From NCBI RefSeq assembly GCF_014337195.1, contig NZ_CP060634.1, positions 186,001-250,000 of the forward strand: a stretch of DNA of 64,000 nt. Reading direction: 5' to 3'. This stretch comes from Qiania dongpingensis. Lineage in GTDB: Bacteria; Bacillota; Clostridia; Lachnospirales; Lachnospiraceae. Positions 1 through 64,000 of the stretch are shown one piece after another. Numbering within the stretch: the stretch's first letter is position 1; every line of letters starts with the position of its first letter. The translations under genes and the position numbers were made by a program. The notes under the pieces are model-generated. The model searched no databases. It worked only from the letters and a program-made list of their open reading frames with translations, and was not told the DNA's origin.

Positions 1-45
1 TGGATTGGGCAGTTGCGGCCTTGTTCGGCATATTTTTTTATCGGT

Positions 46-873
46 TCATGCCGTTTCCGGATGCCGTTCTTCCCACCTGGACAGAAGAAAAATGATAAAA
101 AATCCTGCCGCCGCCCAAAAGATGCAGGAAAAGATTTCTTTCCCGGCCGGCATTCGCGGGATTTCGCCCATGATATCTCCGATGGAACCCATCACGAATC
201 CCAATATGATCATATAGGTGGGATGAGGATATCGTTTCATGGCTGTTTCCAGAAATCTGGTCAGCAGAAGAATACCCAGGATACATCCTGCGCCAAAGGG
301 AAGAAGGGCCAGGAAATTTCTGTCTCCAAGCGCGCCGAAAATAAAATTATAGACTCCCATCATATACAGCATGGAAGAAAAAGAAATCCCAGGCAAAACT
401 AACGCCAGTGCACCTAAAATACCGGCCAGAAACTGGATGAGGAAACTGATGAGGCCCCCGTTTCCGGCATGAAACAGATTTTTCGGAAGCATGGCGATGC
501 CAAATACAAGGGCCAGTCCGGCGGCAAGATAGAGGAAGCTTATAAAGGTCAGGCGTTCCGTCCTAGTTTCTTTATAGATGACCGGAATCCCTCCGATGAC
601 AGCTCCGATCACAAAGAATCCCATTTCCTGTGGAAAATGACGGTTCAGGGAAGCCATGGGCCCCGATAAGATCAAGAATGCGGCTCCGGCTCCCAGCACG
701 AACTGGAGCAAAAAGAAAAAACTCTCTTTTTTGTGCTTCATAAAGGAACTGACCGATGAAATCATGCGGTCATATATGTTAAAGATCATGGACATGGTTC
801 CGCCGCTGACCCCTGGGATCAGCATGGAGCCGCCGATGATAAACCCTTTGATTATCGTTGAAATCTCGAACAT
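46..873 (-). CDS. DUF368 family polyprenyl-phosphate transporter
   Basis: Polytopic membrane protein of about 275 residues with roughly eight hydrophobic segments. The N-terminus has the DUF368 signature (GGSMLIPGVSGGTMSMI), and a related PGIS motif (ALVLPGISFSSML) recurs mid-protein, the duplicated pattern of this family. DUF368 proteins (PopT) are known to recycle undecaprenyl phosphate across the membrane for cell-wall synthesis; the role here is by family. I chose the ATG at 873, which has AAAGG 8 bases upstream; an in-frame ATG at 891 would add MRKADR. It is divergent from the ABC operon that follows. Confidence 0.82.
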   Translation of the reverse strand: MFEISTIIKGFIIGGSMLIPGVSGGTMSMIFNIYDRMISSVSSFMKHKKESFFFLLQFVLGAGAAFLILSGPMASLNRHFPQEMGFFVIGAVIGGIPVIYKETRTERLTFISFLYLAAGLALVFGIAMLPKNLFHAGNGGLISFLIQFLAGILGALALVLPGISFSSMLYMMGVYNFIFGALGDRNFLALLPFGAGCILGILLLTRFLETAMKRYPHPTYMIILGFVMGSIGDIMGEIPRMPAGKEIFSCIFWAAAGFFIIFLLSRWEERHPETA

Positions 874-1279
874 TCTGTCTGCCTTTCTCATATTTTCTCT
901 TGAATTGTGTAAACAAGATGACGTGAAATTGATACCACTATAACAGACGAGGAGCCGTCTGTCCATAATTCCGGCATGAGCTTGATGCTTTCTTAACACA
1001 TTTTACTTAGTACTTTTGGATTCTCCGGATAACTTCTATTCCTTTGATTCCATAAAAGGATTGGATATCCGCACGGCCCGCGCGCCTTATGGCTGCCCGC
1101 GAGCCGCCTGGATGGAATCGGATTCCTCCTGCCCATAGTACTGCATTCGTTTCCAGCCTGTTTATACAACTCTATGCAAATGTTAAAAAAATATCCCCCG
1201 GGGCGGCTTCCAGAAGAAGCTCGAATTATGTATAATAAACCCGTTGGCTGGAAATGCACAAAACAGGAGGATGGAAAAG

Positions 1280-2959
1280 ATGAAAAAGGGAATGAAGGCA
1301 CTCGCAGTGCTTTTATGTATAACCGCTTTGGCAGCAGGATGCGGCAGATCCGGAGATTCCGGGACATCGACAGTCAAGCCGAGCCAGACGACAGACGGCG
1401 CAGAGAAGACGGAGAAGGAAGAGACAGAGAAAAACGAGGGGGAACCTGCGGAAGCAAAAACAGAGGTGACCATCGGCTTTTCCAGTGAAGGGGATTCTTT
1501 CGATCCCTGTACAGGATTCGGATACACAGGCTCTCCTCTTTATTCTAGCCTGGTAAAAGTAAACGGCGACGATCAGCTGGAAAATGATCTGGCTACAGAA
1601 TATACGGTCAATGACGACGCGCTGACATGGACTTTTAAAATAAGAGACGATGTGACGTTTACTAATGGTGATCCACTGAAGGCTTCCGATGTGGCTTTCT
1701 CGTTCAACACCGCCAAGGAAAAGGCCACTTACATGGATCTGACCATGATGGAGAGCTGCCTCGCAACGGATGATACTACTGTTGAATTCAAGCTGTCAAA
1801 GCCCTGTGTGACATTTATCTATACAGTCGCTCAGATGGGTATCGTGCCGGAGCATGCCTACAGTGATAAATTTGGTCTGGAGGTGGACCAGATCATCGGC
1901 TCAGGTCCTTATAAAATGGTCCAGTGGGATAAAGGACAGCAGTTTATCCTGGAAGCAAACGAAAGCTACTATGGCGAACAGCCTAAGATAAAGAGAGCGG
2001 TTGTCCTGATCCAGGAAGAAGACGCTCGTTTTGTAGCCGCACAGGCCGGAGAAGTGGATATCGCTCTTACCTCTGCGACACTGGCCGCCACGGAAATCAA
2101 AGGAATGCATGTGGAAGAAGTCGAATCTGTGGACAACAGGGGCATCACACTTCCTACCGTTCCCGATGAAGGAAAGACGACAGAGGACGGCTATAAAATT
2201 GGAAATAACATCACTTGCGATGTCAAGGTACGAAAAGCGCTTTGTTACGGCATTGACCGGGAGAAGATCATAGAGGAAGCTTTAAACGGCTATGCGGCTC
2301 CGGCGTATTCCGAATGTGACGGAATGCTGTGGTGGAACAAAGAAGATGTGATTGATACGGACATTGAATATGCCAATAAGCTCTTAGAGGAATCCGGCTG
2401 GAAGGATACGGATGGAGACGGAATCCGGGAAAAAGACGGAGAGAAGCTTTCCTTTAATCTGATGTACTTCGCCGGGGACTCCATGCGTCAGGCAGTGGCA
2501 ATGTCTGTGGCAAATCAGGCTAAAGAAAATATGGGATTTGATATAAACGTCGAAGGTGTGAGTGCGGACGATACTGTGAAAAGAATGTTCTCGGAACCCA
2601 TGATCATGGGATGGGGCTCCGACAGTCCGATGACTTCCTATATGCTGTATCACAGCAGCAATGCAGGTAAGACAGATTTTTATAATCCTGAATTTTATAC
2701 CAGTGAAAAAACAGATGAATATTTGGATAAGGCGATGAACTCTCTCACGATCGAGGACTCCTATGAATGGTGGCAGAAAGCGCAGTGGGACGGAGAGACG
2801 GGTACCTCCATGAGAGGAGAGGCCCCCTGGGCGTTCTACGTGAATATGACGCATCTTTACTATGTAAAGGATGGACTGGATATCGGAAATCAGAGAATCC
2901 ACGCCCATGGACAAGCCTGGCCCCTGATTGCCAATCTGGCAGAGTGGACCTGGGAATAA
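1280..2959 (+). CDS. ABC transporter substrate-binding lipoprotein (SBP family 5)
   Basis: Extracellular binding protein of the peptide/nickel family (SBP_bac_5). It has a lipoprotein signal peptide with lipobox LAAGC at about residue 21, then a Thr/Glu/Lys-rich linker and the family core with VTFTNGDPLKASDV and GSGPYKMV. The ATG at 1280 is preceded by AGGAGG 9 bases upstream; the two in-frame starts further up would destroy the signal peptide. It is first in a five-gene importer operon. The C-terminus contains HAHG near the end, which could bind metal, but the substrate (peptide, nickel chelate or other) cannot be told from sequence. Confidence 0.9.
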   Translation: MKKGMKALAVLLCITALAAGCGRSGDSGTSTVKPSQTTDGAEKTEKEETEKNEGEPAEAKTEVTIGFSSEGDSFDPCTGFGYTGSPLYSSLVKVNGDDQLENDLATEYTVNDDALTWTFKIRDDVTFTNGDPLKASDVAFSFNTAKEKATYMDLTMMESCLATDDTTVEFKLSKPCVTFIYTVAQMGIVPEHAYSDKFGLEVDQIIGSGPYKMVQWDKGQQFILEANESYYGEQPKIKRAVVLIQEEDARFVAAQAGEVDIALTSATLAATEIKGMHVEEVESVDNRGITLPTVPDEGKTTEDGYKIGNNITCDVKVRKALCYGIDREKIIEEALNGYAAPAYSECDGMLWWNKEDVIDTDIEYANKLLEESGWKDTDGDGIREKDGEKLSFNLMYFAGDSMRQAVAMSVANQAKENMGFDINVEGVSADDTVKRMFSEPMIMGWGSDSPMTSYMLYHSSNAGKTDFYNPEFYTSEKTDEYLDKAMNSLTIEDSYEWWQKAQWDGETGTSMRGEAPWAFYVNMTHLYYVKDGLDIGNQRIHAHGQAWPLIANLAEWTWE

Positions 2960-2984
2960 ATAAAATCACCGATAAAAATACTAT

Positions 2985-3016
2985 TTTGCTCCGGGCAGAT
3001 TTTGTCCGGAGCGAAA
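2985..3016 (+). other. Intercistronic hairpin in the ABC operon
   Basis: TTTGCTCCGG pairs with CCGGAGCGAAA across an 11-base loop, between the binding-protein gene and the first permease. No U-run follows, so it is better read as an mRNA-stabilising or partial-termination hairpin that lets binding protein exceed permease; that role is inference. Confidence 0.5.
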
Positions 3017-3053
3017 TGTGCGTTTATAATAAAAGAAAAATGAAGGTGGGCTT

Positions 3054-4058
3054 ATGAAAAAAATGCACGTTCTTAAATTTACGGGCAAATATCTGGTCCG
3101 GGTGGTGACACTTCTTATCGCAGTCAGTATAATCAGTTTCATTCTGGTCAGCGCGTCTCCTGTGGATCCTGTACAGCAGTACGTGGGAGCAGTTCCAAAC
3201 GTCAGTGAAGAACAAAGAGAAAAAATAGCAGAATACTGGGGATTAAATGATCCTCCGCTGGAAAGATTTCTCGCGTGGGGAAATTCCATTCTCCATGGCG
3301 ACTTCGGTACATCATTGATATACCGTCGTCCGGTTCTGGATATCATCAAAGAAAAGTTCGCTGCTTCTTTGGCGCTCATGCTGACGGCCTGGCTCTTTTC
3401 GGGTCTGATTGGCTTTGGCATTGGATGCGCCATGGGGATTTTCAATGGAAAGTGGCTGGATAAGATTCTGAAAAAGATCTGCCTTATCATGTGTTCGATT
3501 CCTACGTTTTGGATAGGAATTGTATTCCTCATGTTCTTTTCTGTAAAGCTGGGCTGGTTCCCCATGGGGATGAGCGTGCCAAAGGGGGTGCCGGCCGATG
3601 AGGTAACCATCCTGCAGAGAATTCATCATCTGGTTTTGCCCGCATTGACTCTGAGTTTTCTTTCCTTTGCCAATGTGGCGCTTCATACCAGAGAAAAGCT
3701 GGTAGATGTGCTGGAAAGTGATTATGTTCTGTTTGCCAAGGCGAGAGGAGAATCACGCTTCAGCATCCTGAAGCGGCACGGGTTCCGAAATATACTGCTT
3801 CCCGCTGTTACCATGCAGTTCGGTTCATTCAGTGAATTGTTCGGCGGTTCTGTGCTGGCGGAAAGTGTCTTCTCCTACCCCGGACTGGGCGCGGCTGCGG
3901 CTGCGGCAGGTATGGGCTCGGACATCCCATTGCTTTTGGGTATCACCCTGTTCAGCGCCCTGTTTGTCTTTGCCGGAAATATGCTGGCCAATATTATCTA
4001 TGGAATCGTAGATCCGCAGATTAAGGAGGGATATAAGAATGAGTCATATGGCAGCTAA
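3054..4058 (+). CDS. ABC importer permease, OppB/DppB/NikB type
   Basis: Inner-membrane permease of about 334 residues with an N-terminal membrane anchor, an extracellular loop (SPVDPVQQYVGAVPNVSEEQ), and a C-terminal transport domain with the EAA-type motif around ARGESRFSILKRHGFRN, which contacts the ATPases. The length fits the DppB/NikB family. It lies 94 bases after the binding-protein gene, and its last 20 bases overlap the next permease, so the two are translationally coupled. Confidence 0.9.
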   Translation: MKKMHVLKFTGKYLVRVVTLLIAVSIISFILVSASPVDPVQQYVGAVPNVSEEQREKIAEYWGLNDPPLERFLAWGNSILHGDFGTSLIYRRPVLDIIKEKFAASLALMLTAWLFSGLIGFGIGCAMGIFNGKWLDKILKKICLIMCSIPTFWIGIVFLMFFSVKLGWFPMGMSVPKGVPADEVTILQRIHHLVLPALTLSFLSFANVALHTREKLVDVLESDYVLFAKARGESRFSILKRHGFRNILLPAVTMQFGSFSELFGGSVLAESVFSYPGLGAAAAAAGMGSDIPLLLGITLFSALFVFAGNMLANIIYGIVDPQIKEGYKNESYGS

Positions 4059-4911
4059 GGACCGTACTCTGCGGGGGGAAAAAGGCTCCTGTTTTCTGAA
4101 CAGGAGGACAAAGATCATCGTTCTGGCGGTACTGATGTTTGCCGTACTCGTTGGGATATATCTGGCGGGGGCTTTATCAAGCAATGATCTGATCGCGGCG
4201 GATTTCTCCCAGAAAGGTTTAAAACCTTCCTGGGAACATCCGTTCGGAACAGATATGCTGGGCAGAGACATGCTGGTGAGGACCATAAAGGGTTTATCTG
4301 TCAGTATTGTAGTGGGGACTGTGGCGTCCTGTGTAAGCGCCGTAATTGCTTTGATCGTGGGCGTTGTGGCGGCTACAGGGGCCTCCTGGCTGGATCACTT
4401 TATCAACTGGGTGATAGACCTGGTGATGGGGATTCCTCACACGGTCCTGCTGATCTTAATATCCTTTGCCTGCGGGAAGGGGCTTAAAGGAGTTCTCATA
4501 GGCGTGGCGGTCACCCATTGGACAGGGCTGGCCCGTATCATCCGAAGTGAGGTCCTTCAGATCCGGTCCCAGCAGTATATCGAGGTGTCCAGAAAGCTTG
4601 GACATTCCAGCTGGTGGATCACCGTCCATCATATTCTGCCTCATATGGTGCCTCAGTTTATCATTGGGCTCATACTGATGTTCCCCCACGCCATCATGCA
4701 CGAATCCAGTCTTACCTTTCTTGGATTTGGACTGCCCCCGGAGCAGCCCGCTATCGGTATCATCCTGTCAGAATCCATGAAATATCTTTCAACAGGAATG
4801 TGGTGGCTGGCCTTTTTCCCTGGACTGATGCTGGTGATCATCGTCCTGCTGTTTGACCGTTTGGGAGAGAATCTGAAGAAGATCATAGATCCGTACAGCG
4901 CCCACGAATAG
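4039..4911 (+). CDS. ABC importer permease, OppC/DppC/NikC type
   Basis: About 290 residues. A first membrane segment is followed by the family motif HPFGTDMLGRDMLVRTIKG, then five more hydrophobic segments and the ATPase-contact loop (EVSRKLGHSSWWITVHHILP). It is the partner of the upstream permease and forms the heterodimeric channel. A GGAGG inside the end of the previous gene serves as ribosome site. Confidence 0.9.
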   Translation: MSHMAAKDRTLRGEKGSCFLNRRTKIIVLAVLMFAVLVGIYLAGALSSNDLIAADFSQKGLKPSWEHPFGTDMLGRDMLVRTIKGLSVSIVVGTVASCVSAVIALIVGVVAATGASWLDHFINWVIDLVMGIPHTVLLILISFACGKGLKGVLIGVAVTHWTGLARIIRSEVLQIRSQQYIEVSRKLGHSSWWITVHHILPHMVPQFIIGLILMFPHAIMHESSLTFLGFGLPPEQPAIGIILSESMKYLSTGMWWLAFFPGLMLVIIVLLFDRLGENLKKIIDPYSAHE

Positions 4912-4920
4912 GAGAGAGTT

Positions 4921-5850
4921 ATGGAAAAAGAACCAATTTTAACAGTCAAGGATCTGTCAGTATCCTTTCATATGTATGACACCGGACTTGAGCAGTACGA
5001 TCTTAAAGTGATCTCCAACCTGAATCTGGATGTATGCCCCGGAGAAATCGTGGCAATCGCCGGCTCCAGCGGTTCCGGGAAAAGTCTTCTGGCTCATGCG
5101 GTCATGGGGCTTTTGCCGGGGAACGCGGCAATGAGCGGGGAGATTTCTTATAAAGGCAGCATATTGTCCCAGAAAGATAAAGAGAAGCTGAGGGGAAAAG
5201 AAATGGCGCTGGTCCCCCAGTCAGTCGCTTATCTGGATCCATTGATGAAGGTGGATGCACAGGTGAGAGGCAGCAAGCCGGACCGGGAACGTATAGACGC
5301 CCAGAAGGAAATTTTCAAACGGTTTCATCTGGACGAGAAAACAGAAAAGCTGTATCCTTTTCAGCTTTCCGGCGGCATGGCCAGAAGAGTCCTCGTCTCC
5401 ACGGCAGTGATCAGCGGTGCGGATCTGATCATTGCCGACGAGCCTACGCCGGGACTGGACCTTAAGATGGCCCTGGAAGCCCTGAAGGTTTTCCGGGAAT
5501 TGGCAGATGAGGGTAAGGCCGTGGTATTGATCACCCATGATATAGACTTGGCGTTTCATATAGCGGACCGTATCGCCGTTTTCTATGCGGGAACAACCGT
5601 AGAAATAGCGGAAGCGGAGGACTTCAGGAAAGGGCCGGAGGCTCTCCGCCACCCTTATTCTAAGGCATTGTGGGAGGCTCTTCCGCAGAATGGTTTTAAA
5701 CCGATCGCTGGTTTTCAGCCTTATGCAAAATATCTCCCTGACGGCTGCCTATTTTCTCCCAGATGTCCTCATAAAACAAAGGAATGTGAACAAGAGATAC
5801 CCATGAGAGAAGTGCGTGGGGGATATGTGAGGTGTATTCATGCGGATTGA
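4921..5850 (+). CDS. ABC importer ATPase, OppD/DppD/NikD type
   Basis: ATP-binding subunit of about 309 residues. Walker A is GSSGSGKS (about residue 49), the signature LSGGMARR, Walker B LIIADEPTPGLD and the switch histidine ITHD. The C-terminal oligopeptide-transporter domain is present, with the Cys cluster CLFSPRCPHKTKEC near the end that typifies the D subunit. It overlaps the following ATPase gene by 11 bases. Confidence 0.92.
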   Translation: MEKEPILTVKDLSVSFHMYDTGLEQYDLKVISNLNLDVCPGEIVAIAGSSGSGKSLLAHAVMGLLPGNAAMSGEISYKGSILSQKDKEKLRGKEMALVPQSVAYLDPLMKVDAQVRGSKPDRERIDAQKEIFKRFHLDEKTEKLYPFQLSGGMARRVLVSTAVISGADLIIADEPTPGLDLKMALEALKVFRELADEGKAVVLITHDIDLAFHIADRIAVFYAGTTVEIAEAEDFRKGPEALRHPYSKALWEALPQNGFKPIAGFQPYAKYLPDGCLFSPRCPHKTKECEQEIPMREVRGGYVRCIHAD

Positions 5851-6460
5851 AGCTAAAAATATCAGCTTTCGGTATGGCGCCAAGTCTCCGTGGATTTTAC
5901 AGGACGTCAGTCTGAGCGTAGAAGAAGGAGAGCGGGTCGGTCTGGTAGGGCCAAGCGGATATGGGAAGAGTACGCTGATCCGGATCATGGCCGGGTATCT
6001 CCGCCCGCAAAAAGGGGAAATCCTGCTGGACGGAAAACCGCTTCCGCGAAAAGGCGTTTCTCCGGTACAGTTAATCTATCAGCATCCGGAAAAAGCCATA
6101 AATCCCCGGTGGAAAATGAAAAAAGTGCTGCAGGAATCCGGCATGTATCGGGACGAGGTGATGGAAGCGCTCGGGATTGAAAAGGATTGGTTGGAGCGAT
6201 ATCCAAGAGAGCTGTCCGGCGGTGAGCTGCAGCGGTTCTGTGTGGCCCGTTCCCTGTTTCACGGAACTCACTTTCTGTTTGCAGATGAGATGAGCACTAT
6301 GCTGGATGTGATCACGCAGGCGCAGATCTGGAATCTGATGCTGAAAGAAGTGGAAGAACGCCGCCTGGGACTTTTGATGGTCACCCATAACAAAGAACTG
6401 GCGAAAAAAATCTGTGACCGGGAAATCCATTTAGAAGAAATCAACAGCAAAGAATTATGA
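5840..6460 (+). CDS. ABC importer ATPase, OppF/NikE type (short form)
   Basis: Second ATP-binding subunit, only 206 residues. Walker A is GPSGYGKST, Q-loop YQHPEKAIN, signature LSGGELQRFCVARSL, Walker B FLFADEMSTML and switch VTHN. It ends soon after the H-loop and lacks the C-terminal oligopeptide domain of longer F subunits, which resembles NikE-like proteins. Walker B is slightly unusual: Asp-Glu-Met-Ser replaces the common Asp-Glu-Pro-Thr. It closes the operon and is followed by a terminator. Confidence 0.88.
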   Translation: MRIEAKNISFRYGAKSPWILQDVSLSVEEGERVGLVGPSGYGKSTLIRIMAGYLRPQKGEILLDGKPLPRKGVSPVQLIYQHPEKAINPRWKMKKVLQESGMYRDEVMEALGIEKDWLERYPRELSGGELQRFCVARSLFHGTHFLFADEMSTMLDVITQAQIWNLMLKEVEERRLGLLMVTHNKELAKKICDREIHLEEINSKEL

Positions 6461-6476
6461 TTTATCATAGCAGAAG

Positions 6477-6507
6477 ACAAGGGGCCGCCAGGGCCTCTTT
6501 GTTTTTC
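6477..6507 (+). terminator. Rho-independent terminator after ABC operon
   Basis: AAGGGGCC pairs with GGCCTCTT (one G-T wobble) across a short loop and is followed by TGTTTTT. Confidence 0.75.
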
Positions 6508-6534
6508 ACAATGTTTCTTTCATTTTCATACAAT
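6508..6534 (+). promoter_or_regulatory. Candidate sporulation (SigE/SigK-type) promoter
   Basis: CATACAATA at 6527-6535 fits the mother-cell -10 patterns CATACAAT (SigE) and CATAnnnTA (SigK). An AC dinucleotide at 6508-6509, 17 bases upstream, fits the SigK -35. It sits 43 bases before the start of the collagen-like gene, as expected for an exosporium protein. The match is by eye only. Confidence 0.4.
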
Positions 6535-6577
6535 ATCATGAGTTTATTTATTCTATCAGAAAAGAGGCGATTCATAT

Positions 6578-6709
6578 ATGTTCTCAAATCTCTTTGGAAA
6601 TAACAGCTGCCGCTGTTCAGACTGCTGCTGTGAACGCGGGCCAGAGGGCCCTATGGGACCGAGCGGCCCCGCGGGTCCTGTAGAGCCGTTTATTTATGCA
6701 CAACATTAG
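6578..6709 (+). pseudogene. Collagen-like (BclA-type) protein, 5' fragment cut by ICE
   Basis: It starts at ATG 6578 after AGAGG. It encodes a short Cys-rich head (SCRCSDCCCE) followed by Gly-X-Y triplets (GPEGPMGPSGPAGPV), then runs into ICE sequence at about 6683 and stops at 6707. The missing part, with more Gly-X-Y repeats and a globular C-terminal domain, resumes at 33119 on the same strand. This is the layout of exosporium collagen-like glycoproteins of spore formers. As it stands only a 43-residue peptide can be made. Confidence 0.85.
6683..6705. other. attL: left end of the ICE
   Basis: Junction of collagen gene and element. GAGC at 6683-6686 is shared with the right junction. From 6686 inward, the 20-base end sequence matches the inverted right end (33101-33120) at 17 of 20 positions, including the perfect 11-mer TATGCACAACA. 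Joining the two ends gives a near-palindromic site centred on AG, as expected for a large serine recombinase attP. Confidence 0.7.
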
Positions 6710-6738
6710 ATTTTCCTTTGTGTTGAATAGGCAAGCCG

Positions 6739-8421
6739 TTAGATTGCCTTGTTCTCAATCACTCGGATAACGTTGTGGTTATTCTCGATGTAATCAATAA
6801 TTCGCTGGTACTCGTCGGCAAAATTGAAGTCAACCGTTATTTCCCCGTTCTCATGCACCCAAACCGCTTTTACGAGTTCAACCATAATCCCGCGGTTAAG
6901 GCTCTGAATGTTTTTGTATTTCAGAAAGGCGGTTAGATACGGGTCGTCGGTTCCGATACCATCAGCCATTACCTGCATTTCCTCTTTCAGATAGGAGATG
7001 TTCGCTTCAAGCTGTTGTATCTGTTCTGCAATCTTGCCTTTCAAGCGGCGGTATTCCTCTTTGGTAATCTCACCGCTTTTCCAATCAAGGTACAAGCTAT
7101 CGGAAGCGTCATTGTACTGTTTTAGCTGCTTCTCTGCCTGTTTCAAGGAATGGGATAATCTCTTGCTTTCCCGGTTGATAACAGGCGCGTTGTTAATCCG
7201 TTCAATTTCTTCTGCAAGCCGATCTACAAGGGCAATTTGCATTTGCAACGCTGCCAATACCGCGTTTTCCAACTTGTCTTGCCGGATAGAATGTTTGCTG
7301 CAAATCTTCTTATCGGTGTAGCTGCGGCAAGAGTAGTAGGCAATATCGCGGGCGGTTTTGCGCCGCATGGCCTTTTTGCAATCCGCGCAACGGACAAAGC
7401 CGGACATGAGATAGACTTCCTGTTTGCCGGGGGCTGTCCTTGTGTCGCGCTTATGTAGGGCTTGCGCTTTCTCGAATGTTTCCCTGTCAATAATCGCTTC
7501 GTGTGTGTTGGGGACGACAAACCATTCTTCTTCGGGGACGTTGATCTGCTTGTGTACTTTGTAGCTTATTACGCGATTACGGCCTTGCACCATTACGCCC
7601 GTATAAACTTCATTTTGCAATATCCTTACAATCGTGCTGGCAGACCACAAACCATCGTTTTTGTCGGAATTAGGGTTGTTATACTTAAAGCCTTTTTTCT
7701 TCTTATAGGCTTCGGGGTTCGGCTCTCCCATTTGGTTAAGCCGCTTTGCAATCCCCATTTTACTGTACCCCTCATTGACAAACCAATGGTAAATGCTTTT
7801 GACAACCTCCGCTGCTTCTTCATCTACAATCAAGCTGTTTTTGTCGTTTGGGTCTTTCTTGTAGCCGTAAGGGGCAAACGCGCCTATGAACTCGCCGCGC
7901 TCCCGTTTCATCTTGAATGTTTTGCGGATTTCTTCGGAAGTGGTCGCGGCAAACTGCTCGTTGAACATTCCCCTAATAGGTACTTCAAGGCCGCTTGCAG
8001 AATGGGGATTTGCGTAAGTGTCAATAAATGGTGTGCCTGTGCAAATAAACCTTGCACCGTTAATGGGTATGAACTCCTCTAAAAACTTTTGCTGGTCGGC
8101 AAGGTTGCGGAAACCGCGTGCAAGGGATTTGATAATCATGCAGTTTACTTCTTTTCGGACAATGCAGCCCTCAAGCCGTTTGAAGTTTGGTCGCGCTGTG
8201 TCGGTGCCTGTCAATCCGTCGTCGGCAAACACGTCTACAATCACATAGGTTCCCGGCTCAAAATAGCTGTCTACAAAGTCGCGGAGTATCTTTTCTTGGT
8301 TGATAACACTCTCGCTTTCGTCCTCGTTGTCGTCCTCTCTGGATAGTCGAATGTATAGCCCAATTTTCCAAAACGGCTCTGCATAACTGCGTGCCATTTT
8401 GTCTTTGCGTATGCGGGGCAT
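6739..8421 (-). CDS. Large serine recombinase (ICE integrase, TndX/TnpX type)
   Basis: Catalyses integration and excision of the ICE. About 560 residues: resolvase-type catalytic domain at 20-175 with the nucleophile serine in YIRLSRED (about residue 27), a recombinase DNA-binding domain at about 195-310, a zinc-ribbon (CADCKKAM, later CRSY and ICSKH) at about 350-400, and a coiled coil (LKQAEKQLKQYNDA) after it. The ATG at 8421 has a perfect AAAGGAGG site. It sits 55 bases inside the left ICE end, reading outward. Confidence 0.95.
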   Translation of the reverse strand: MPRIRKDKMARSYAEPFWKIGLYIRLSREDDNEDESESVINQEKILRDFVDSYFEPGTYVIVDVFADDGLTGTDTARPNFKRLEGCIVRKEVNCMIIKSLARGFRNLADQQKFLEEFIPINGARFICTGTPFIDTYANPHSASGLEVPIRGMFNEQFAATTSEEIRKTFKMKRERGEFIGAFAPYGYKKDPNDKNSLIVDEEAAEVVKSIYHWFVNEGYSKMGIAKRLNQMGEPNPEAYKKKKGFKYNNPNSDKNDGLWSASTIVRILQNEVYTGVMVQGRNRVISYKVHKQINVPEEEWFVVPNTHEAIIDRETFEKAQALHKRDTRTAPGKQEVYLMSGFVRCADCKKAMRRKTARDIAYYSCRSYTDKKICSKHSIRQDKLENAVLAALQMQIALVDRLAEEIERINNAPVINRESKRLSHSLKQAEKQLKQYNDASDSLYLDWKSGEITKEEYRRLKGKIAEQIQQLEANISYLKEEMQVMADGIGTDDPYLTAFLKYKNIQSLNRGIMVELVKAVWVHENGEITVDFNFADEYQRIIDYIENNHNVIRVIENKAI

Positions 8422-8515
8422 TATACCTCCTTTCCCCCTATAATTACGAGTTAATTATACCATTTTCGCCCCGTAATCACAAGGTCTTACCCATAGAGTT
8501 AGGGAAAGTCGGCGG

Positions 8516-8770
8516 TTATTTCAGACTTAAAAAGTAATCGCACAATGATTGCTTTAGCGTTCTATCCTCTGCGACAAACCGTATTCTTACGGGCGTATCG
8601 CCGCAAAGAAAACAATACGGATTGACGATCTGCTCCAAGTAGCTTTGCATTTTTTTTGCTGCTGGCAAAGAACTGTCAATATGGATATTACGAATATCAA
8701 CCAAAGTGCTGCGGTCAACCTGTGTAATATCAACATTTCTCATTTGTTGAAGTTGTAACTTGGTAATCAT
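8516..8770 (-). CDS. DUF6870 family small ICE protein
   Basis: 84-residue soluble protein beginning MITKLQLQQMRNVDI, with a Cys pair CFLCG in the C-terminal half. I recognise it as a small protein of unknown function (DUF6870) that accompanies serine recombinases in Firmicute ICEs. The ATG at 8770 follows GGGAGGG; a longer reading frame extends upstream but runs through the structured gene-free region and is unlikely to be translated. Confidence 0.65.
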   Translation of the reverse strand: MITKLQLQQMRNVDITQVDRSTLVDIRNIHIDSSLPAAKKMQSYLEQIVNPYCFLCGDTPVRIRFVAEDRTLKQSLCDYFLSLK

Positions 8771-9250
8771 CTTCTTTCCCTCCCGGTTAGCGGCATAGTA
8801 CAGAATATGCGCTCCGGCTTGTACGATATGAGAAATAAGGCTGAAACGGGCGGTTGTTAGCTGCAACCTCACGGGAGTTTCACCCCGGCCCATGCTTATG
8901 GGTGCGCCGCGCAATACTTTGAGGGTGTTCAACGCGGGAGTATCATTGTGCCGCCTTGTATGTCGTCGCCCACAAGCTGCTAAACCTGTTTTACGGCGCG
9001 GTAGTTGTCGCTCGACTTTTCCCCGTAGGGGAAAAGCTGTCATGGCGTACCCGCCGACTGGCTCGGTACAGACGGAATGTACCCGTTTGCCTGTTATGCT
9101 GCGCACCAAAGGCCGCTTTCTTTGTCAAAGAACAATAGGCTTTGTCGGCCTGCAAAAGCACATCAACAGCGGATATGCTTTTGCGGAACGACAAATAGCC
9201 CATAACGGGAAGCGTGGAAAGGGGACACGCTCCCCGCATGGGCTAAAAGA
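8771..9250 (-). other. Gene-free stretch with five hairpins (candidate structured RNA)
   Basis: No convincing gene in about 480 bases lying between DUF6870 and the HTH gene, all read on the minus strand. Hairpins: CCCAT/ATGGG (8889-8902), CTTTTCCCC/GGGGAAAAG (9016-9036, perfect 9 bp), GGTACA/TGTACC (9065-9083), a nested TTTGTC plus GCAAAAGCA stem (9141-9195), and a nested GCCCAT plus AGCGT stem (9198-9243). Function unknown. Confidence 0.4.
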
Positions 9251-9493
9251 TTATCCTACATGAAAAGCAAGGGTGCGGGTAATAAGGCGCACTTGCAGCC
9301 TGTTACGCATTTCCTCGTCCACATAGGAATAGGTATTGCCCGCGTCGTCTTTCAGCGTGCGGGTACAAAGTTTCGCTATGTAACCCTCGTAGTGCTTCAA
9401 GATCGCGCACATGGCGGTTGTGTCGCCGTTTGCCGCTGCGGAAATGACAGGGAACGGCAACAGATTTTCAGACTTCCTAACGGTATTCATCAT
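9251..9493 (-). CDS. HTH_16 domain protein (Tn916 Orf8-like)
   Basis: 80-residue helix-turn-helix protein (FPVISAAANGDTTAMCAILKHYEGYI) of the type found between the sigma factor and integrase in Tn916 relatives. Family knowledge links it to control of excision and transfer. The start at 9493 follows GGAGGG by 8 bases and lies within the end of the sigma-factor gene, so the two are translationally coupled. Confidence 0.8.
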   Translation of the reverse strand: MMNTVRKSENLLPFPVISAAANGDTTAMCAILKHYEGYIAKLCTRTLKDDAGNTYSYVDEEMRNRLQVRLITRTLAFHVG

Positions 9494-9914
9494 CTGCTTT
9501 TCCCTCCAAATACTGTTTGATTTTCGCAAGCGCGGATTTCCTGTGCCGGAAAACCGTCGTGCGTACAACATTCAGCAGTTCGCCAATTTCCGCGTCGCTC
9601 ATATCCAAGAAGTAGGACAAAAGGATAATGTCGCGTTTCCTTTCGGGCAAAGCGTTAAGGGCTTCGGCAAGCAGTTCATTTTTGACGAGTACATCAAAGC
9701 CGGACACTTGAAAACGGAAATAATCGCTTTCGTATTCGTCCGTTGTGAAAAGCTGCGCGAGTTCGCTTTCGCTCAAATCCGAAAAAGTAACTTCGCGTGC
9801 TGCGCGTTTCGCAAGAGTGCGGCGGTGGCTTTTCGCTTCGCCGACCAAAGTTTTCTTTGCTAATGCGTCGTACTGATGTTGTATTCTTTCCTTGTCGGAA
9901 GAAGATAGCTCCAT
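9477..9914 (-). CDS. Sigma-70-like regulator (Tn916 Orf7-like)
   Basis: 145-residue sigma factor-like protein. A divergent N-terminal part is followed by region 4 (ALPERKRDIILLSYFLDMSD, then AEIGELLNVVRTTVFRHRKS) that would contact the -35 element. The ATG at 9914 lies 8 bases after AAGGAGG; a GTG at 9923 overlaps that site and is less likely. In Tn916 the equivalent gene drives expression of the recombination genes. It is followed by the HTH gene with a 17-base overlap. Confidence 0.85.
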   Translation of the reverse strand: MELSSSDKERIQHQYDALAKKTLVGEAKSHRRTLAKRAAREVTFSDLSESELAQLFTTDEYESDYFRFQVSGFDVLVKNELLAEALNALPERKRDIILLSYFLDMSDAEIGELLNVVRTTVFRHRKSALAKIKQYLEGKADDEYR

Positions 9915-10039
9915 AGAGTTCACCTCCTTCCCGCGTGGAGTAGAGGACGGGAGTTAAGGGCTTGTCCTCTCTGCCCCTTTCGCTCCGTACCCGTTCGGGA
10001 GATGGCTCTTGAGTGCGCTTTTCAGAAAAAAGTTGAAAA

Positions 10040-10077
10040 AAGCAAAATGCGCCCGTCCGCAAGACGCGGACGGGCGC
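10040..10077 (-). terminator. Strong hairpin terminator (minus strand)
   Basis: GCGCCCGTCCGC pairs perfectly with GCGGACGGGCGC around a 5-base loop. On the minus strand it is followed by ATTTTGCTTTTTT. It lies just upstream of the sigma-factor gene. Confidence 0.75.
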
Positions 10078-10189
10078 AAAGGAAATGTAAGCAGTAGCTA
10101 AATGTATTGACAGTTCACATTCATAGCCGGAATATCCCGCTTGCGGAGCATAGCTTTTTTTGACCGCAAAGCATTAGGCGGGTTACAGT

Positions 10190-10234
10190 AAATAAAAATG
10201 GACACGGCGATACCTCCCCGATACCGCCGTATCC
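10190..10234 (-). terminator. Candidate terminator (minus strand)
   Basis: A 15-bp stem (10200-10234) whose three non-Watson-Crick positions are G-U wobbles only on the minus strand. It is followed there by ATTTTTATTT, so the minus strand is the likely sense. Confidence 0.55.
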
Positions 10235-10310
10235 TTAAAAAAGGGCGACTTTAATACACTACCCGCAATCCATTCTATAATAGGGAACAGCGGCTTTTGC
10301 GCAATATTAA

Positions 10311-10360
10311 ATAAAAAAGCCGATAACACATAGGTTTTTTGACCTAATGCGTTATCGGCT
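10311..10360 (-). terminator. Terminator after the RlmN/Cfr-like gene
   Basis: AGCCGATAACgCATtAGG pairs with CCTATGTGTTATCGGCT (two wobble positions) and is followed on the minus strand by TTTTTTAT. Confidence 0.8.
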
Positions 10361-10387
10361 CTGCGTCTATGCGTCTGGCACTTTTAA

Positions 10388-11371
10388 TCATTTTTTTTTG
10401 AATTTATTATATGTGTTAGCTAACTGTCCACAAGCCGCGTTAATCTCTCTGCCATGAGAAACTCTCATAGTAACTTCAAGTCCTGCTTGCTCTAATTGAT
10501 GTTTGAATGCAACTATTTCCCGTTTCTGTGGTGCTTTAATTCTTGAATTGCTTGTTGGGTTGTATTGTAACACGTTAATCATAACTTTTTTGCCCCGAAA
10601 CCATTTTGCAAGTTGTCTTACATCTGAGGGCCGGTCATTTATACCCGGTAAAAGCAAATACGCAAAGACAATTTTGCGATTATGCCTTTCAGAATAGGAT
10701 AAGGCTTGCTTAACAACATCTTCAATAGCATATATGCGCATGTGAGGAATAATACGATTTCTTGCAGATTGTGTTGCTGCGTGTAAAGATATTGTCAACT
10801 GAATTTTAAGATGTTCCTCGCGCAATTTTTTTAATTGATCGACCGGACCAACTGTTGATATGGTAATGCCGTCGGTTGGAAAGTTGAGCCCATATCTATC
10901 TCGGAGAATATGGATTGCTTTTATCAAGTTGTCATAATTGAATAAAGGCTCTCCCATACCCATAAAAACGATACGGTTTACTTTTCGACGCAACAATATA
11001 ATCTGTTGTACGATTTCTGACGATGTTAGATTACGAACAAAGCCATTTCGCCCGGACTCACAAAAAATACAACCAACAGGACAACCGACTTGTGTGCTCA
11101 CGCAAACAGTTCCACCATCTCGCCGCTTGATAAAAACCGTTTCAATGTATTTGTTGTCTTTCAGTTCGTAAACATACTTTTCAGTATCACTGCTTTTGCA
11201 AATATTTTTTACCAACATTGATAGATTTTTTTTGCGTGGTAATTGCTTATATAATTCTTCATATAAGGCTTTTGCTTCATTCTCGCCAATAACTTCCGAC
11301 ATTTCTTTGTAAGTAAATCCGTATGGATCATTCCGTACTTCCGCAGGCGTATATTTAGGTAAACGTTTCAT
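10388..11371 (-). CDS. RlmN/Cfr-family radical SAM 23S rRNA methyltransferase
   Basis: 327 residues. Radical SAM cluster motif CPVGCIFC at residues 97-104, GMGEPL, and the resolving cysteine in AACGQL at about residue 314, all required for methyl transfer to the C2/C8 of A2503 in this family. The N-terminal accessory part is shorter than in E. coli RlmN, placing the cluster nearer the Cfr spacing. It is ICE cargo, AT-rich compared with its neighbours, coupled by 17 bases to the KTR gene upstream, and lies behind a leader-peptide attenuator. Whether it modifies C2 (RlmN) or C8 (Cfr, antibiotic resistance) cannot be decided by eye. SD AAAGGA precedes ATG 11371. Confidence 0.85.
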   Translation of the reverse strand: MKRLPKYTPAEVRNDPYGFTYKEMSEVIGENEAKALYEELYKQLPRKKNLSMLVKNICKSSDTEKYVYELKDNKYIETVFIKRRDGGTVCVSTQVGCPVGCIFCESGRNGFVRNLTSSEIVQQIILLRRKVNRIVFMGMGEPLFNYDNLIKAIHILRDRYGLNFPTDGITISTVGPVDQLKKLREEHLKIQLTISLHAATQSARNRIIPHMRIYAIEDVVKQALSYSERHNRKIVFAYLLLPGINDRPSDVRQLAKWFRGKKVMINVLQYNPTSNSRIKAPQKREIVAFKHQLEQAGLEVTMRVSHGREINAACGQLANTYNKFKKK

Positions 11372-11573
11372 TTTTATATCCTTTCTTATAAATAATAAAA
11401 GTTTGTTTTTCTGTATTTTTGATTACAATCTCTAATTTTTCTACATCAATGATATGCGTCAATTTGCATTTAGGGCAGAAAAGAGGAAAATCTTTTAATA
11501 CAGTATTATGAAATACTTGAACTCTCGTCTTTCCGTTACAAATCGGACATTTTATCCAATATTTTTTAAGCAT
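11355..11573 (-). CDS. Cysteine-rich KTR domain protein (Tn916 Orf6-like)
   Basis: 72 residues with two CxxC knuckles (CPICNGKTRVQVFHNT and CPKC), containing the GKTRV core that names the Cys_rich_KTR family. Relatives lie directly downstream of ribosome-protection tet genes in Tn916-type elements. Here it is the first gene behind the leader/attenuator and overlaps the methyltransferase gene. Function unknown; a zinc-ribbon fold is likely. Confidence 0.82.
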   Translation of the reverse strand: MLKKYWIKCPICNGKTRVQVFHNTVLKDFPLFCPKCKLTHIIDVEKLEIVIKNTEKQTFIIYKKGYKNETFT

Positions 11574-11596
11574 TATATTTCACTCGTCCTTTTTAC

Positions 11597-11642
11597 ACAA
11601 AAAATGCAGGTCAATCCTCAACATGAGCATTGACCTGCATTT
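11597..11642 (-). terminator. Second leader terminator upstream of KTR gene
   Basis: A perfect 14-bp stem (AAATGCAGGTCAAT with ATTGACCTGCATTT, 13-base loop) followed on the minus strand by a T-run. It stands 24 bases before the KTR start, so transcripts from the leader promoter must read through it. Confidence 0.85.
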
Positions 11643-11729
11643 ATAATGCACAGAGCAGTACAACAAAACTAAGGCATAGCTTGCACTATATCTATACGTC
11701 GTTAGTTTTTTGTATAGCATCCGCAAAAT

Positions 11730-11784
11730 AAGCATGACAAAAAAGCCCATGTTGAAAATGGGAAAATCCTTTTTTTCAATGCTT
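11730..11784 (-). promoter_or_regulatory. Leader attenuator hairpin
   Basis: The inner stem CCCAT/ATGGG is enclosed by AAAAAAAG/CTTTTTT and an outer AAGCAT/ATGCTT stem (11730-11735 with 11779-11784). The inner stem plus CTTTTTT is a terminator. The outer stem overlaps the leader-peptide stop codon, so a ribosome stalled near the end of the leader would break the hairpin. Confidence 0.7.
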
Positions 11785-11809
11785 ATCTAATACGCATGCT
11801 ATGCAACAT
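11783..11809 (-). CDS. Leader peptide MLHSMRIR
   Basis: An eight-codon reading frame with an excellent ribosome site (AAAAGGAGG at 11818-11826, 8 bases from the ATG). Its size, position and overlap with the attenuator match leader peptides that control ribosome-protection tet genes and other antibiotic-induced genes. Translation of the peptide is inferred. Confidence 0.65.
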   Translation of the reverse strand: MLHSMRIR

Positions 11810-11837
11810 AAACGCCGCCTCCTTTTACATAAATTTT

Positions 11838-11866
11838 ATTTTATCAGAAAATCAGTCTACTGTCAA
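11838..11866 (-). promoter_or_regulatory. Promoter of the leader/KTR/methyltransferase unit
   Basis: TTGACA (11861-11866) and TAAAAT (11838-11843) with a 17-base spacer on the minus strand, about 30 bases before the leader peptide. Confidence 0.8.
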
Positions 11867-11959
11867 TACACAACAGGAAGTATTTAACCTAATGATATGA
11901 ATTGTGTGGACATATCCAAAAAGAAAGGTGAACTGTAAAATGTAACAGGGTGAATGAAA

Positions 11960-12316
11960 ATGGCAAAAAGACCCGTACCATTGTACGACTTTAAGGCTTT
12001 CGGGGCAGCTATAAAAGCCGCGAGAAATGAATACGGCGAGAGCCGCAAAAAGGTAAGCGACGAGTTATATATTTCCCCGCGCTACCTTGCGAATATCGAG
12101 AACAAGGGACAACAGCCGAGTTTACAGGTATTCTATGACCTTGTAACCCGGTATCATATTTCGGTAGATCAATTTTTCTTCCCGAACAGCAATGCGGAGA
12201 AATCCACCGGGCGGCGGCAGCTTGACGCGCTGCTGGACGGTATGAGCGATAAAGGCATACGGATTGTAACCGCAACAGCAAGGGAGATAACGGAAGTCGA
12301 AAAAGCAGAGGATTAA
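11960..12316 (+). CDS. XRE-family regulator (Tn916 Orf9-like)
   Basis: 118-residue DNA-binding protein with an N-terminal Cro/CI helix-turn-helix (GAAIKAARNEYGESRKKVSD then ELYISPRYLANIE). It is divergent from the leader-controlled unit and upstream of the mobilisation genes, the place of the Orf9 repressor in Tn916 relatives. I chose ATG 11960, 9 bases after AGGG; an ATG at 11954 would add two residues. Confidence 0.82.
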   Translation: MAKRPVPLYDFKAFGAAIKAARNEYGESRKKVSDELYISPRYLANIENKGQQPSLQVFYDLVTRYHISVDQFFFPNSNAEKSTGRRQLDALLDGMSDKGIRIVTATAREITEVEKAED

Positions 12317-12432
12317 CCTCACAATATGAGAAATCGGGAGATTGCAGCGCATGGCGGCTGCAATCTTTTTTTGCGTCCAAAATCAAGGGAATGCGCAACA
12401 AATACCGCCTTTCGGTAGGGGTATGGAGTAGA

Positions 12433-12497
12433 TAGCAAGCACAGCAAACGAGTACCCGTTTGCGAAAAATGCTTGTTGGGATAATCCCAAACCCTTA
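12433..12497 (+). repeat. oriT/regulatory-type repeat, copy 1
   Basis: 65 bases containing two palindromes, GCAAACGagtaccCGTTTGC and TTGGGATaATCCCAA. The same sequence recurs in opposite orientation at 17986-18084. Copy 1 ends 20 bases before mobC, the usual place for the transfer origin of this relaxase type; it could equally be a promoter-operator. Confidence 0.65.
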
Positions 12498-12517
12498 TAC
12501 CGAAAGGCGGCGCGGAA

Positions 12518-12847
12518 ATGGAAAACCGAAAGAGAAATATCCAAATGAAGTTTTACGTTACGGAAGAAGAAAAGCGGCTGATCGACGAGAAGATGAAGCA
12601 GCTTCCCATAAAGCAGTATGGGGCATACTTCCGCAAAATGGCGATTGACGGGTATATCCTTGTCATTGACCGAAGCGACACGAAAGCATATATCCGGGAA
12701 CTGCAAGCGGTGAGCCGGAACATCAATCAAATTGCCAAACGCGCCAACGCGACGGGGGCGGTTTACCAGCAGGACATTGAGGATATAAAAAAGGCGGTGG
12801 ACGAGATATGGCGGTTACAAAGACGCACCCTATTAAATCAACCTTAA
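12518..12847 (+). CDS. MobC-type relaxosome accessory protein
   Basis: 109 residues starting MENRKRNIQMKFYVTEEEKR, a ribbon-helix-helix mobilisation protein that helps the relaxase at oriT, with the family motif AVSRNINQIAKRANATG in the C-terminal half. Its last 40 bases overlap the relaxase gene, and the oriT-like repeat lies immediately upstream. Confidence 0.88.
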   Translation: MENRKRNIQMKFYVTEEEKRLIDEKMKQLPIKQYGAYFRKMAIDGYILVIDRSDTKAYIRELQAVSRNINQIAKRANATGAVYQQDIEDIKKAVDEIWRLQRRTLLNQP

Positions 12848-14142
12848 AGGCCGCAATAGACTATATCTTAAATCCCGAAAAGACAGACGGAAAGCTGCTT
12901 GCGTCCTCTTTCGGCTGCGGGCTGGAAACCGCCGATATAGAGTTTGCATGGACGCGGGAAGCTGCCGGAGATCGCGGCACACATTTAGGGCGGCACTTGA
13001 TACAATCCTTTGCGGTAGGCGAAACCACGCCGGAAGAAGCGCACAAAATCGGCATGGAACTTGCGCAAGCGGTGTTAGGCGGCAAGTATGAGTTTGTTTT
13101 GACAACCCACGTCGATAAAGACCATCTGCATAATCACTTGATTTTCAACGCGGTTAGCTTCGTTGACTACAAAAAGTATCATTCCAACAAGCAAAGCTAT
13201 CACGCTATCCGACGCACCAGCGACAGGATATGTAAAGAGCATGGGCTATCCGTCGTCGTGCCGGGACAGGACAAAGGGAAAAGCTATGCGGAATACACCG
13301 CCGAAAAGCAAGGAACAAGCTACAAAGCCAAGCTGAAAACGGCGATAGATACCCTCATTCCCCAAGTCAAAGATTTTGACGAACTGCTGCGCCGTTTGCA
13401 GGAAATGGGGTATGAAATCAAACAGGGCAAATATATTTCTTTCCGCGCTGCCGGACAGGAACGGTTTACCCGCGCAAAGACGCTCGGCGCGGCCTATACG
13501 GAAGAAGCCATAAAGGAGCGTATCAAGGGCGTATATATTGCCAAGTCAAAGCCGCTGCGGGAAGATAAGAAAATCCGGCTTGTCGTCGATATTGAAAACA
13601 GCATTAAAGCCCAACAATCGGCGGGCTATGAACGGTGGGCGAAAATCCATAATCTGAAACAGGCTGCAAAAAGCATGAACTTCTTGACCGAAAACAAGAT
13701 TGAATATTACAGCGACCTCGAAAGCAAAATCGCGGATATTATGACCGCCCATGACGCGGCGGCAAGGGCGGTTAAGGAAGTGGAACAGCGTATGTCCGAT
13801 TTATCGCTGCTTATCAAGCACACCACCACATACCGACAATTAAAACCGATTTACGAGGAATACAAGAAATCGCGGGACAAGGAAAAGTATCTGCGGGGGC
13901 ATGAAAGCGAAATTATCCTGTTTGAAGCTGCGGCAAGGGCACTCCGGGAAATGCAGATAAAGAAGCTGCCCGATCTCGCCGCGCTGCGCAAGGAGTATAG
14001 CGGCTTAAACGACAGGAAAAGCAAATTGTATGAGGATTACCGCCAAGCGAAAAAGCAAATGCAGGAGTACGGCGTTGTCAAAAAGAACGTCGATAGTATT
14101 CTTTACCCGTCCCAAAGCAAGGCGCGGGAGCAGGAGCGATAA
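12808..14142 (+). CDS. Relaxase / mobilisation nuclease (MobA/VirD2 family)
   Basis: 444 residues. The N-terminal relaxase domain carries the metal-binding HVDKDHLHNHLIFN (HxDxxHxHN) at about residue 100, and the C-terminal half is a long Lys/Glu-rich helical region. It nicks oriT and pilots the ICE strand into the recipient. It starts inside mobC (40-base overlap), indicating coupled translation. Confidence 0.93.
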   Translation: MAVTKTHPIKSTLKAAIDYILNPEKTDGKLLASSFGCGLETADIEFAWTREAAGDRGTHLGRHLIQSFAVGETTPEEAHKIGMELAQAVLGGKYEFVLTTHVDKDHLHNHLIFNAVSFVDYKKYHSNKQSYHAIRRTSDRICKEHGLSVVVPGQDKGKSYAEYTAEKQGTSYKAKLKTAIDTLIPQVKDFDELLRRLQEMGYEIKQGKYISFRAAGQERFTRAKTLGAAYTEEAIKERIKGVYIAKSKPLREDKKIRLVVDIENSIKAQQSAGYERWAKIHNLKQAAKSMNFLTENKIEYYSDLESKIADIMTAHDAAARAVKEVEQRMSDLSLLIKHTTTYRQLKPIYEEYKKSRDKEKYLRGHESEIILFEAAARALREMQIKKLPDLAALRKEYSGLNDRKSKLYEDYRQAKKQMQEYGVVKKNVDSILYPSQSKAREQER

Positions 14143-14292
14143 GGCGCAAAACAAGGGGTAGCAAGTGGAACATTAAGGGCTGAAAACGCCTGTGTTTCTG
14201 CGGCTTCCAGCGCGGGGAAACGGCATAGACGATACTTTATATTCAAACCCGCAAAAACAGCTTTCTAATTGTCCACGCAAGGACAAAAAAAG

Positions 14293-14333
14293 AACAGGGG
14301 CGCGGTGCCGGAAATCGGCAACCGCGCCCCTGT
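14293..14333. terminator. Bidirectional terminator between relaxase and TTRAP genes
   Basis: AACAGGGGCGCGGT pairs with ACCGCGCCCCTGTT, with an inner GCCG/CGGC extension; T-rich or A-rich tracts lie on both sides. It lies between convergent genes. Confidence 0.85.
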
Positions 14334-14343
14334 TTTCTATGGG

Positions 14344-14553
14344 CTATTCCTCGTCGGTCAAGATAAACTCCCGTTCGGAAAACTCGCTGTCCGTCATGGC
14401 TTGCAGCTTTTTCACCGCTGCGGCGGCAAGCTGGCGCATATCCTCGTCCATATAGGGCATGGCGGCAAGGATATTTTCAAGCGTTGTTTCCCGGCTGTCC
14501 TCGGCGTAAATCGCAATTATGTTTTCTTCCTCAATGGTAAAGCGGATATTCAT
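14344..14553 (-). CDS. Transposon-transfer assisting protein (TTRAP family)
   Basis: 69-residue acidic protein (MNIRFTIEEENIIAIYAEDS, then TLENILAAMPYMDEDM) recognised as the TTRAP family of Tn1549-like elements. Its molecular role is unknown. It lies 4 bases downstream of the large anti-restriction gene, in the same operon. Confidence 0.75.
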   Translation of the reverse strand: MNIRFTIEEENIIAIYAEDSRETTLENILAAMPYMDEDMRQLAAAAVKKLQAMTDSEFSEREFILTDEE

Positions 14554-14557
14554 ACTA

Positions 14558-17500
14558 TCAAACCTCCAAATCCTTTTTCTGCTCTTTCTGCTTGTCTTTC
14601 GGCTGCTGCGCCGCCTGTTTCTTGTACTCGTCCAGCTTCTTCAAAATGGACGGTTTCTTTTGCGGCTGCTCCCGTTTCTCGGCTTTTACCGCTTTCGCAA
14701 GGTCGGTAACGGAAATCGCTTCGCCCGCCTTTGCCCGCTGCTCCAAATCCGCGACGGTGGGCGTTTGCGGCGTATTATTGATAATCCCGTCAAAGTTGTT
14801 GTCGTTCTGCTCTACAATGTCCTCAACGTGCTTTAAGGGATTATCCCGCTGCGGCTGCTCGGCGGCTATGGCATAAGCCTGTGTGCCATTTCCCATAATG
14901 AGATACTTCCCGTCCTCCGACGCATGATGAAAACCAAAGCCCGCCGCTTCGATCTGTTCGCGGCTCATGTCGGTAATGTAAAAGTTCCCTCGCGGCGTTC
15001 TGACGGTTTCGCCCGTCATAAGGCTTTCGGGGGTCGCTTCCGGCTGCTGCTTTTCAAGCTGCCCGCCCTTGTAGGAATACCCTTGCGCCGCGATTGCTTC
15101 AAGGGTCTTGCCCGTAACGTCGCCATAAATCCGCTTGTCTGCGTCTACAAGCAGTTGCAGCGTATCTTTTACGGTATCGGATAGGGCTTGCTGCTGTTCG
15201 GGAGATAGCTTATCAAATACGGGGGTCTGCTGCGCTTGCTCCTGTAAAAACTCCGGCACCTGCTGAAAACCTATGCTGTCTACATAATGGGCGGTGTTCT
15301 CGCCGTTCTGATGAAGCACAACAATGTCGGAAACGGAAAGGCTATGCCCCTTGAAGTCGGCGGGGCGGTCGATATTAAACTTTTCCCAAATGCCGCCAAG
15401 CGTCATATCCTTTGTAAGCGGTGCGGTATAGACGAGTTCATAATTTGCCCGGTCAACGAAATGCCCCGTTGCTTGCAGACGGTCGAAAGGCTCAAAGCGC
15501 AAATCCATAGTTTCCTCTCTGCGGGCTAACTGATAAATCCCGTAGCTGTCCTCCTTGCCGTTGAGAAGCAAGGTTTCTTTTGTTTTCGCTTCCTGCTCCT
15601 GCTCGGCTTGCCGCTGCTGCTGCAATTCGGTAAAATGCCCCTCGATCTCGGTAATGAGTTCCTTTGCGGTTGCCTGTATCGTTTCAAGGGACGCTTTTAA
15701 TTCGGTCATTTCCTTGCCGCTGCTCCACCCGGCAACATACCCGAAAGAGTAATCCGACGTATCAAGCCCGAAATGCTGACACACCGTATAGGCAACGCTT
15801 TCAGCCTGTACCTCGCGGCTGCGGCGGTCAACGCGGTTTTGTTCCTCCAGCGGGGCGTTTAAGTCCACGTCATGCAGCTTCGCATGGGCGATTTCGTGAA
15901 TGGCGGTCTTAACCGCTTGCAGCTCGCTCACACCCTCTTTGATAGCAATTCGCTTATCGGTCAAACTGAAATATCCGTTTGCGCCGTTTGTGATCTGCTC
16001 AAAAGCAATCGGAACGGGGGACGCTTTTTCAAGGGCAGCGAAAAAGTCCTCGTACTGTTCCACATCGGCAAGCAGCGGTTTGACGGAGAGGTCGGGAAAC
16101 TCCTTGCCCTCGGTCTGCGAAATGTCAAAGACGGTTACAACCTTAAAGGCGGGAACGGTAACTTCCTTTTCTTCCTTAACCGTCTTTCCCTCGCTGTCAA
16201 GTATGGGCTTTCTTGTGTCGGGGTCGATTTTATCCACCAGCTTTTTTACCTTGTAAGGTGCGGGGGCAAAGATTTTAATACCTTTCTCGCCGCTTTTCAC
16301 ATGGCGGTCAAACTCTTTCTGCCATTGTGAATAGCCCTTTACCAAATTGCCGCCCTGCATGGCGATTAGGATAGTGTTATTCAAGCTGTAATCGTGAAAC
16401 TTTGACATAGCCGTTAAAAACTCTTTGTAGCGGTCGCTGTCAAAAATCGCTTGTATGCCCTGTTCCAGACGGGCGGTGATCTCCTTTACCTTGTCGCCGG
16501 GTTTTTCAGAAGAAAGGATAATCGGCACGACGGGGCGGGGCTGCTGCGGCTCTGCGGTCTGTACGGCTGCTTGCTGCGTTTCGGCTGCGTCCATATAGGC
16601 TTTGTCCTGTTCGCCGCGCTCCGGCTGCGGGTAACTCATAATGCGGTATTCCTCCGGCACTTCGCGCCCCTCAAACTGCCGTTCCCACTCGTCGCCGCTT
16701 TCCACGATATAGCCGTATTCGGTAAACGCGCCTTTTTCCTGCGCGGCGGCGTTCCTGCCAAAAGTAGTAAGGTCAATGCCGCCTTTCCATTCTTCGGGCA
16801 TTTGTACCATGCCGGATTGATTTAAGTAATAGTCGCCCAAATCGCGGTAGGTATGTACTTCGGGAATATGGACGTAAAAATCCACGTTGTAGGTGAAGTC
16901 AATTACCTGTCCGATATTTGCAAGCCCGTTTTTCTGCTGCAAAGCTGCGTTCAGCTTGCCAACCTCGGCGGGGTCAAGCTGTTCGAGCCGCGCCGCAAGA
17001 AAATTGAGTTCGTCCACGTCGGCGGCGCATACCATTTCATAAGGCAAAGCAATATGTTTCTCTGGGTCGTCGGAATAGCCGCGAATGGAAAAATCCTGCG
17101 GGTTATCGGCGGTAATGCCGACGCTCTGCATAGCGGTCTGTAACTGCTCCTTTGTGGCGGGCATATCCAGCCAATAACCGCCGGGGTCGCCCGCTTCAAA
17201 ACGGCTGCGGTTGCCAATCATAATAGAAAACTGTTCGCTCATGTGTTCACGCTCCTTTTGCTGCCCGGTAGTTTCGGGGATAGCTGCCGCCTGTGGCTGC
17301 TGCTGCGGGGGTTCCTCACCCTCAATGGTATAGCCCGGTAAAAGCATACCGTTTACTTTGAAATGCTCGGCGTACTCCTGCGGGATAGGCGGGGAGATTT
17401 CCGTAAACAGACGGTCGTATGCTTTGATACGTCCATTCAGATACTTTTCCATAGCCGCCTTATCGGAAAAAACCTTTCTGTCCTGTCCGGCAATCTTCGC

Positions 17501-17956
17501 TTGCCCGTTCCTGTTCGGGCTGTTGGTATAAACGCCCCATGTGAGAGAATAAGAGTAAGGGACGCTTTGCTGCTTCTCCCTGTCGTAACGGGTGTTCTCG
17601 TAAATGTGGTAGTTCATCTGATATACCCGGTTGCTGCGGGTATATCGGTCATATTCGCCTTTCTGCCACTCGTTAGAAGTGTGCTGCACAACGGTTGTCC
17701 TTGTGTATTCAATCGCTTTGTCAAGCAAAAGCGTTTTTCCCGCCTGCTGTTCCCAAGCGGCGGCGCGGGTTGAGAGATCGTTAAAAATCGCCTGTTCCGC
17801 TGCCGCGCTTTCCTCACGCATGGCGTGTAGCTGTTCCAGCGGCAAAGAAACATAGGGGGCAATATCCCCGTCCTTTGCTTCAAAATATATCCGGCGTTCT
17901 ATCCGCATGGTTTCGGCGGTTTCCAATTTGTCATGGTCGTATGAAGAATACGGCAT
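14558..17956 (-). CDS. Fused anti-restriction protein (ArdA + ArdC-like + YodL/DUF4316)
   Basis: 1132 residues, several modules in one chain. Residues 1-210: an ICE-specific N-terminal domain. About 240-460: an ArdA-type DNA-mimic domain, acidic, starting MSEQFSIMIGNRSRFEAGD. About 490-760: an ArdC-like domain with a metallopeptidase motif HEIAHAKLHD. About 800-910: YodL-like. 950 onward: DUF4316-like and a Lys/Gln-rich tail. ArdA and ArdC protect incoming DNA from host restriction, which suits an ICE just after transfer. Domain limits are approximate and by eye. The second oriT-like repeat lies 30 bases upstream of the start. Confidence 0.8.
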   Translation of the reverse strand: MPYSSYDHDKLETAETMRIERRIYFEAKDGDIAPYVSLPLEQLHAMREESAAAEQAIFNDLSTRAAAWEQQAGKTLLLDKAIEYTRTTVVQHTSNEWQKGEYDRYTRSNRVYQMNYHIYENTRYDREKQQSVPYSYSLTWGVYTNSPNRNGQAKIAGQDRKVFSDKAAMEKYLNGRIKAYDRLFTEISPPIPQEYAEHFKVNGMLLPGYTIEGEEPPQQQPQAAAIPETTGQQKEREHMSEQFSIMIGNRSRFEAGDPGGYWLDMPATKEQLQTAMQSVGITADNPQDFSIRGYSDDPEKHIALPYEMVCAADVDELNFLAARLEQLDPAEVGKLNAALQQKNGLANIGQVIDFTYNVDFYVHIPEVHTYRDLGDYYLNQSGMVQMPEEWKGGIDLTTFGRNAAAQEKGAFTEYGYIVESGDEWERQFEGREVPEEYRIMSYPQPERGEQDKAYMDAAETQQAAVQTAEPQQPRPVVPIILSSEKPGDKVKEITARLEQGIQAIFDSDRYKEFLTAMSKFHDYSLNNTILIAMQGGNLVKGYSQWQKEFDRHVKSGEKGIKIFAPAPYKVKKLVDKIDPDTRKPILDSEGKTVKEEKEVTVPAFKVVTVFDISQTEGKEFPDLSVKPLLADVEQYEDFFAALEKASPVPIAFEQITNGANGYFSLTDKRIAIKEGVSELQAVKTAIHEIAHAKLHDVDLNAPLEEQNRVDRRSREVQAESVAYTVCQHFGLDTSDYSFGYVAGWSSGKEMTELKASLETIQATAKELITEIEGHFTELQQQRQAEQEQEAKTKETLLLNGKEDSYGIYQLARREETMDLRFEPFDRLQATGHFVDRANYELVYTAPLTKDMTLGGIWEKFNIDRPADFKGHSLSVSDIVVLHQNGENTAHYVDSIGFQQVPEFLQEQAQQTPVFDKLSPEQQQALSDTVKDTLQLLVDADKRIYGDVTGKTLEAIAAQGYSYKGGQLEKQQPEATPESLMTGETVRTPRGNFYITDMSREQIEAAGFGFHHASEDGKYLIMGNGTQAYAIAAEQPQRDNPLKHVEDIVEQNDNNFDGIINNTPQTPTVADLEQRAKAGEAISVTDLAKAVKAEKREQPQKKPSILKKLDEYKKQAAQQPKDKQKEQKKDLEV

Positions 17957-17985
17957 ATTGTTTCATCACGTCCTTTCTCGATTTT

Positions 17986-18084
17986 TAAGGGTTTGGGACT
18001 ATCCCAACAAGCAAAATGCCCGCGCTTCCCATAGAGCAGCGCGGGTATTTCTCGCAAACGGGTACTCGTTTGCTGTGCTTGCTA
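17986..18084 (-). repeat. oriT/regulatory-type repeat, copy 2 (inverted)
   Basis: 99 bases that match copy 1 (12433-12497) in reverse orientation, including both palindromes, but with an extra ~34-base hairpin (CCCGCGCT paired with AGCGCGGG) inserted in the middle. Relative to the downstream minus-strand anti-restriction gene it occupies the same place as copy 1 relative to mobC. Confidence 0.7.
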
Positions 18085-18450
18085 TGTAGTTATTTTTATC
18101 CGTAAACGCCTGTTTCTCTCGCTTTCCGCTTTCTGCCTGCGGCGTATCTTTGCCGCACAATCGGGACAGTATTTCGCCCGATTGCTGCCCGCCGCAAACG
18201 TGCTGCCGCATACCGCGCAACGCTTCAAATCGGTTTCCCCGCTGCGGGTGATCTGTTCGCATAGCTGCCTGTCTGCGGGTAAAACCGCTTCGCGGAAATA
18301 ACGGCATAACAGCGAATAGCTGATACTCTGCACACAAACGCAAGTTTCCCCGTCGTCCAATAGCAGACAGTTCCCGCAATCATTGTTGGCGCACGCGGCT
18401 CGGGCCATTTTCTTAACGGCTCGATACTGCTTTTCATCAAGCCTAATCAT
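18082..18450 (-). CDS. Cysteine-rich VLP domain protein
   Basis: 122 residues with eleven cysteines, including CANNDCGNC and a C-terminal zinc ribbon CAVCGSTF...CPDC, and the motif YFREAVLPAD that names the Cys_rich_VLP family of ICE proteins. It probably binds zinc; function unknown. It overlaps the topoisomerase gene by 4 bases. Confidence 0.8.
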   Translation of the reverse strand: MIRLDEKQYRAVKKMARAACANNDCGNCLLLDDGETCVCVQSISYSLLCRYFREAVLPADRQLCEQITRSGETDLKRCAVCGSTFAAGSNRAKYCPDCAAKIRRRQKAESERNRRLRIKITT

Positions 18451-20522
18451 TTTCGGTTCTGCTCGACGCGGAAGTTTACATACTTGCCGCCTGTGTCGGC
18501 AAGCAGCACAACCCCGTCAAAGGTCTTTCCCGTTTTGGTGGAGTACATACCCTTGATTTTTACCTTTCCGTCTTTCAAAAGGGCGGCGGCAATCGCCTTT
18601 GTGAAAGTCTTTTTGCGCTGCTGAAAGAACAAGTCATTTTTCCACATGACAAAGCTGCACGCCCTGTCGGAACAGTAGTAGTTTTTCTTGCCCTCGTAAA
18701 CCGCCGCGCCGCAACGGGGGCAAGTGCCGATTGCTTCCCGCTGCGGGGTAAACAGTTTTGCTTTATCCTCGGAAATCGCGGAATAGGTCTTGACAAGCCC
18801 CGCTGTCATTTCCTCAATCCCTCGCATAAAGTCGGCGGGGCTGTCGCTGCCCTTTGCAATCCCGGTAAGGCGCGTTTCCCATTCTGCCGTAAGCTGCGGG
18901 GACGTAAGGCTTTCGGGCAGAATGGCGACAAGGTTATACCCGTCCTTTGTGGGGATTAGCTTCTTGCCCTTGCGCTCGGCAAAGCCCGCTGAAATGAGCT
19001 TTTCAATGATACCCGCCCGCGTCGCGGTGGTGCCTAATCCCTTGCGTTCCGCGTCCTCCGGCGTTTCCTCCTTGCCCGCGTTCTCCATAGCGGACAGAAG
19101 CGTATCTTCGGTATATGCTTTTGGGGGCTGCGTGTAACGCTCGGAGATCTCCGCTGCGGTATTTTCAAAGGTCTGTCCCTCGGTAAGCGGGGGCAAAACC
19201 GCTTCCGGCTCTGCGTCCTCGTCCTGTTCCTCGGACGCGGCGCGGGATAATCTTTCAATCTCACGCCAACCCTCGCAAAGCGTTGTCCTGCCCTTTGCGG
19301 TAAAGGTATAGCCGCCGCAAGTGAAAACCGCCGTAACCGCTTCATACGCATAGGGCGCGGCTGCGGCGCAAAGCAGCTTTGCACACACAAGGGTCATAAG
19401 TTTTGTTTCGCTGTCGGCAAGGGAAGCAAAGCCCGCTTTCAAAAACTCGGCTGTCGGCAAAATAGCGTGGTGGTCGGTTACTTTGCTGTTGTCGCAAACC
19501 CTTATAAGGTCTGCTTGCAGCTTCACGTCCCGCATAAAGGGAAGCAGCGAACAAAGCCCGGTAATGAGTTCCTTTGTGCTGTCCTGCATATCGGAAGTGA
19601 TATATTTGCTGTCGGTGCGGGGATAGGTCAAAAGCCGCTTTTCATAGAGGGCTTGCGCATAATCAAGGGTCTGTTTCGCCGTAAATCCATACAGGCGGTT
19701 AGCTTCGCGCTGTAACGCGGTAAGGTCAAACAGCTTCGGCGGGGCAACGGTCTTTTTCTCTTTTTTGAGGGAAGTACAAACGGCTTGCGATTTCTCGCAA
19801 GCCGCTTTCATCTGCTGCGCTGCCGCTTCGTCGTTCAGTCTTTCGGACAAAGCCGAAACACCGCCCGCGTCCAGACGGACAACATGATATTTTTCTTTCT
19901 TAAAGCTGCTGATCGCATAGTCGCGGTTTACCAGCATGGTAAGGGTGGGCGTTTGCACTCTGCCGACATTCAGCGTTTTGTGATAGAGGATAGAGAAAAG
20001 GCGGGTCGCGTTAATCCCGACAAGCCAATCTGCCTTTGCTCTGCAAAGCGCGGATTGATAGAGGTTGTCATAGCTGCGCCCGTCTTTGAGGTTTGAAAAG
20101 CCCTCGCGGATTGCGCTTTCTTCCATGCTGCTAATCCAAAGGCGGGAAAAGGGCTTTTTGCAATTTGCCTGTTCGTAGACAAATCGAAAAATGAGTTCTC
20201 CCTCGCGCCCGCTGTCGCACGCATTGACAATCTCGGAAACGTCGCTGCGGTGCATAAGGTCTTTGAGTACGGAAAACTGCTGCTCCTTGCCGCTGGCAAC
20301 GATAAACTGCCAATCCTGCGGGACAATGGGGAGATCGTCATACTTCCATTTTCGGTACTGCTCGTTGTAGGTCGCCGCGTCCGCAAGGCTAATCAAATGC
20401 CCGATACACCAGGACACAAGGTAGCCGCTGCCCTCAAAATATCCGCTGCGCTTTTCATTCGCGCAAAGTACGGCGGCAATCGCCGCCCCGACGCTCGGTT
20501 TCTCTGCAATTACAAGTTTCAT
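18447..20522 (-). CDS. topB: DNA topoisomerase III (TopB-like)
   Basis: Type IA topoisomerase of 691 residues. The N-terminal TOPRIM domain has MKLVIAEKPSVG and CDSGREGELIFR; the active-site region has LTYPRTDSKYIT with the catalytic Tyr at about residue 300; a C-terminal zinc finger (CPRCGAAVYEGKKNYYC) follows. Tn1549-like ICEs carry their own copy, thought to resolve intermediates of transfer replication. It overlaps neighbours by 4 bases on each side. Confidence 0.92.
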   Translation of the reverse strand: MKLVIAEKPSVGAAIAAVLCANEKRSGYFEGSGYLVSWCIGHLISLADAATYNEQYRKWKYDDLPIVPQDWQFIVASGKEQQFSVLKDLMHRSDVSEIVNACDSGREGELIFRFVYEQANCKKPFSRLWISSMEESAIREGFSNLKDGRSYDNLYQSALCRAKADWLVGINATRLFSILYHKTLNVGRVQTPTLTMLVNRDYAISSFKKEKYHVVRLDAGGVSALSERLNDEAAAQQMKAACEKSQAVCTSLKKEKKTVAPPKLFDLTALQREANRLYGFTAKQTLDYAQALYEKRLLTYPRTDSKYITSDMQDSTKELITGLCSLLPFMRDVKLQADLIRVCDNSKVTDHHAILPTAEFLKAGFASLADSETKLMTLVCAKLLCAAAAPYAYEAVTAVFTCGGYTFTAKGRTTLCEGWREIERLSRAASEEQDEDAEPEAVLPPLTEGQTFENTAAEISERYTQPPKAYTEDTLLSAMENAGKEETPEDAERKGLGTTATRAGIIEKLISAGFAERKGKKLIPTKDGYNLVAILPESLTSPQLTAEWETRLTGIAKGSDSPADFMRGIEEMTAGLVKTYSAISEDKAKLFTPQREAIGTCPRCGAAVYEGKKNYYCSDRACSFVMWKNDLFFQQRKKTFTKAIAAALLKDGKVKIKGMYSTKTGKTFDGVVLLADTGGKYVNFRVEQNRK

Positions 20523-21250
20523 ACTTCCTCGTCCTCCTGCTCGGTTTCTAATTCTTCCGCGTCCTCGTCGTCCTCGTCAAAGTCGAGATCGTCAAGGTTG
20601 CTGCTGCCTTTTGCCGCGTCCTTTTTGGGCTTCATAATCTTAAAGTAATAGAACGCGCCGCCGCCCGCTGCGGCAAGAAGCAGCACGACAAGCAGAATAG
20701 CACCGCCCATGCCGCCGCCTTTATCTTCCTCCGGCTCCGGCTGCTCGGTTTCTTCCAGCTCCGGCTCGGCTTCCTTGCCCGCGCACTCGCTCATGTTGAC
20801 GCTGCAAACGGGGCAATCGGTGTTGATGCTTCCGGCAACGCATTTTTCAGTACAGCTACAAGCGGGGGTTTCGGTCTGTTCGTCCTCCATAAGCTGCAAA
20901 AGGTCTTTTTCATCAACTTGATTGAGGAAATGGACGGTGTTTTCTCCGTCCTCGGCTCGGTCAATGATGATGTAAAAATAGTTTCCGTTTTTCGTAACGA
21001 CGGTAATAAACTGTTTATCGCCGGACGCTTCGCCCGTTATGTCGTCCACAAGGCTCATGTTGCCCTCCGGCGTTAAGGGCTGCGGCTCATAGCCGCCCGT
21101 CGTTTCTTCCGGCTCGGTTTCGGTTACGGGGGTAGGCGGCTCGTCGCTCACATCACCGCCGCCCGCAAAAGCGGTAACAGAAAAGCCGCCCATGAGTACA
21201 AGGGCGGCAAGCAAAGCGGTAACGCTGCGGAACAGTTTTTTATGCTTCAT
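20519..21250 (-). CDS. DUF4366 membrane-anchored ICE protein
   Basis: 243 residues: a cleavable signal peptide (LLAALVLMGGFSVTAFA), an extracellular Pro/Glu/Thr-rich region, a Cys cluster (CSCTEKC...CPVC), one membrane helix (GAILLVVLLLAAAGGGAFYY) and an acidic cytoplasmic tail. It belongs to the DUF4366 family of the conjugation module and is likely a cell-surface part of the transfer machine. The ATG at 21250 has GAGGAAA before it and lies inside the end of the DUF4315 gene. Confidence 0.8.
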   Translation of the reverse strand: MKHKKLFRSVTALLAALVLMGGFSVTAFAGGGDVSDEPPTPVTETEPEETTGGYEPQPLTPEGNMSLVDDITGEASGDKQFITVVTKNGNYFYIIIDRAEDGENTVHFLNQVDEKDLLQLMEDEQTETPACSCTEKCVAGSINTDCPVCSVNMSECAGKEAEPELEETEQPEPEEDKGGGMGGAILLVVLLLAAAGGGAFYYFKIMKPKKDAAKGSSNLDDLDFDEDDEDAEELETEQEDEEV

Positions 21251-21506
21251 CTTCGGTTTCCTCCTGTTCGTCGGTATAGTCTGCGTCCGGCTGCGGCAAG
21301 GCAATTTCGCCGCTGGCGTAAGCGGAGAGGAACGCGGCAAGCTGCGCCCCGTCAAGGTGTACCGCTTTCACCATTTGAACGATCTGCGCGTTTTCTTCCT
21401 CGATTTTCTGCGCTTCAAGGTCTTTCAGCCTTTTTTGGTATTCAAGGATTTTCGCCCTCGTTTTCTCAATATCCCGTTCGATACGGTCAAGTTTCGTGTT
21501 TGCCAT
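21240..21506 (-). CDS. DUF4315 coiled-coil ICE protein
   Basis: 88 residues; the first 45 form a heptad-like coiled coil (LDRIERDIEKTRAKILEYQK), followed by an acidic tail. It belongs to DUF4315, a constant small member of Tn1549-type conjugation modules with unknown role. Confidence 0.8.
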   Translation of the reverse strand: MANTKLDRIERDIEKTRAKILEYQKRLKDLEAQKIEEENAQIVQMVKAVHLDGAQLAAFLSAYASGEIALPQPDADYTDEQEETEDEA

Positions 21507-21527
21507 AGAAATTAACTCCTTTCAAAG

Positions 21528-23498
21528 TCAGTTGTAATGTAGCCGCCCATAGGCGTAAAAATGGGATTGCCAATAGCTTGTATCAAGTTTTGTGTATTGT
21601 ATCGGGTCGCCACAATGCAGCATGACGGGGCTTCCGTCCCCGTCCTCGCCAACGTAGATACCCACATGAGATACCCCCGGCGTGTCGTATGTACCCGTAA
21701 AGAAAACCAAATCCCCCGGCTGCGGGTTGGAAACGCGGGTTGAAATGTTGTAAAGCCCCTGCGCCCCAAGTCTGCCCGTATTGTATAAGCCGCTGTTCGT
21801 CAGCACATAGCTAACAAAACCGCTGCAATCAAAAGAGGTTTCCGGGGTGCTGCCGCCCCACACATAGGGAAAGCCGACGTATTTATCCGCTTCCTCAATG
21901 AGCCGCGCAAACTTTTCATCGGAATTAAGCAGCGCGGCGGGTACTTCGTAATCGGCGGGCGGGTTTTCATAGTATTTTGACACATAGCCGGACGACGGGA
22001 ACAAATCGGGGCGGTTCCCCAGCGACGACATATACATAGCGTACATGGATAGCTGTTCCTCGCCCATAATGTAGACGGGGACATGGGAAAGGTTGAAGTT
22101 TTCCAAATCCACATGAAGAATGTAATAGTTATATGGGACTTCAACCTCATATTCGTTGCCCTCGCTGTCCGTCCTCGTTTCGGTGCGGTAGCGTACCTCG
22201 ACTTCCTCCGTAACGGTCAAGATATACTGTTTCTCAAAGAGCATTTCAAGGGTGCTTTGCGCTTCATCAAGGGTAAACACGCCCTCATGCAGCGCGGAAA
22301 GGATAGAGATTAGCACATAGGGGTCATGCTCGATCTCGTCTGCGTTCACCCGGTATTCGTCGTAGCCGGGGTATTCGCGCTCGATATTATTCAGCATATC
22401 CTGTAACTCTGCTTCCATATCGGTGTAAGCTGCTTCCGCGCCCGTAATATCCGCGTCCTCGGAAAGATAGGACGACGCAATCAAGCCGCTACCGCTGTTG
22501 CCGCCAAAGAGGGAGCAAGAGGACAAGCCGCCGAAAAGCAGCAGCACGATAAAGGCAATCCCGCCCACAAGCAAGCAGCCTTTCCAATGCCGGACGACAA
22601 AGAACGTCGCCCGTTTGGTTTCCTGCGCGGTTTTCTTCGCTGCCTTTGCGGTGGCTTCGGCGGTCTTTTTCACCTTGCCGCCCGCTTTCAGCGTCTTTGC
22701 ATACTGCTTTTTAATGCGCTGCTTCTGCCAAAAACGGGAAATGGGGTTAGAGTGCGCAAGGGCGGGGTTATCGTGCAGCGCCTTTTGATAGAGGAAATCG
22801 GCGTTTGCCTTTACCGCCTTTCTCTCCGCTGCCGCCGCTGCCCGGTAGGGTTTCAGCTTGTGGCTGCGTATGCCGCGTTTTACCGTCCGCGCCGCCATGC
22901 CGCCCGCTTTCTCGCCCGCAAGTTCTACCCGGTGCCCGCTTTCCACACCGACGTTTTCTTTCTCTACCTCGTAGATTTTTCCATGTACGGTGCTGTTTAA
23001 CTCCTGCGCCGGACGTGATAAGGGGTTATGCCGCAACTTGCCGTTTGGGGGCTTATCCGTCTTTTCAAAGGAAAGGCGCGTTTTTGCCCTGCCTTTCGCT
23101 TCGTTAAAAACGCGCTCTTTCTTGATTTTGGTATGCTTGGGGATAGCCGCCCGCGCCGCGTCTAAACGGTCTGCCGCCTTGTCCGACTTCCTAATTGCCT
23201 TTTGAAGTTCCGGCGTTGCCCGTTCCTCTGCGGAAAACTGCAAGCGGGAAGTATGGGTTTTAAGCTGCGCTGCGTCAAGGCTCTTTTTCTCCGCGCCCTT
23301 TTCTAAATGGCGGCTAACCTCTGTGCTGATACGTTGGGTCGCTTTTTCCGCTGCTCCCGCTGCGGGGGCTGAATAGTTTTCCTCCGGCGGTCTTTCGCTG
23401 ATACTCGTCGTTTCGCCCGTCGTAAGGTTTTCCGCAATCGCCCCGTCGCGGGTCATTTTCTGCGTTACCTTGTCGGGGGCTTTTAATTCCTTGCTCAA
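21528..23498 (-). CDS. Conjugation-module NlpC/P60 (C40) peptidase, CD1108 family
   Basis: 656 residues. A long basic cytoplasmic N-terminus (about 1-300) is followed by one membrane helix (GCLLVGGIAFIVLLLFGG), an extracellular linker domain, and a C-terminal NlpC/P60 peptidase with the catalytic Cys in FDCSGFV and His in VSHVGIYVG. It cuts peptidoglycan peptides to let the transfer channel pass the wall. No lysozyme domain is seen, so it is the single-enzyme form. It overlaps the methyltransferase gene by 4 bases. Confidence 0.88.
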   Translation of the reverse strand: MSKELKAPDKVTQKMTRDGAIAENLTTGETTSISERPPEENYSAPAAGAAEKATQRISTEVSRHLEKGAEKKSLDAAQLKTHTSRLQFSAEERATPELQKAIRKSDKAADRLDAARAAIPKHTKIKKERVFNEAKGRAKTRLSFEKTDKPPNGKLRHNPLSRPAQELNSTVHGKIYEVEKENVGVESGHRVELAGEKAGGMAARTVKRGIRSHKLKPYRAAAAAERKAVKANADFLYQKALHDNPALAHSNPISRFWQKQRIKKQYAKTLKAGGKVKKTAEATAKAAKKTAQETKRATFFVVRHWKGCLLVGGIAFIVLLLFGGLSSCSLFGGNSGSGLIASSYLSEDADITGAEAAYTDMEAELQDMLNNIEREYPGYDEYRVNADEIEHDPYVLISILSALHEGVFTLDEAQSTLEMLFEKQYILTVTEEVEVRYRTETRTDSEGNEYEVEVPYNYYILHVDLENFNLSHVPVYIMGEEQLSMYAMYMSSLGNRPDLFPSSGYVSKYYENPPADYEVPAALLNSDEKFARLIEEADKYVGFPYVWGGSTPETSFDCSGFVSYVLTNSGLYNTGRLGAQGLYNISTRVSNPQPGDLVFFTGTYDTPGVSHVGIYVGEDGDGSPVMLHCGDPIQYTKLDTSYWQSHFYAYGRLHYN

Positions 23499-24451
23499 TG
23501 TTCATCACCTCCAATACGCTGTTTTGCAAGGGTGCAGTATTCGGGGTTGATCTCTATACCGATATAGCGGCGGGAAAGGCTTTTTGCCGCCGCTGCGGTC
23601 GTGCCGCTGCCTAAAAACGGGTCAAGCACAATCCCGCCGACAGGACAGCCCGCCAAAATGCACGTTTCCGCAAGTTTGGGCGGGAACGCTGCAAAATGCC
23701 CGCCGCGATAGGAAGTTGTGTTGATCTGCCAAACGTTGCGGCGGCTGCGGACGGGGGAAATCATTTCGTCGGTGTATGCGCCTTTCCTGCGGGGGCGGTT
23801 GATTTTCTGCGGCTGGTTTTGCCCCGGAACGGTAGCGGCATATTTGTTGCCTTTCCCAACTCCGCTTTTCAGCCGTACCGCCGTTGTGGGGGCTATCGGC
23901 TCGGCTACTGCCTGCCAATCGTAGTAATATTTCTTTGACTTGGTAAGCAGAAACACATATTCATAGCAGCGGGTCGGTCTGTCCCGCGTGCTTTCCGGCA
24001 TGGCGTTTCCCTTGTGCCAAATGATAGAACTTCGCAAATACCAACCGTCGCCCCGCAAGGCAAGGGCTACAAGCCACGGAATACCGATTAGGTCTTTCGG
24101 CTTGCAGCCGGGGGCGCGGTGGTTTACCGCCACTTGCTGCCCGTTCCTGCCTTTGGGGTATTTCGGGTCTTGGTGGTCGGCTTTGCTGCCTGTGCCGCAA
24201 TAAGTGTCCGCGATATTCAGCCAACAAGTACCCTCCGGCGTAAGCACCCGCTTTACCTCATGGAAAACCGCCGTAATGCGGGAAACATATTCCTCCGGCG
24301 TTGCTTCACGCCCGATCTGCCCGTCTGTGCCGTAATCGCGCAAAGCATAGTAGGGCGGGGACGTTACGCAACAATCCAAACAGTTATCCGGCAAGGTTTG
24401 AAGCACCTGCAAGCTGTCGCCGCAATAGATTTTATCCGTTTCTATCCTCAT
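23495..24451 (-). CDS. Orphan DNA methyltransferase (beta-class N4/N6)
   Basis: 318 residues. The catalytic motif TSPPYYALRDYG precedes the AdoMet motif DPFLGSGTTAAAA, the order of beta-class amino-methyltransferases; TSPP suggests N4-cytosine more than N6-adenine. No restriction partner is adjacent. It overlaps the conjugation genes on both sides by 4 bases, so it is made with the transfer apparatus and may mark ICE DNA against host restriction (inference). Confidence 0.85.
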   Translation of the reverse strand: MRIETDKIYCGDSLQVLQTLPDNCLDCCVTSPPYYALRDYGTDGQIGREATPEEYVSRITAVFHEVKRVLTPEGTCWLNIADTYCGTGSKADHQDPKYPKGRNGQQVAVNHRAPGCKPKDLIGIPWLVALALRGDGWYLRSSIIWHKGNAMPESTRDRPTRCYEYVFLLTKSKKYYYDWQAVAEPIAPTTAVRLKSGVGKGNKYAATVPGQNQPQKINRPRRKGAYTDEMISPVRSRRNVWQINTTSYRGGHFAAFPPKLAETCILAGCPVGGIVLDPFLGSGTTAAAAKSLSRRYIGIEINPEYCTLAKQRIGGDEH

Positions 24452-26844
24452 GCCGACACCTCGCCGGGCTTGGTCGTCATTACGCGGTAGAGCTCCGTAT
24501 CTTTCGGAAAACGGTCAATAAAGGGCAAAATCACGTTGCCATAGAAGATAAGTCCCTCGCCCGCTTCGGAATGGGTTACATAGGTCATTTGCTGTTGTGA
24601 AATGTTAAGCTGCTTGGCAAGGATTTCCCGGTCGCCCTGGGCTTGGTTGAGCATATAGACAAAATCGCTGTTTTCAAAAACATTTGAAACTTCTCTGCTC
24701 GTCAAAAGGTCTTTGACGTTCTGCGTGATACCTGTCGGAATACCGCCCCACTTCCCAAAACGCTTCCAAATCTCGACGCTGTATGCTGCGGTCTGTTCCT
24801 CTTTCAAGAGTAAATGAAATTCGTCGATGTAATACCGCGTCGCCTTGCCCTCGCTGCGGTTTACCGTTACTCTGTTCCATACTTGGTCTTGGACGATAAG
24901 CATACCGACTTTTTTAAGCTGCGTACCGAGTTCCTTAATATCAAAGCAGACAAGGCGATTATGAATGTCAACGTTTGTCCTGTGGTTAAAAATGTTCAAG
25001 CTGCCGTTTACATAGAGTTCCAATGCCGCCGCGATACGCTGCGCTTCCTTTTCCGGCTGCTTCTTGATCTCGTCGTAGAGGTCGCCCAAAATCGGCATAT
25101 TCTCCGGCTTCGGGTCGGCAAGGTAGTTGCGGTACACGCTGATAACAGCGCGGTCAATCAAGGTCTTTTCGACAGCTTCCAGCCCGTTTTTACCTCCCAT
25201 AATCAACTCACAAAAGGAAAGGATAAAATCGCTCTTTAAGGCTATGGGCGTGTCGCCCTCGCTGTAATTGAGGTTAATATCCATAGGGTTAATGTACTGC
25301 GTGCTGTTCTGCGAAACCTTGATAACCTGTCCTTTCAAACGTCCGACAAGGGGGTAATATTCGGCTTCGGGGTCGCAAATGATAATGTCGTCGGACGTGA
25401 TAAGAAAAGCGTTTGTGATTTCGCGTTTTGCAGAAAAACTTTTGCCGCTGCCCGGTGTGCCGAGTATCAAGCCGTTGGGATTTTTCAGCTTCTTTCGGTC
25501 GCACAAAATCATGTTGTTGGAAAGGGCGTTTAAGCCGTAATACAATGCTTCGCCGCTTTGGAACAGCTCTTGCACCGTAAAGGGAACGAAAACGGCGGTG
25601 CTGCTGGTCGTCAAGCCGCGCTGGATATGGATAAGGTTTTCCCCCAACGGGATAGAGGACATAAGCCCCTGTTCCTGCCGGTAGTCAAGGCGGGTCAAAA
25701 TGCAGTTGTATTTCTGCGCGATTGCCGCCGCTCCAAATACTTCGTTATCCAATTTCTGCTTGGTATCTGCAAGGTTTAAGACAAGCAGCGTAAGCAGAAA
25801 CATTCTTTCGTTGCGGCTCTGCAAATCGCGGAGTAGGTTTTTTGCTTCCCCGCCGTAGGTGGCAAGGTCGGACGGAATAATATCCATGTCGTAGCCGCTG
25901 CGGATTGCTTTTTTCTGTTCCTCGATTTTCATACGGTCAAGGTCGGTAATCTTGCGCTTAATCGTCTTGATTGCTTCGTTGTGGTCGATACTCTGAATGT
26001 GCAGATTGACGATAATCCCGTTTTCCGCGTCCATGAAGTCGGCAAGCATACGGTCGGAGAGTTCCGGCGCGACGATCTGCAAAAAGGAAACTGCGCCAAA
26101 CTTGCCGCCCATTTGAAACATTCGCCCGTCGCCAAATCGGAAAGAGGACGGCGCGATAAAGTCTTTGACAGAAAGACCGCTTGCGGGTAGCCATTCCCAC
26201 GCAAAGTTAAAGCGTTCCCCGTCCGGGTGGAAAATCCCATGCAGCACTTCAAGACGCTGTTTCCCGTCCAATACCCGCGCCGCCGCGCCGATCACCTTAA
26301 AATGGTTGAGGGTGTCCGTTTCAATGCGGGCAAGACGCGCCCGCGCCGATCTAATGTCCTTTGCTTCAACGGTAAAGGTGAGAAACTTGGTCTTGATAAG
26401 CCCGTTGTTTCCGCGTTCAAGCTGCGTCCTAAGCATTTCGGTGTATTCTGCTCTGATACTGTCGAAGTCATCATTCTGCGGCGCAATCGTGATACTGTTC
26501 TTGAAATCGTCCTTGTTCGCATGGCGGCTGATTAGGGAAAGCTGCACGCTGATAGAAGCGTCGAACGAGTTATACATATCGCAAAGGGCTTCAAAAATGG
26601 CGGTTTTGTCGTCCGGCTGCGCAAGCTGATAGTTGATGTCCTCAAACTCAATGCACTTGGAATACCGCCCGTTTGCAAGGCGGCAAATCCCGTCCTTATA
26701 CATTCGCTCAAACGGTATGCTGTCCTGCGCCGTATGGGGCTTCCCGTCGCCCTTTGCCTGTCGGATAAGGGTATCTATCTGTTTTCTTTCCTGTCGGGAA
26801 AGTTTACGCTTTTCGTTTTGGGTGTTTTTCTTTTCCTTTGACAA
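24448..26844 (-). CDS. VirB4-type conjugation ATPase
   Basis: 798 residues. The cytoplasmic motor of the type IV secretion system, with Walker A GTPGSGKSFSAKRE at about residue 470 and Walker B-type FDIKELG/YYIDEFHLLL (about 690). The N-terminal half is the CagE/TrbE/VirB domain. It overlaps prgI by 41 bases and the methyltransferase by 4. Confidence 0.93.
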   Translation of the reverse strand: MSKEKKNTQNEKRKLSRQERKQIDTLIRQAKGDGKPHTAQDSIPFERMYKDGICRLANGRYSKCIEFEDINYQLAQPDDKTAIFEALCDMYNSFDASISVQLSLISRHANKDDFKNSITIAPQNDDFDSIRAEYTEMLRTQLERGNNGLIKTKFLTFTVEAKDIRSARARLARIETDTLNHFKVIGAAARVLDGKQRLEVLHGIFHPDGERFNFAWEWLPASGLSVKDFIAPSSFRFGDGRMFQMGGKFGAVSFLQIVAPELSDRMLADFMDAENGIIVNLHIQSIDHNEAIKTIKRKITDLDRMKIEEQKKAIRSGYDMDIIPSDLATYGGEAKNLLRDLQSRNERMFLLTLLVLNLADTKQKLDNEVFGAAAIAQKYNCILTRLDYRQEQGLMSSIPLGENLIHIQRGLTTSSTAVFVPFTVQELFQSGEALYYGLNALSNNMILCDRKKLKNPNGLILGTPGSGKSFSAKREITNAFLITSDDIIICDPEAEYYPLVGRLKGQVIKVSQNSTQYINPMDINLNYSEGDTPIALKSDFILSFCELIMGGKNGLEAVEKTLIDRAVISVYRNYLADPKPENMPILGDLYDEIKKQPEKEAQRIAAALELYVNGSLNIFNHRTNVDIHNRLVCFDIKELGTQLKKVGMLIVQDQVWNRVTVNRSEGKATRYYIDEFHLLLKEEQTAAYSVEIWKRFGKWGGIPTGITQNVKDLLTSREVSNVFENSDFVYMLNQAQGDREILAKQLNISQQQMTYVTHSEAGEGLIFYGNVILPFIDRFPKDTELYRVMTTKPGEVSA

Positions 26845-27196
26845 TCGCCCGTACCTCCTTATCTAATTGCTCTTGCCGCGCAAGGGCGGCATAAAAATTG
26901 TTGGTCTGATAAGGTCGCTCTTTGGGGCGAAGAAACTTCACTTCCACAAATTGCCGAATAATCACTTCCAGCGGTTGCCCGTTTTTCTCGTACATGGCAA
27001 GCAAAAACATAGGCAGCATGGCAAGCACCATGCACAATGCCGCTGTGGTTGTTCCAACGCTGTCTTTTACCAAAAAGAACAGCGGCAGTCCGATTGCTAC
27101 CGCCGCGCTGAAACAAATTAGCTGTCGTTTCGTAAGGTTGAACATTACCTTGCTTTTGATTTTTGTTAAGTCCTTTGGGACGGTTACATACGCCAT
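26804..27196 (-). CDS. PrgI family membrane protein (VirB3-like)
   Basis: 130 residues starting MAYVTVPKDLTKIKSKVMFN, with two close membrane helices (LICFSAAVAIGLPLFFLV and TAALCMVLAMLPMFLL). PrgI proteins are the VirB3-equivalent of Gram-positive transfer systems and partner VirB4. ATG 27196 follows AAAGGAGG. Confidence 0.88.
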   Translation of the reverse strand: MAYVTVPKDLTKIKSKVMFNLTKRQLICFSAAVAIGLPLFFLVKDSVGTTTAALCMVLAMLPMFLLAMYEKNGQPLEVIIRQFVEVKFLRPKERPYQTNNFYAALARQEQLDKEVRAIVKGKEKHPKRKA

Positions 27197-27197
27197 T

Positions 27198-28094
27198 TCA
27201 AACCTCCTTTCTGCCCGGAATGTAATCTTCAAAACGGGGGACAGCATAGAAAAGCCGTTTGTTATTTACCCACCGTTGCAAATGGCGGGTAACAGGCGGG
27301 GCGGTTGGACGCTCGTAAATCATCACATACGGGTCAAAGCCCATAGCCCGCAAGGTGTTCACGCGGTATAAATCCTGTTCGTGAGTGCTGCCGTAGTTGG
27401 TAAGAACATACACGCGCCGCTGGCGGCTGCTCTTAATGGCGGTCAAATCCAAAAAACGTTGGAAATACCCGGTTAAGTCCTCGTCGGGATTATCCCATGC
27501 AAAATGTACCGCTTTTATCCGTACCCGATTTAACAGGCTGACATTATCCCTGTTCACAAGGCGAATATCCAGCCCTTGCGAAAAATCCACCCATGCGCGG
27601 CTTCGTATAAGCTGCTCAATGAGATTTTCATGGTCGGGACAGGCAAGCAGATTAGCGTCCATGATTTTTATTTCCGGCTGCCATTTCCAAAACTCGGACA
27701 AATCCGCAACCTTAACACTTTCGCGTCCCTCTTTACTGCTGACAATGCAAAACCCGCAATTTCTCGGACAACCCCGGCTTAAAAAGCCGTAGGCAATCCC
27801 GAAAAACTGCGGGTAGATAGAATAATCCGGGTAACTGTGTTCCACTTCCGGCAGCAAGCGGTTTTTCGTGTCGTAGCCCGTACCGCCGAAAATAACTTGT
27901 TCCGCGTTGGTAACGGTTATCGTGTCTTTGGAATAGGTGTCCGTAAAGACGCGGCTTTTATATACAAGGTCGTACCGCCCCTTTGCGTTCCACCATTCCA
28001 CCGTATGCCCCTTTGCTTTATGATACGCGGATAGCTTCATCAAGCAGAGGTTGGGGAAATTATGGCTGTCAACGTCGATTAAACCGATTTTCAA
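27198..28094 (-). CDS. Radical SAM protein embedded in the conjugation operon
   Basis: 298 residues. The N-terminal half resembles a B12-binding/Rossmann domain (KIGLIDVDSHNFPNLCLMKL), followed by the radical SAM cluster motif CPRNCGFC at about residue 124 and a TIM-barrel-like remainder. The start is probably TTG 28094 after AAGGGGG. The gene lies one base upstream of prgI and 16 bases after the TrbL-like gene, so it is expressed with the transfer channel. Substrate unknown; similar proteins are seen in ICEs and phages. Confidence 0.8.
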   Translation of the reverse strand: MKIGLIDVDSHNFPNLCLMKLSAYHKAKGHTVEWWNAKGRYDLVYKSRVFTDTYSKDTITVTNAEQVIFGGTGYDTKNRLLPEVEHSYPDYSIYPQFFGIAYGFLSRGCPRNCGFCIVSSKEGRESVKVADLSEFWKWQPEIKIMDANLLACPDHENLIEQLIRSRAWVDFSQGLDIRLVNRDNVSLLNRVRIKAVHFAWDNPDEDLTGYFQRFLDLTAIKSSRQRRVYVLTNYGSTHEQDLYRVNTLRAMGFDPYVMIYERPTAPPVTRHLQRWVNNKRLFYAVPRFEDYIPGRKEV

Positions 28095-28110
28095 ATCATA
28101 ACTCACCCCC

Positions 28111-28974
28111 TTAATGTGCCGAAAAGACGCTCTTTGCAAGGCTTCCCGTTTTGAAAAGCGTAAAGCACAAGAGGACGGTATAGCCCATGCAAGCCCAGAT
28201 CGCGCCGGAAATGTCGTCGGTCGCTGCGATTGTTTGTATCAACACCGCATAAATGCCGACACACACCAAGATCAGAAACGCCTGAAAACCAAGCGCAAGC
28301 AAAGATTTTAAGTAATTCTGTCCCATGCTGCCCCATTCGTGATTTACCATTGTTGCCATAGGGATAGGGGCAACGCTCGTTACAAGATATATTTCAATCA
28401 TGCGCCCATACACCACAAGCATAATGCAGATTGACAGGGCTTTCATGGTAAGCCCTACAAAGAGGGATTGAAACCATAACCCCAAAAGACCGCCCACGCT
28501 CATAGCGTCGAGTTTTGCTTCAATGTCGGTAATGACGGTGGTAACGTCTATGCTTGTATCGGATATGATAACCCCCGCGCTCTGATTGACGACGCTCTGC
28601 GTAACGTCGAAAACTCCCATGACGATGTTCCAAGTGTTTGTTACCAGCAGCACCGCAACAAAGGTCTTAAAAATCCATTTGAAGAAAATCCAAGTGTCGA
28701 GATCGTGCAGATTGTTTTTTTCAATTACAAGCTGGATTAGTTCATAACACATGACAAAGGTAATGATAACGCCCGCAATCGGTACAATGACGTTTTCCGA
28801 AAGGCTGCGTATCATGTTGAATATGCCCGCGTTCCACCCGGCGGGGGTCGTGCCGACTTGTGTTGCGATTTCTCCAACCTCTGTATTTACGCTGTCAAAC
28901 AAGCCGGAAAGGTTCGATAAAATCCCGTCTGTCAAAATGCCGCGAAACCAATCTTCAATCATCTGCCATATCAA
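28111..28974 (-). CDS. TrbL/VirB6-like channel protein, CD1112 family
   Basis: 287 residues with about six membrane segments, e.g. VIVPIAGVIITFVMCYELI and FLILVCVGIYAVLIQTIAA. It is the inner-membrane channel protein of Tn1549-type secretion systems, between Maff2 and the radical SAM gene. Confidence 0.88.
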   Translation of the reverse strand: MIWQMIEDWFRGILTDGILSNLSGLFDSVNTEVGEIATQVGTTPAGWNAGIFNMIRSLSENVIVPIAGVIITFVMCYELIQLVIEKNNLHDLDTWIFFKWIFKTFVAVLLVTNTWNIVMGVFDVTQSVVNQSAGVIISDTSIDVTTVITDIEAKLDAMSVGGLLGLWFQSLFVGLTMKALSICIMLVVYGRMIEIYLVTSVAPIPMATMVNHEWGSMGQNYLKSLLALGFQAFLILVCVGIYAVLIQTIAATDDISGAIWACMGYTVLLCFTLFKTGSLAKSVFSAH

Positions 28975-29044
28975 AAGTTAATCCCTCCTTTCCCGCGCCC
29001 TCCCGTTTCCGAGAGGGCGCGGCGGGTGGTATTTGTTTTAGGCA

Positions 29045-29260
29045 TTATCCAAAAAGTTGAGAAAGCAGGGGAACAAGGGTGCCGCCGATCAAAGCGACGC
29101 CGCCGCCCGCCATGAGCTGCTTCATGCCCTGGCTCTTTGCGCCCGGATTGTCGTTGCCGTAACCCTCCATGAGGTTAATGGCACCCCAAATGCCAAGACC
29201 TGCGCCAAGCGCGATAACCAAAGTCTGCAATACACCAACTGCGCTGTTGAAAAACTCCAT
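29045..29260 (-). CDS. Maff2 family small membrane protein
   Basis: 71 residues with two hydrophobic segments separated by a Gly/Asn/Lys loop (MEGYGNDNPGAKSQGMKQ). It belongs to the Maff2 family, which always precedes the TrbL-like gene; its size and shape recall a VirB2-type pilin, but this is unproven. I chose ATG 29260 (GAGG upstream). Confidence 0.8.
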   Translation of the reverse strand: MEFFNSAVGVLQTLVIALGAGLGIWGAINLMEGYGNDNPGAKSQGMKQLMAGGGVALIGGTLVPLLSQLFG

Positions 29261-29323
29261 ATAAACCTCGCTTTCTGCCGCTGTGCGGCTCAAAAAAAGT
29301 TGTTGAAAATGAAAATGCCGCCG

Positions 29324-31108
29324 TTATTCCTCGGCGGCTGCGTCCTCGTCGGACAAATCTATTTCGTATATGTCAAAGGCTTCATCGGGCTTTACGATTG
29401 CCGGACGGGTAGACATATACCGTTCCACGTCAAAAGCGTTTCTTTTGTCGAAGTCGGAAAGGTATTTGTAGTTCGGGTGTTTCGTGATGTCGTATTTGTC
29501 GCTTAAAAAGGGACGCACACCGCGTAGCTGCAAAATACATTTCCCACCGTCCATAACTGCTATTTCGTCCTGTGTCATCAGCTCCTTTCCTAATTTTTGA
29601 TAAGTAAGTCCATGAGAAACCTGCGTGCCGCGATTTTCGGAAGTATTGAAACTGTCGATTGTTTCCCGTCCCAAGTTATCCGAAATATCCTTTGCATTTT
29701 TCCCACGTCCTCCCAAAAACAAGGTGCTGTCGGCATTATCAAGTATGATTTCTGCCGCGTCCTTGTAAATGGCTTTTAGTTGGCTCTGCGATTGCAGAAT
29801 GATAGAAGCGGACATTTCCCTGCTGCGAATGGTCGCAATTAACTTATCAAAGCGGGGTATCTGCCCGATGTTGGCAAATTCATCAAGCAAAAACCGGACA
29901 TGAATAGGCAATTTGCCGTTGTATTCGTCGTCCGCTTTATCACAAAGCAAATTGAAAAGCTGCGATTGCAGAATAGCGATAACAAAATTAAAGGTGTCGT
30001 CGGTATCGCTCATTATGAGGAAAAGCGCGGTTTTCCTGTCGCCCAATGTATCAAGTTCCAATTCATCATAGGACATGAGTTCCCGGAGTTCCTCTATATC
30101 AAAAGGGGCAAGACGCGCACCGCAAGAAATAAGGATTGACTTTGCCGTTTTGCCCGCCGCCAATTTGTATTTTTTATATTGCTTCACCGCGAAATGGTCG
30201 GGGCTGCGTTCTTCTAAATCGGCAAAGAGCAGATCAACGGGGCTTTGGTATTCCTCGTCGTCCTCGCGTGCTTCGCTTGCATTGATAAGTTCAAGCAGCG
30301 TTGTAAAGCTCATTTCCTCGGCGGGGGCTTCATACCAAATGTAGCCGATCAACGCGCAATATAATAATCTCTCGGCTTTCACCCAAAAATCTTCCGCGCT
30401 TTTTTCTCCCTCGCCTTTGGTATTGACAATAAGGGTATTGACAACCTTTAACACGTCCTTTTCGCTGCGGATATAGACAAAGGGGTTATAGTGCATACTT
30501 TTCCGAAAGTTTATCGTGTTCAGTACCTTAATGCGGTAGCCTGCCCGTTGCAGCAGCTTTCCGCACTCGATTAGGACGGTGCCTTTTGGGTCGGTCAAGA
30601 CGTAGGAAGAATGAAGCTGCATTAAATTAGGCTTTACGAAAAACCTTGTCTTGCCGCTGCCGCTGCCGCCGATCACCACGACGTTTTTATTTCTCGCATA
30701 TTTCGGCTGCTTCGGGCGGCTGTTCATGGTAAGGCGTTCGGTCTGCGTCAAAATGATGTTGTTCTGAAAATCCGGGTCGATGTAGGGCTTTATATCTTCG
30801 GCGTTGCCCCAACGTGCGCTGCCGTATTCTGCGCCCTTGCGGTATTTCTTTGCGTTTTTCCCTTTGACATAGACAATCAGACGAATAACCACCGCGCCGA
30901 CAATGCCGATAAGCAAATCCAACGGGTGAACGCTCGGCAAGGCATTTGAAAACGCTTCGGAAAATCCCTGTGTGATATTGAGTATCTTTTCGGAAATATC
31001 CGCGCCGGGGGCAAGCCGCGTCGCCTGTCCTACTTTATCAAAGAGATAGACAAAGAACACATAGGGGATATTCGGGATTATCAGCTTTTTGTAGTTTATC
31101 TGCTTCAT
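29324..31108 (-). CDS. VirD4/TraG type IV coupling protein
   Basis: 594 residues. Two N-terminal membrane segments, Walker A GGSGSGKTRFFVKPN at about residue 150, and Walker B-type LLDEFANIGQIPRFD at about 410. It docks the relaxase-DNA complex to the secretion channel. The gene starts inside the end of pcfB (4-base overlap). Confidence 0.93.
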   Translation of the reverse strand: MKQINYKKLIIPNIPYVFFVYLFDKVGQATRLAPGADISEKILNITQGFSEAFSNALPSVHPLDLLIGIVGAVVIRLIVYVKGKNAKKYRKGAEYGSARWGNAEDIKPYIDPDFQNNIILTQTERLTMNSRPKQPKYARNKNVVVIGGSGSGKTRFFVKPNLMQLHSSYVLTDPKGTVLIECGKLLQRAGYRIKVLNTINFRKSMHYNPFVYIRSEKDVLKVVNTLIVNTKGEGEKSAEDFWVKAERLLYCALIGYIWYEAPAEEMSFTTLLELINASEAREDDEEYQSPVDLLFADLEERSPDHFAVKQYKKYKLAAGKTAKSILISCGARLAPFDIEELRELMSYDELELDTLGDRKTALFLIMSDTDDTFNFVIAILQSQLFNLLCDKADDEYNGKLPIHVRFLLDEFANIGQIPRFDKLIATIRSREMSASIILQSQSQLKAIYKDAAEIILDNADSTLFLGGRGKNAKDISDNLGRETIDSFNTSENRGTQVSHGLTYQKLGKELMTQDEIAVMDGGKCILQLRGVRPFLSDKYDITKHPNYKYLSDFDKRNAFDVERYMSTRPAIVKPDEAFDIYEIDLSDEDAAAEE

Positions 31109-31578
31109 ATCTCGCGCCCCCTGTCTATTTTCTTTACCTTGTCGCGGGCGGCGTTAAGCTGCTTCGCCTTGTCCTTTGCTGCGGCAAGGGCTTTGCGGAT
31201 AGAGGGCTTTTTATCCCTGTTCAGCTTCTTTGCGGAAAACTCTTGAAACGCTGCGATCATAACGTCCGCGTCCCTGCCTTTGAAAAACACAAGGTAACGG
31301 GTCTGTTCGCCCTTAACCTTTTTCAGCGAAAAATCTATGTTGTACTTCTTCGCGGTACTCTCAAAGGCTTTGATATTGCTGTCGGTGATCTCGATGTTGG
31401 AAACACCCGCATTTTGCTTCATAAGCTGCCGCATGGTCTGTTTCCCATGCGGGGCTTTGCTTTTCTGCTCCAAAAACTTCTTGATTGCTTTTTGCAACGC
31501 CTGTTCGGTAAGCCTTGCCGCGCCTTTTCCCACATTGACGGATAGGGCAATCGTTTTTTGGGTTACTTCCTCCTGCAA
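31105..31578 (-). CDS. PcfB family relaxosome protein
   Basis: 157 basic residues. The N-terminal part (ALSVNVGKGAARLTEQALQK) matches PcfB/DUF3801, which in pCF10 links the relaxase to the coupling protein. Its position directly upstream of VirD4 agrees. Confidence 0.85.
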   Translation of the reverse strand: MQEEVTQKTIALSVNVGKGAARLTEQALQKAIKKFLEQKSKAPHGKQTMRQLMKQNAGVSNIEITDSNIKAFESTAKKYNIDFSLKKVKGEQTRYLVFFKGRDADVMIAAFQEFSAKKLNRDKKPSIRKALAAAKDKAKQLNAARDKVKKIDRGREI

Positions 31579-31614
31579 GGTATCAACTCCTTTCCCGGTA
31601 AACTGCGGCTATGC

Positions 31615-32559
31615 TCATTTGCTGCCGTAAAAGTCGTGATTGACAAGGGCGGTATAATAGCTGTCAATGGTACTCGGCGCGTTGAACAGTACCGCTTTCA
31701 AATACTGCTTGATATTGCGCACTTTGGTTGTGTTCTCCCTCATGCAATCCAAAACAAACTCAATATGGCTGCTGTTCAGCTTCAAAAACTTTGATTTCAC
31801 TAATTCGGCGGGGTAGTCGTCCCCGGCAATACGGATTGTCTTTCGCGCTGTGCAGACGGTTTCCAGCATAAGGTCAACTATCTCATTTAGGCGGTCTGCG
31901 TCAATTTTGCAGTTTTGAATGAGATGGTCGTATTCGATATTGTCCTTGATAATCTCCCTGTAAATCTCTACTGCGCTATTGCTTTTCGCTTCCGTTCTTT
32001 TCCTTTCCGGCGGCGTAGCCGCTTCGCCCTGCTCAAAGGGCAAGGGGTTTAGGGAATGGAATGGAAAGGAATGGGTACTTGATAAATCCGTAATTGATTG
32101 TTCTTTACTTGATATATCTTTATTTAATTGCGTTGGATTTTCCAACGTAGGTTTTTCCTGCGTAGGTTTTTCCAACGTTGGATTATCCAATGTTGGATTT
32201 TCCAATGTAGGTAAATCCAATATAGGCGGCTGTCCGCCGCTGGTAGCTGCTTCCGGCTCTCGCGGCTGCGGCTGCTCGTATATGACGTAATCCGCGCCCC
32301 GCAAGCGTCCCTTTTCGTCGCGCTCCCGGCTGCGCACGATATATCCGGCTTTTTCGAGTTCCTTTACCGCTTCGCGGATTGCGTCGATCTTCTCCCGGTT
32401 GATATGGGATAAGCCCGCAAGGGTATAATCCCAATCCTCCGGCAAAGACAGCATTTGCGACAACAAGCCCTTTGCCTTTAAGGACAATTCTTTGTTGCGC
32501 AAGTGGTGGTTGCTCATAACGGTATATCCCGTATTTCGCTCCACTCTGAAAACTGCCAT
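31615..32559 (-). CDS. Replication-initiator A-like protein (RepA_N/DUF6017)
   Basis: 314 residues. The N-terminal winged-helix domain (MAVFRVERNTGYTVMSNHHL, KAKGLLSQMLSLPEDWDYT) is typical of RepA_N/DnaD-like initiators; a central low-complexity linker with Pro-Thr-Leu/Gln-Glu-Lys/Asn pentads follows, then a C-terminal DUF6017-like domain. It probably supports autonomous replication of the excised ICE. SD AGGAAGTGAGG precedes ATG 32559. Confidence 0.85.
   Translation of the reverse strand: MAVFRVERNTGYTVMSNHHLRNKELSLKAKGLLSQMLSLPEDWDYTLAGLSHINREKIDAIREAVKELEKAGYIVRSRERDEKGRLRGADYVIYEQPQPREPEAATSGGQPPILDLPTLENPTLDNPTLEKPTQEKPTLENPTQLNKDISSKEQSITDLSSTHSFPFHSLNPLPFEQGEAATPPERKRTEAKSNSAVEIYREIIKDNIEYDHLIQNCKIDADRLNEIVDLMLETVCTARKTIRIAGDDYPAELVKSKFLKLNSSHIEFVLDCMRENTTKVRNIKQYLKAVLFNAPSTIDSYYTALVNHDFYGSK
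32140..32222 (-). repeat. 15-bp tandem repeat within the RepA-like gene
   Basis: About five and a half degenerate 15-base units encoding Leu/Gln-Glu/Asp-Asn/Lys-Pro-Thr pentads. They lie in the flexible linker, so copy number changes would keep the frame. Confidence 0.75.
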
Positions 32560-32687
32560 ATTTCCTCACTTCCTCTCTTGGTCTGCGTGGACAATTAGAA
32601 AGCCGTTTTCGGCGGTTTTGGTATTGCAATATGCCCTTTGCCGTTTTCGCGTCTGCAAAGCCGCATGGCACAAGGGCTTTTGCCCGT

Positions 32688-32906
32688 CTATTTGTCCATG
32701 CTGGCGGGCGTTTTCCGCGTCCTCTTGCCGGGGCAATAGGGACACTCTTTGAAAACGCAAAACTCATATTTCCACCCGGGGCGGTAGAAACGGCAAGTGC
32801 CGCAATCTTCATCATCTCCGGCACAACCGGATTGATAGCGGTCAAATCCCGGCTTCTGCTGCATGAGCAGTTCAAACGCCCGCTGCTTGCCCTTTGTGAA
32901 ATACAT
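32688..32906 (-). CDS. Small cysteine-rich protein of unknown function
   Basis: 72 residues with six cysteines as CGTC, CVFKECPYC and a single upstream Cys, likely a small zinc-binding protein. ATG 32906 has AGGAGG 10 bases upstream. It is the first gene of the long minus-strand transfer operon. I do not recognise a named family. Confidence 0.6.
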   Translation of the reverse strand: MYFTKGKQRAFELLMQQKPGFDRYQSGCAGDDEDCGTCRFYRPGWKYEFCVFKECPYCPGKRTRKTPASMDK

Positions 32907-32986
32907 TCCGGCTGCGCCTCCTTTCCTGCGGGCATAAAAAAACGCCACAACTTCTTTGAAGCTGCGGCGGCATATCCTACCCACTT

Positions 32987-33031
32987 AAAAACGCCATATC
33001 AAGGCTTGTCCAACCTTGCTACGGCGTTTTA
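32987..33031. terminator. Hairpin near the right ICE end
   Basis: AAAACGCC pairs with GGCGTTTT, with an inner CAAGG/CCTTG stem, followed on the plus strand only by AGG. It could act in either direction to insulate the ICE from the collagen-gene side. Confidence 0.5.
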
Positions 33032-33100
33032 GGTGTAATCATAGGGGCTGTTTAATTGTCTTTAAGATAGTGGAAAGCCGCATGGTTACGGCAATTTCCG

Positions 33101-33123
33101 TGTTGTGCATATATTGACGGAGC
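33101..33123. other. attR: right end of the ICE
   Basis: TGTTGTGCATA at 33101-33111 is the perfect inverse of the 11-mer in attL. The outer part ends in ACGG followed by the shared GAGC (33120-33123), after which the collagen reading frame resumes. Confidence 0.7.
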
Positions 33124-33652
33124 AGTTGGTCCTATGGGTCCTGCCGGCCCTATGGGACCTGCCGGTCCGACCGGCGCCGCAGGGCCAGCAGGTCCCAAGG
33201 GAGATACTGGTATGACAGGTCCGGCTGGAAAAGCTCCGGACGATGTCTTTGCTTCGTTTGCCAATTATGCGGTCCTTCTCACAAACGGTAGCCGGATTCC
33301 TTTGAACCCCCAGGTTTCTGACCCCGCCGGACAGATTCTCTATGATGGTCCGGCCAATATCATACTGGAGCCGGGATATTATCTGATATCCTATGGTGTT
33401 TCGGCCATCCTGCGTTCTGCCGGTTATATGCAGATAACACCCTTTTATAATAATGCTGCGCACATTGAGACAGGCGTTTACTTTAAGACCGGTTCTGACT
33501 CTTCCAGCGCTTCTGGTTCTACCTATTTTATACTTTACGTCCCGTCGCAGACGGTGTTTAATCTGACATTTAACGGTCCCGACACTGCCATCGACGCTGA
33601 GGTTTCTCTGACCATTCTTAAGTTAAACAGGACCGCACAACAGCGGTGCTGA
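33119..33652 (+). pseudogene. Collagen-like (BclA-type) protein, 3' fragment
   Basis: It begins in frame with GAVGPMGPAGPMGPAGPTG and continues through about ten Gly-X-Y triplets into a roughly 140-residue C-terminal domain (LLTNGSRIPLNPQ, LEPGYYLISYGVSA, FNLTFNGPDTAIDAEVSLTI) of the TNF-like BclA type that trimerises. The upstream part is at 6578. An internal ATG at 33134 has no clear ribosome site, so the fragment is probably silent. Confidence 0.85.
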
Positions 33653-33693
33653 TAACGTACCGGCTCCCTTTATCCCGGAGCGTACAGTCCATT

Positions 33694-35043
33694 TTAAAAC
33701 TTCAGGGGAATCTGCCTTTTGTACTGCATCATCACAGAAGTATAGAAGATCCCTTCTTTCCATTCAAAGCGTACTATGCCGTGGTAGCGCTCTGCGATAT
33801 CCTGTATGGAAGATGTCCCGATTCCCATGCCATCCCGCTTTGAGGACATGGGTACGCCCTCCTTGAATATAACAGGGGTACTGCATGTATTGTCTGCGAG
33901 AATCAGCAGTTCCGAGCTGCTGCGGCGCAGGATCCTGAGTTTAATAAAAGTTTGGTTTCCCGACTGGCGCTGGCAGGCTTCTGCCGCGTTTTCCAGAATG
34001 TTCCCCAGCAGTACGGTGATGTCTGTTTCCGATATGGAACAGGACTCCGGATAGTCTGCCTTGGCGTCAAAACGTATATGGGAATCTTTGGAGAGAGCTG
34101 CATAATAGCAGATGACAGCATTCACCACATCATTGCGGCAGTAGAACTCAAGCACATCGGGCGGCAGTTCACTGCGGTACAGGTCGATATAACTCCTAAG
34201 TCCTTTCTTGTCATCCTTTTCAATAAAAGACTGCACGACCGCCAGGTGCTGGCGCAGGTCATGTCTGGCTCTGCGCATATCATCCATGTGCCTTGCAAGG
34301 CTGTCGAACTGCTTCTTCTGTGCCAGTATGCTGTGGTCGGCGTATTTCAGCGCTTCTTCCAGCTGCGTACGGCTCTTGGATATCTCCAGTACCTCCAACG
34401 CCACATAGGACACATAACATGTGCCAAACAGCATGAGATAACGTGATACCATGAACTGCCAGGTAGCATATGCATAGACATCGTCATTGAAGCAGTACAG
34501 CATTCCAAACAGTGACGAGAACAGCGGTATTTTCCAGAGGTGGTGCCACATCGTTTCATCCTGTATCTTTATGGCATCTGCGATCGTATGTCTGAAAAAA
34601 TGGAACAGGAAAGGGCAGGTCAGCAGGTATACAATGACGCGGGCGATGTTGTATACAAGATAAGGATGCTGGTCTGAAAAATCCCAGAAAAACCTGCTCT
34701 CTATGTAGTTGGCATTTCCGAACACAAAGAATGACCAGGCAAACAGCAGTAAATATGTGAACATTAGTTTGGAAAAACTTTCTTTTATGAGTGTAAAGGA
34801 CAATGTCAGATTGACGATCATGAACCCGTAGCGCATGATGGTCGTCCACTGCATCGCCATCTCATACCCGCCCCTGTTGATGAGATAAAAGCACAGGCTG
34901 TTGAGAGTTGCCACAGCCGTTATTAATATCAAGACGTATCGAAACGGGATACGCAGCCTGTCCTTAAACATCAGGTAACGTGGAATGGCAAAAGGGATAA
35001 AATCCAGGTATGGAAACAGTATAACCATCCATGTATCAATCAT
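33694..35043 (-). CDS. GHKL sensor histidine kinase (LytTR/AgrC type)
   Basis: 449 residues. Six or seven membrane segments in the first 210 residues form the sensor, then a helical dimerisation segment with the phosphorylated His in ARHDLRQHLA, and a GHKL ATPase domain (NILENAAEACQR, GMGIGTSSIQDIAERYHG). It belongs to the peptide-sensing class of membrane kinases. Its start overlaps the stop of the response-regulator gene by 4 bases, so the two are one operon. Confidence 0.9.
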   Translation of the reverse strand: MIDTWMVILFPYLDFIPFAIPRYLMFKDRLRIPFRYVLILITAVATLNSLCFYLINRGGYEMAMQWTTIMRYGFMIVNLTLSFTLIKESFSKLMFTYLLLFAWSFFVFGNANYIESRFFWDFSDQHPYLVYNIARVIVYLLTCPFLFHFFRHTIADAIKIQDETMWHHLWKIPLFSSLFGMLYCFNDDVYAYATWQFMVSRYLMLFGTCYVSYVALEVLEISKSRTQLEEALKYADHSILAQKKQFDSLARHMDDMRRARHDLRQHLAVVQSFIEKDDKKGLRSYIDLYRSELPPDVLEFYCRNDVVNAVICYYAALSKDSHIRFDAKADYPESCSISETDITVLLGNILENAAEACQRQSGNQTFIKLRILRRSSSELLILADNTCSTPVIFKEGVPMSSKRDGMGIGTSSIQDIAERYHGIVRFEWKEGIFYTSVMMQYKRQIPLKF

Positions 35044-35765
35044 AGCAGTCCCTCCTCTCTTGCTTTTTGAAACAGATAGGTATGATAGTCACTTTTTATC
35101 TTCTTCTTGTCTCTCTTGGAAAAGAGAACCTTCTCCCCGTTTATCAGCAGAAAATCCAGGTCGTTTATGCGCTCTACATGGTCAAGATTGACGATACCCC
35201 CTTTGTAGCAGGTCAGAAACTGGGGGTATGCCAAAAGTTTGTCCGCCACTAGACCAAAGGGAACGCGGAAGCGAAGAATCCCTCTCTGGCGTGTGTGGAT
35301 CTGAACGTAATGTCCATCCATGTCACACCAGAAAATTTCGCGCAGCAGTATCTTTTCATCCTGTACGCATATAAACCGGGCATTTCGTAATCTGGCTATT
35401 CCGAGCAGGAGCATGGTCTGTTCAAAAGCCTCATAGGAAAATGGCTTCAGCATATATCCGCCTGCCCTTACCTGATAACTTTCTATCGCATGGTCCCGGC
35501 TGGTCGTGATGAACACGAGAGTAACAAGGTCATCCCTCTGCCTGATCTGTCTTGCGGTATCAATGCCTGAGAAGCCCTGCATGTACTGGTCTATGAATAT
35601 AAGGTCATAGGCTGCTTTCTGGAACGCGGACAGAAAATCTTCTCCGCCGGAAAATTCCGTAACGCAAAGTGATTCATCCTCATAATGGTCCGAAAAGAAC
35701 CGGTGCAGACAGAGCTGGATTTCACTCCTGCATTCCAAAACGTCATCAATGATTGCGATTTTCAT
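35040..35765 (-). CDS. LytTR-family response regulator
   Basis: 241 residues. The receiver domain has the acidic pair IDD at the N-terminus, the phospho-acceptor Asp in LIFIDQYMQGFSGID and the conserved Lys in MLKPFSYEA; a C-terminal LytTR DNA-binding domain (FWCDMDGHYVQIHTRQRG, FLTCYKGGIVNLDHVERI) follows. A TTG at 35771, better placed after AAGGAAG, would add two residues. It is divergent from the receiver-like gene at 35952. Confidence 0.9.
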   Translation of the reverse strand: MKIAIIDDVLECRSEIQLCLHRFFSDHYEDESLCVTEFSGGEDFLSAFQKAAYDLIFIDQYMQGFSGIDTARQIRQRDDLVTLVFITTSRDHAIESYQVRAGGYMLKPFSYEAFEQTMLLLGIARLRNARFICVQDEKILLREIFWCDMDGHYVQIHTRQRGILRFRVPFGLVADKLLAYPQFLTCYKGGIVNLDHVERINDLDFLLINGEKVLFSKRDKKKIKSDYHTYLFQKAREEGLL

Positions 35766-35951
35766 GTTCAACTCTCACTTCCTTAAACAAGTTAAAATGA
35801 TTAGTTAATCCTATTTTACACGAAAAAAAAGCGCGGAACAATACAAATTGAAGCCAAAAAGTGCATAATTCAGCCACCCTATATACTGTAGTCTTGTTTT
35901 TTGATATGGTAAAAGCTAGAGATAGATGCGTAGGAAAGGGTGAGAAAATGT

Positions 35952-36314
35952 ATGCAAGCAATTATCTGTGACACTGATGTTAAGGAAAACTGTTTGATAG
36001 AAAACTGTGTCCGTAACTATTATAGGGATAAGGATATAGACGTACAGATAAGAAGCTGCGGGGAGTGGCAGGAGTTGTGCAAAGAAATCAGACAGCGGAA
36101 AGCGGATGTTATTATTATAGCGCAGAGCGGGGTAAAAGGGCTGGATATCATCACAGGGCTGAATGTCCCGGCAGGAAAGGTCATCTGGTTCTCCGATCTG
36201 GATTTTGCCCTGCAGGCATACCGTCTGAACGTAGCCTACTTTAACCTGCTGCCCGTCACGCAGGAAAAGGTCTCACAGGCTCTACGTCATATTGAGACAG
36301 CGATGCAGCGCTGA
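35952..36314 (+). CDS. Receiver-like protein lacking the phospho-acceptor Asp
   Basis: 120 residues with the fold pattern of a response-regulator receiver domain and no output domain. The strand that normally ends in the phosphorylated Asp reads DVIIIAQSGVKGLDIITGL, with Ala-Gln in place of Asp. ATG 35952 lies 11 bases after AGGAAAGGG; a GTG at 35940 overlaps that site. It is divergent from the LytTR pair and followed 77 bases later by two wall-protein genes, so it may tune that system by binding a partner without phosphorylation (inference). Confidence 0.6.
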   Translation: MQAIICDTDVKENCLIENCVRNYYRDKDIDVQIRSCGEWQELCKEIRQRKADVIIIAQSGVKGLDIITGLNVPAGKVIWFSDLDFALQAYRLNVAYFNLLPVTQEKVSQALRHIETAMQR

Positions 36315-36391
36315 TGGCTGTGTTCCAAAGCTCTACGTATAAAAGAATACCGGATATGATTACAAATGAATGAGAAGAGGGGGGATATGGA

Positions 36392-38452
36392 ATGAAACGA
36401 AAAACATTTTATAAAGCAATCATCAGCGCAGGAGTATTCTTACTATTCTGCACATTCCCAGGCGCAGATGCCAAAGCAGGGGACACGGCAGACAACACAG
36501 GCTACGCGATCATCTATGAGTATCTGCTCAAGCCCGCCGATAAAGATAAAACCAGCGCCCTGGCAGCCGGGGATGAGAAGACAGAACTGGATTCTTGGAA
36601 TAGTAGGTCTAACACTGCATCATATGATCCAGATAACGGTACTGCGACAGAATTAAGAGAGTTTGAGGCAGAGGGAAACGAGAATTTCCCGGACAATCCT
36701 TATGTATATGCAGCTCTCACCAGGGAGGCCATCCTGGCCTGGGATGTTCCCGGCAGTAATGAATCCGGGTCCTATTCTTATACCCTGTGTCAGAAACAAG
36801 GGGACGGAAGTTATGTTCCCGTGAAAAACGGGACGGGAATAGATCCGTCAAAGGGCTATTTCACCCTTCATAAACTCAAGCCCGACACACCTTATACATT
36901 TGCTTTTCAGGGACAGTCCCCAGAAGGCGGCAGCGTGATGGGAGCGGACATCCATCTGACAACACGGGAGGAGAATTCAATCATAATTTCCAGACAGCCC
37001 AAAAGTCTAATGGCTCAGGCAGGGAAAGGGGTGATATTTGAGGCCACTGTAGAGGGTGAGCAAGGTAATAGGATTGAGAAAACCATCTTCCAGTGGCAAA
37101 AGCTTGATCGTGACGGAAACTGGGTAGATATTGATGGAGCCTGTGCAACGGAGACAACATCGGATAGTATAACAACCCAATATGCAACTGGGCCTGTATC
37201 TTTGGAAGACGCAGGCTCCCGCTACCGGATCAGGGTAACCAGATATTATAGGACTTCAAGTCAGCCCTCCGTGAGCGACTCTAAAAGTGCAGAACTGTAT
37301 GTGGGAGAGGGCCCCTATGACATGAACCTGCAGATCGTGGATGGTACTGAGAATGAGATCTTTACCTACAGTTACCTGGACGGCGATACTGGAAGTCTAC
37401 ATAATAGGACGGCTGTGCTTTTTGACCCTGGTTCCGGGGATGATCTGTCTATTCCGATAACGGCAGAAATCCAGGACAATCAGGATAAAGCGGACCAATG
37501 GAGGGTCACTATGTTATACGGGAATGCGCCAATGCAGCAGACAACGTATGATCTTTCTGATACCAGCAACGTAATTTTCTCAACTGACCAGCAACCCAGC
37601 AGCGAGTTTATGCTGAAGGGGGAACTTCTGGATGAGAATGGCAATATTCTTGCAAGCTCTGACCAGAAACCGGTCAGCATACTGACACCCGGTGCGGACA
37701 GGTATGCTTTATTATATGATGTAAACGGAGGAAATAACGCACCGGAGAATCTGTCGTATATCGGCGCAGAGGCGGTGGGGATTACCCTGTATGCCCCTGC
37801 AAAGCAGGATAGTGAATTTCAGGGATGGCGGTTTGAAGGTTCCCAGAATCCGCTCCCTATGGATGCGGACAGCCTGCAGACATATCTTACGGTCGAAGAG
37901 ATCAAAGGGGCGGACACAAAAGGGAATAAATCCATCACACTGGAGGCAGTCTGGGCGGACAAGGAGCACGCTATTACTTATGAAGGCGCGGACGGTATAG
38001 ACAATCCAAACCCTGCCGTGTACACATCATACAGTAATGTGGATCTTGCAGACATTAGAAAGGAAGGGTATGAGTTTACCGGCTGGTACGAGGATGCAGC
38101 GCTCACGAAGCAGATCAGAACAATTCCGGGAGATCTCTCCCCGGAAAAGAAAGGGCAGGACATCACCCTTTACGCCGGCTTCAGCCCGCTGAAAGAGGAA
38201 ACCGGTCCTGGAGGCAATACAGATCCTGACAGAAAGCCAACCCCTGCCCAGAATGGCAATCAAGACAATGGGGTAAAGGAAACAAGTGTATCTACCGGGG
38301 ATAACAGCAGTCAAGGCAATGGGGCAAAGAAAACAAGTGTATCTACCGGGGATAACAGCAATGTGTGGACGCTTCTGGCGGTTATGTCAGCAGCTCTGGC
38401 AGCCGGAATCAGCGCTGCAGTGCCTAAGGACAGGAGACGTAAGCAGCGTTAG
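36392..38452 (+). CDS. Wall-anchored surface protein with Fn3/Ig-like and InlB-type repeats
   Basis: 686 residues. Signal peptide (AIISAGVFLLFCTFPGADA), an Fn3-like domain (about 100-195), an Ig-like domain (about 200-310), a beta-rich middle, two Listeria-Bacteroides repeats (YALLYDVNGGNNAPENLSY; HAITYEGADGIDNPNPAVY ending FTGWYEDAALTKQI), then a Gly/Asn/Thr linker, STGDNSN, a membrane helix and a basic tail. The tail resembles a non-LPXTG sortase signal. Paralogue of the next gene. Confidence 0.82.
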   Translation: MKRKTFYKAIISAGVFLLFCTFPGADAKAGDTADNTGYAIIYEYLLKPADKDKTSALAAGDEKTELDSWNSRSNTASYDPDNGTATELREFEAEGNENFPDNPYVYAALTREAILAWDVPGSNESGSYSYTLCQKQGDGSYVPVKNGTGIDPSKGYFTLHKLKPDTPYTFAFQGQSPEGGSVMGADIHLTTREENSIIISRQPKSLMAQAGKGVIFEATVEGEQGNRIEKTIFQWQKLDRDGNWVDIDGACATETTSDSITTQYATGPVSLEDAGSRYRIRVTRYYRTSSQPSVSDSKSAELYVGEGPYDMNLQIVDGTENEIFTYSYLDGDTGSLHNRTAVLFDPGSGDDLSIPITAEIQDNQDKADQWRVTMLYGNAPMQQTTYDLSDTSNVIFSTDQQPSSEFMLKGELLDENGNILASSDQKPVSILTPGADRYALLYDVNGGNNAPENLSYIGAEAVGITLYAPAKQDSEFQGWRFEGSQNPLPMDADSLQTYLTVEEIKGADTKGNKSITLEAVWADKEHAITYEGADGIDNPNPAVYTSYSNVDLADIRKEGYEFTGWYEDAALTKQIRTIPGDLSPEKKGQDITLYAGFSPLKEETGPGGNTDPDRKPTPAQNGNQDNGVKETSVSTGDNSSQGNGAKKTSVSTGDNSNVWTLLAVMSAALAAGISAAVPKDRRRKQR
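38261..38362 (+). repeat. Two 51-bp tandem repeats duplicating the sorting motif
   Basis: Two near-identical 17-codon units (QDNGVKETSVSTGDNSS and QGNGAKKTSVSTGDNSN), with an identical 29-base core. The duplication places a second STGD motif upstream of the membrane helix. Confidence 0.9.
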
Positions 38453-38490
38453 AATATCAACATTTCGCTGCAAAGGAAGGGAAAATGGAT

Positions 38491-40608
38491 ATGAAAAAGA
38501 GCTGTAAAATATTCGCTGCCTCCATATTTCTGGCGGCAGTCATCGCAGGAGTTCTGACGGCAGGAAATATACCGGGCCTTTTGGATGTCGTTACCAGCAC
38601 CGTACACGCAGAAGGCGAAAGCGGCAGGGTATTACCGCTTCCGCCCTTACATCCATACGTGTACGCCACTGGAAAGACATGGGCTATGCTGGCGTGGGAT
38701 GCACCGGACGGGAGTGATCCGCGTTCGGCGGACGGTTATAAGATCTACCAGGACGATGCAAAGACCTCACTGAACGGCGGGGAAAAGATAGATGCTGCAT
38801 ATGGTTATTACCTTGTGACAAATCTTACTCCGGATACGACCTACCAGTTCCATTTTGCCGGCGTAAGAGGAGACATCGAAGGGGAGAAATCCGCTGCCGT
38901 ACAGGCCGCCACCCTGCCCGATGGTTTTACCCTCACCGGTCCTCAAGATCAGTTTAAAAAGGAAGGGGAGACGGCGGAGTTTGAAGTAGAGGTTCAGGGC
39001 ATAGATGCGACAAAGGACATTGTAACCTACACATGGCAGCAATATGACGCAGCCGGTATCTACCAGGGGCAATGGAACAATATAGAAACGTGGGGAGAGC
39101 AGACCAATGTGCTTAAGAGGACCATCCACGCGGATAACCGCGGTGAGTTAAACGGCAAGCACTACCGGGTAAAGGCAGATATCCAAAAGGGCGGCACACA
39201 TTCCGCCATCACCACCTTATATTCACGGGCAGCCACCCTGCATGTGATAGATAACGACGGCAAAGGAAGGGCGGCTGTTGGGCTCACCGCCGTCTATGAA
39301 GACGGGACTCCACTTCCGGAATATAACGGGGAATACTATATAAATCCTGGAGAAAAAGTAACATTAACAGCAACAGCGATCAAGCCAGACGATAGTCCGG
39401 TAGATTCGGGAGCGATAGATATTGGGTATCAAATGAACCAGGTTTTCGACCGTATATATAAATTGAATGAAGGAGAGGAGGGACCAGATAAGAATGGACA
39501 GGTAACAGCCACCCTTCAGACAGGCCCGGGTACAGACGCAGATGAAGGAATCTGCAGACTGGCCACAGAATATAGAACCGGCGATCCGGATGATCCCAGG
39601 GCATACTCTGCACCGGTTATCATCCATATGGGAGAGAACTTAGCAGGGGAATCCTACCAGATCGATTACCAGTTGAACGGCGGTGTAAATGGCCCGGGGA
39701 ATCCATTGGCCTTACCAAAAGACACCCGGGGAGTCACCCTTACGGATGCGTCCAGAGACTACGCTTCCTTTACCGGCTGGTATACAGACTCCGCTACAGG
39801 AGCAGAAAGCCGTATTGAAAATGCAGAGCTGACCCGGGAGCTGCTTAACAGCCAGGCGGATGAAAACGGCGTTGTTACTCTATACGCCGGATGGCAGGAT
39901 TATGAATACTTGGTCACCTACGACTTAGGGGACTGCGAGCCCGCGGATACCCTGGCGAAGGCAGTCAACGATCCGGACAATCCGGACACCTACACGATGA
40001 ACGAAAGTATACTGCTCAAAGCTCCGGTGCGGCCAGGTTACACCTTCCTCGGCTGGTATAAAGAGCCTGAACGTACCAACCGGGTAGACCACCTGCCTCC
40101 ATACGATGCCTCCGACGGGGAGAGCTTCATCCCGCCAGAGCCGCCGGAGGCAGTTACCCTGTACGCCAAATGGCAGCTTGAGGCATATACCATTACTTAC
40201 ATCCTGGACGGCGGGACCAATAACCCAGCCAATCCGGCTTCCTACACTGTAGAGTCGCCCGACATCATACTGGCAGCCCCGTCAAAGGAAGGCGCGGTCT
40301 TTGCAGGTTGGTACAGGAACACCCTCACCGTAGACGGCACAAACGAGCAGCTTGACACCATAACCAGGGGAAGCACCGGAGACCTGACCCTGTATGCCCG
40401 GTGGGACGCAGAGAACAAAAAAAGTCTGCTTGAAAAAGACAATGACGGCAAAGGCGGCAATTCCGGTTATCTCCCGGTAAAAAAGACCACAGGCGGGGTA
40501 AAGACCGGGGATACGGCGAACTCCCTCATCTGGGTATGCCTCATGCTGGCGTCAGGCGCAGGGATTACGATTGGAGTCAGGAAGAAGAAACATAGCAACA
40601 GGGAATAA
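38491..40608 (+). CDS. Wall-anchored surface protein, paralogue with three InlB-type repeats
   Basis: 705 residues. Signal peptide (IFAASIFLAAVIAGVLTA), an Fn3-like domain (VYATGKTWAMLAWDAPDG), an Ig-like domain, a beta-rich segment, then three Listeria-Bacteroides repeats (each ending GWY...TLYAxW), and a C-terminal VKTGD motif with a membrane helix and basic tail. ATG 38491 is 9 bases after AAGGAAGGG; ATG 38485 is too close. It lies 38 bases after the previous gene, so the two form an operon. Function: likely adhesion or surface display. Confidence 0.82.
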   Translation: MKKSCKIFAASIFLAAVIAGVLTAGNIPGLLDVVTSTVHAEGESGRVLPLPPLHPYVYATGKTWAMLAWDAPDGSDPRSADGYKIYQDDAKTSLNGGEKIDAAYGYYLVTNLTPDTTYQFHFAGVRGDIEGEKSAAVQAATLPDGFTLTGPQDQFKKEGETAEFEVEVQGIDATKDIVTYTWQQYDAAGIYQGQWNNIETWGEQTNVLKRTIHADNRGELNGKHYRVKADIQKGGTHSAITTLYSRAATLHVIDNDGKGRAAVGLTAVYEDGTPLPEYNGEYYINPGEKVTLTATAIKPDDSPVDSGAIDIGYQMNQVFDRIYKLNEGEEGPDKNGQVTATLQTGPGTDADEGICRLATEYRTGDPDDPRAYSAPVIIHMGENLAGESYQIDYQLNGGVNGPGNPLALPKDTRGVTLTDASRDYASFTGWYTDSATGAESRIENAELTRELLNSQADENGVVTLYAGWQDYEYLVTYDLGDCEPADTLAKAVNDPDNPDTYTMNESILLKAPVRPGYTFLGWYKEPERTNRVDHLPPYDASDGESFIPPEPPEAVTLYAKWQLEAYTITYILDGGTNNPANPASYTVESPDIILAAPSKEGAVFAGWYRNTLTVDGTNEQLDTITRGSTGDLTLYARWDAENKKSLLEKDNDGKGGNSGYLPVKKTTGGVKTGDTANSLIWVCLMLASGAGITIGVRKKKHSNRE

Positions 40609-40937
40609 GAAAGAACCAGGACATAGCAGCATAAAATTCAGAGCTGTAGACAATAAATATCTACTTGAAGTTCTTCTTTAAACTGCGTATACTTATATAA
40701 GTATGCGTAGTTACACAAACTGAATTTGAGCGGCAATATGCAAAGTATTGTGTTCAACAGTGTTTTTAAACAGCAGACGGAGCGTTCAGGGACAGCTGGA
40801 GCTTATATACAGCTAAGTGTTGCAGGTATGTCGTAATTATTTTTCTGGTATCTCTTCTGATAGCATGCCTTATCTGTATGTGGGCTGAATGAACAGTTTT
40901 GTATTGTGCATTATTAACAAAATATCAAGGAGATATG
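40609..40937. other. Intergenic region with a 32-bp palindrome
   Basis: About 330 bases without a gene. The notable element is a 32-bp palindrome at 40681-40712 (AACTGCGTATACTTAT and its inverse, two mismatched pairs). There is no U-run after it, so an operator is more likely than a terminator. No clear promoter was recognised. Confidence 0.6.
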
Positions 40938-42806
40938 ATGAGAAAACTGGCTTTGAGTGATGAAATACTGTTAAAAGTCGAAAAACCTGCGCGCTATATC
41001 GGTAACGAGGTAAATTCGGTGAAAAAGGATCCTCGAAAGGTGGATGTCCGTTTTGTGATGTGCTTTCCCGACGTATATGAAATCGGGATGTCTCATTTGG
41101 GGATCCAGATTCTGTATGATATGTTCAACAGGAGAGAGGATGTCTATTGTGAACGGGTGTATTCTCCATGGATTGATATGGACAGGATCCTGCGGGAAGA
41201 ACACATCCCTTTATTTACGTTGGAAAGTCAGCTTCCGGTAAAGGACGCGGATTTTCTCGGTATTACGATCCAATATGAAATGTGTTATACAAATATTCTC
41301 CAGATACTGGATCTGAGTCAGATTCCCCTTCATGCTGCAGACCGCGGAGAAAACTGTCCCATTGTCATAGGGGGAGGGCCCTGTACCTATAATCCAGAGC
41401 CTATCGCTGCATTTTTCGACATGTTTTATATCGGAGAAGGCGAGACCCGGTATGATGAACTCATGGACATTTATAAAGAAAATAAAGCTTCCGGCAAAAG
41501 CCGTCAGGATTTTCTGGAGCAGGCCGCGGGGCTTCCGGGCATTTATGTCCCGTCCTTTTATGATGTTTTATATCACGAGGACGGTACACTTAAATCCATG
41601 GCGCCCAATAATTCTCATGCTCCGAAACGGGTTGAAAAACAGCTGGTCATGGACATGGAGCAGGTCAGTTATCCGGAAAAGCCTCTGGTGCCTTATCTAA
41701 AGGCAACCCAGGACAGAGTGGTCTTAGAAATTCAAAGAGGCTGCATCCGGGGGTGCCGGTTCTGTCAGGCCGGCATGGTATACCGGCCGGTACGGGAAAG
41801 AAGCCTGGAGCAGCTGGAACAGTATGCGGTAAATATTCTGGAAAACACCGGTCATGATGAGATTTCCCTGAGTTCTCTGAGTTCCAGTGATTACAGCCGG
41901 TTAAAGGAGCTGGTCTATTTTCTGATTGAAAAATTTCGGGACAAGGACGTGAACATTTCCCTTCCCTCTTTGAGAATCGACGCCTTTTCTCTGGATGTGA
42001 TGAGCCGTGTTCAGGATGTGAAAAAAAGCAGCCTTACCTTTGCACCAGAAGCCGGAAGCCAGAGAATGCGGAATGTGATCAATAAAGGCCTTACGGAAGA
42101 GGACATCTTGAACGGATCGTCTGAAGCATTCCGGGGAGGCTGGAATAAGGTGAAGCTCTATTTTATGCTGGGGCTCCCGACGGAGACAAGAGAAGATATG
42201 GAAGGAATCGCAGATTTGGCCAATAAAGTGGCGAAGGAATACTATGAAGCTGTCCCGAAGGAGGAACGGCAGGGACGGGTCCAGGTCAATGTGAGTACTT
42301 CTTTCTTTATTCCGAAGCCTTTTACTCCGCTTCAATGGGCGTCTATGTTTACCAAGGAAGAATATCTGGCAAAGGCCCGTGTGGTCAATGAGGCTATAAA
42401 AAGCCAGCTGAATCATAAAAGCCTTAAATATAACTGGCACGAGGCCGACGTCTCCGTGTTGGAGGGAGTCCTGGCAAGAGGAGACCGCCGGGTGAGCAAG
42501 GTCATATTAGACGCCTACCGCCGGGGATGTATCTATGATTCCTGGTCCGAATGTTTTGATAATGAAAAATGGATGGAAGCATTTGAAGCCCAGGGCCTGG
42601 ATCCGGCTTTTTATAATCTCAGAGAGAGATCCTTAGACGAGCTGCTGCCCTGGGACTTTATTGATACCGGAGTGACAAAAGATTTTTTAAAGAGAGAATG
42701 GAAGCGCGCCTTGGAGGGAATTGTCAGTCCCAATTGCCGGGCGCAGTGTCAGGGCTGCGGTGTCAGGAAATTCGGCGGAGGTGTATGCTTTGAAAATCAG
42801 GATTAA
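40938..42806 (+). CDS. Radical SAM protein, TIGR03960 family
   Basis: 622 residues. An N-terminal B12-binding-like domain (CFPDVYEIGMSHLGIQILYD) is followed by a radical SAM domain with CIRGCRFC at about residue 270, and a C-terminal extension with CQGCGV. The family is universally paired with the next gene (DUF2344) in Firmicutes and sits before rng and rplU. Its reaction is unknown. I chose ATG 40938, 5 bases after AAGGAG, over ATG 40935. Confidence 0.88.
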   Translation: MRKLALSDEILLKVEKPARYIGNEVNSVKKDPRKVDVRFVMCFPDVYEIGMSHLGIQILYDMFNRREDVYCERVYSPWIDMDRILREEHIPLFTLESQLPVKDADFLGITIQYEMCYTNILQILDLSQIPLHAADRGENCPIVIGGGPCTYNPEPIAAFFDMFYIGEGETRYDELMDIYKENKASGKSRQDFLEQAAGLPGIYVPSFYDVLYHEDGTLKSMAPNNSHAPKRVEKQLVMDMEQVSYPEKPLVPYLKATQDRVVLEIQRGCIRGCRFCQAGMVYRPVRERSLEQLEQYAVNILENTGHDEISLSSLSSSDYSRLKELVYFLIEKFRDKDVNISLPSLRIDAFSLDVMSRVQDVKKSSLTFAPEAGSQRMRNVINKGLTEEDILNGSSEAFRGGWNKVKLYFMLGLPTETREDMEGIADLANKVAKEYYEAVPKEERQGRVQVNVSTSFFIPKPFTPLQWASMFTKEEYLAKARVVNEAIKSQLNHKSLKYNWHEADVSVLEGVLARGDRRVSKVILDAYRRGCIYDSWSECFDNEKWMEAFEAQGLDPAFYNLRERSLDELLPWDFIDTGVTKDFLKREWKRALEGIVSPNCRAQCQGCGVRKFGGGVCFENQD

Positions 42807-43533
42807 ATTTTCCAAGACCGGCGTCATGAAATTCATCGGTCATCTGGACGTAATGCGCTATTTTCAAAAAGTAAATCGGAGAGCGGGAGTGGATATTGCA
42901 TATTCCGGCGGATTCAGCCCTCACCAGATCATGTCCTTCGCTTCTCCCCTGGGACTTGGCCTGACCAGCGAAGGGGAATACCTGGATATGGAAGTGAACA
43001 GCACGGAGGATTCCCGCACGATGAAGGACCGGATGAATCGTGAAATGGCAGAGGGAATGGAGATTTTAAGCTACCGAAGGCTGCCCGATACTGCCAAGCC
43101 TGCGATGTCCATAGTAGCTGCCGCTGATTATATGGTATCTTCAAAGGAAGGATATGAAGAAGTCCTTTGGGATGGGTGGAAAACTTCCTTTGTTTCTTTC
43201 TGTTCTCAGGAATCCATCTTAATCTGGAAAAAAACGAAAAAAAGTGAAAAACAAGTGGACATCCGTCCAATGATATATGAGTGGAGAGTGGAAGAATCAG
43301 ATATATTTTTGCAACTGGCGGCCGGAAGCGCCGAGAATCTAAAGCCGGAGCTCTTTTTAGAGGCTTTTTTCCAATACGCAGGGAGAGAATTCTGCCCGTA
43401 TGCGTTTTCCATACACCGGCTGGAGCTTTATGCCGACATGGGAGAAGACGAGCAGCGGCTTTTGGTTCCTTTGGAAGAAATGGGAGAGGAGATCCTGGCT
43501 CCAGTTACCAGAACAGAAGAGGATGCGTCATGA
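42790..43533 (+). CDS. DUF2344 (TIGR03936) partner of radical SAM protein
   Basis: 247 residues starting with the family signature KIRIKFSKTGVMKFIGHLDV. The TTG at 42790 is 8 bases after GGAGG and lies inside the end of the radical SAM gene, so translation is coupled. In some species the two are one polypeptide. Function unknown, presumably acting with the radical SAM enzyme. Confidence 0.85.
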   Translation: MKIRIKFSKTGVMKFIGHLDVMRYFQKVNRRAGVDIAYSGGFSPHQIMSFASPLGLGLTSEGEYLDMEVNSTEDSRTMKDRMNREMAEGMEILSYRRLPDTAKPAMSIVAAADYMVSSKEGYEEVLWDGWKTSFVSFCSQESILIWKKTKKSEKQVDIRPMIYEWRVEESDIFLQLAAGSAENLKPELFLEAFFQYAGREFCPYAFSIHRLELYADMGEDEQRLLVPLEEMGEEILAPVTRTEEDAS

Positions 43534-44738
43534 GGAAAACCATCATTACTTCCCTGAATGACAGAAGAATAACCGCTGAAGAAGATAACGGCCGGATCAC
43601 GAGTCTTTTTCTGGAAGATCTGGAAGCGTGTTCTCTTATCGGCCGGATTTATGTGGGACGGGTAAAGCATATCATAAAAAATATCCGGTCTGCTTTTGTG
43701 GATATCGGAGAAGATATGGTCTGCTATTATCCTTTGGAAGAATGGGAACGGTACCCGAGCGTCGGGATGGCTGGCCGTCCTCTGCACGAGGGAGATGAGA
43801 TCCTGGTCCAGGTGGAAAAGGACGCAGTTAAGACAAAGGCCCCTTCCGTAACTACTAAGCTTACCTTCACCGGACAGTATCTGGTGCTCATGACCGGAAA
43901 GACGGGGATATCCTTTTCTGCCAAAATAAAAGACAGGGAACGGAAGGAGGCGCTTAAGGCGCTGCTTTGTCCATCGGGCGGTGAGAACACTGGTTTTGGG
44001 ATGATTGTCCGGACCAATGGAGAAAACGCGTCGGAGCAGGCGCTCTTGTTGGAAAAAGAGCGTCTGGAAGCTCAGATGAATGTCATTTTGTCCACATGGA
44101 CCAGCCGTACAGGCGGTTCGCTTCTCCACGAGCCGGAGCCGGCGTTCCTTTCTGAGATATTCAACAACCGCTTATCTTCCTTGGATGAAGTGGTCACTGA
44201 TGATCCGCAGGTCTATGACATTGTAAGAAAAAAAGCAGAATCCATCCGGATGGCAGATGAAAATTCCCGCCTCCCTTTTCTCCGCTACTATGAGGACGCC
44301 TATCCGCTGACGAAGCTCTACAGTCTGGAAACGGTCCTTGAGCGTGCACGAAAGGAAAGAGTATGGTTAAAATCGGGCGGTTATCTGGTGATCCAGCCGA
44401 CAGAAGCTCTGGTATCCATAGATGTGAATACCGGAAAATTTGACGGGAAGAAGAGCCTGGAGGAAACCTTCTTTAAGATTAATCTGGAAGCTGCCGAAGA
44501 AATAGCCGTTCAGCTCCGGCTTCGGAATCTTTCCGGCATTATCATCGTAGACTTCATTGACATGACGAAAAAAGAGCATAAAGAGGCTCTTCTCAAAGCT
44601 TTTGAAGAGGCGCTCCGGAAGGATCCTGTAAAAACGGTTTTGCTTGGCCTCACACGCCTGAATCTCGCAGAGCTCACAAGAAAGAAGGTCCGAAAGCCTC
44701 TTCACGAAATATGGCCCGGAGCTTCCGGCGAAAAATGA
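43530..44738 (+). CDS. rng: Ribonuclease G/E family, without zinc link
   Basis: 402 residues. The N-terminal S1 domain (GRIYVGRVKHIIKNIRSAFV) and the catalytic magnesium-binding aspartates (VSIDVNTGKF and IIVDFIDM) are present. The chain ends right after LTRKKVRKPLHEIW, where E. coli RNase G/E continue into the zinc-link CPxC, so the zinc-mediated dimer interface and small domain are missing. It starts at ATG 43530 within the stop of the previous gene (ATGA overlap); a longer frame upstream is a shadow of that gene. Confidence 0.85.
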   Translation: MRKTIITSLNDRRITAEEDNGRITSLFLEDLEACSLIGRIYVGRVKHIIKNIRSAFVDIGEDMVCYYPLEEWERYPSVGMAGRPLHEGDEILVQVEKDAVKTKAPSVTTKLTFTGQYLVLMTGKTGISFSAKIKDRERKEALKALLCPSGGENTGFGMIVRTNGENASEQALLLEKERLEAQMNVILSTWTSRTGGSLLHEPEPAFLSEIFNNRLSSLDEVVTDDPQVYDIVRKKAESIRMADENSRLPFLRYYEDAYPLTKLYSLETVLERARKERVWLKSGGYLVIQPTEALVSIDVNTGKFDGKKSLEETFFKINLEAAEEIAVQLRLRNLSGIIIVDFIDMTKKEHKEALLKAFEEALRKDPVKTVLLGLTRLNLAELTRKKVRKPLHEIWPGASGEK

Positions 44739-44875
44739 AAATTCACTTGTGTTTTGTCTGGATTTATAGTAGATTATTAAAGGCGGGCTAAAATTCCGGC
44801 GGAGCTTTAAAGGAGCCATACCGGAATACATAGGGAGTGCCCGAACCGAATATTGAGACAAATGGAGGATTTGGA

Positions 44876-45244
44876 ATGAAAAAGCGTATTGTGATGCTCA
44901 TGTTGGTGCTGGCCATGACAGTTATGACTCTGGCAGGCTGCGGTAAAAAAAGCGCCCCTGTGGTAGGCGACTGGAAGATGACTACAATCGAAGTCAGCGG
45001 GATGACCCTTGATGTGGACCAGTTCCTGGCCATGGCTGGTCAGGATAATGTAAATATGACTCTGACCATCAGTGCCGATGGAAAATTCAGCATGGATGTG
45101 GCGGGAGAGAAAGCAGAAGGAACCTGGAAATACAAAGATTCTGTCTGCACTCTGACTGCGGATGGAGAAGATGTCGATGCTGAGTACAAGGATGGAAAAC
45201 TGGTCATGACCATGGACGAAGGAACCATGACGTTCGAGAAATAA
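44876..45244 (+). CDS. Small lipoprotein with lipocalin-like beta domain
   Basis: 122 residues. Lipoprotein signal with lipobox LAGC at about residue 20, then a compact all-beta domain (VVGDWKMTTIEVSGMTLDVD, GKFSMDVAGEKAEGTWKYK) resembling DUF5640/lipocalin-like secreted proteins of Clostridia. GGAGG precedes ATG 44876. It interrupts the usual rng-rplU neighbourhood. Function unknown. Confidence 0.75.
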   Translation: MKKRIVMLMLVLAMTVMTLAGCGKKSAPVVGDWKMTTIEVSGMTLDVDQFLAMAGQDNVNMTLTISADGKFSMDVAGEKAEGTWKYKDSVCTLTADGEDVDAEYKDGKLVMTMDEGTMTFEK

Positions 45245-45272
45245 GTATCTGTTATTTATAAGCAATAAAACT

Positions 45273-45335
45273 AATATAACAGGGATGGATTGGCTGCAAA
45301 AATACATTGACAACCATGGAAATCCCTGTTATATT
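45273..45335. repeat. Perfect 14-bp inverted repeat overlapping the rplU promoter
   Basis: AATATAACAGGGAT (45273-45286) and ATCCCTGTTATATT (45322-45335), 35 bases apart. The right arm contains the -10 of the rplU promoter. No U-run follows. Confidence 0.85.
45307..45335 (+). promoter_or_regulatory. rplU-prp-rpmA promoter
   Basis: TTGACA (45307-45312), 17-base spacer, TATATT (45330-45335). It lies about 86 bases before rplU; the leader in between (45336-45421) contains CCGGGATTCCGG and may be the L21 autoregulatory leader found in Firmicutes. Confidence 0.8.
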
Positions 45336-45421
45336 TATATAGTATGCCGCACAATGAGGTTGAAAAGGGCCGGGATTCCGGACACCGTAGTTGGCGAGTA
45401 ATGATAAATAGGAGGTGCCCT

Positions 45422-45730
45422 ATGTACGCGATTATAGCAACAGGTGGAAAGCAGTATAAAGTTGCCGAAGGCGATATCATCAAGGTGGAGAAGCTTGGCG
45501 CAGAAGCCGGCGAGACTTACACATTCGACCAGGTATTGGCCGTAGGCGGTGAAGAGCTTACCATTGGCTGCCCTACTGTGGCAGGTGCAAGCGTTTCTGC
45601 TACTGTGATGAATGATGGCAGAGGCAAAAAGGTTATCGTTTACAAGTATAAGAGGAAGACCGGATATCACAAGAAAAACGGTCACAGACAGGCTTATACC
45701 CAGTTAAAGATTGATAAGATCAATGCTTAA
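45422..45730 (+). CDS. rplU: 50S ribosomal protein L21
   Basis: 102 residues, full family length, starting [20 protein letters not shown] and containing the C-terminal [14 protein letters not shown] signature. AGGAGGTG precedes ATG 45422. Confidence 0.97.
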
Positions 45731-45743
45731 TTGGCATTTTTGA

Positions 45744-46091
45744 ATGAAAACGATGATTACGGTTAAAGTAAAGATAGATTCGGATGGAAGATACCGCGGT
45801 TTTGAGGTAAAAGGCCATGCGGGTTTTGCGCCCGCCGGTGAGGATATCGTGTGCGCTGCTGTCTCTGTATTGACACAGAACACCATAAATGCCATTGAGA
45901 CCTTTACGAAAGATGATATTTCTTATTCGGCCGATGACGGTTATCTGGAGTGTTCCCTTCCGGGGATGGTCAGTGAAGAATCTAAATTGTTGCTGAACGC
46001 TCTGATGCTTGGACTTGAAAGCGTCGAAGAGAGTTACAGGACGGACAAAAAAGGAAATCAGTTGATATGTATCCTGACTGAGGAGGTGTAA
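45744..46091 (+). CDS. prp: Ribosomal-processing cysteine protease Prp
   Basis: 115 residues. Catalytic His in KGHAGFA and Cys in DIVCAAVSVL, 11 residues apart, as in Prp. It cuts the N-terminal extension from L27, whose gene follows 3 bases downstream. Standard Firmicute order rplU-prp-rpmA. Confidence 0.95.
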   Translation: MKTMITVKVKIDSDGRYRGFEVKGHAGFAPAGEDIVCAAVSVLTQNTINAIETFTKDDISYSADDGYLECSLPGMVSEESKLLLNALMLGLESVEESYRTDKKGNQLICILTEEV

Positions 46092-46094
46092 GAC

Positions 46095-46385
46095 ATGTTG
46101 AAGATGAATCTTCAGTTATTCGCTCATAAAAAAGGTGTTGGTTCTACTAAGAACGGCAGAGATTCCGAGTCCAAGAGACTTGGTGCGAAAAGGGCGGACG
46201 GACAATTTGTGCTGGCCGGCAATATCCTTTACAGACAGCGCGGTACAAAGATCCATCCCGGAGTCAATGTAGGCCGCGGCGGCGACGACACATTGTTTGC
46301 TCTGGTAGATGGTGTGGTGCGTTTCGAGAGGAAAGGCAGAGACAAAAAGCAGGTTTCTGTGTACCCTAAGGTTGTAAACGAATAA
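46095..46385 (+). CDS. rpmA: 50S ribosomal protein L27 with cleavable N-terminus
   Basis: 96 residues. The N-terminal extension [10 protein letters not shown] precedes the mature start [14 protein letters not shown]; this is the Prp substrate sequence of Firmicutes. The rest matches L27 along its length. Confidence 0.97.
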
Positions 46386-46400
46386 GCCATGCATAATAGA

Positions 46401-46428
46401 AGCCGGCGCTGTGAGCGTCGGCTTTTTT
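46401..46428 (+). terminator. Terminator after rpmA
   Basis: AGCCGGCGCT pairs with AGCGTCGGCT (one wobble) over a 3-base loop, then TTTTTT. It separates the ribosomal genes from obgE. Confidence 0.85.
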
Positions 46429-46462
46429 ACCCCATGGGATAAACAGAAAGGAATGTGGCAGA

Positions 46463-47749
46463 ATGTTTGCAGACAGTGCAAAGATCTTTATAAAATCCGG
46501 AAAAGGCGGTGACGGTCACGTGAGCTTCCGCAGGGAACTCTATGTGCCGAACGGAGGACCGGACGGCGGTGACGGCGGCCGTGGAGGAGACATTATATTT
46601 GAAGTGGACAAGGGCCTCAATGCGCTGACAGACTTCCGCCATGTACGTAAATATGTGGCGACCAGCGGGGAAGAGGGCGGAAAACGCCGCTGTCACGGAA
46701 AAGACGGCCAGGATCTGGTCATCAAAGTACCGGAGGGCACCGTCATCAAGGACTTTGAAAGTGGAAAGGTCATAGCCGATATGTCCGGCGGCAACATGAG
46801 AGAAACCATATTAAAGGGCGGTAACGGCGGTAATGGAAACATGCATTACGCCACAGCCACCATGCAGGTGCCGAAATATGCCCAGCCGGGCCAGGACGGC
46901 CAGGAGCTTTGGGTCATTCTGGAGCTGAAGGTGATCGCGGATGTGGGACTGGTAGGATTTCCAAATGTGGGGAAATCCACCCTTCTTTCCAGAGTGAGCA
47001 ATGCAAGGCCCAAAATCGCCAATTATCATTTCACCACGATCAATCCCCACTTAGGGGTCGTCGATCTGGATGACCATAAGAGCTTTGTCATGGCTGATAT
47101 CCCCGGACTCATAGAAGGAGCTTCAGAGGGCGTTGGCTTGGGACATGCTTTTTTAAAGCATATCGAACGGACAAAAGTTCTTATCCATATGGTTGACGCT
47201 GCCTCCACAGAGGGGCGCGATCCCATAGAGGATATAAAGGCCATAAACGGGGAGCTTGAGAAATATAATCCGGAGCTGCTTAAACGTCCTCAGGTCATTG
47301 CAGCTAATAAGATTGACGCGCTGGGGCCCGACGGACAGGAAACGACGGAGAAGATCCGCAGCTTCTTTGAAAAAGATGGGATAAAGGTATTCCCGATCTC
47401 AGCAGTCAGCGGACAGGGATTAAAGGAGCTTCTCTATTATGTCTATGGCCTTCTGCAGGAACTGGATGATACCCCCGTCGTCTTTGAACGGGAATTCGAT
47501 CCGTCAGAGATATTGATCAATGAGAATCTGCCGTATACGGTTGAAAAGCTGAAGGAAGGTTATTATAGTATAGAGGGACCTAAAATAGAAAAAATGCTGG
47601 GTTACACCAACATTGATTCGGAAAAAGGGTTTGAGTTTTTCCAGAATTTCTTAAAAAAGACTGGTATTCTGGAGGATTTGGAAAAGGCAGGCATACAAGA
47701 AGGCGATACCGTAAAAATGTACGGACTGGAATTTGATTATTATAAATAG
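46463..47749 (+). CDS. obgE: Obg-family ribosome-associated GTPase
   Basis: 428 residues. Gly-rich Obg fold (GGDGHVSFRRE, GGPDGGDGGRGGD), G domain with GFPNVGKSTLLSRV, switch DIPGLIEGA and NKID, and a C-terminal OCT domain (about 350-428) as in Gram-positive Obg. Involved in 50S assembly and stress signalling. Confidence 0.97.
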   Translation: MFADSAKIFIKSGKGGDGHVSFRRELYVPNGGPDGGDGGRGGDIIFEVDKGLNALTDFRHVRKYVATSGEEGGKRRCHGKDGQDLVIKVPEGTVIKDFESGKVIADMSGGNMRETILKGGNGGNGNMHYATATMQVPKYAQPGQDGQELWVILELKVIADVGLVGFPNVGKSTLLSRVSNARPKIANYHFTTINPHLGVVDLDDHKSFVMADIPGLIEGASEGVGLGHAFLKHIERTKVLIHMVDAASTEGRDPIEDIKAINGELEKYNPELLKRPQVIAANKIDALGPDGQETTEKIRSFFEKDGIKVFPISAVSGQGLKELLYYVYGLLQELDDTPVVFEREFDPSEILINENLPYTVEKLKEGYYSIEGPKIEKMLGYTNIDSEKGFEFFQNFLKKTGILEDLEKAGIQEGDTVKMYGLEFDYYK

Positions 47750-47757
47750 GAGGGGTT

Positions 47758-48048
47758 ATGAACAGCAGACAAAGAGCATATTTAAAAAGTCTGGCCATGA
47801 CAATTGATCCGGTCATGCAGATAGGCAAGTCGAGTCTGACGCCGGAGATCACAGAAGCTGTCAGCGAAGCTCTGGAAGCACGGGAACTGGTGAAAGTAAA
47901 CGTTCTTAAAAACTGTCTGGATGATCCTCGCATGATCGCAGAGGCACTGGCAGAGCGGACACGTTCACAGGTCGTACAGGTCATAGGAAAAAAGATTGTC
48001 CTGTATCGGGAATCCAAAACGAAAAAGAAGCTTGAACTTCCAAAATAA
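47758..48048 (+). CDS. yhbY: YhbY-type (CRM domain) RNA-binding protein
   Basis: 96 residues: a single CRM domain (TIDPVMQIGKSSLTPEITEA ... VQVIGKKIVLYRES). It associates with pre-50S ribosomes. It follows obgE by 8 bases. Confidence 0.93.
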   Translation: MNSRQRAYLKSLAMTIDPVMQIGKSSLTPEITEAVSEALEARELVKVNVLKNCLDDPRMIAEALAERTRSQVVQVIGKKIVLYRESKTKKKLELPK

Positions 48049-48098
48049 TATCCGTTTATAAGAGTTTAGAGCGAAACGGACGTGATGAGGAGCAGGAG

Positions 48099-48725
48099 AT
48101 GGAATTATCGGACAGATCGACAAGAAAAAAAGTGGGGATAATGGGAGGTACGTTCGATCCCATACACATTGCCCATTTGATTTTAGCCCAACAGGCGTGC
48201 GTCCAGTTTGACCTGGATGAAGTACTTTTCATGCCGTCTTCCCAGCCTCCCCATAAAGATAACAGGCAGGTATCCTCAGTGGAGCACAGGCAGGCCATGG
48301 TAGAGCTTGCCATTGACGGAAATGATAAGTTTGTTTATTCCGATTTGGAAATAAGGAGAGTTGGTACGACCTATACCAGCGATACGCTGAAAGAGCTGTG
48401 TGTTTCTCATCCGGATACCATTTTTTATTTTATCATGGGCGCCGATTCTCTTTTTGCCGTAGGAAGCTGGCATAAACCGGAAGAAATCTTCCAGAAAGCG
48501 ATTCTCTTGGTGGGGAACCGTATGGATATGCCGGAGGATAAGCTGAAACGGCAGATTCAATATCTAGAGGGCCATTTTGGCGGACAGATCTATCCGATCG
48601 ATATGCCGGATATCGCCATCTCTTCCCATGAAGTGCGGAACAGAAGGGCCTCCGGGCTTCCCATACGATATTATGTTCCAGAATCTGTCTATCAATATAT
48701 TATGGAAAAACAGCTGTATCAATAG
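48099..48725 (+). CDS. nadD: Nicotinate-nucleotide adenylyltransferase
   Basis: 208 residues. The nucleotidyltransferase motif GGTFDPIHIAHL is N-terminal and ISSHEVRNRRASG C-terminal. It makes nicotinate adenine dinucleotide for NAD synthesis. Its position before yqeK is conserved. Confidence 0.96.
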   Translation: MELSDRSTRKKVGIMGGTFDPIHIAHLILAQQACVQFDLDEVLFMPSSQPPHKDNRQVSSVEHRQAMVELAIDGNDKFVYSDLEIRRVGTTYTSDTLKELCVSHPDTIFYFIMGADSLFAVGSWHKPEEIFQKAILLVGNRMDMPEDKLKRQIQYLEGHFGGQIYPIDMPDIAISSHEVRNRRASGLPIRYYVPESVYQYIMEKQLYQ

Positions 48726-48763
48726 AAAAGGAAGACAACTGAAAATGAGAGGGGAATACAGAT

Positions 48764-49372
48764 ATGAAACCTGATCGTTTGACCATAAAAGAAAAGCTTC
48801 GTCATAAGCTTGGCATTGGGAGGTTTGAGCACACGTTGGGCGTGGCGTACACATCCTCCTGTCTTGCCATGCGCTATGGCTGTAACCCAGAAGATGCAGA
48901 GCTGGGCGGTCTGCTCCATGACTGCGCCAAACAGTATGACAACAGTACTTTGCTAAAAAAGAGTTTAAAATACGAGCTTCCGGTTTCTGAAGCGGAAAGA
49001 CAAAATCCGTCTCTTCTTCATGCAAAGCTGGGGGCTTATCTGGCACAGCACAAATATGACGTGCAGAACCCGGAGATCCTGGATGCCATACGGTATCATA
49101 CGACCGGCCGGCCGGCGATGACACTATTGGAAAAGATTATCTATGTGGCCGACTATATGGAGCCCCGCCGGTTTAAAGCGCCAAATCTGGAAAAAATCCG
49201 CTGCCTGGCTTTTGTGGATCTGGACCGGGCCGTATATGAAATCATGTCGGACACACTTGATTATCTGAAAGAAATGCCGGACTGTATCGATGAGACTACG
49301 CAGGAGGCATGCGCCTATTACCAGGCGCTGTTCGAGAAGAATACTATGGAACAAAAGGAGAACTGCTCATGA
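48764..49372 (+). CDS. yqeK: HD-domain hydrolase YqeK (Ap4A hydrolase type)
   Basis: 202 residues. HD motif: His in FEHTLGVAYTS, then GLLHDCAKQYD, with further His in YHTTGRPAM and an Asp in YVADYMEP. Relatives symmetrically hydrolyse diadenosine tetraphosphate. Its stop overlaps the rsfS start. Confidence 0.92.
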   Translation: MKPDRLTIKEKLRHKLGIGRFEHTLGVAYTSSCLAMRYGCNPEDAELGGLLHDCAKQYDNSTLLKKSLKYELPVSEAERQNPSLLHAKLGAYLAQHKYDVQNPEILDAIRYHTTGRPAMTLLEKIIYVADYMEPRRFKAPNLEKIRCLAFVDLDRAVYEIMSDTLDYLKEMPDCIDETTQEACAYYQALFEKNTMEQKENCS

Positions 49373-49725
49373 ACCAATCTAAAAAAATGGCTTCCATCGT
49401 GTATAATGCCCTCAGTGACAAGAAAGGGCAGGATGTGACGATCATCGATATTTCGGAGGTGTCTTGCCTGGCTGATTATTTTATCATTGCCAATGGTGAA
49501 AACAGCAACCAGGTTCAGGCGATGATAGACAATGTGGAAGAGGAGATGGATAAGGCCGGCTACCAATGTTCTCAAAGAGAGGGCTACCAGGCTGCGAAAT
49601 GGATCCTTCTGGACTATAAAGACGTGGTCGTGCATGTGTTTTCAAAAGAGGACCGCCGTTTCTATGATTTGGAACGTATCTGGAGGGACGGTAAGTTTAT
49701 TACAGAAAAGGAACTGGCGCTTTAA
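49369..49725 (+). CDS. rsfS: Ribosomal silencing factor RsfS
   Basis: 118 residues with SCLADYFIIANGENSNQVQA and DVVVHVFSKEDRRFYDLERIW. It binds L14 and blocks subunit joining. ATG 49369 overlaps the yqeK stop (ATGA). It is the last gene of the block before the accessory island. Confidence 0.95.
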   Translation: MNQSKKMASIVYNALSDKKGQDVTIIDISEVSCLADYFIIANGENSNQVQAMIDNVEEEMDKAGYQCSQREGYQAAKWILLDYKDVVVHVFSKEDRRFYDLERIWRDGKFITEKELAL

Positions 49726-49821
49726 AGCTGTCAGTATATAGTATAAGAAAAAAGAGGCGCAGTCATAGCCACGACCTGAAAAGGAAGTATAAGGGCAGAG
49801 GGAACCGGCATAAGGGAAGGA

Positions 49822-49857
49822 AAAGGACAGGCGAAAACACCTGTCCTTTCTTTATGC
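49822..49857 (+). terminator. Terminator after the nadD-yqeK-rsfS unit
   Basis: AAAGGACAGG pairs perfectly with CCTGTCCTTT over an 8-base loop and is followed by CTTTATG. Confidence 0.8.
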
Positions 49858-49908
49858 GTCCAAATGGGTCAAATTCCGTCATACTAAGAGTGAGGCGGGA
49901 AACTGCGG

Positions 49909-49944
49909 GCGGCGCCCCCAATCATGGGAGCGCCGCTTTTCTGC
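49909..49944 (+). terminator. Second hairpin terminator
   Basis: GCGGCGCccc pairs with gggaGCGCCGC and is followed by TTTTCTG. It lies at the left edge of the accessory island. Confidence 0.65.
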
Positions 49945-50165
49945 GTTTATTGAGTGTTATCAGTATTTGTCATACTAAAGATGTAGTATGAAAAGACGAA
50001 GGGAGTGAAAAAAGCAGTGGCCTACCTTGACGATAAAGAGGCGGCTAAAGGGTTCGAAGAGCAGCGGCCCCGTCCAGACGGATAACGGCGGCAAGCGGTT
50101 CGAAGGAAGCACAGCAGGCCCGACAAGGCTGTGCGGCTCCCGCTGAGTACGGGAGGGAGCGACCG

Positions 50166-50501
50166 GCCTGCGGGGTCAAAGGCAAGGGCGGCAAGGTGCG
50201 GGACATTGACGTGCTTCCGGGGAAGGAGGAAGCGGTCTTGAAATTTGCGGGAAATCCCGCCGGAAAACTTGTCTTTGCTTCTGTCCCCTCCCATATGGAC
50301 GTACACGGGTGCCGGAGGGAGTACGCAAACGCCATGTATCACAGCTATCAAGAAAAGCTGCGGAAAACAGAAGGCCGGGATTTCCGCAACCTGCCGCCCA
50401 TATGGGAATTAAGGCCGGTACGGAAACCGTACGGAAGTTATCTTAAAAAGCCAGACGGGAGCCGCATTTCGGTCATTGCCGGACACTATCTGGATAAGTA
50501 A
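50166..50501 (+). pseudogene. Tyrosine recombinase remnant
   Basis: C-terminal part of an integrase: VKGKGGKVRDIDVLPGKEE is the beta-strand core, MDVHGCRREYANAMYH holds the HxxR box, and SRISVIAGHYL holds the nucleophile Tyr. The LGH that should precede SRIS has become PDGS, there is no N-terminal domain, and the frame upstream is broken by a stop near 50084. It is not functional. Confidence 0.7.
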
Positions 50502-50678
50502 AAAACAGCCGGTAGGGAAAGAGAAATGGAGCTATCAGAATAAAAACAGCCGCGTGTGGAGAAAAACGACGGTTACATGCAGATAACCATCTATAAAGCC
50601 GCCGGAAACCGGAAATTCCGCTTTTCTCCTGTGCAGGCCATTTTCATTTGTTTTTCGCCTCTCTTCCCTACATATTAA

Positions 50679-51296
<618 letters not shown>

Positions 51297-51323
51297 ATAA
51301 AGTGCCTGAAACTTTGGAAAAGC

Positions 51324-51452
51324 CTACTTTTACAAAGTCAGCATATGCCTAAATATACATACTAAATGTACCAGAAAACACGCCGTTTTTCAATACCCAA
51401 CAGGGAAAATCTTCCGTTTTTCAGCCCCATTTTTTCCACTTTGCAAAAGTAG
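51324..51452. promoter_or_regulatory. Candidate invertible promoter segment
   Basis: Left site CTACTTTTACAAAGT (51324-51338) and right site ACTTTGCAAAAGTAG (51438-51452) are inverted copies with one mismatch, and each is itself nearly palindromic, as recombinase core sites are. In the present orientation TTTACA (51329-51334), 17 bases, AATATA (51352-51357) could drive the surface gene at 51499. Confidence 0.6.
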
Positions 51453-51498
51453 ACGATTGCAAAGCGAGAAAATCTGAATGTGTATCGGAGGAAACGAG

Positions 51499-53367
51499 AT
51501 GAAAAGACTAAAAAAAGCATGGGCTATGTTGTTGTGCCTGTGCATGGCGGTCATGCTGATTTCGGGCACGGCAATGGCGGCGGCAGACCAGCCGGAGGCG
51601 CTGACAGTGGACGGTACAGACGCGTTTGAAACTCCCGAAGGAGATGGCTGGGTATTTGATAAGGAGAACATGACCCTCACCCTTGACGGCTATAATGGGG
51701 GCAAGATTGTGGCACACTGCAATCTGACGGTTATTCTGGCGGAGGGAAGCACAAACACCATAAACACGGCGGAGGGAACCGCCCTGGGCAATGGGACGAG
51801 CTTCGGCACTACATATACTCTTGATATCCGCGGAGAGGGGGCGCGCCCTGTTTTAAACATTACAGGGGCGGTCCATGCGATACACGCTACAGGCAGCATA
51901 ACCATTGAAAACTGCGATATAAAAGCTGTTAATCAGTCACCAATGTCGAGCTCCGGAGATATGGAATGTATACAGTCGGAGTTTAACCTTACCGTTAAAA
52001 ACAGCAGCCTGGACCTCGTCAGCAACGGCGTGGGACTTACATGTTTTGACCACCTCACAATTACTGACAGCGACGTTACAGTTAACGCAGATGTTGTGGG
52101 AATTCATGCCAACAATGAAGGGCTTGTAATAAGCGGTACGGCGCTTGACGTGACGGGAAAATCAAGCGGCGCCCTCCAGAGCAGGTTCGGAGGCGTATAT
52201 CTCACCTCCTGCACTGGTGAACTTAATTCAGACAATGCCGGAATAATTGCAAAAAACCTTGACGGCGACGAAATTGTGGAGATTAAGGATACAGACCTTG
52301 AAATAAATGCTGCGACAGGCGTGCAGTCCTACGGTGATATCAATGTAGAAAACGGCAGCCTTATCCTGAATTCTGAAACAGGCCTTGTAACCACTAAGGA
52401 AAAAGGCGATGAGTATACTACCGACGTGCATATAAAAGGTGTTGCGGCAGTTGGCGGAGACTGCGGGGTGACAGTGAAGTCCCTTGGCGCTTACACCTGT
52501 GAAGATACGGCGTCTGTAAACGGGATAGTTCTGTCCGAGGGAGAGAGCGTAACCACATTCAGCGGCAAAGTGAATATTTCCGAGCCTCTCACAGTTGACA
52601 ATTCCACTTTAATTGCAGAGGGGGCGGAAGTGACGGTCGAAGAGGGCGCAAGCCTTGACTTCACCCAGTCCCCGGATGTCGTAATAGCCGGAACACTGGA
52701 AAACAGCGGTACAGTTTTATTTGACGGAGATACCGCGGTAAACAGGGGCACTATTATAAACAACGGCATTGTTACGGTAAATGATGGGACTGCTCTTAAA
52801 AACGAGGGGGAGATTGTCAGCATATGCAGCGGACTGTTCCCGGTGGACGGGAACGGGATTGTAATGAAGCACAATCTTGACACCAAGTGGAGCGGGGATA
52901 AAACCCACCATTGGCACGAGTGCCTGGAAGAAGGGTGCCCTGTGACAGATAACACTGTGAAAGACAGCTATGCCGCCCATACCGAGGGTCAGGGCGTTGT
53001 GACCACTCCCGCGACAGAGACTGAAAAGGGCGTGATGACATACTCCTGTTCCGTTTGCGGCAAGGTGATGAGGACGGAAGAAATTTCCGCTGTTAAGCCT
53101 CCGGTTGACCCTGAAGAGCCGGACGACACAAAGCCCGACACGGAGAAGCCTGAAAAGCCAGACGGCACAAAGCCCGACACGGAGAAGCCTGAAAAGCCAG
53201 ACGGCACAAAGCCCGGCACGGAGAAGCCTGAAAAGCCAGACGGCCCCGACACGCCACAGACCGGGGATAACAGCAACCTGTTTATTTGGGCTACCGTTAT
53301 GCTCATGGCCGGCGCTGGAATGGCGGGAACCATCGTTTACAGCAGAAAGAGAAAGCACAGCAGATAG
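51499..53367 (+). CDS. Wall-anchored surface protein (beta-helix-like)
   Basis: 622 residues. Signal peptide (AMLLCLCMAVMLISGTAMA), then about 400 residues of short hydrophobic beta strands rich in Asn/Asp turns that suggest a beta-helix, a Cys-pair domain (YSCSVCGKVM), a Pro/Lys/Glu repeat stalk, and the sorting signal TPQTGDNSN with a membrane helix and basic tail. GGAGG precedes ATG 51499. Likely switched by the upstream invertible segment. Confidence 0.82.
   Translation: MKRLKKAWAMLLCLCMAVMLISGTAMAAADQPEALTVDGTDAFETPEGDGWVFDKENMTLTLDGYNGGKIVAHCNLTVILAEGSTNTINTAEGTALGNGTSFGTTYTLDIRGEGARPVLNITGAVHAIHATGSITIENCDIKAVNQSPMSSSGDMECIQSEFNLTVKNSSLDLVSNGVGLTCFDHLTITDSDVTVNADVVGIHANNEGLVISGTALDVTGKSSGALQSRFGGVYLTSCTGELNSDNAGIIAKNLDGDEIVEIKDTDLEINAATGVQSYGDINVENGSLILNSETGLVTTKEKGDEYTTDVHIKGVAAVGGDCGVTVKSLGAYTCEDTASVNGIVLSEGESVTTFSGKVNISEPLTVDNSTLIAEGAEVTVEEGASLDFTQSPDVVIAGTLENSGTVLFDGDTAVNRGTIINNGIVTVNDGTALKNEGEIVSICSGLFPVDGNGIVMKHNLDTKWSGDKTHHWHECLEEGCPVTDNTVKDSYAAHTEGQGVVTTPATETEKGVMTYSCSVCGKVMRTEEISAVKPPVDPEEPDDTKPDTEKPEKPDGTKPDTEKPEKPDGTKPGTEKPEKPDGPDTPQTGDNSNLFIWATVMLMAGAGMAGTIVYSRKRKHSR
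53122..53238 (+). repeat. Three 39-bp tandem repeats in the wall-spanning stalk
   Basis: Three nearly identical 13-codon units of the form DGTKPDTEKPEKP. They encode the Pro-rich stalk before the TPQTG motif; slippage would change stalk length in frame. Confidence 0.92.
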
Positions 53368-53379
53368 TTTTTGACCCAC

Positions 53380-53422
53380 AAAGCCGGGGTACAGATACCA
53401 AAATCCGTACCTCGGCTTTTTT
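53380..53422 (+). terminator. Terminator after surface-protein gene
   Basis: AAGCCGgGGTAC pairs with GTACCtCGGCTT, followed by TTTTTA. Confidence 0.85.
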
Positions 53423-53439
53423 ATCCCTGTTCAGCTCTG

Positions 53440-53654
53440 ACGGCGAAGAAATCCGGGCAGTTAAAGAAGGAGCTGGCGGCAAAGCGGAAGGAGCTGGAAC
53501 AGGCGAAAGCCCGGCAGGCGGAGCTTGACAACCTGATAGCGGCCACCTTTGAGAAGCTGGCGACCGGCATTTAGAGGTACCGGAGCTGACGCCGGAAATC
53601 CTGCGGGAGATTGACATTCACTTCAACTTCAATTACATTGGGACAACACAATAG
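53440..53654 (+). pseudogene. Large serine recombinase C-terminal remnant
   Basis: KKELAAKRKELEQAKARQAE is a typical coiled-coil part of large serine recombinases, ending at a stop at 53572. In another frame the sequence continues as EVPELTPEILREIDIHFNF to a stop at 53652, matching the usual last residues of that family. Everything upstream is gone. Confidence 0.6.
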
Positions 53655-53683
53655 CGCAGGACACGCGAAAACGTGTCCTGCGC
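53654..53683. terminator. Perfect hairpin at right edge of the island
   Basis: GCGCAGGACACG pairs perfectly with CGTGTCCTGCGC over a 6-base loop. There is no T-run, so termination is uncertain. Confidence 0.5.
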
Positions 53684-53766
53684 TACCGAAAATCGTTACT
53701 TCCTTATCATGTCGGGGCTATCTGACCGCACCTCTTTTTTAAGAATGACCGTAATTCTATCTTAAA

Positions 53767-54381
53767 TCAGGACATCAGACGGAACAGCCCGATTACTTTT
53801 CCGATTACCTTCACTTCTTTTAGAATAATCGGTTCCATGGAATCATTTTCCGGTTGGAGGCGATAATATCCTTTTTCTTTATAAAATCTTTTTACTGTTG
53901 CAGAGTCTTCTACCAAAGCCACGACGATTTCTCCATTGGAGGCAGTGGAAGCCGTCTCACAGAGAATCTGATCTCCGTCAAAGATACCCACATTTACCAT
54001 ACTGTCGCCTTTTACGCGAAGCATATAGGTATCTTTATTGGGCAGCATCTCCGCCGGAAATGGAAAGTAGTTTTCAATATTTTCTGCAGCGAGAAGCGGC
54101 TGGCCGGCCGCTACCGTACCGATGACAGGAACCTGCACCATCTCCCGTCGGGTCAGTCCGAACACATCATCTACAATTTCAATGGCCCTGGGCTTCGTCG
54201 GGTCGCGCCGTATATACCCGTTTTTTTCCAATGTCTCAAGATGAGAGTGGACCGACGAGGTCGATTTCAAATGGACAGTCTCACAAATTTCACGGACGGT
54301 GGGCGGATACCCTTTCTTTAAGATTTCTTTCTTTATGAATTCTAAAATCTCCATCTGCTTTGCCGTAATTTTACCAGACAT
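53767..54381 (-). CDS. lexA: LexA SOS repressor
   Basis: 204 residues. N-terminal winged helix (GYPPTVREICETVHLKSTSS), autocleavage Ala-Gly in GTVAAGQPLL, catalytic Ser in KGDSMVNVG and Lys in ATVKRFYKE. GGAGGATT precedes the ATG. It is divergent from yneA with LexA boxes in between, as in Bacillus. Confidence 0.97.
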   Translation of the reverse strand: MSGKITAKQMEILEFIKKEILKKGYPPTVREICETVHLKSTSSVHSHLETLEKNGYIRRDPTKPRAIEIVDDVFGLTRREMVQVPVIGTVAAGQPLLAAENIENYFPFPAEMLPNKDTYMLRVKGDSMVNVGIFDGDQILCETASTASNGEIVVALVEDSATVKRFYKEKGYYRLQPENDSMEPIILKEVKVIGKVIGLFRLMS

Positions 54382-54416
54382 AGGGAATCCTCCTCAAAAA
54401 TTTCTGTTTTAATAGT

Positions 54417-54550
54417 AACATACGTTCGATTATTATGCAAGCAAAAATCCAAACGTTTGTTTGAAAAATGTCGAAAATCCATTGACAAACATTTGTTCTT
54501 GTAGTATCCTTAATATACAAAAGAGAACGAATGTTCGCAAACAAATGTTT
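54417..54550. promoter_or_regulatory. Five LexA-box-like sites between lexA and yneA
   Basis: AACATACGTTCG (54417-54428), AAACGTTTGTTT (54451-54462), AAACATTTGTTC (54487-54498), GAACGAATGTTC (54525-54536, perfect GAAC-N4-GTTC) and AAACAAATGTTT (54539-54550). They fit the Firmicute box CGAAC-N4-GTTCG to varying degree. On the minus strand TTGCAT-N17-TACTAT encloses the first box and is the likely lexA promoter. Confidence 0.75.
54482..54510 (+). promoter_or_regulatory. yneA promoter
   Basis: TTGACA (54482-54487), 17-base spacer, TATCCT (54505-54510), with a LexA-like site inside the spacer. Confidence 0.75.
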
Positions 54551-54622
54551 TGTACCTGGAGTAAAATATAAAAGGAAGTTCGATTTTTTAGTTGAGTTTT
54601 TAGGTAGGGGAGGAGAGCAGAC

Positions 54623-54946
54623 ATGCAAAATAAAACCAGATATTCCCGGATGAAAGTTAGGTTTGCCGTGATACTTGGCGTGATTCTCATGTTTTCCGTT
54701 ATTTTTTTCAGTGTGCTGGTCAGTGCCAAGAGCAGTATGCCAGACACATCCCTGTATAAATATTACACGGCTGTACAAATTGACCGCGGAGACACGCTGT
54801 GGGATATCGCAAAAGAATATTGTCCCGATTCTGATCAGCTGAAATCCTATGTAAAAGAGCTGAAGAACATCAATCATCTGAAATCTGACGAGATCCATGC
54901 CGGCAATTATCTGACGGTTGTATACTATTCAGAGGAATACAAATAA
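54623..54946 (+). CDS. yneA: YneA-like SOS cell-division inhibitor (LysM)
   Basis: 107 residues: an N-terminal membrane segment (FAVILGVILMFSVIFFSVLV), then a LysM domain (VQIDRGDTLWDIAKEYCPDS ... IHAGNYLTVVYYS). It is divergent from lexA under LexA boxes, the same layout as Bacillus yneA, which delays septation after DNA damage. GGGGAGGAG precedes ATG 54623. Confidence 0.88.
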   Translation: MQNKTRYSRMKVRFAVILGVILMFSVIFFSVLVSAKSSMPDTSLYKYYTAVQIDRGDTLWDIAKEYCPDSDQLKSYVKELKNINHLKSDEIHAGNYLTVVYYSEEYK

Positions 54947-54976
54947 ATCACGAATATAAAAAAGAAAACATTTACC

Positions 54977-55017
54977 AAAGAAAAAGAAGAGGAGAAAAGT
55001 TCCTCTTCTTTTTCTTT
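54977..55017. terminator. Bidirectional terminator between yneA and xerS-like gene
   Basis: AAAGAAAAAGAAGAGGA pairs perfectly with TCCTCTTCTTTTTCTTT over a 7-base loop. It serves two convergent genes and overlaps the stop of the recombinase. Confidence 0.8.
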
Positions 55018-56080
55018 AATTTTTATCCGGTTTCTCCCGCAGACGAACTGCGTTTCTCGCACTTCGCCGCCGTTCTTCTTCCAGTGCGGCATAGTGCTTC
55101 CTGGTGGTGTTCACGTCGGAATGGCCAAGCACATCCGCTACAAGATAAATGTCACCTGTTTCCCTGTAAAGATTTGTACCATAGGTGCTCCGAAGCTTAT
55201 GAGGCGTGATCTTTTTCAGAGGAGATACGATCCTTGCGTATTTCTTTACCAGATTCTCCACGCTTTTTACACTCATCCTCCTGGATTGGAGAGACAGAAA
55301 AAGTGCCTGTTCATGTCCGGAAGCCGGTATGACCCGTTTCCGTTCTTCGATATAATCCAGCAGTGCTTCACGCACTTCCTCACCAAAATAAACGACGACT
55401 TCTTTTCCGCCCTTCCGATGAATCCGAATTCCGTCATTTCGAAAGTCCACATCATTTATATCCAGGCCAACACACTCGGAAACACGGATACCTGTGCCGA
55501 GCAGCAAAGTCAGCAGCGCGACGTCCCGTATCTTCGTTTTTTCGTGAAATGCCTGCTGACGTTTCGTAAGCCCTTCCCCATTTTCCACCTGGTCCAAAAG
55601 GGTGGCCACTTCATCGATATCCAGGCGGATAATGTCCTTTTCATGGAGCTTTGGAAGCGAGATCAGCGCGGCAGGATTATTCTGAAGCATTTCTTTCTTA
55701 TAGAAGTAATTGTAAAAAGATTTGAGTGCGGAAATTTTCCGTGTTATGCCACGTTCCTTATTGATATGTTCCGTATTTTCATCATTGGAATAATACTTGA
55801 GGTATTCCATATATTCTTCCAGATCAAAAGCCCTCACCCTGTCCAGATCGTCAAGTGTGATATCCTTCATCTCTTTGTTCCTATAATAAGGGTTCTCCTT
55901 CAGCAAAAATTCAAAGAATACCCGGAGGTCATAAGCATATGCAATTCTGGTACGGGATGAGGTGGTCTGCTCAATGCCGCGGAAAAATGTGGCGGAAAAG
56001 GATGGGAGAGTGGACACCAGTTCCCGGAGCTTTTTCGTATTCTGTATATCGACCTGTTCATAATAAGGCTTTTGTTCCAT
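55016..56080 (-). CDS. Tyrosine recombinase, XerS-like
   Basis: 354 residues, close to XerS length. N-terminal SAM-like DNA-binding domain; catalytic Arg in GTGIRVSECVGL, HKLRSTYG (HxxR), LGHSDVNTTRKHYA with the nucleophile Tyr. Start ATG 56080 has AAAGGAG 10 bases upstream; the longer frame to 56110 lacks a site. Chromosomal, probably chromosome-dimer resolution; no dif site was identified. It could also be a generic Xer-type integrase. Confidence 0.75.
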   Translation of the reverse strand: MEQKPYYEQVDIQNTKKLRELVSTLPSFSATFFRGIEQTTSSRTRIAYAYDLRVFFEFLLKENPYYRNKEMKDITLDDLDRVRAFDLEEYMEYLKYYSNDENTEHINKERGITRKISALKSFYNYFYKKEMLQNNPAALISLPKLHEKDIIRLDIDEVATLLDQVENGEGLTKRQQAFHEKTKIRDVALLTLLLGTGIRVSECVGLDINDVDFRNDGIRIHRKGGKEVVVYFGEEVREALLDYIEERKRVIPASGHEQALFLSLQSRRMSVKSVENLVKKYARIVSPLKKITPHKLRSTYGTNLYRETGDIYLVADVLGHSDVNTTRKHYAALEEERRRSARNAVRLREKPDKN

Positions 56081-56125
56081 GGGGTCTAAGCTCCTTTCTT
56101 GTTTTTTCATGTAGATCCATGAAGT

Positions 56126-56854
56126 TTATTCTTTCCCTTTCTTTTCAGGCCAGCCGGGGATTCTCCCGTTTATTACAGCCGTAAACATCCGTTCTTTGGC
56201 GCCGGGGTGCTCTGTACTCAGCTGACGCACCAGATTCTTCGCATATTCCCGCTTTGTATGGCCATCGGCAGGACAGGGATTTTTGCAGACCGGAAGCTCA
56301 TATTGATTTTTAAATCCGATGATATCCGCCTCCGGTACATATAACAGCGGCCGGATGACCGTCAGGTCCATGCGGTCCAGATATGTATAGGGGGAAAAGG
56401 AGTGGAAGCGTCCCTCAAATATTAAAGACATCAACATGGTTTCTACAATATCATCCTTGTGGTGGGCGTAAGCCACTTTATTGCATCCCAATTCTTTGGC
56501 CTTTTCATTAAAGGCCCCTTTCCTCATTTTGGCGCAAAGTGAGCAGGGGTTGTCCTCCTTACGCTCCTTAAAAACGATTTCTGAGATGTCCGTCGGAACA
56601 ATGGTATAGGGAACCCCCAGTTCCCCGCAGAGAGCCTTTACCGGATTCAGATCCATCTCTTTAAAAACAGCAATGCTGATCGCTTCAATGGTGAAGGGAT
56701 TCGGATAAAATCTCTGAAGACCACGAAGCGCGTATAAAAGAGTCAGGCTGTCTTTTCCGCCGGATATCCCTACGGCTATTTTATCGCCGGGTGAGATCAT
56801 TTGATAGTCATCCACCGCACGGCGGGTGTAACTGAGTAATTTTTGGAGATTCAT
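56126..56854 (-). CDS. ttcA: tRNA 2-thiocytidine synthesis protein TtcA family
   Basis: 242 residues. PP-loop ATPase motif SGGKDSLTLLYAL, CSLCAKMRKGAF with the cluster-binding cysteines and a further CKNPCPAD. TtcA activates and thiolates C32 of tRNA; TilS-like relatives lack these cysteines. Confidence 0.85.
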   Translation of the reverse strand: MNLQKLLSYTRRAVDDYQMISPGDKIAVGISGGKDSLTLLYALRGLQRFYPNPFTIEAISIAVFKEMDLNPVKALCGELGVPYTIVPTDISEIVFKERKEDNPCSLCAKMRKGAFNEKAKELGCNKVAYAHHKDDIVETMLMSLIFEGRFHSFSPYTYLDRMDLTVIRPLLYVPEADIIGFKNQYELPVCKNPCPADGHTKREYAKNLVRQLSTEHPGAKERMFTAVINGRIPGWPEKKGKE

Positions 56855-57013
56855 GTCATCGGTCCTTTATCCTTTATTAAATTCTTACAAATAAACATTT
56901 TATCACAAGATAAGAGCACTTATCAATAGCTTCCGGAGCTATCCGAAAAATGATTCAGAAGCACGATATAATCTAAAAGAATATATTAGGAGAATAGTAT
57001 TCTTTAATACCCG

Positions 57014-57049
57014 TATCTATTCGCTAAACTCAACTTTAACGAATAGATA
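57014..57049. repeat. Unexplained 10-bp inverted repeat
   Basis: TATCTATTCG and CGAATAGATA, perfect, 16 bases apart, in the gene-free stretch between ttcA and the reductase gene (56855-57147). It may be an operator or an old mobile-element end. Confidence 0.5.
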
Positions 57050-57065
57050 TAACGGAATTATACCA

Positions 57066-57113
57066 TAAAGGCACAGAAACCGTCAATCCATGCCGGCTGT
57101 CTCTGTGCCTTTG
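57066..57113. terminator. Terminator after the aldo/keto reductase gene
   Basis: AAAGGCACAGA pairs with TCTGTGCCTTT across a ~24-base loop, with TTTATGG on the minus and GTTTCC on the plus side. Confidence 0.7.
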
Positions 57114-57147
57114 TTTCCACTATGATACTCTTATTTTCAACTGTGTA

Positions 57148-58092
57148 TTACGGCAGCTTCTTTCCGGCTGCCTGATAGACTTCATACCACTCATCTCTGG
57201 TCAGAGTAATCTCAGAGCCCTTGCAGGCATCCTTCATTCTCTGTATATTTGTGGTGCCCAGGATTACCTGTATGTTGGCCGGATGTCTGGTGATCCACGC
57301 TACGGCGATCGCTGTATTTGTCACCTCATATTTAGCTGCCAGACGATCGATCACTTCGTTCAGCTTCCGATAGTTTTCCAGATCTCCAAGGAATGGCCCG
57401 CCAAAAAATCCCTTCTGAAACGGTGACCATGCCTGAATCGTCATATCATGAAGCCTGGAATATTCCAATATGGACCCCTCTCTGTCATAGGCCTGTTCCA
57501 TATCCATGTTCACGGATATGCCGGAATCGATCATCGGACAATGGACGATGCTTAACTGCAGCTGGTTTATTTCCAGCTTATAGGGAAGATATTTCTGCAG
57601 AAGCTTGACCTGAAAAGGCTTCTGGTTGGATACTCCGAAGTGACGTACTTTGCCTTGCTTAAATAAGGTTTCAAAAGCCTCTGTTACCTCTGCCGGTTCC
57701 ATGAGGGTATCGGGCCGGTGAAGAAGGAGGAAATCCAGATAATCTGTGTTTAACCGGCTTAAAATGCCGTCTGTGGCCTTCAGGATATGCTCCTTGGAAA
57801 AATCATAAGCCCCGGTTGCACTTTTTACAATCCCGCATTTGCTTTGGATGATCATTTTCTCCCGGACAGAAGGTTTGGAAAGGCCGATTGCCTTACTGAA
57901 TATCTCTTCGCATTCTCCGCGTTTTCCGGCTCTGCCGTAGACGTCCGCATGGTCAAAGTAATTGATACCCTCTTCCATGGCCGTTCGGATCAGCTTTTCC
58001 GCCTCCGCCGGTGTTTTTCCTTTTAGCCGCATACAGCCCATGACCAGGTTGGAGGCTTTAACGCCAGATTTTCCTACCTCTATGTATTTCAT
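57148..58092 (-). CDS. Aldo/keto reductase
   Basis: 314 residues, TIM-barrel NADPH-dependent oxidoreductase. The catalytic tetrad is visible: Asp in YFDHADVYG, Tyr in the same motif, Lys in IIQSKCGI, His in LLLHRPD. GVSNQKPFQ is also typical. It is closest in look to the YdhF subgroup; substrate unknown. ATG 58092 follows AAGGAG; an upstream TTG overlaps that site. Confidence 0.9.
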   Translation of the reverse strand: MKYIEVGKSGVKASNLVMGCMRLKGKTPAEAEKLIRTAMEEGINYFDHADVYGRAGKRGECEEIFSKAIGLSKPSVREKMIIQSKCGIVKSATGAYDFSKEHILKATDGILSRLNTDYLDFLLLHRPDTLMEPAEVTEAFETLFKQGKVRHFGVSNQKPFQVKLLQKYLPYKLEINQLQLSIVHCPMIDSGISVNMDMEQAYDREGSILEYSRLHDMTIQAWSPFQKGFFGGPFLGDLENYRKLNEVIDRLAAKYEVTNTAIAVAWITRHPANIQVILGTTNIQRMKDACKGSEITLTRDEWYEVYQAAGKKLP

Positions 58093-58170
58093 GATAGTTA
58101 CTCCTTTCAAATTGGTTTCGGTATCTTGTTTCCATCTGAAACTTAATATAGAATAGAACTCTCATTTACC

Positions 58171-58199
58171 ATTATAAGGCGTGTAACGTCTGTAAACAA
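58171..58199 (-). promoter_or_regulatory. Promoter of the aldo/keto reductase gene
   Basis: TTGTTT (58194-58199), 17-base spacer, TATAAT (58171-58176) on the minus strand. Confidence 0.65.
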
Positions 58200-58248
58200 G
58201 GGGTATATTTTAAATTCTTCTGCAAATTCTCCATGTTTTATGCGTAAC

Positions 58249-58277
58249 TTGACTGGAAAAGGTGAAAATGATATAGT
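58249..58277 (+). promoter_or_regulatory. glmS promoter
   Basis: TTGACT (58249-58254), 17-base spacer, TATAGT (58272-58277), about 50 bases before the ribozyme. Confidence 0.75.
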
Positions 58278-58324
58278 AAGGAAGAGTTATGGGCAGGGAG
58301 GCCGTGGCGAAAAAACTTCATAGA

Positions 58325-58500
58325 AAAAAGCGCCATGCCCCTCTGATTTATGAGGGTGACGAGGAGAAGAGATTATCGAAAATTCGGCGGGTACTCTTCC
58401 ATGTTCCCTGTGCGTGCACATATTGGCAAATATGCCGGTGACGGCAAAACAAATCCAATATGATCAGGGATTTTTCATACAAAAATCACATACATTTGGA
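58325..58500 (+). ncRNA. glmS ribozyme/riboswitch
   Basis: Conserved core segments occur in order: the cleavage site A-GCGCC (between 58329 and 58330), GACGAGGA, TTATCGAAAATTCGGCGGG, and a downstream AAAATCACAT tract, as in the Bacillus element. Glucosamine-6-phosphate triggers self-cleavage of the mRNA and its decay, giving feedback on glmS, which starts 20 bases later. Confidence 0.9.
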
Positions 58501-58520
58501 ATTATAAAGGAGACTTATTT

Positions 58521-60338
58521 ATGTGCGGAATTATTGGCTATACGGGGCGCCTTGACGCCCTGACTGTCTTACTGGAGGGCTTAGAGCAGTTGGAATACCG
58601 CGGATATGACAGTGCCGGCGTCGCGCTTTTATCCAGTGGGAATGATCGTTTTCTGATGAAAAAAGCCGGGCCTGTAGCTACGTTAAAGGACGCGTGCACC
58701 ACTGTGGATATTGAATCACACTGCGGCATCGGTCACACCAGATGGGCTACCCATGGCGGAGTAAACGATATCAATGCCCATCCCCATATTGCTGGCAGGA
58801 TAACTTTGATTCACAACGGTATCATAGAAAATTATCACAATTTGATCGATCGTTTTGGATTTCGGGAATCTCTGGTTTCGGAAACCGATACGGAAGTGGC
58901 TGCAAAGCTTCTTGATCATTATTATGAGGGAGATCCTTACGCCGCTATCCGGAAAACCATTCGGGAAATCACAGGATCTTATGCATTTTGCATCATGTTT
59001 GAGGATATCCATGATCAGATATTCTGTGTCCGGAACATAAGCCCCATGGTGGCCGCCCATATGGAGGACGGTTCATTTGTGGCGTCTGATGTCACAGCCA
59101 TCATCCCCTATACAAACCGCTATTTCGTGATTCCGGAATATCAGATTGTCACTCTTCGTCAGGATGGCATTTCTGTACAGGATCTGGATGGAAATCCGGT
59201 GGAACTGGAAATCCTTGAGGTGAGCTGGAACGTGGAGGCAGCCAAAAAGAACGGCTATCCTCATTACATGCTGAAAGAGATCCATGAACAGCCGGAGGCG
59301 CTCAGGAATACGATTCTTCCCCGGCTTCGGGATGGGATTCCTGACTTTTCTGAAGACGAGATTCCCGATGAGCTCTTTTCCTTCTGTGATAAAATTGCCA
59401 TCGTGGCCTGCGGGACTGCGATGTATGCGGGTATGGTTGGGAAAGCGCTGGTTGAGCCAATCATCAAGATTCCAGTATCTGTAAACGTCGCTTCTGAATT
59501 CCGCTATGAGAATCCTTTGGTGGATGACAGGACTCTGGTGATCGTAATCTCCCAGTCCGGCGAAACCATAGATACCCTTGCGGCTCTTCGCCTTTCCAAA
59601 GAACGCGGCGCTAAAATATTGTCCGTGGTCAACGTCAAGGGTTCTACTATCGCGAGGGAAAGTGATTATGTGTTCTACACTCATGCCGGGCCTGAAATCG
59701 CTGTGGCAAGTACAAAAGCGTATATGGTACAGCTGGCAAGTCTCTATTTGATCGGCTGCCGCATGTCGATGGTCCGCGGAAAGTTTTCACAAAAGGATGC
59801 CGGTGAATTTGTATCCCGCCTTCTGGATACAATTCCGGCAGTCCAGAAAATCCTGGAAAACAAAGCGAAACTCAAAACCGCAGCCAGTATCCTGGCGAAG
59901 GCAAAGGACGCGTTTTTTGTGGGAAGGGGTCTGGATTATGCGTTTTCTCTGGAAGGTTCCCTGAAGCTCAAAGAGATTTCCTATATCCATGCAGAAGCTT
60001 ATGCAGCGGGAGAATTAAAGCACGGTACGATCGCCCTGATAGAAGAAGACACCCCTGTTATTGCGGTAGCCACCCAGGACCATATTTACGCAAAAACAAT
60101 TTCCAACATTAAAGAGGTAAAAGCCAGAGGCGCTTTTGTCATTCTGATCACCAAGCAGCATGCGGAAATAACCGATGATATCTGCGACATGCATTTTTCA
60201 GTTCCGGTACCCCATGACCGATTTACGGTATTTCCGGTTGCCGTAATCCTGCAGCTCCTGGCCTATTACACTTCTGATATGAAAGGGCTTAATGTGGATA
60301 AACCGAGGAACCTGGCAAAATCTGTAACGGTAGAATAA
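58521..60338 (+). CDS. glmS: Glutamine-fructose-6-phosphate aminotransferase
   Basis: 605 residues. N-terminal glutaminase with the nucleophile Cys2 (MCGIIGYTGRL) and HTRWATHG, then two SIS sugar-isomerase domains (CGTAMYAG, ISQSGETIDTL) and the C-terminal DKPRNLAKSVTVE. It makes glucosamine-6-phosphate for peptidoglycan. AAAGGAG precedes ATG 58521. Confidence 0.97.
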   Translation: MCGIIGYTGRLDALTVLLEGLEQLEYRGYDSAGVALLSSGNDRFLMKKAGPVATLKDACTTVDIESHCGIGHTRWATHGGVNDINAHPHIAGRITLIHNGIIENYHNLIDRFGFRESLVSETDTEVAAKLLDHYYEGDPYAAIRKTIREITGSYAFCIMFEDIHDQIFCVRNISPMVAAHMEDGSFVASDVTAIIPYTNRYFVIPEYQIVTLRQDGISVQDLDGNPVELEILEVSWNVEAAKKNGYPHYMLKEIHEQPEALRNTILPRLRDGIPDFSEDEIPDELFSFCDKIAIVACGTAMYAGMVGKALVEPIIKIPVSVNVASEFRYENPLVDDRTLVIVISQSGETIDTLAALRLSKERGAKILSVVNVKGSTIARESDYVFYTHAGPEIAVASTKAYMVQLASLYLIGCRMSMVRGKFSQKDAGEFVSRLLDTIPAVQKILENKAKLKTAASILAKAKDAFFVGRGLDYAFSLEGSLKLKEISYIHAEAYAAGELKHGTIALIEEDTPVIAVATQDHIYAKTISNIKEVKARGAFVILITKQHAEITDDICDMHFSVPVPHDRFTVFPVAVILQLLAYYTSDMKGLNVDKPRNLAKSVTVE

Positions 60339-60345
60339 TCATGAT

Positions 60346-60398
60346 GAGAGCCATAGACAAAATATCCGTCTATGGCTCTCATTGCTTCTCTGTTTTTA
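60346..60398. terminator. Terminator after glmS
   Basis: GAGAGCCATAGAC pairs perfectly with GTCTATGGCTCTC over a 9-base loop, with a T-rich tail on the plus strand. It may also serve the convergent ABC operon. Confidence 0.8.
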
Positions 60399-60401
60399 TT
60401 T

Positions 60402-61160
60402 TCAAAAACTATTGATAAAATTCTTTGTAAATTCTATTTTGGGATTTTCTATTATTTCTTCTGTTTTTCCCTGTTCAACCAGTTTTCCTCCGTTCATAAA
60501 GCCTATATGAGTACTGATCCACCGCACCACCTCCAGGTCATGGGAAATGAACAGATATGTCAGGCCCAATCGTTTCTGCAGGTCTCTGAATAAATTCATG
60601 ATCTGCGCCTGGACCGAAACATCCAGCATGGAAGTCGGTTCATCCAAAACAAAGAATCGAACATCCATGGTCAGCGCCCGTGCGATTACAACACGCTGAG
60701 CTTCTCCTCCGCTAATCTCATGGGGATAATGTGACAGAAGACCTTCTGGAAGCCCCACGAGGGCAAGCTTTTCACGAATCTCCTCTTCTCTTCTTTCTTT
60801 GTCATACAGCTTGTGAATCTTAAATGGTTCCAGCAAGTTATTTTTTATATTCATCAGAGGATTCAGGGAGGATTCCGGATGCTGAAAAATCATCTGCATT
60901 TTCGGCCGGATAGTCTTCAAATATTTGCCAGAGCACTTAGTGATATCAGTCCCCTCGAACAGGATCTGACCACTGTCCGCGGGAATCAGGCGCAGAATTA
61001 TTCGAGATAATGTGGTCTTTCCGCAGCCGCTGTTTCCCATCAAGCCGAAAGTGGATCCTGCTTCAATTTGAAACGATATATCCTGGACAGGATTTACCAC
61101 TTGTCTCTTTAACAGCCCGGAGCTGTACTGTTTATTCAGATGCCGGACTTCCAGCAGCAT
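60402..61160 (-). CDS. ABC importer ATPase, OppF/DppF/NikE type
   Basis: 252 residues. Walker A GNSGCGKTTLSR, signature ISGGEAQRVVIARAL, Walker B FFVLDEPTSMLD, switch ISHDLEVV. It is the last gene of the second peptide/nickel-type operon. AAGGTG precedes ATG 61160, inside the end of the other ATPase gene (29-base overlap). Confidence 0.92.
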   Translation of the reverse strand: MLLEVRHLNKQYSSGLLKRQVVNPVQDISFQIEAGSTFGLMGNSGCGKTTLSRIILRLIPADSGQILFEGTDITKCSGKYLKTIRPKMQMIFQHPESSLNPLMNIKNNLLEPFKIHKLYDKERREEEIREKLALVGLPEGLLSHYPHEISGGEAQRVVIARALTMDVRFFVLDEPTSMLDVSVQAQIMNLFRDLQKRLGLTYLFISHDLEVVRWISTHIGFMNGGKLVEQGKTEEIIENPKIEFTKNFINSF

Positions 61161-62076
61161 AATGGCACCTTACCTTTCTGTGTCCATTCAAGACGATTAC
61201 TGGGGGATCAGCTTCGCAGCAGATTTTGGAGGCTTTGGGACAGCGGTCTGAAAACTCACAGCCGCTGTTCCCGCCCTTTTTGGAAGCTGCATAGGGAATG
61301 GAGTGCATCCCATGAGATGGCTGTGCCGATAAGAGCCCTTCCGTATAAGGGTGGAGCGGATGGTGTAAGACTTCCTCTGTATTTCCTTCCTCCATGATTC
61401 GGCCTTGATAGAGCACCATCAGCCACTGGCAGGATTTTTCCGCAAGCATCAGATCGTGGGTGATAATCAGCATACTTTTTCCTTTTTTCCTGGATATTTC
61501 ATTCAAAAGACTGCAAACTTGTCCGCGCAGCGCGGCATCCAGGCCCTTTGTCGGTTCATCTGCAATCACCCATTCCGGATCACAGGCAAGACCCATTGCG
61601 GATAGGACACGCTGCTTCATTCCTCCGCTCAGCTGAAACGAATAATTTCTCAAAATGGGGGCCGAATCTAGAAACCCGAATGTTTGCAGCAGTAGATTCG
61701 CTTTCTTTTTTGCTTCTTTTTTCTTTTTAATATTTACTCGTACAGCCTCTGTCATCTGCGGCCCAATCCTTCTGGCTGGATTCAGAGAGTCTGCCGGATT
61801 TTGGGGAATCAATCCTATCCTCTTCCCACGAATTCCTCTCAGCTGCTTCTGAGTCAGAGCGAGCAGATTCCGATTTCCGAAAAGAATCCTGCCCGACTGC
61901 TTCGCATTGGAAGGCAGCAATCCGATAACGGACATTCCCAGCACCGATTTTCCGCTTCCGCTCTCTCCAAGCAGTCCGGTAATATATCCGGACTGAAAAA
62001 CAGTTGAAATATGATTCACCACATTTCCATTGCCAAAGGACACCGTTAAATCTTCAAGAATGATGTTTTCTGCCAT
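61132..62076 (-). CDS. ABC importer ATPase, OppD/DppD/NikD type
   Basis: 314 residues. Walker A GESGSGKSVLGM, signature LSGGMKQRVLSAM, Walker B WVIADEPTKGLD, switch ITHDLMLA, and the C-terminal Cys-containing oligopeptide domain (CEFSDRCPKASKICC). Confidence 0.92.
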   Translation of the reverse strand: MAENIILEDLTVSFGNGNVVNHISTVFQSGYITGLLGESGSGKSVLGMSVIGLLPSNAKQSGRILFGNRNLLALTQKQLRGIRGKRIGLIPQNPADSLNPARRIGPQMTEAVRVNIKKKKEAKKKANLLLQTFGFLDSAPILRNYSFQLSGGMKQRVLSAMGLACDPEWVIADEPTKGLDAALRGQVCSLLNEISRKKGKSMLIITHDLMLAEKSCQWLMVLYQGRIMEEGNTEEVLHHPLHPYTEGLLSAQPSHGMHSIPYAASKKGGNSGCEFSDRCPKASKICCEADPPVIVLNGHRKVRCHYAAGSPASE

Positions 62077-62085
62077 GGAAGCCTC

Positions 62086-62925
62086 CTAGTCCTGCCGAAT
62101 GGTCTGGCTTTTTATGTCAAAATGATTCCGGAACATTTCTCCCAGATAGTTGATGCCGAAGGACAGAAAAATAATACAGGCGCCTGGAGCAATGATCAGC
62201 ATAGGAGAGGTCCGGAAATATGTTCTGGCTTCGCTGATCATCATTCCCCAGTCTGGCGTGGGCGGCTGGATGCCGAGACCGAGAAAACTGAGAGCGGCGA
62301 TGGACAAAACGGCTCCTCCTATCCTGGTGGTAAATAAAACGATGACATCAGGGAGCATGTTGGGAATGATATAGCGGATGATGATATGGAAACGGCCGGC
62401 TCCCAGGCAGCGGGCGCCTTCCACATAAGTCTGTTCCCTAAGACTCAATACATTTTCCCGGACTATTCTGGAAAACCCCGCCCAGGAATTGATCACTAAA
62501 GCTGCCAGCAGACTCTGCACCCCTGGTCCCATAATGGCGGACACGGCAATCATCATACTTGTGCCTGGAAGTCCCTGAAAGATACTTGTCAGGCAAGTTA
62601 TCACCGCATCTGCAACTCCCCCGAAATAACCGGCCAGGATTCCCACCGCCATTCCTAAAAGCATGGAAAGAGCTGTGGCAGCTACTGCGGTCAGCACAGA
62701 TACTCTTCCGCCGTATAACACACGGGAAAGTAGGTCGCGGCCCAAATAATCAGTCCCCAGCGGATGCGCGGGAGATATTCCCTGCAGACTCTCTTCCATA
62801 TTGATTGCTGTAGGGCTGTACCGGGCAAGAAGCGGGGCAAATACACTGCCAAGCAAAATGATTCCCATCAGGGTAAGAGCAAGCATCGTTACTCCGTCCA
62901 CATACCAATGTCCTTTTCGAATCAT
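62086..62925 (-). CDS. ABC importer permease, OppC/DppC/NikC type
   Basis: 279 residues. N-terminal membrane helix, HPLGTDYLGRDLLSRVLYGG, further helices and the ATPase-contact loop EGARCLGAGRFHIIIRYIIP. It overlaps the B-type permease gene by 4 bases. Confidence 0.92.
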   Translation of the reverse strand: MIRKGHWYVDGVTMLALTLMGIILLGSVFAPLLARYSPTAINMEESLQGISPAHPLGTDYLGRDLLSRVLYGGRVSVLTAVAATALSMLLGMAVGILAGYFGGVADAVITCLTSIFQGLPGTSMMIAVSAIMGPGVQSLLAALVINSWAGFSRIVRENVLSLREQTYVEGARCLGAGRFHIIIRYIIPNMLPDVIVLFTTRIGGAVLSIAALSFLGLGIQPPTPDWGMMISEARTYFRTSPMLIIAPGACIIFLSFGINYLGEMFRNHFDIKSQTIRQD

Positions 62926-63872
62926 ACAGTCTCCCCCTCTCCCAAACGGATCTGTGGATTCAGGAAGTAACAGATAAGATCCACCAGCATGTGGATGATG
63001 ACAAAGGCCGTTCCTGTGATGAGCACATAGCCCTGCAGGGCAGGATAATCCCGTACGGCTATGGAATCCAATGCAAATTTTCCAATACCGTTGATCGCGA
63101 ACACGGATTCTACGACAACGACACCTCCGAGGATACCGCCCAGGTAATTGCCGAGAAGCGTGACCACAGGAGCCAGTGAATTGATCAGGGCATGCTTTAG
63201 AAAGACAATTCGTTCGGAAATCCCTTTTCCACGGGCAGCTGTGATATATTGTTTCCCCAGCTCACCCAACATGGAGGAACGCATCAGACGAATTGTGGTT
63301 CCTGTGGTGTTAAGGGACAGTGCGATAACCGGCAGGACCATGTGCCTCCATGAGTCCTGTCCGCTGGTGGGAAGCAGATGCAGCCGTTCGGAAAAAATAT
63401 GAATAAGTAAAATCGCGGCCCAAAAGCTGGGAATGGATAAAAAAAGCACGCTCAGCCCCTGCCCTGCCTTATCTATAAATCGGCCCCTTCGGGCTGCGCC
63501 GAGAATCCCTAGGGAAATCCCGACGGCAACCGTAAGAAAAATGGCACATACAGCCAACTTTAGTGTGATGCCAAAACGGCTGAAAAGCTCGTCACGAACC
63601 GGCTTTTTCGTACGAAAGGAGGTTCCCCAGTCACCCTTAAGAACGCCCCTTATCCAGCTAAGATACTGGGCCGGATAAGATTTATCCAAACCCATTTCTT
63701 CCTCTATACTGGATATTTGTTTCTCTGTTACGGCGTATTCTCCTCCTCCGCTGAGAGCAATTTCCGCAGGGTTTCCGGGACTCAGGACACCAAGCAGAAA
63801 AGCAAGAAGAGTAATTCCGAAAAGTACCGGTATCGTAAGCAGCAGCCGTCTGCCCAAATATTTAAGAATCAT
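62922..63872 (-). CDS. ABC importer permease, OppB/DppB/NikB type
   Basis: 316 residues starting MILKYLGRRLLLTIPVLFGI, with the family loop (LGVLSPGNPAEIALSGGGEY) and contact loop AARGKGISERIVFLKHALIN. ATG 63872 comes one base after the stop of the upstream binding-protein gene; the longer frame to 63956 lies within that gene. Confidence 0.88.
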   Translation of the reverse strand: MILKYLGRRLLLTIPVLFGITLLAFLLGVLSPGNPAEIALSGGGEYAVTEKQISSIEEEMGLDKSYPAQYLSWIRGVLKGDWGTSFRTKKPVRDELFSRFGITLKLAVCAIFLTVAVGISLGILGAARRGRFIDKAGQGLSVLFLSIPSFWAAILLIHIFSERLHLLPTSGQDSWRHMVLPVIALSLNTTGTTIRLMRSSMLGELGKQYITAARGKGISERIVFLKHALINSLAPVVTLLGNYLGGILGGVVVVESVFAINGIGKFALDSIAVRDYPALQGYVLITGTAFVIIHMLVDLICYFLNPQIRLGEGETV

Positions 63873-63873
63873 T

Positions 63874-64000
63874 TTAATCGGCCCATCTGGTTTCTGGAAG
63901 CGTGACGCCGGTGAACATAGCGTCATAGCCGGTAATCTTGTCGCTGTGAACAACAAGGGTAGTCACGGCTATCAATGGAATGACCGGAAGCTCTTTTGCA
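63874..64000 (-). CDS. Substrate-binding protein, C-terminal end (partial)
   Basis: The last 41 codons of a gene entering from beyond the window, ending ...YDAMFTGVTLPETRWAD and a stop just before the permease. Position and ending (surface beta strands followed by a Trp-containing tail) fit the family-5 binding protein of the same operon. Confidence 0.7.
   Translation of the reverse strand, partial: AKELPVIPLIAVTTLVVHSDKITGYDAMFTGVTLPETRWAD

Follow-up and report, generated by a model that had tools for sequence, protein, structure and literature searches.

A probable macrolide-responsive attenuator of the mef/msr type before a KTR-mrmA operon in Qiania dongpingensis

In the window (the whole 64,000-nucleotide stretch of Qiania dongpingensis DNA that was analysed), the segment between positions 10388 and 11866 is probably a transcription attenuator of the mef/msr kind that responds to macrolides, placed on the minus strand before an operon that consists of a KTR gene and the methyltransferase gene mrmA and is carried by a conjugative-type mobile element. 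The likely inducer is a 14- or 15-membered macrolide. The device is of a known kind, probably a macrolide attenuator, and its placement before mrmA is new as far as the literature searched goes, in which no description of a macrolide-type leader before mrmA was found; in the main text of the paper that describes mrmA (PMC11983580), the strings ‘leader', ‘attenuat-' and ‘regulat-' have 0 occurrences.

The mechanism proposed here would work as follows. With the drug absent, ribosomes would complete the leader peptide MLHSMRIR and leave, hairpin 1 would close, and RNA polymerase would stop at about 11604-11599. With a 14- or 15-membered macrolide in the tunnel, the ribosome would stall at the terminal R-I-R and hold the 5′ arm of hairpin 1, which would free the 3′ arm to capture the emerging 5′ arm and loop of the terminator, and transcription would continue into KTR and mrmA. 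MrmA would then modify 23S rRNA, making the ribosomes resistant to erythromycin and streptogramin B. Macrolide induction through related leaders is published, and the specificities agree, because mef(E) answers 14- and 15-membered but not 16-membered macrolides (PMC4335068) and MrmA gives resistance to erythromycin but not to tylosin. The position of mrmA behind a mef-type leader predicts inducible resistance in which the inducer and the substrate drug are identical, and uninduced mrmA carriers may test less resistant than their potential.

Anatomy of the leader

In the 5′ to 3′ order of the minus strand, the segment comprises a promoter-like site, AGGAGG, the frame MLHSMRIR*, hairpin 1, a middle hairpin, the terminator, the KTR gene and the radical-SAM gene. 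The features are:

11838-11866, minus strand: promoter-like site, TTGACA-17-TAAAAT, in which TG precedes the -10 (motif scan, 11 of 12 matches)
11818-11823, minus strand: AGGAGG, the ribosome site of the leader peptide, 8 nt ahead of the ATG at 11809 (sequence)
11783-11809, minus strand: leader frame MLHSMRIR*, 8 codons, with a terminal R-x-R motif of the macrolide-arrest type (sequence and the peptide table of PMC4335068)
about 11714-11802, minus strand: hairpin 1, over the leader stop codon (RNA folding)
11745-11758, minus strand: predicted antiterminator arm UUUUCAACAUGGGC, made up of the hairpin 1 loop and the inner arm on its 3′ side (pairing and cotranscriptional-length folding)
11615-11628, minus strand: predicted antiterminator partner GCUCAUGUUGAGGA, within the terminator hairpin (pairing analysis)
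11599-11640, minus strand: intrinsic terminator with an unbroken 14-bp stem and a T-run, 25 nt ahead of the KTR start (folding)
11597-11802, minus strand: match to Rfam family RF02862 (sRNA_1300), 53.0 bits against a cut-off of 48.8
11355-11573, minus strand: Cys_rich_KTR protein, 72 aa (PF14205, 75.2 bits against a cut-off of 25.5)
10388-11371, minus strand: mrmA or a near-identical allele, a radical-SAM methyltransferase of the RlmN/Cfr superfamily, 327 aa (profiles, tree and primer match)

The first-pass annotation had named a promoter, an 8-codon leader with AGGAGG, a hairpin that overlaps the stop codon, a 14-bp terminator, KTR and a methyltransferase, and all of these are present on the minus strand; its proposal that they form a candidate inducible resistance unit, with an attenuator governed by drug-stalled ribosomes before the two genes, is backed by the sequence and by folding. 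The promoter scan is weak on its own because the 5 kb scanned contain 12 sites of equal grade, with 8.6 expected. The leader RNA folds at -85 kcal/mol (z -6.7), and none of 200 shuffles is equally stable. The terminator hairpin extends from 11640 to 11604 and the T-run from 11604 to 11599, with 2 of the 14 stem pairs using the T-run; the terminator scan listed a small hairpin at 11762-11746 and missed the 14-bp one. Hairpin 1 does overlap the leader stop codon, as first described, but its T-run is mostly base-paired within its own stem in the predicted fold. Rather than a terminator, it is better read as a cover that hides the antiterminator arm as long as the leader holds no ribosome, the same role as that of stem R1/R2 in mef(E).

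The mef(E)/mel (msr(D)) attenuator resembles the window leader in its 8-codon peptide ending in M-R-x-R, the stem over the leader end, the middle stem and the terminator, and Mef loci and the window leader alike match RF02862. The mef(E)/mel leader controls efflux and ABC-F genes, whereas the window leader would control KTR-mrmA. The window also differs in having no long inverted repeat and in its predicted antiterminator, which draws on the arm of hairpin 1 and the loop of the terminator and is unfavoured at full-length equilibrium. In the leader alignment, the middle part of the window leader is 11 nt shorter than in loci L001 and L002; in mef(E), partial deletion of the R3/R4 stem, the counterpart of this part, abolished expression (PMC4335068).

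On the plus strand, an opposite promoter-like site (TCAACA-18-TATAAT, 11618-11647) lies inside the leader and faces back across it; it may be due to chance.

Identity of the methyltransferase gene

Both of the primers with which mrmA was cloned in the published work have annealing parts that are found unchanged in the window, at 11368-11349 and 10410-10388, and these sites span codon 2 onward at the 5′ end and run through the stop codon at the 3′ end. Because both primers match the gene ends exactly, the gene is taken as mrmA or a near-identical allele, an identification that rests on the two primer sites at its ends. The forward site is found in 24 of the 191 loci compared, none of which is of the type with 86% identity. 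The unit had been described at first as lacking a known resistance gene, a statement overtaken by the publication in 2025 of MrmA from the Clostridioides difficile elements Tn6105, Tn6110 and Tn7806 (PMC11983580). As reported there, MrmA raises the MIC of erythromycin 512-fold and that of streptogramin B 4-fold in efflux-deficient Escherichia coli, with tylosin, clindamycin, tiamulin, chloramphenicol and linezolid given as unchanged; C. difficile carriers withstand erythromycin above 256 mg/L, and the authors suspect an adenine other than A2503 as the target. The C. difficile protein and the window protein share the exact primer sites, are placed by the published study and by this one in a lineage distinct from RlmN and Cfr, and are each extra to a housekeeping RlmN; the host and the element differ.

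Profile searches place the window protein below the cut-offs of both known groups, at 277.6 bits against 290 for the RlmN model TIGR00048 and at 199.5 against 530, 194.9 against 468 and 192.9 against 550 bits for the Cfr models. In a 63-row quick tree built without bootstrap, it falls in a 12-row clade (SH-aLRT 99), and the 4 Cfr rows form a separate clade (SH-aLRT 100). The window protein shares with the Cfr family the radical-SAM superfamily and the catalytic residues, but scores far below the cut-offs and belongs to a separate clade; assignment to Cfr was rejected by the cut-offs and the tree. The clade is also apart from the housekeeping RlmN of the carriers, and assignment to the latter was rejected since a second gene of the RlmN type, with 34-41% identity to the window protein, is present in all of the 22 carrier genomes. 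Among six further genomes, four have two RlmN-type genes and two have one (MAGs of Chlamydiae). The tree places a plasmid gene of Rhodobacter next to the window clade.

In the alignment, the window protein keeps the catalytic residues C97, C101 and C104 of the CX3CX2C motif, together with C314, C90 and E77. Ahead of the conserved Lys65 it lacks 29 residues relative to RlmN of E. coli. The nearest structures to the predicted model (pLDDT 92) are of the RlmN type, which occupy ranks 1-9 with TM 0.81-0.86, compared with 0.66 for Cfr. As to the target position, C2 or C8, the 8 columns that separate 33 RlmN-like from 4 Cfr rows are divided: the clade is RlmN-like in 2, Cfr-like in 2 and neither in 4.

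The Rhodobacter plasmid gene (L018:4113-10454), sister to the MrmA clade and 49% identical to MrmA, lies in a floR-tet(G) region.

Conservation of the leader

Among 299 genomes of one family, 18 mrmA-type genes at least 85% identical are present in 16 genomes, and the 24-base leader motif occurs 17 times in the same 16 genomes. All 17 motifs lie 317-417 nt upstream of an mrmA-type gene on the same strand, and the leader accompanies 17 of the 18 close copies, the exception being the second copy in genome G442 (L133); the copies are related by descent, so that these counts are not independent. Loss of conservation among relatives had been set in advance as the result that would speak against the attenuator, and the leader came through this comparison. 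The motif can be used to find close mrmA units (16 of the 299 genomes).

The copies without a leader are L133 and L012; the latter (L012:4401-4835) lies behind a shortened frame of an ACI-type class A beta-lactamase.

In the copies of the 86% type, two codons of the leader are changed, both synonymously, and the peptide is kept; at L111, Ser4 is kept despite the change from AGC to TCT. The peptide reads MLHSIRIRK at L023, and the motif is lost in two relatives, L111 (MLHSIRIWK) and L160 (MFSYNYI).

At L159 (1498-1727), the middle of the terminator hairpin runs in the opposite orientation to that in the other aligned copies, as if flipped between its own arms, and the terminator is retained.

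The predicted switch

In the window, UUUUCAACAUGGGC of hairpin 1 can pair with GCUCAUGUUGAGGA of the terminator at -20.1 kcal/mol, flanks included, and none of 1000 arm shuffles is equally stable; the corresponding numbers per 1000 are 0 for L004, 1 for L111, 22 for L023 and 66 for L160, the arm of which was mis-picked by the script. When arms were exchanged among 14 leaders (5 methyltransferase, 6 mef and 3 ABC-F), the own arms averaged -17.1 and the exchanged arms -13.3, and the own total was reached in none of 20,000 permutations. Within the 5 methyltransferase leaders, one with a mis-picked arm (L160), own-arm pairing ranks 4 of 120. RNAalifold, applied to the alignment of methyltransferase leaders only (A2), yields a covariation term of -0.13 kcal/mol, that is, almost none, with changes on both sides at 5 of 44 pairs; a further alignment (A4) omits L110 and L158 and includes L160.

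Equilibrium folding decides little as the sole test because the window type does not switch and four leaders are nearly devoid of a terminator. In L110, a row of the window type, the terminator has a pair probability of 0.94-0.96 in all four states, and L104, L150, L106 and L107 form almost no terminator in any state (the held states of L106 were cut from another frame). Partly transcribed RNA was therefore folded instead, with the ribosome free or held, for 9 leaders. In the window, with the ribosome free, hairpin 1 forms and the antiterminator is absent; with the leader masked by a held ribosome as far as 9 or 12 nt beyond the stop codon, 12 antiterminator pairs are present until half of the 3′ arm of the terminator has emerged, a result equalled by 1 of 200 arm shuffles. 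The window, the like copy L110 and L004 of the 86% type form the antiterminator with a held ribosome only; in 2 of the 9 leaders, L023 and L107, it also forms without one at some lengths.

In full-length RNA with the ribosome held, the terminator prevails in the window, L110, L004 and mostly in L023, and it does not prevail in L111, three mef leaders and L107. Folding, proposed as a check by the first-pass annotation, predicts a switch in the partly transcribed window RNA but not at full-length equilibrium. Because the terminator prevails there, any control in the window type would need to act kinetically, and this is what we infer.

The preference of L110 for the terminator in each equilibrium state could also be taken to mean that the leader is degenerate, with mrmA expressed at a low constant level through read-through or from another promoter and the drug response gone. 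The disappearance, in the leaders of both the window type and the 86% type, of the long inverted repeat that mef-type leaders have (leader alignment and folding), the shortened middle part, and the retention of the gene without a leader at L012 and L133 favour this reading as well. It is nevertheless unlikely, given that the peptide is conserved through synonymous changes, that pairing among the 14 leaders is stronger between arms of one leader than between exchanged ones and that the leader is kept in nearly all close copies, all of which argue for a working attenuator.

RNA family, leader peptide and the inducing drug

The scan of the whole window with the Rfam covariance models returned 3 matches above the cut-off, one of them at the mrmA leader. 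The paper that names sRNA_1300 locates the RNA in a 60-kb genomic island of Enterococcus faecium, and macrolides are not mentioned in the part of it that bears on this RNA (PMC5593968). In searches of two partly overlapping samples, 299 genomes from the phylum and 391 from the class, RF02862 is found above the cut-off at 19 distinct sites (8 in the phylum sample, 12 in the class sample, 1 common to both). The next long frame is Mef-like at 12 of these sites, an ABC-F (Msr-like) gene at 2 and an mrmA-type gene at 5. The gene names behind the mef and ABC-F leaders were checked against NCBIfam for 5 of the 14 loci and otherwise come from the frames read: L104 is above the Mef(A) cut-off, L158 is below it (634.9 against 675), L108 is only distantly Mef-like, and L106 and L107, both incomplete loci, are above the cut-off for ABC-F ribosomal protection and below that for Msr (654.1 and 666.7 against 680).

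Among the weaker RF02862 sites, L111, L159 and L160 precede mrmA-type genes and L112 an ABC-F gene; L163 lies inside a transporter-like frame, L161 and L162 have neither gene type downstream, and at L114, L164 and L165 the model aligns in part only and to the opposite strand. The family is absent from all 14 control genomes. Four cfr loci, two of them with less than 200 nt of upstream sequence, gave no RF02862 match at E 0.01.

The leader peptide ends in R/K-x-R/K, as the macrolide attenuator class requires, and this is described as the macrolide-arrest motif (PMC10314930). Table 3 of PMC4335068 gives MTASMRLR for mef and MTHSMRLR for erm(D), and the same paper names MRLR as the place where ribosomes stall on erm(K); MLHSMRIR is identical to the erm(D) peptide in 6 of 8 residues. 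No mention of MLHSMRIR itself was found in the literature searched. Among the 7 distinct short frames behind AGGAGG in all sequence compared, 4 end in R-x-R, and all 4 are such leaders; this number is too small for an estimate of how often the ending arises by chance.

An attenuator of this layout might answer another ribosome drug, be it a lincosamide, a phenicol, a 16-membered macrolide or, on the model of tet(M) and tet(O), a tetracycline. The tet(M) and tet(O) leaders are similarly arranged: inverted repeats cover the end of a short peptide (MRQGILK, by eye), a second terminator follows, and the unit includes a KTR gene. An R-x-R end, moreover, does not always mean a response to erythromycin: the RYR leader of tlrB (yxjB, RlmAII) of Bacillus subtilis answers tylosin instead (PMC6851288). 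Like the window, tlrB combines a 23S rRNA methyltransferase gene with a macrolide-stalled R-x-R leader, but it differs in its target, G748, in its specificity for tylosin rather than erythromycin, and in also using translation attenuation and NusG pausing (PMC6851288). Against another drug stand the arrest motif of the peptide, the macrolide-type genes or mrmA that follow the above-cut-off RF02862 sites, and the RNA family: the tet(M) loci L101 and L103 match RF02864, for which the Rfam scan found no match in the window. The tet leaders also have a different peptide, and their KTR gene follows the tet gene rather than preceding the effector gene. Another inducer is thus quite improbable, and the ribosome-protection tet genes, initially offered as the nearest model, were rejected as such on the difference in RNA family.

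With a macrolide as the probable inducer, a wider reading can be put forward tentatively. One macrolide-sensing RNA module may have been passed among chemically unrelated genes (an efflux pump, an ABC-F protein and a radical-SAM methyltransferase), and mrmA may form a feedback loop with it: MrmA would alter a tunnel nucleotide other than A2503, the modified ribosomes would stop stalling on MLHSMRIR, and the operon would turn itself off. If this holds, MrmA would represent a third functional class of the RlmN/Cfr superfamily.

The KTR gene, neighbouring genes and the mobile element

Copies that are otherwise alike have a KTR frame of 61 aa; that of the window is 11 codons longer and reaches into the start of mrmA at 11355-11371, an overlap that could couple the translation of both genes. 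That the unit serves the KTR protein, with the methyltransferase as a passenger, is very improbable: KTR is the first gene of the unit and KTR genes also stand beside tet(M) and tet(O), but the leader of L111 (42.3 bits, below the cut-off) runs straight into the methyltransferase with KTR absent, the methyltransferase of L184 follows a Mef-like gene, and MrmA alone confers erythromycin resistance in E. coli (PMC11983580).

KTR genes lie directly after tet(M) and tet(O) at L101:2837-5174, L102:2030-4174 and L103:1837-4174. KTR proteins may play a part in drug-induced units.

Several more distant members of the MrmA clade likewise adjoin genes connected with translation drugs. L184, one of them, has a leader that is mef-like by eye and gives no RF02862 match at E 0.01. 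On a Paraclostridium plasmid (L016:180-7891), a short leader frame is followed by a Mef-like transporter gene (scoring below the cut-offs), HflX, the methyltransferase gene of the MrmA clade, a hypothetical gene and tetB(P). The clade member at L185 precedes an RlmA-like methyltransferase, and at L014, L019 and L024 the frames read include no neighbour related to translation drugs.

The region 8837-15365 of the window shares 97% identity with the record of a Subdoligranulum plasmid (L020), over an extent bounded by the L020 locus compared. The element block contains genes for MobC, a relaxase, an ArdA-type protein, a sigma-region-4 protein, an HTH_16 protein and a recombinase that weakly resembles those of the Ccr group; further along come genes for a topoisomerase, an NlpC/P60 protein and a VirD4-type protein. 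The element is regarded as conjugative-type because of MobC, the relaxase, the VirD4-type gene and their companions.

A match to the Rfam pemK RNA (49 bits against a cut-off of 34.8) lies at 8869-8949 on the minus strand of the window, immediately upstream of the element's serine-recombinase side.
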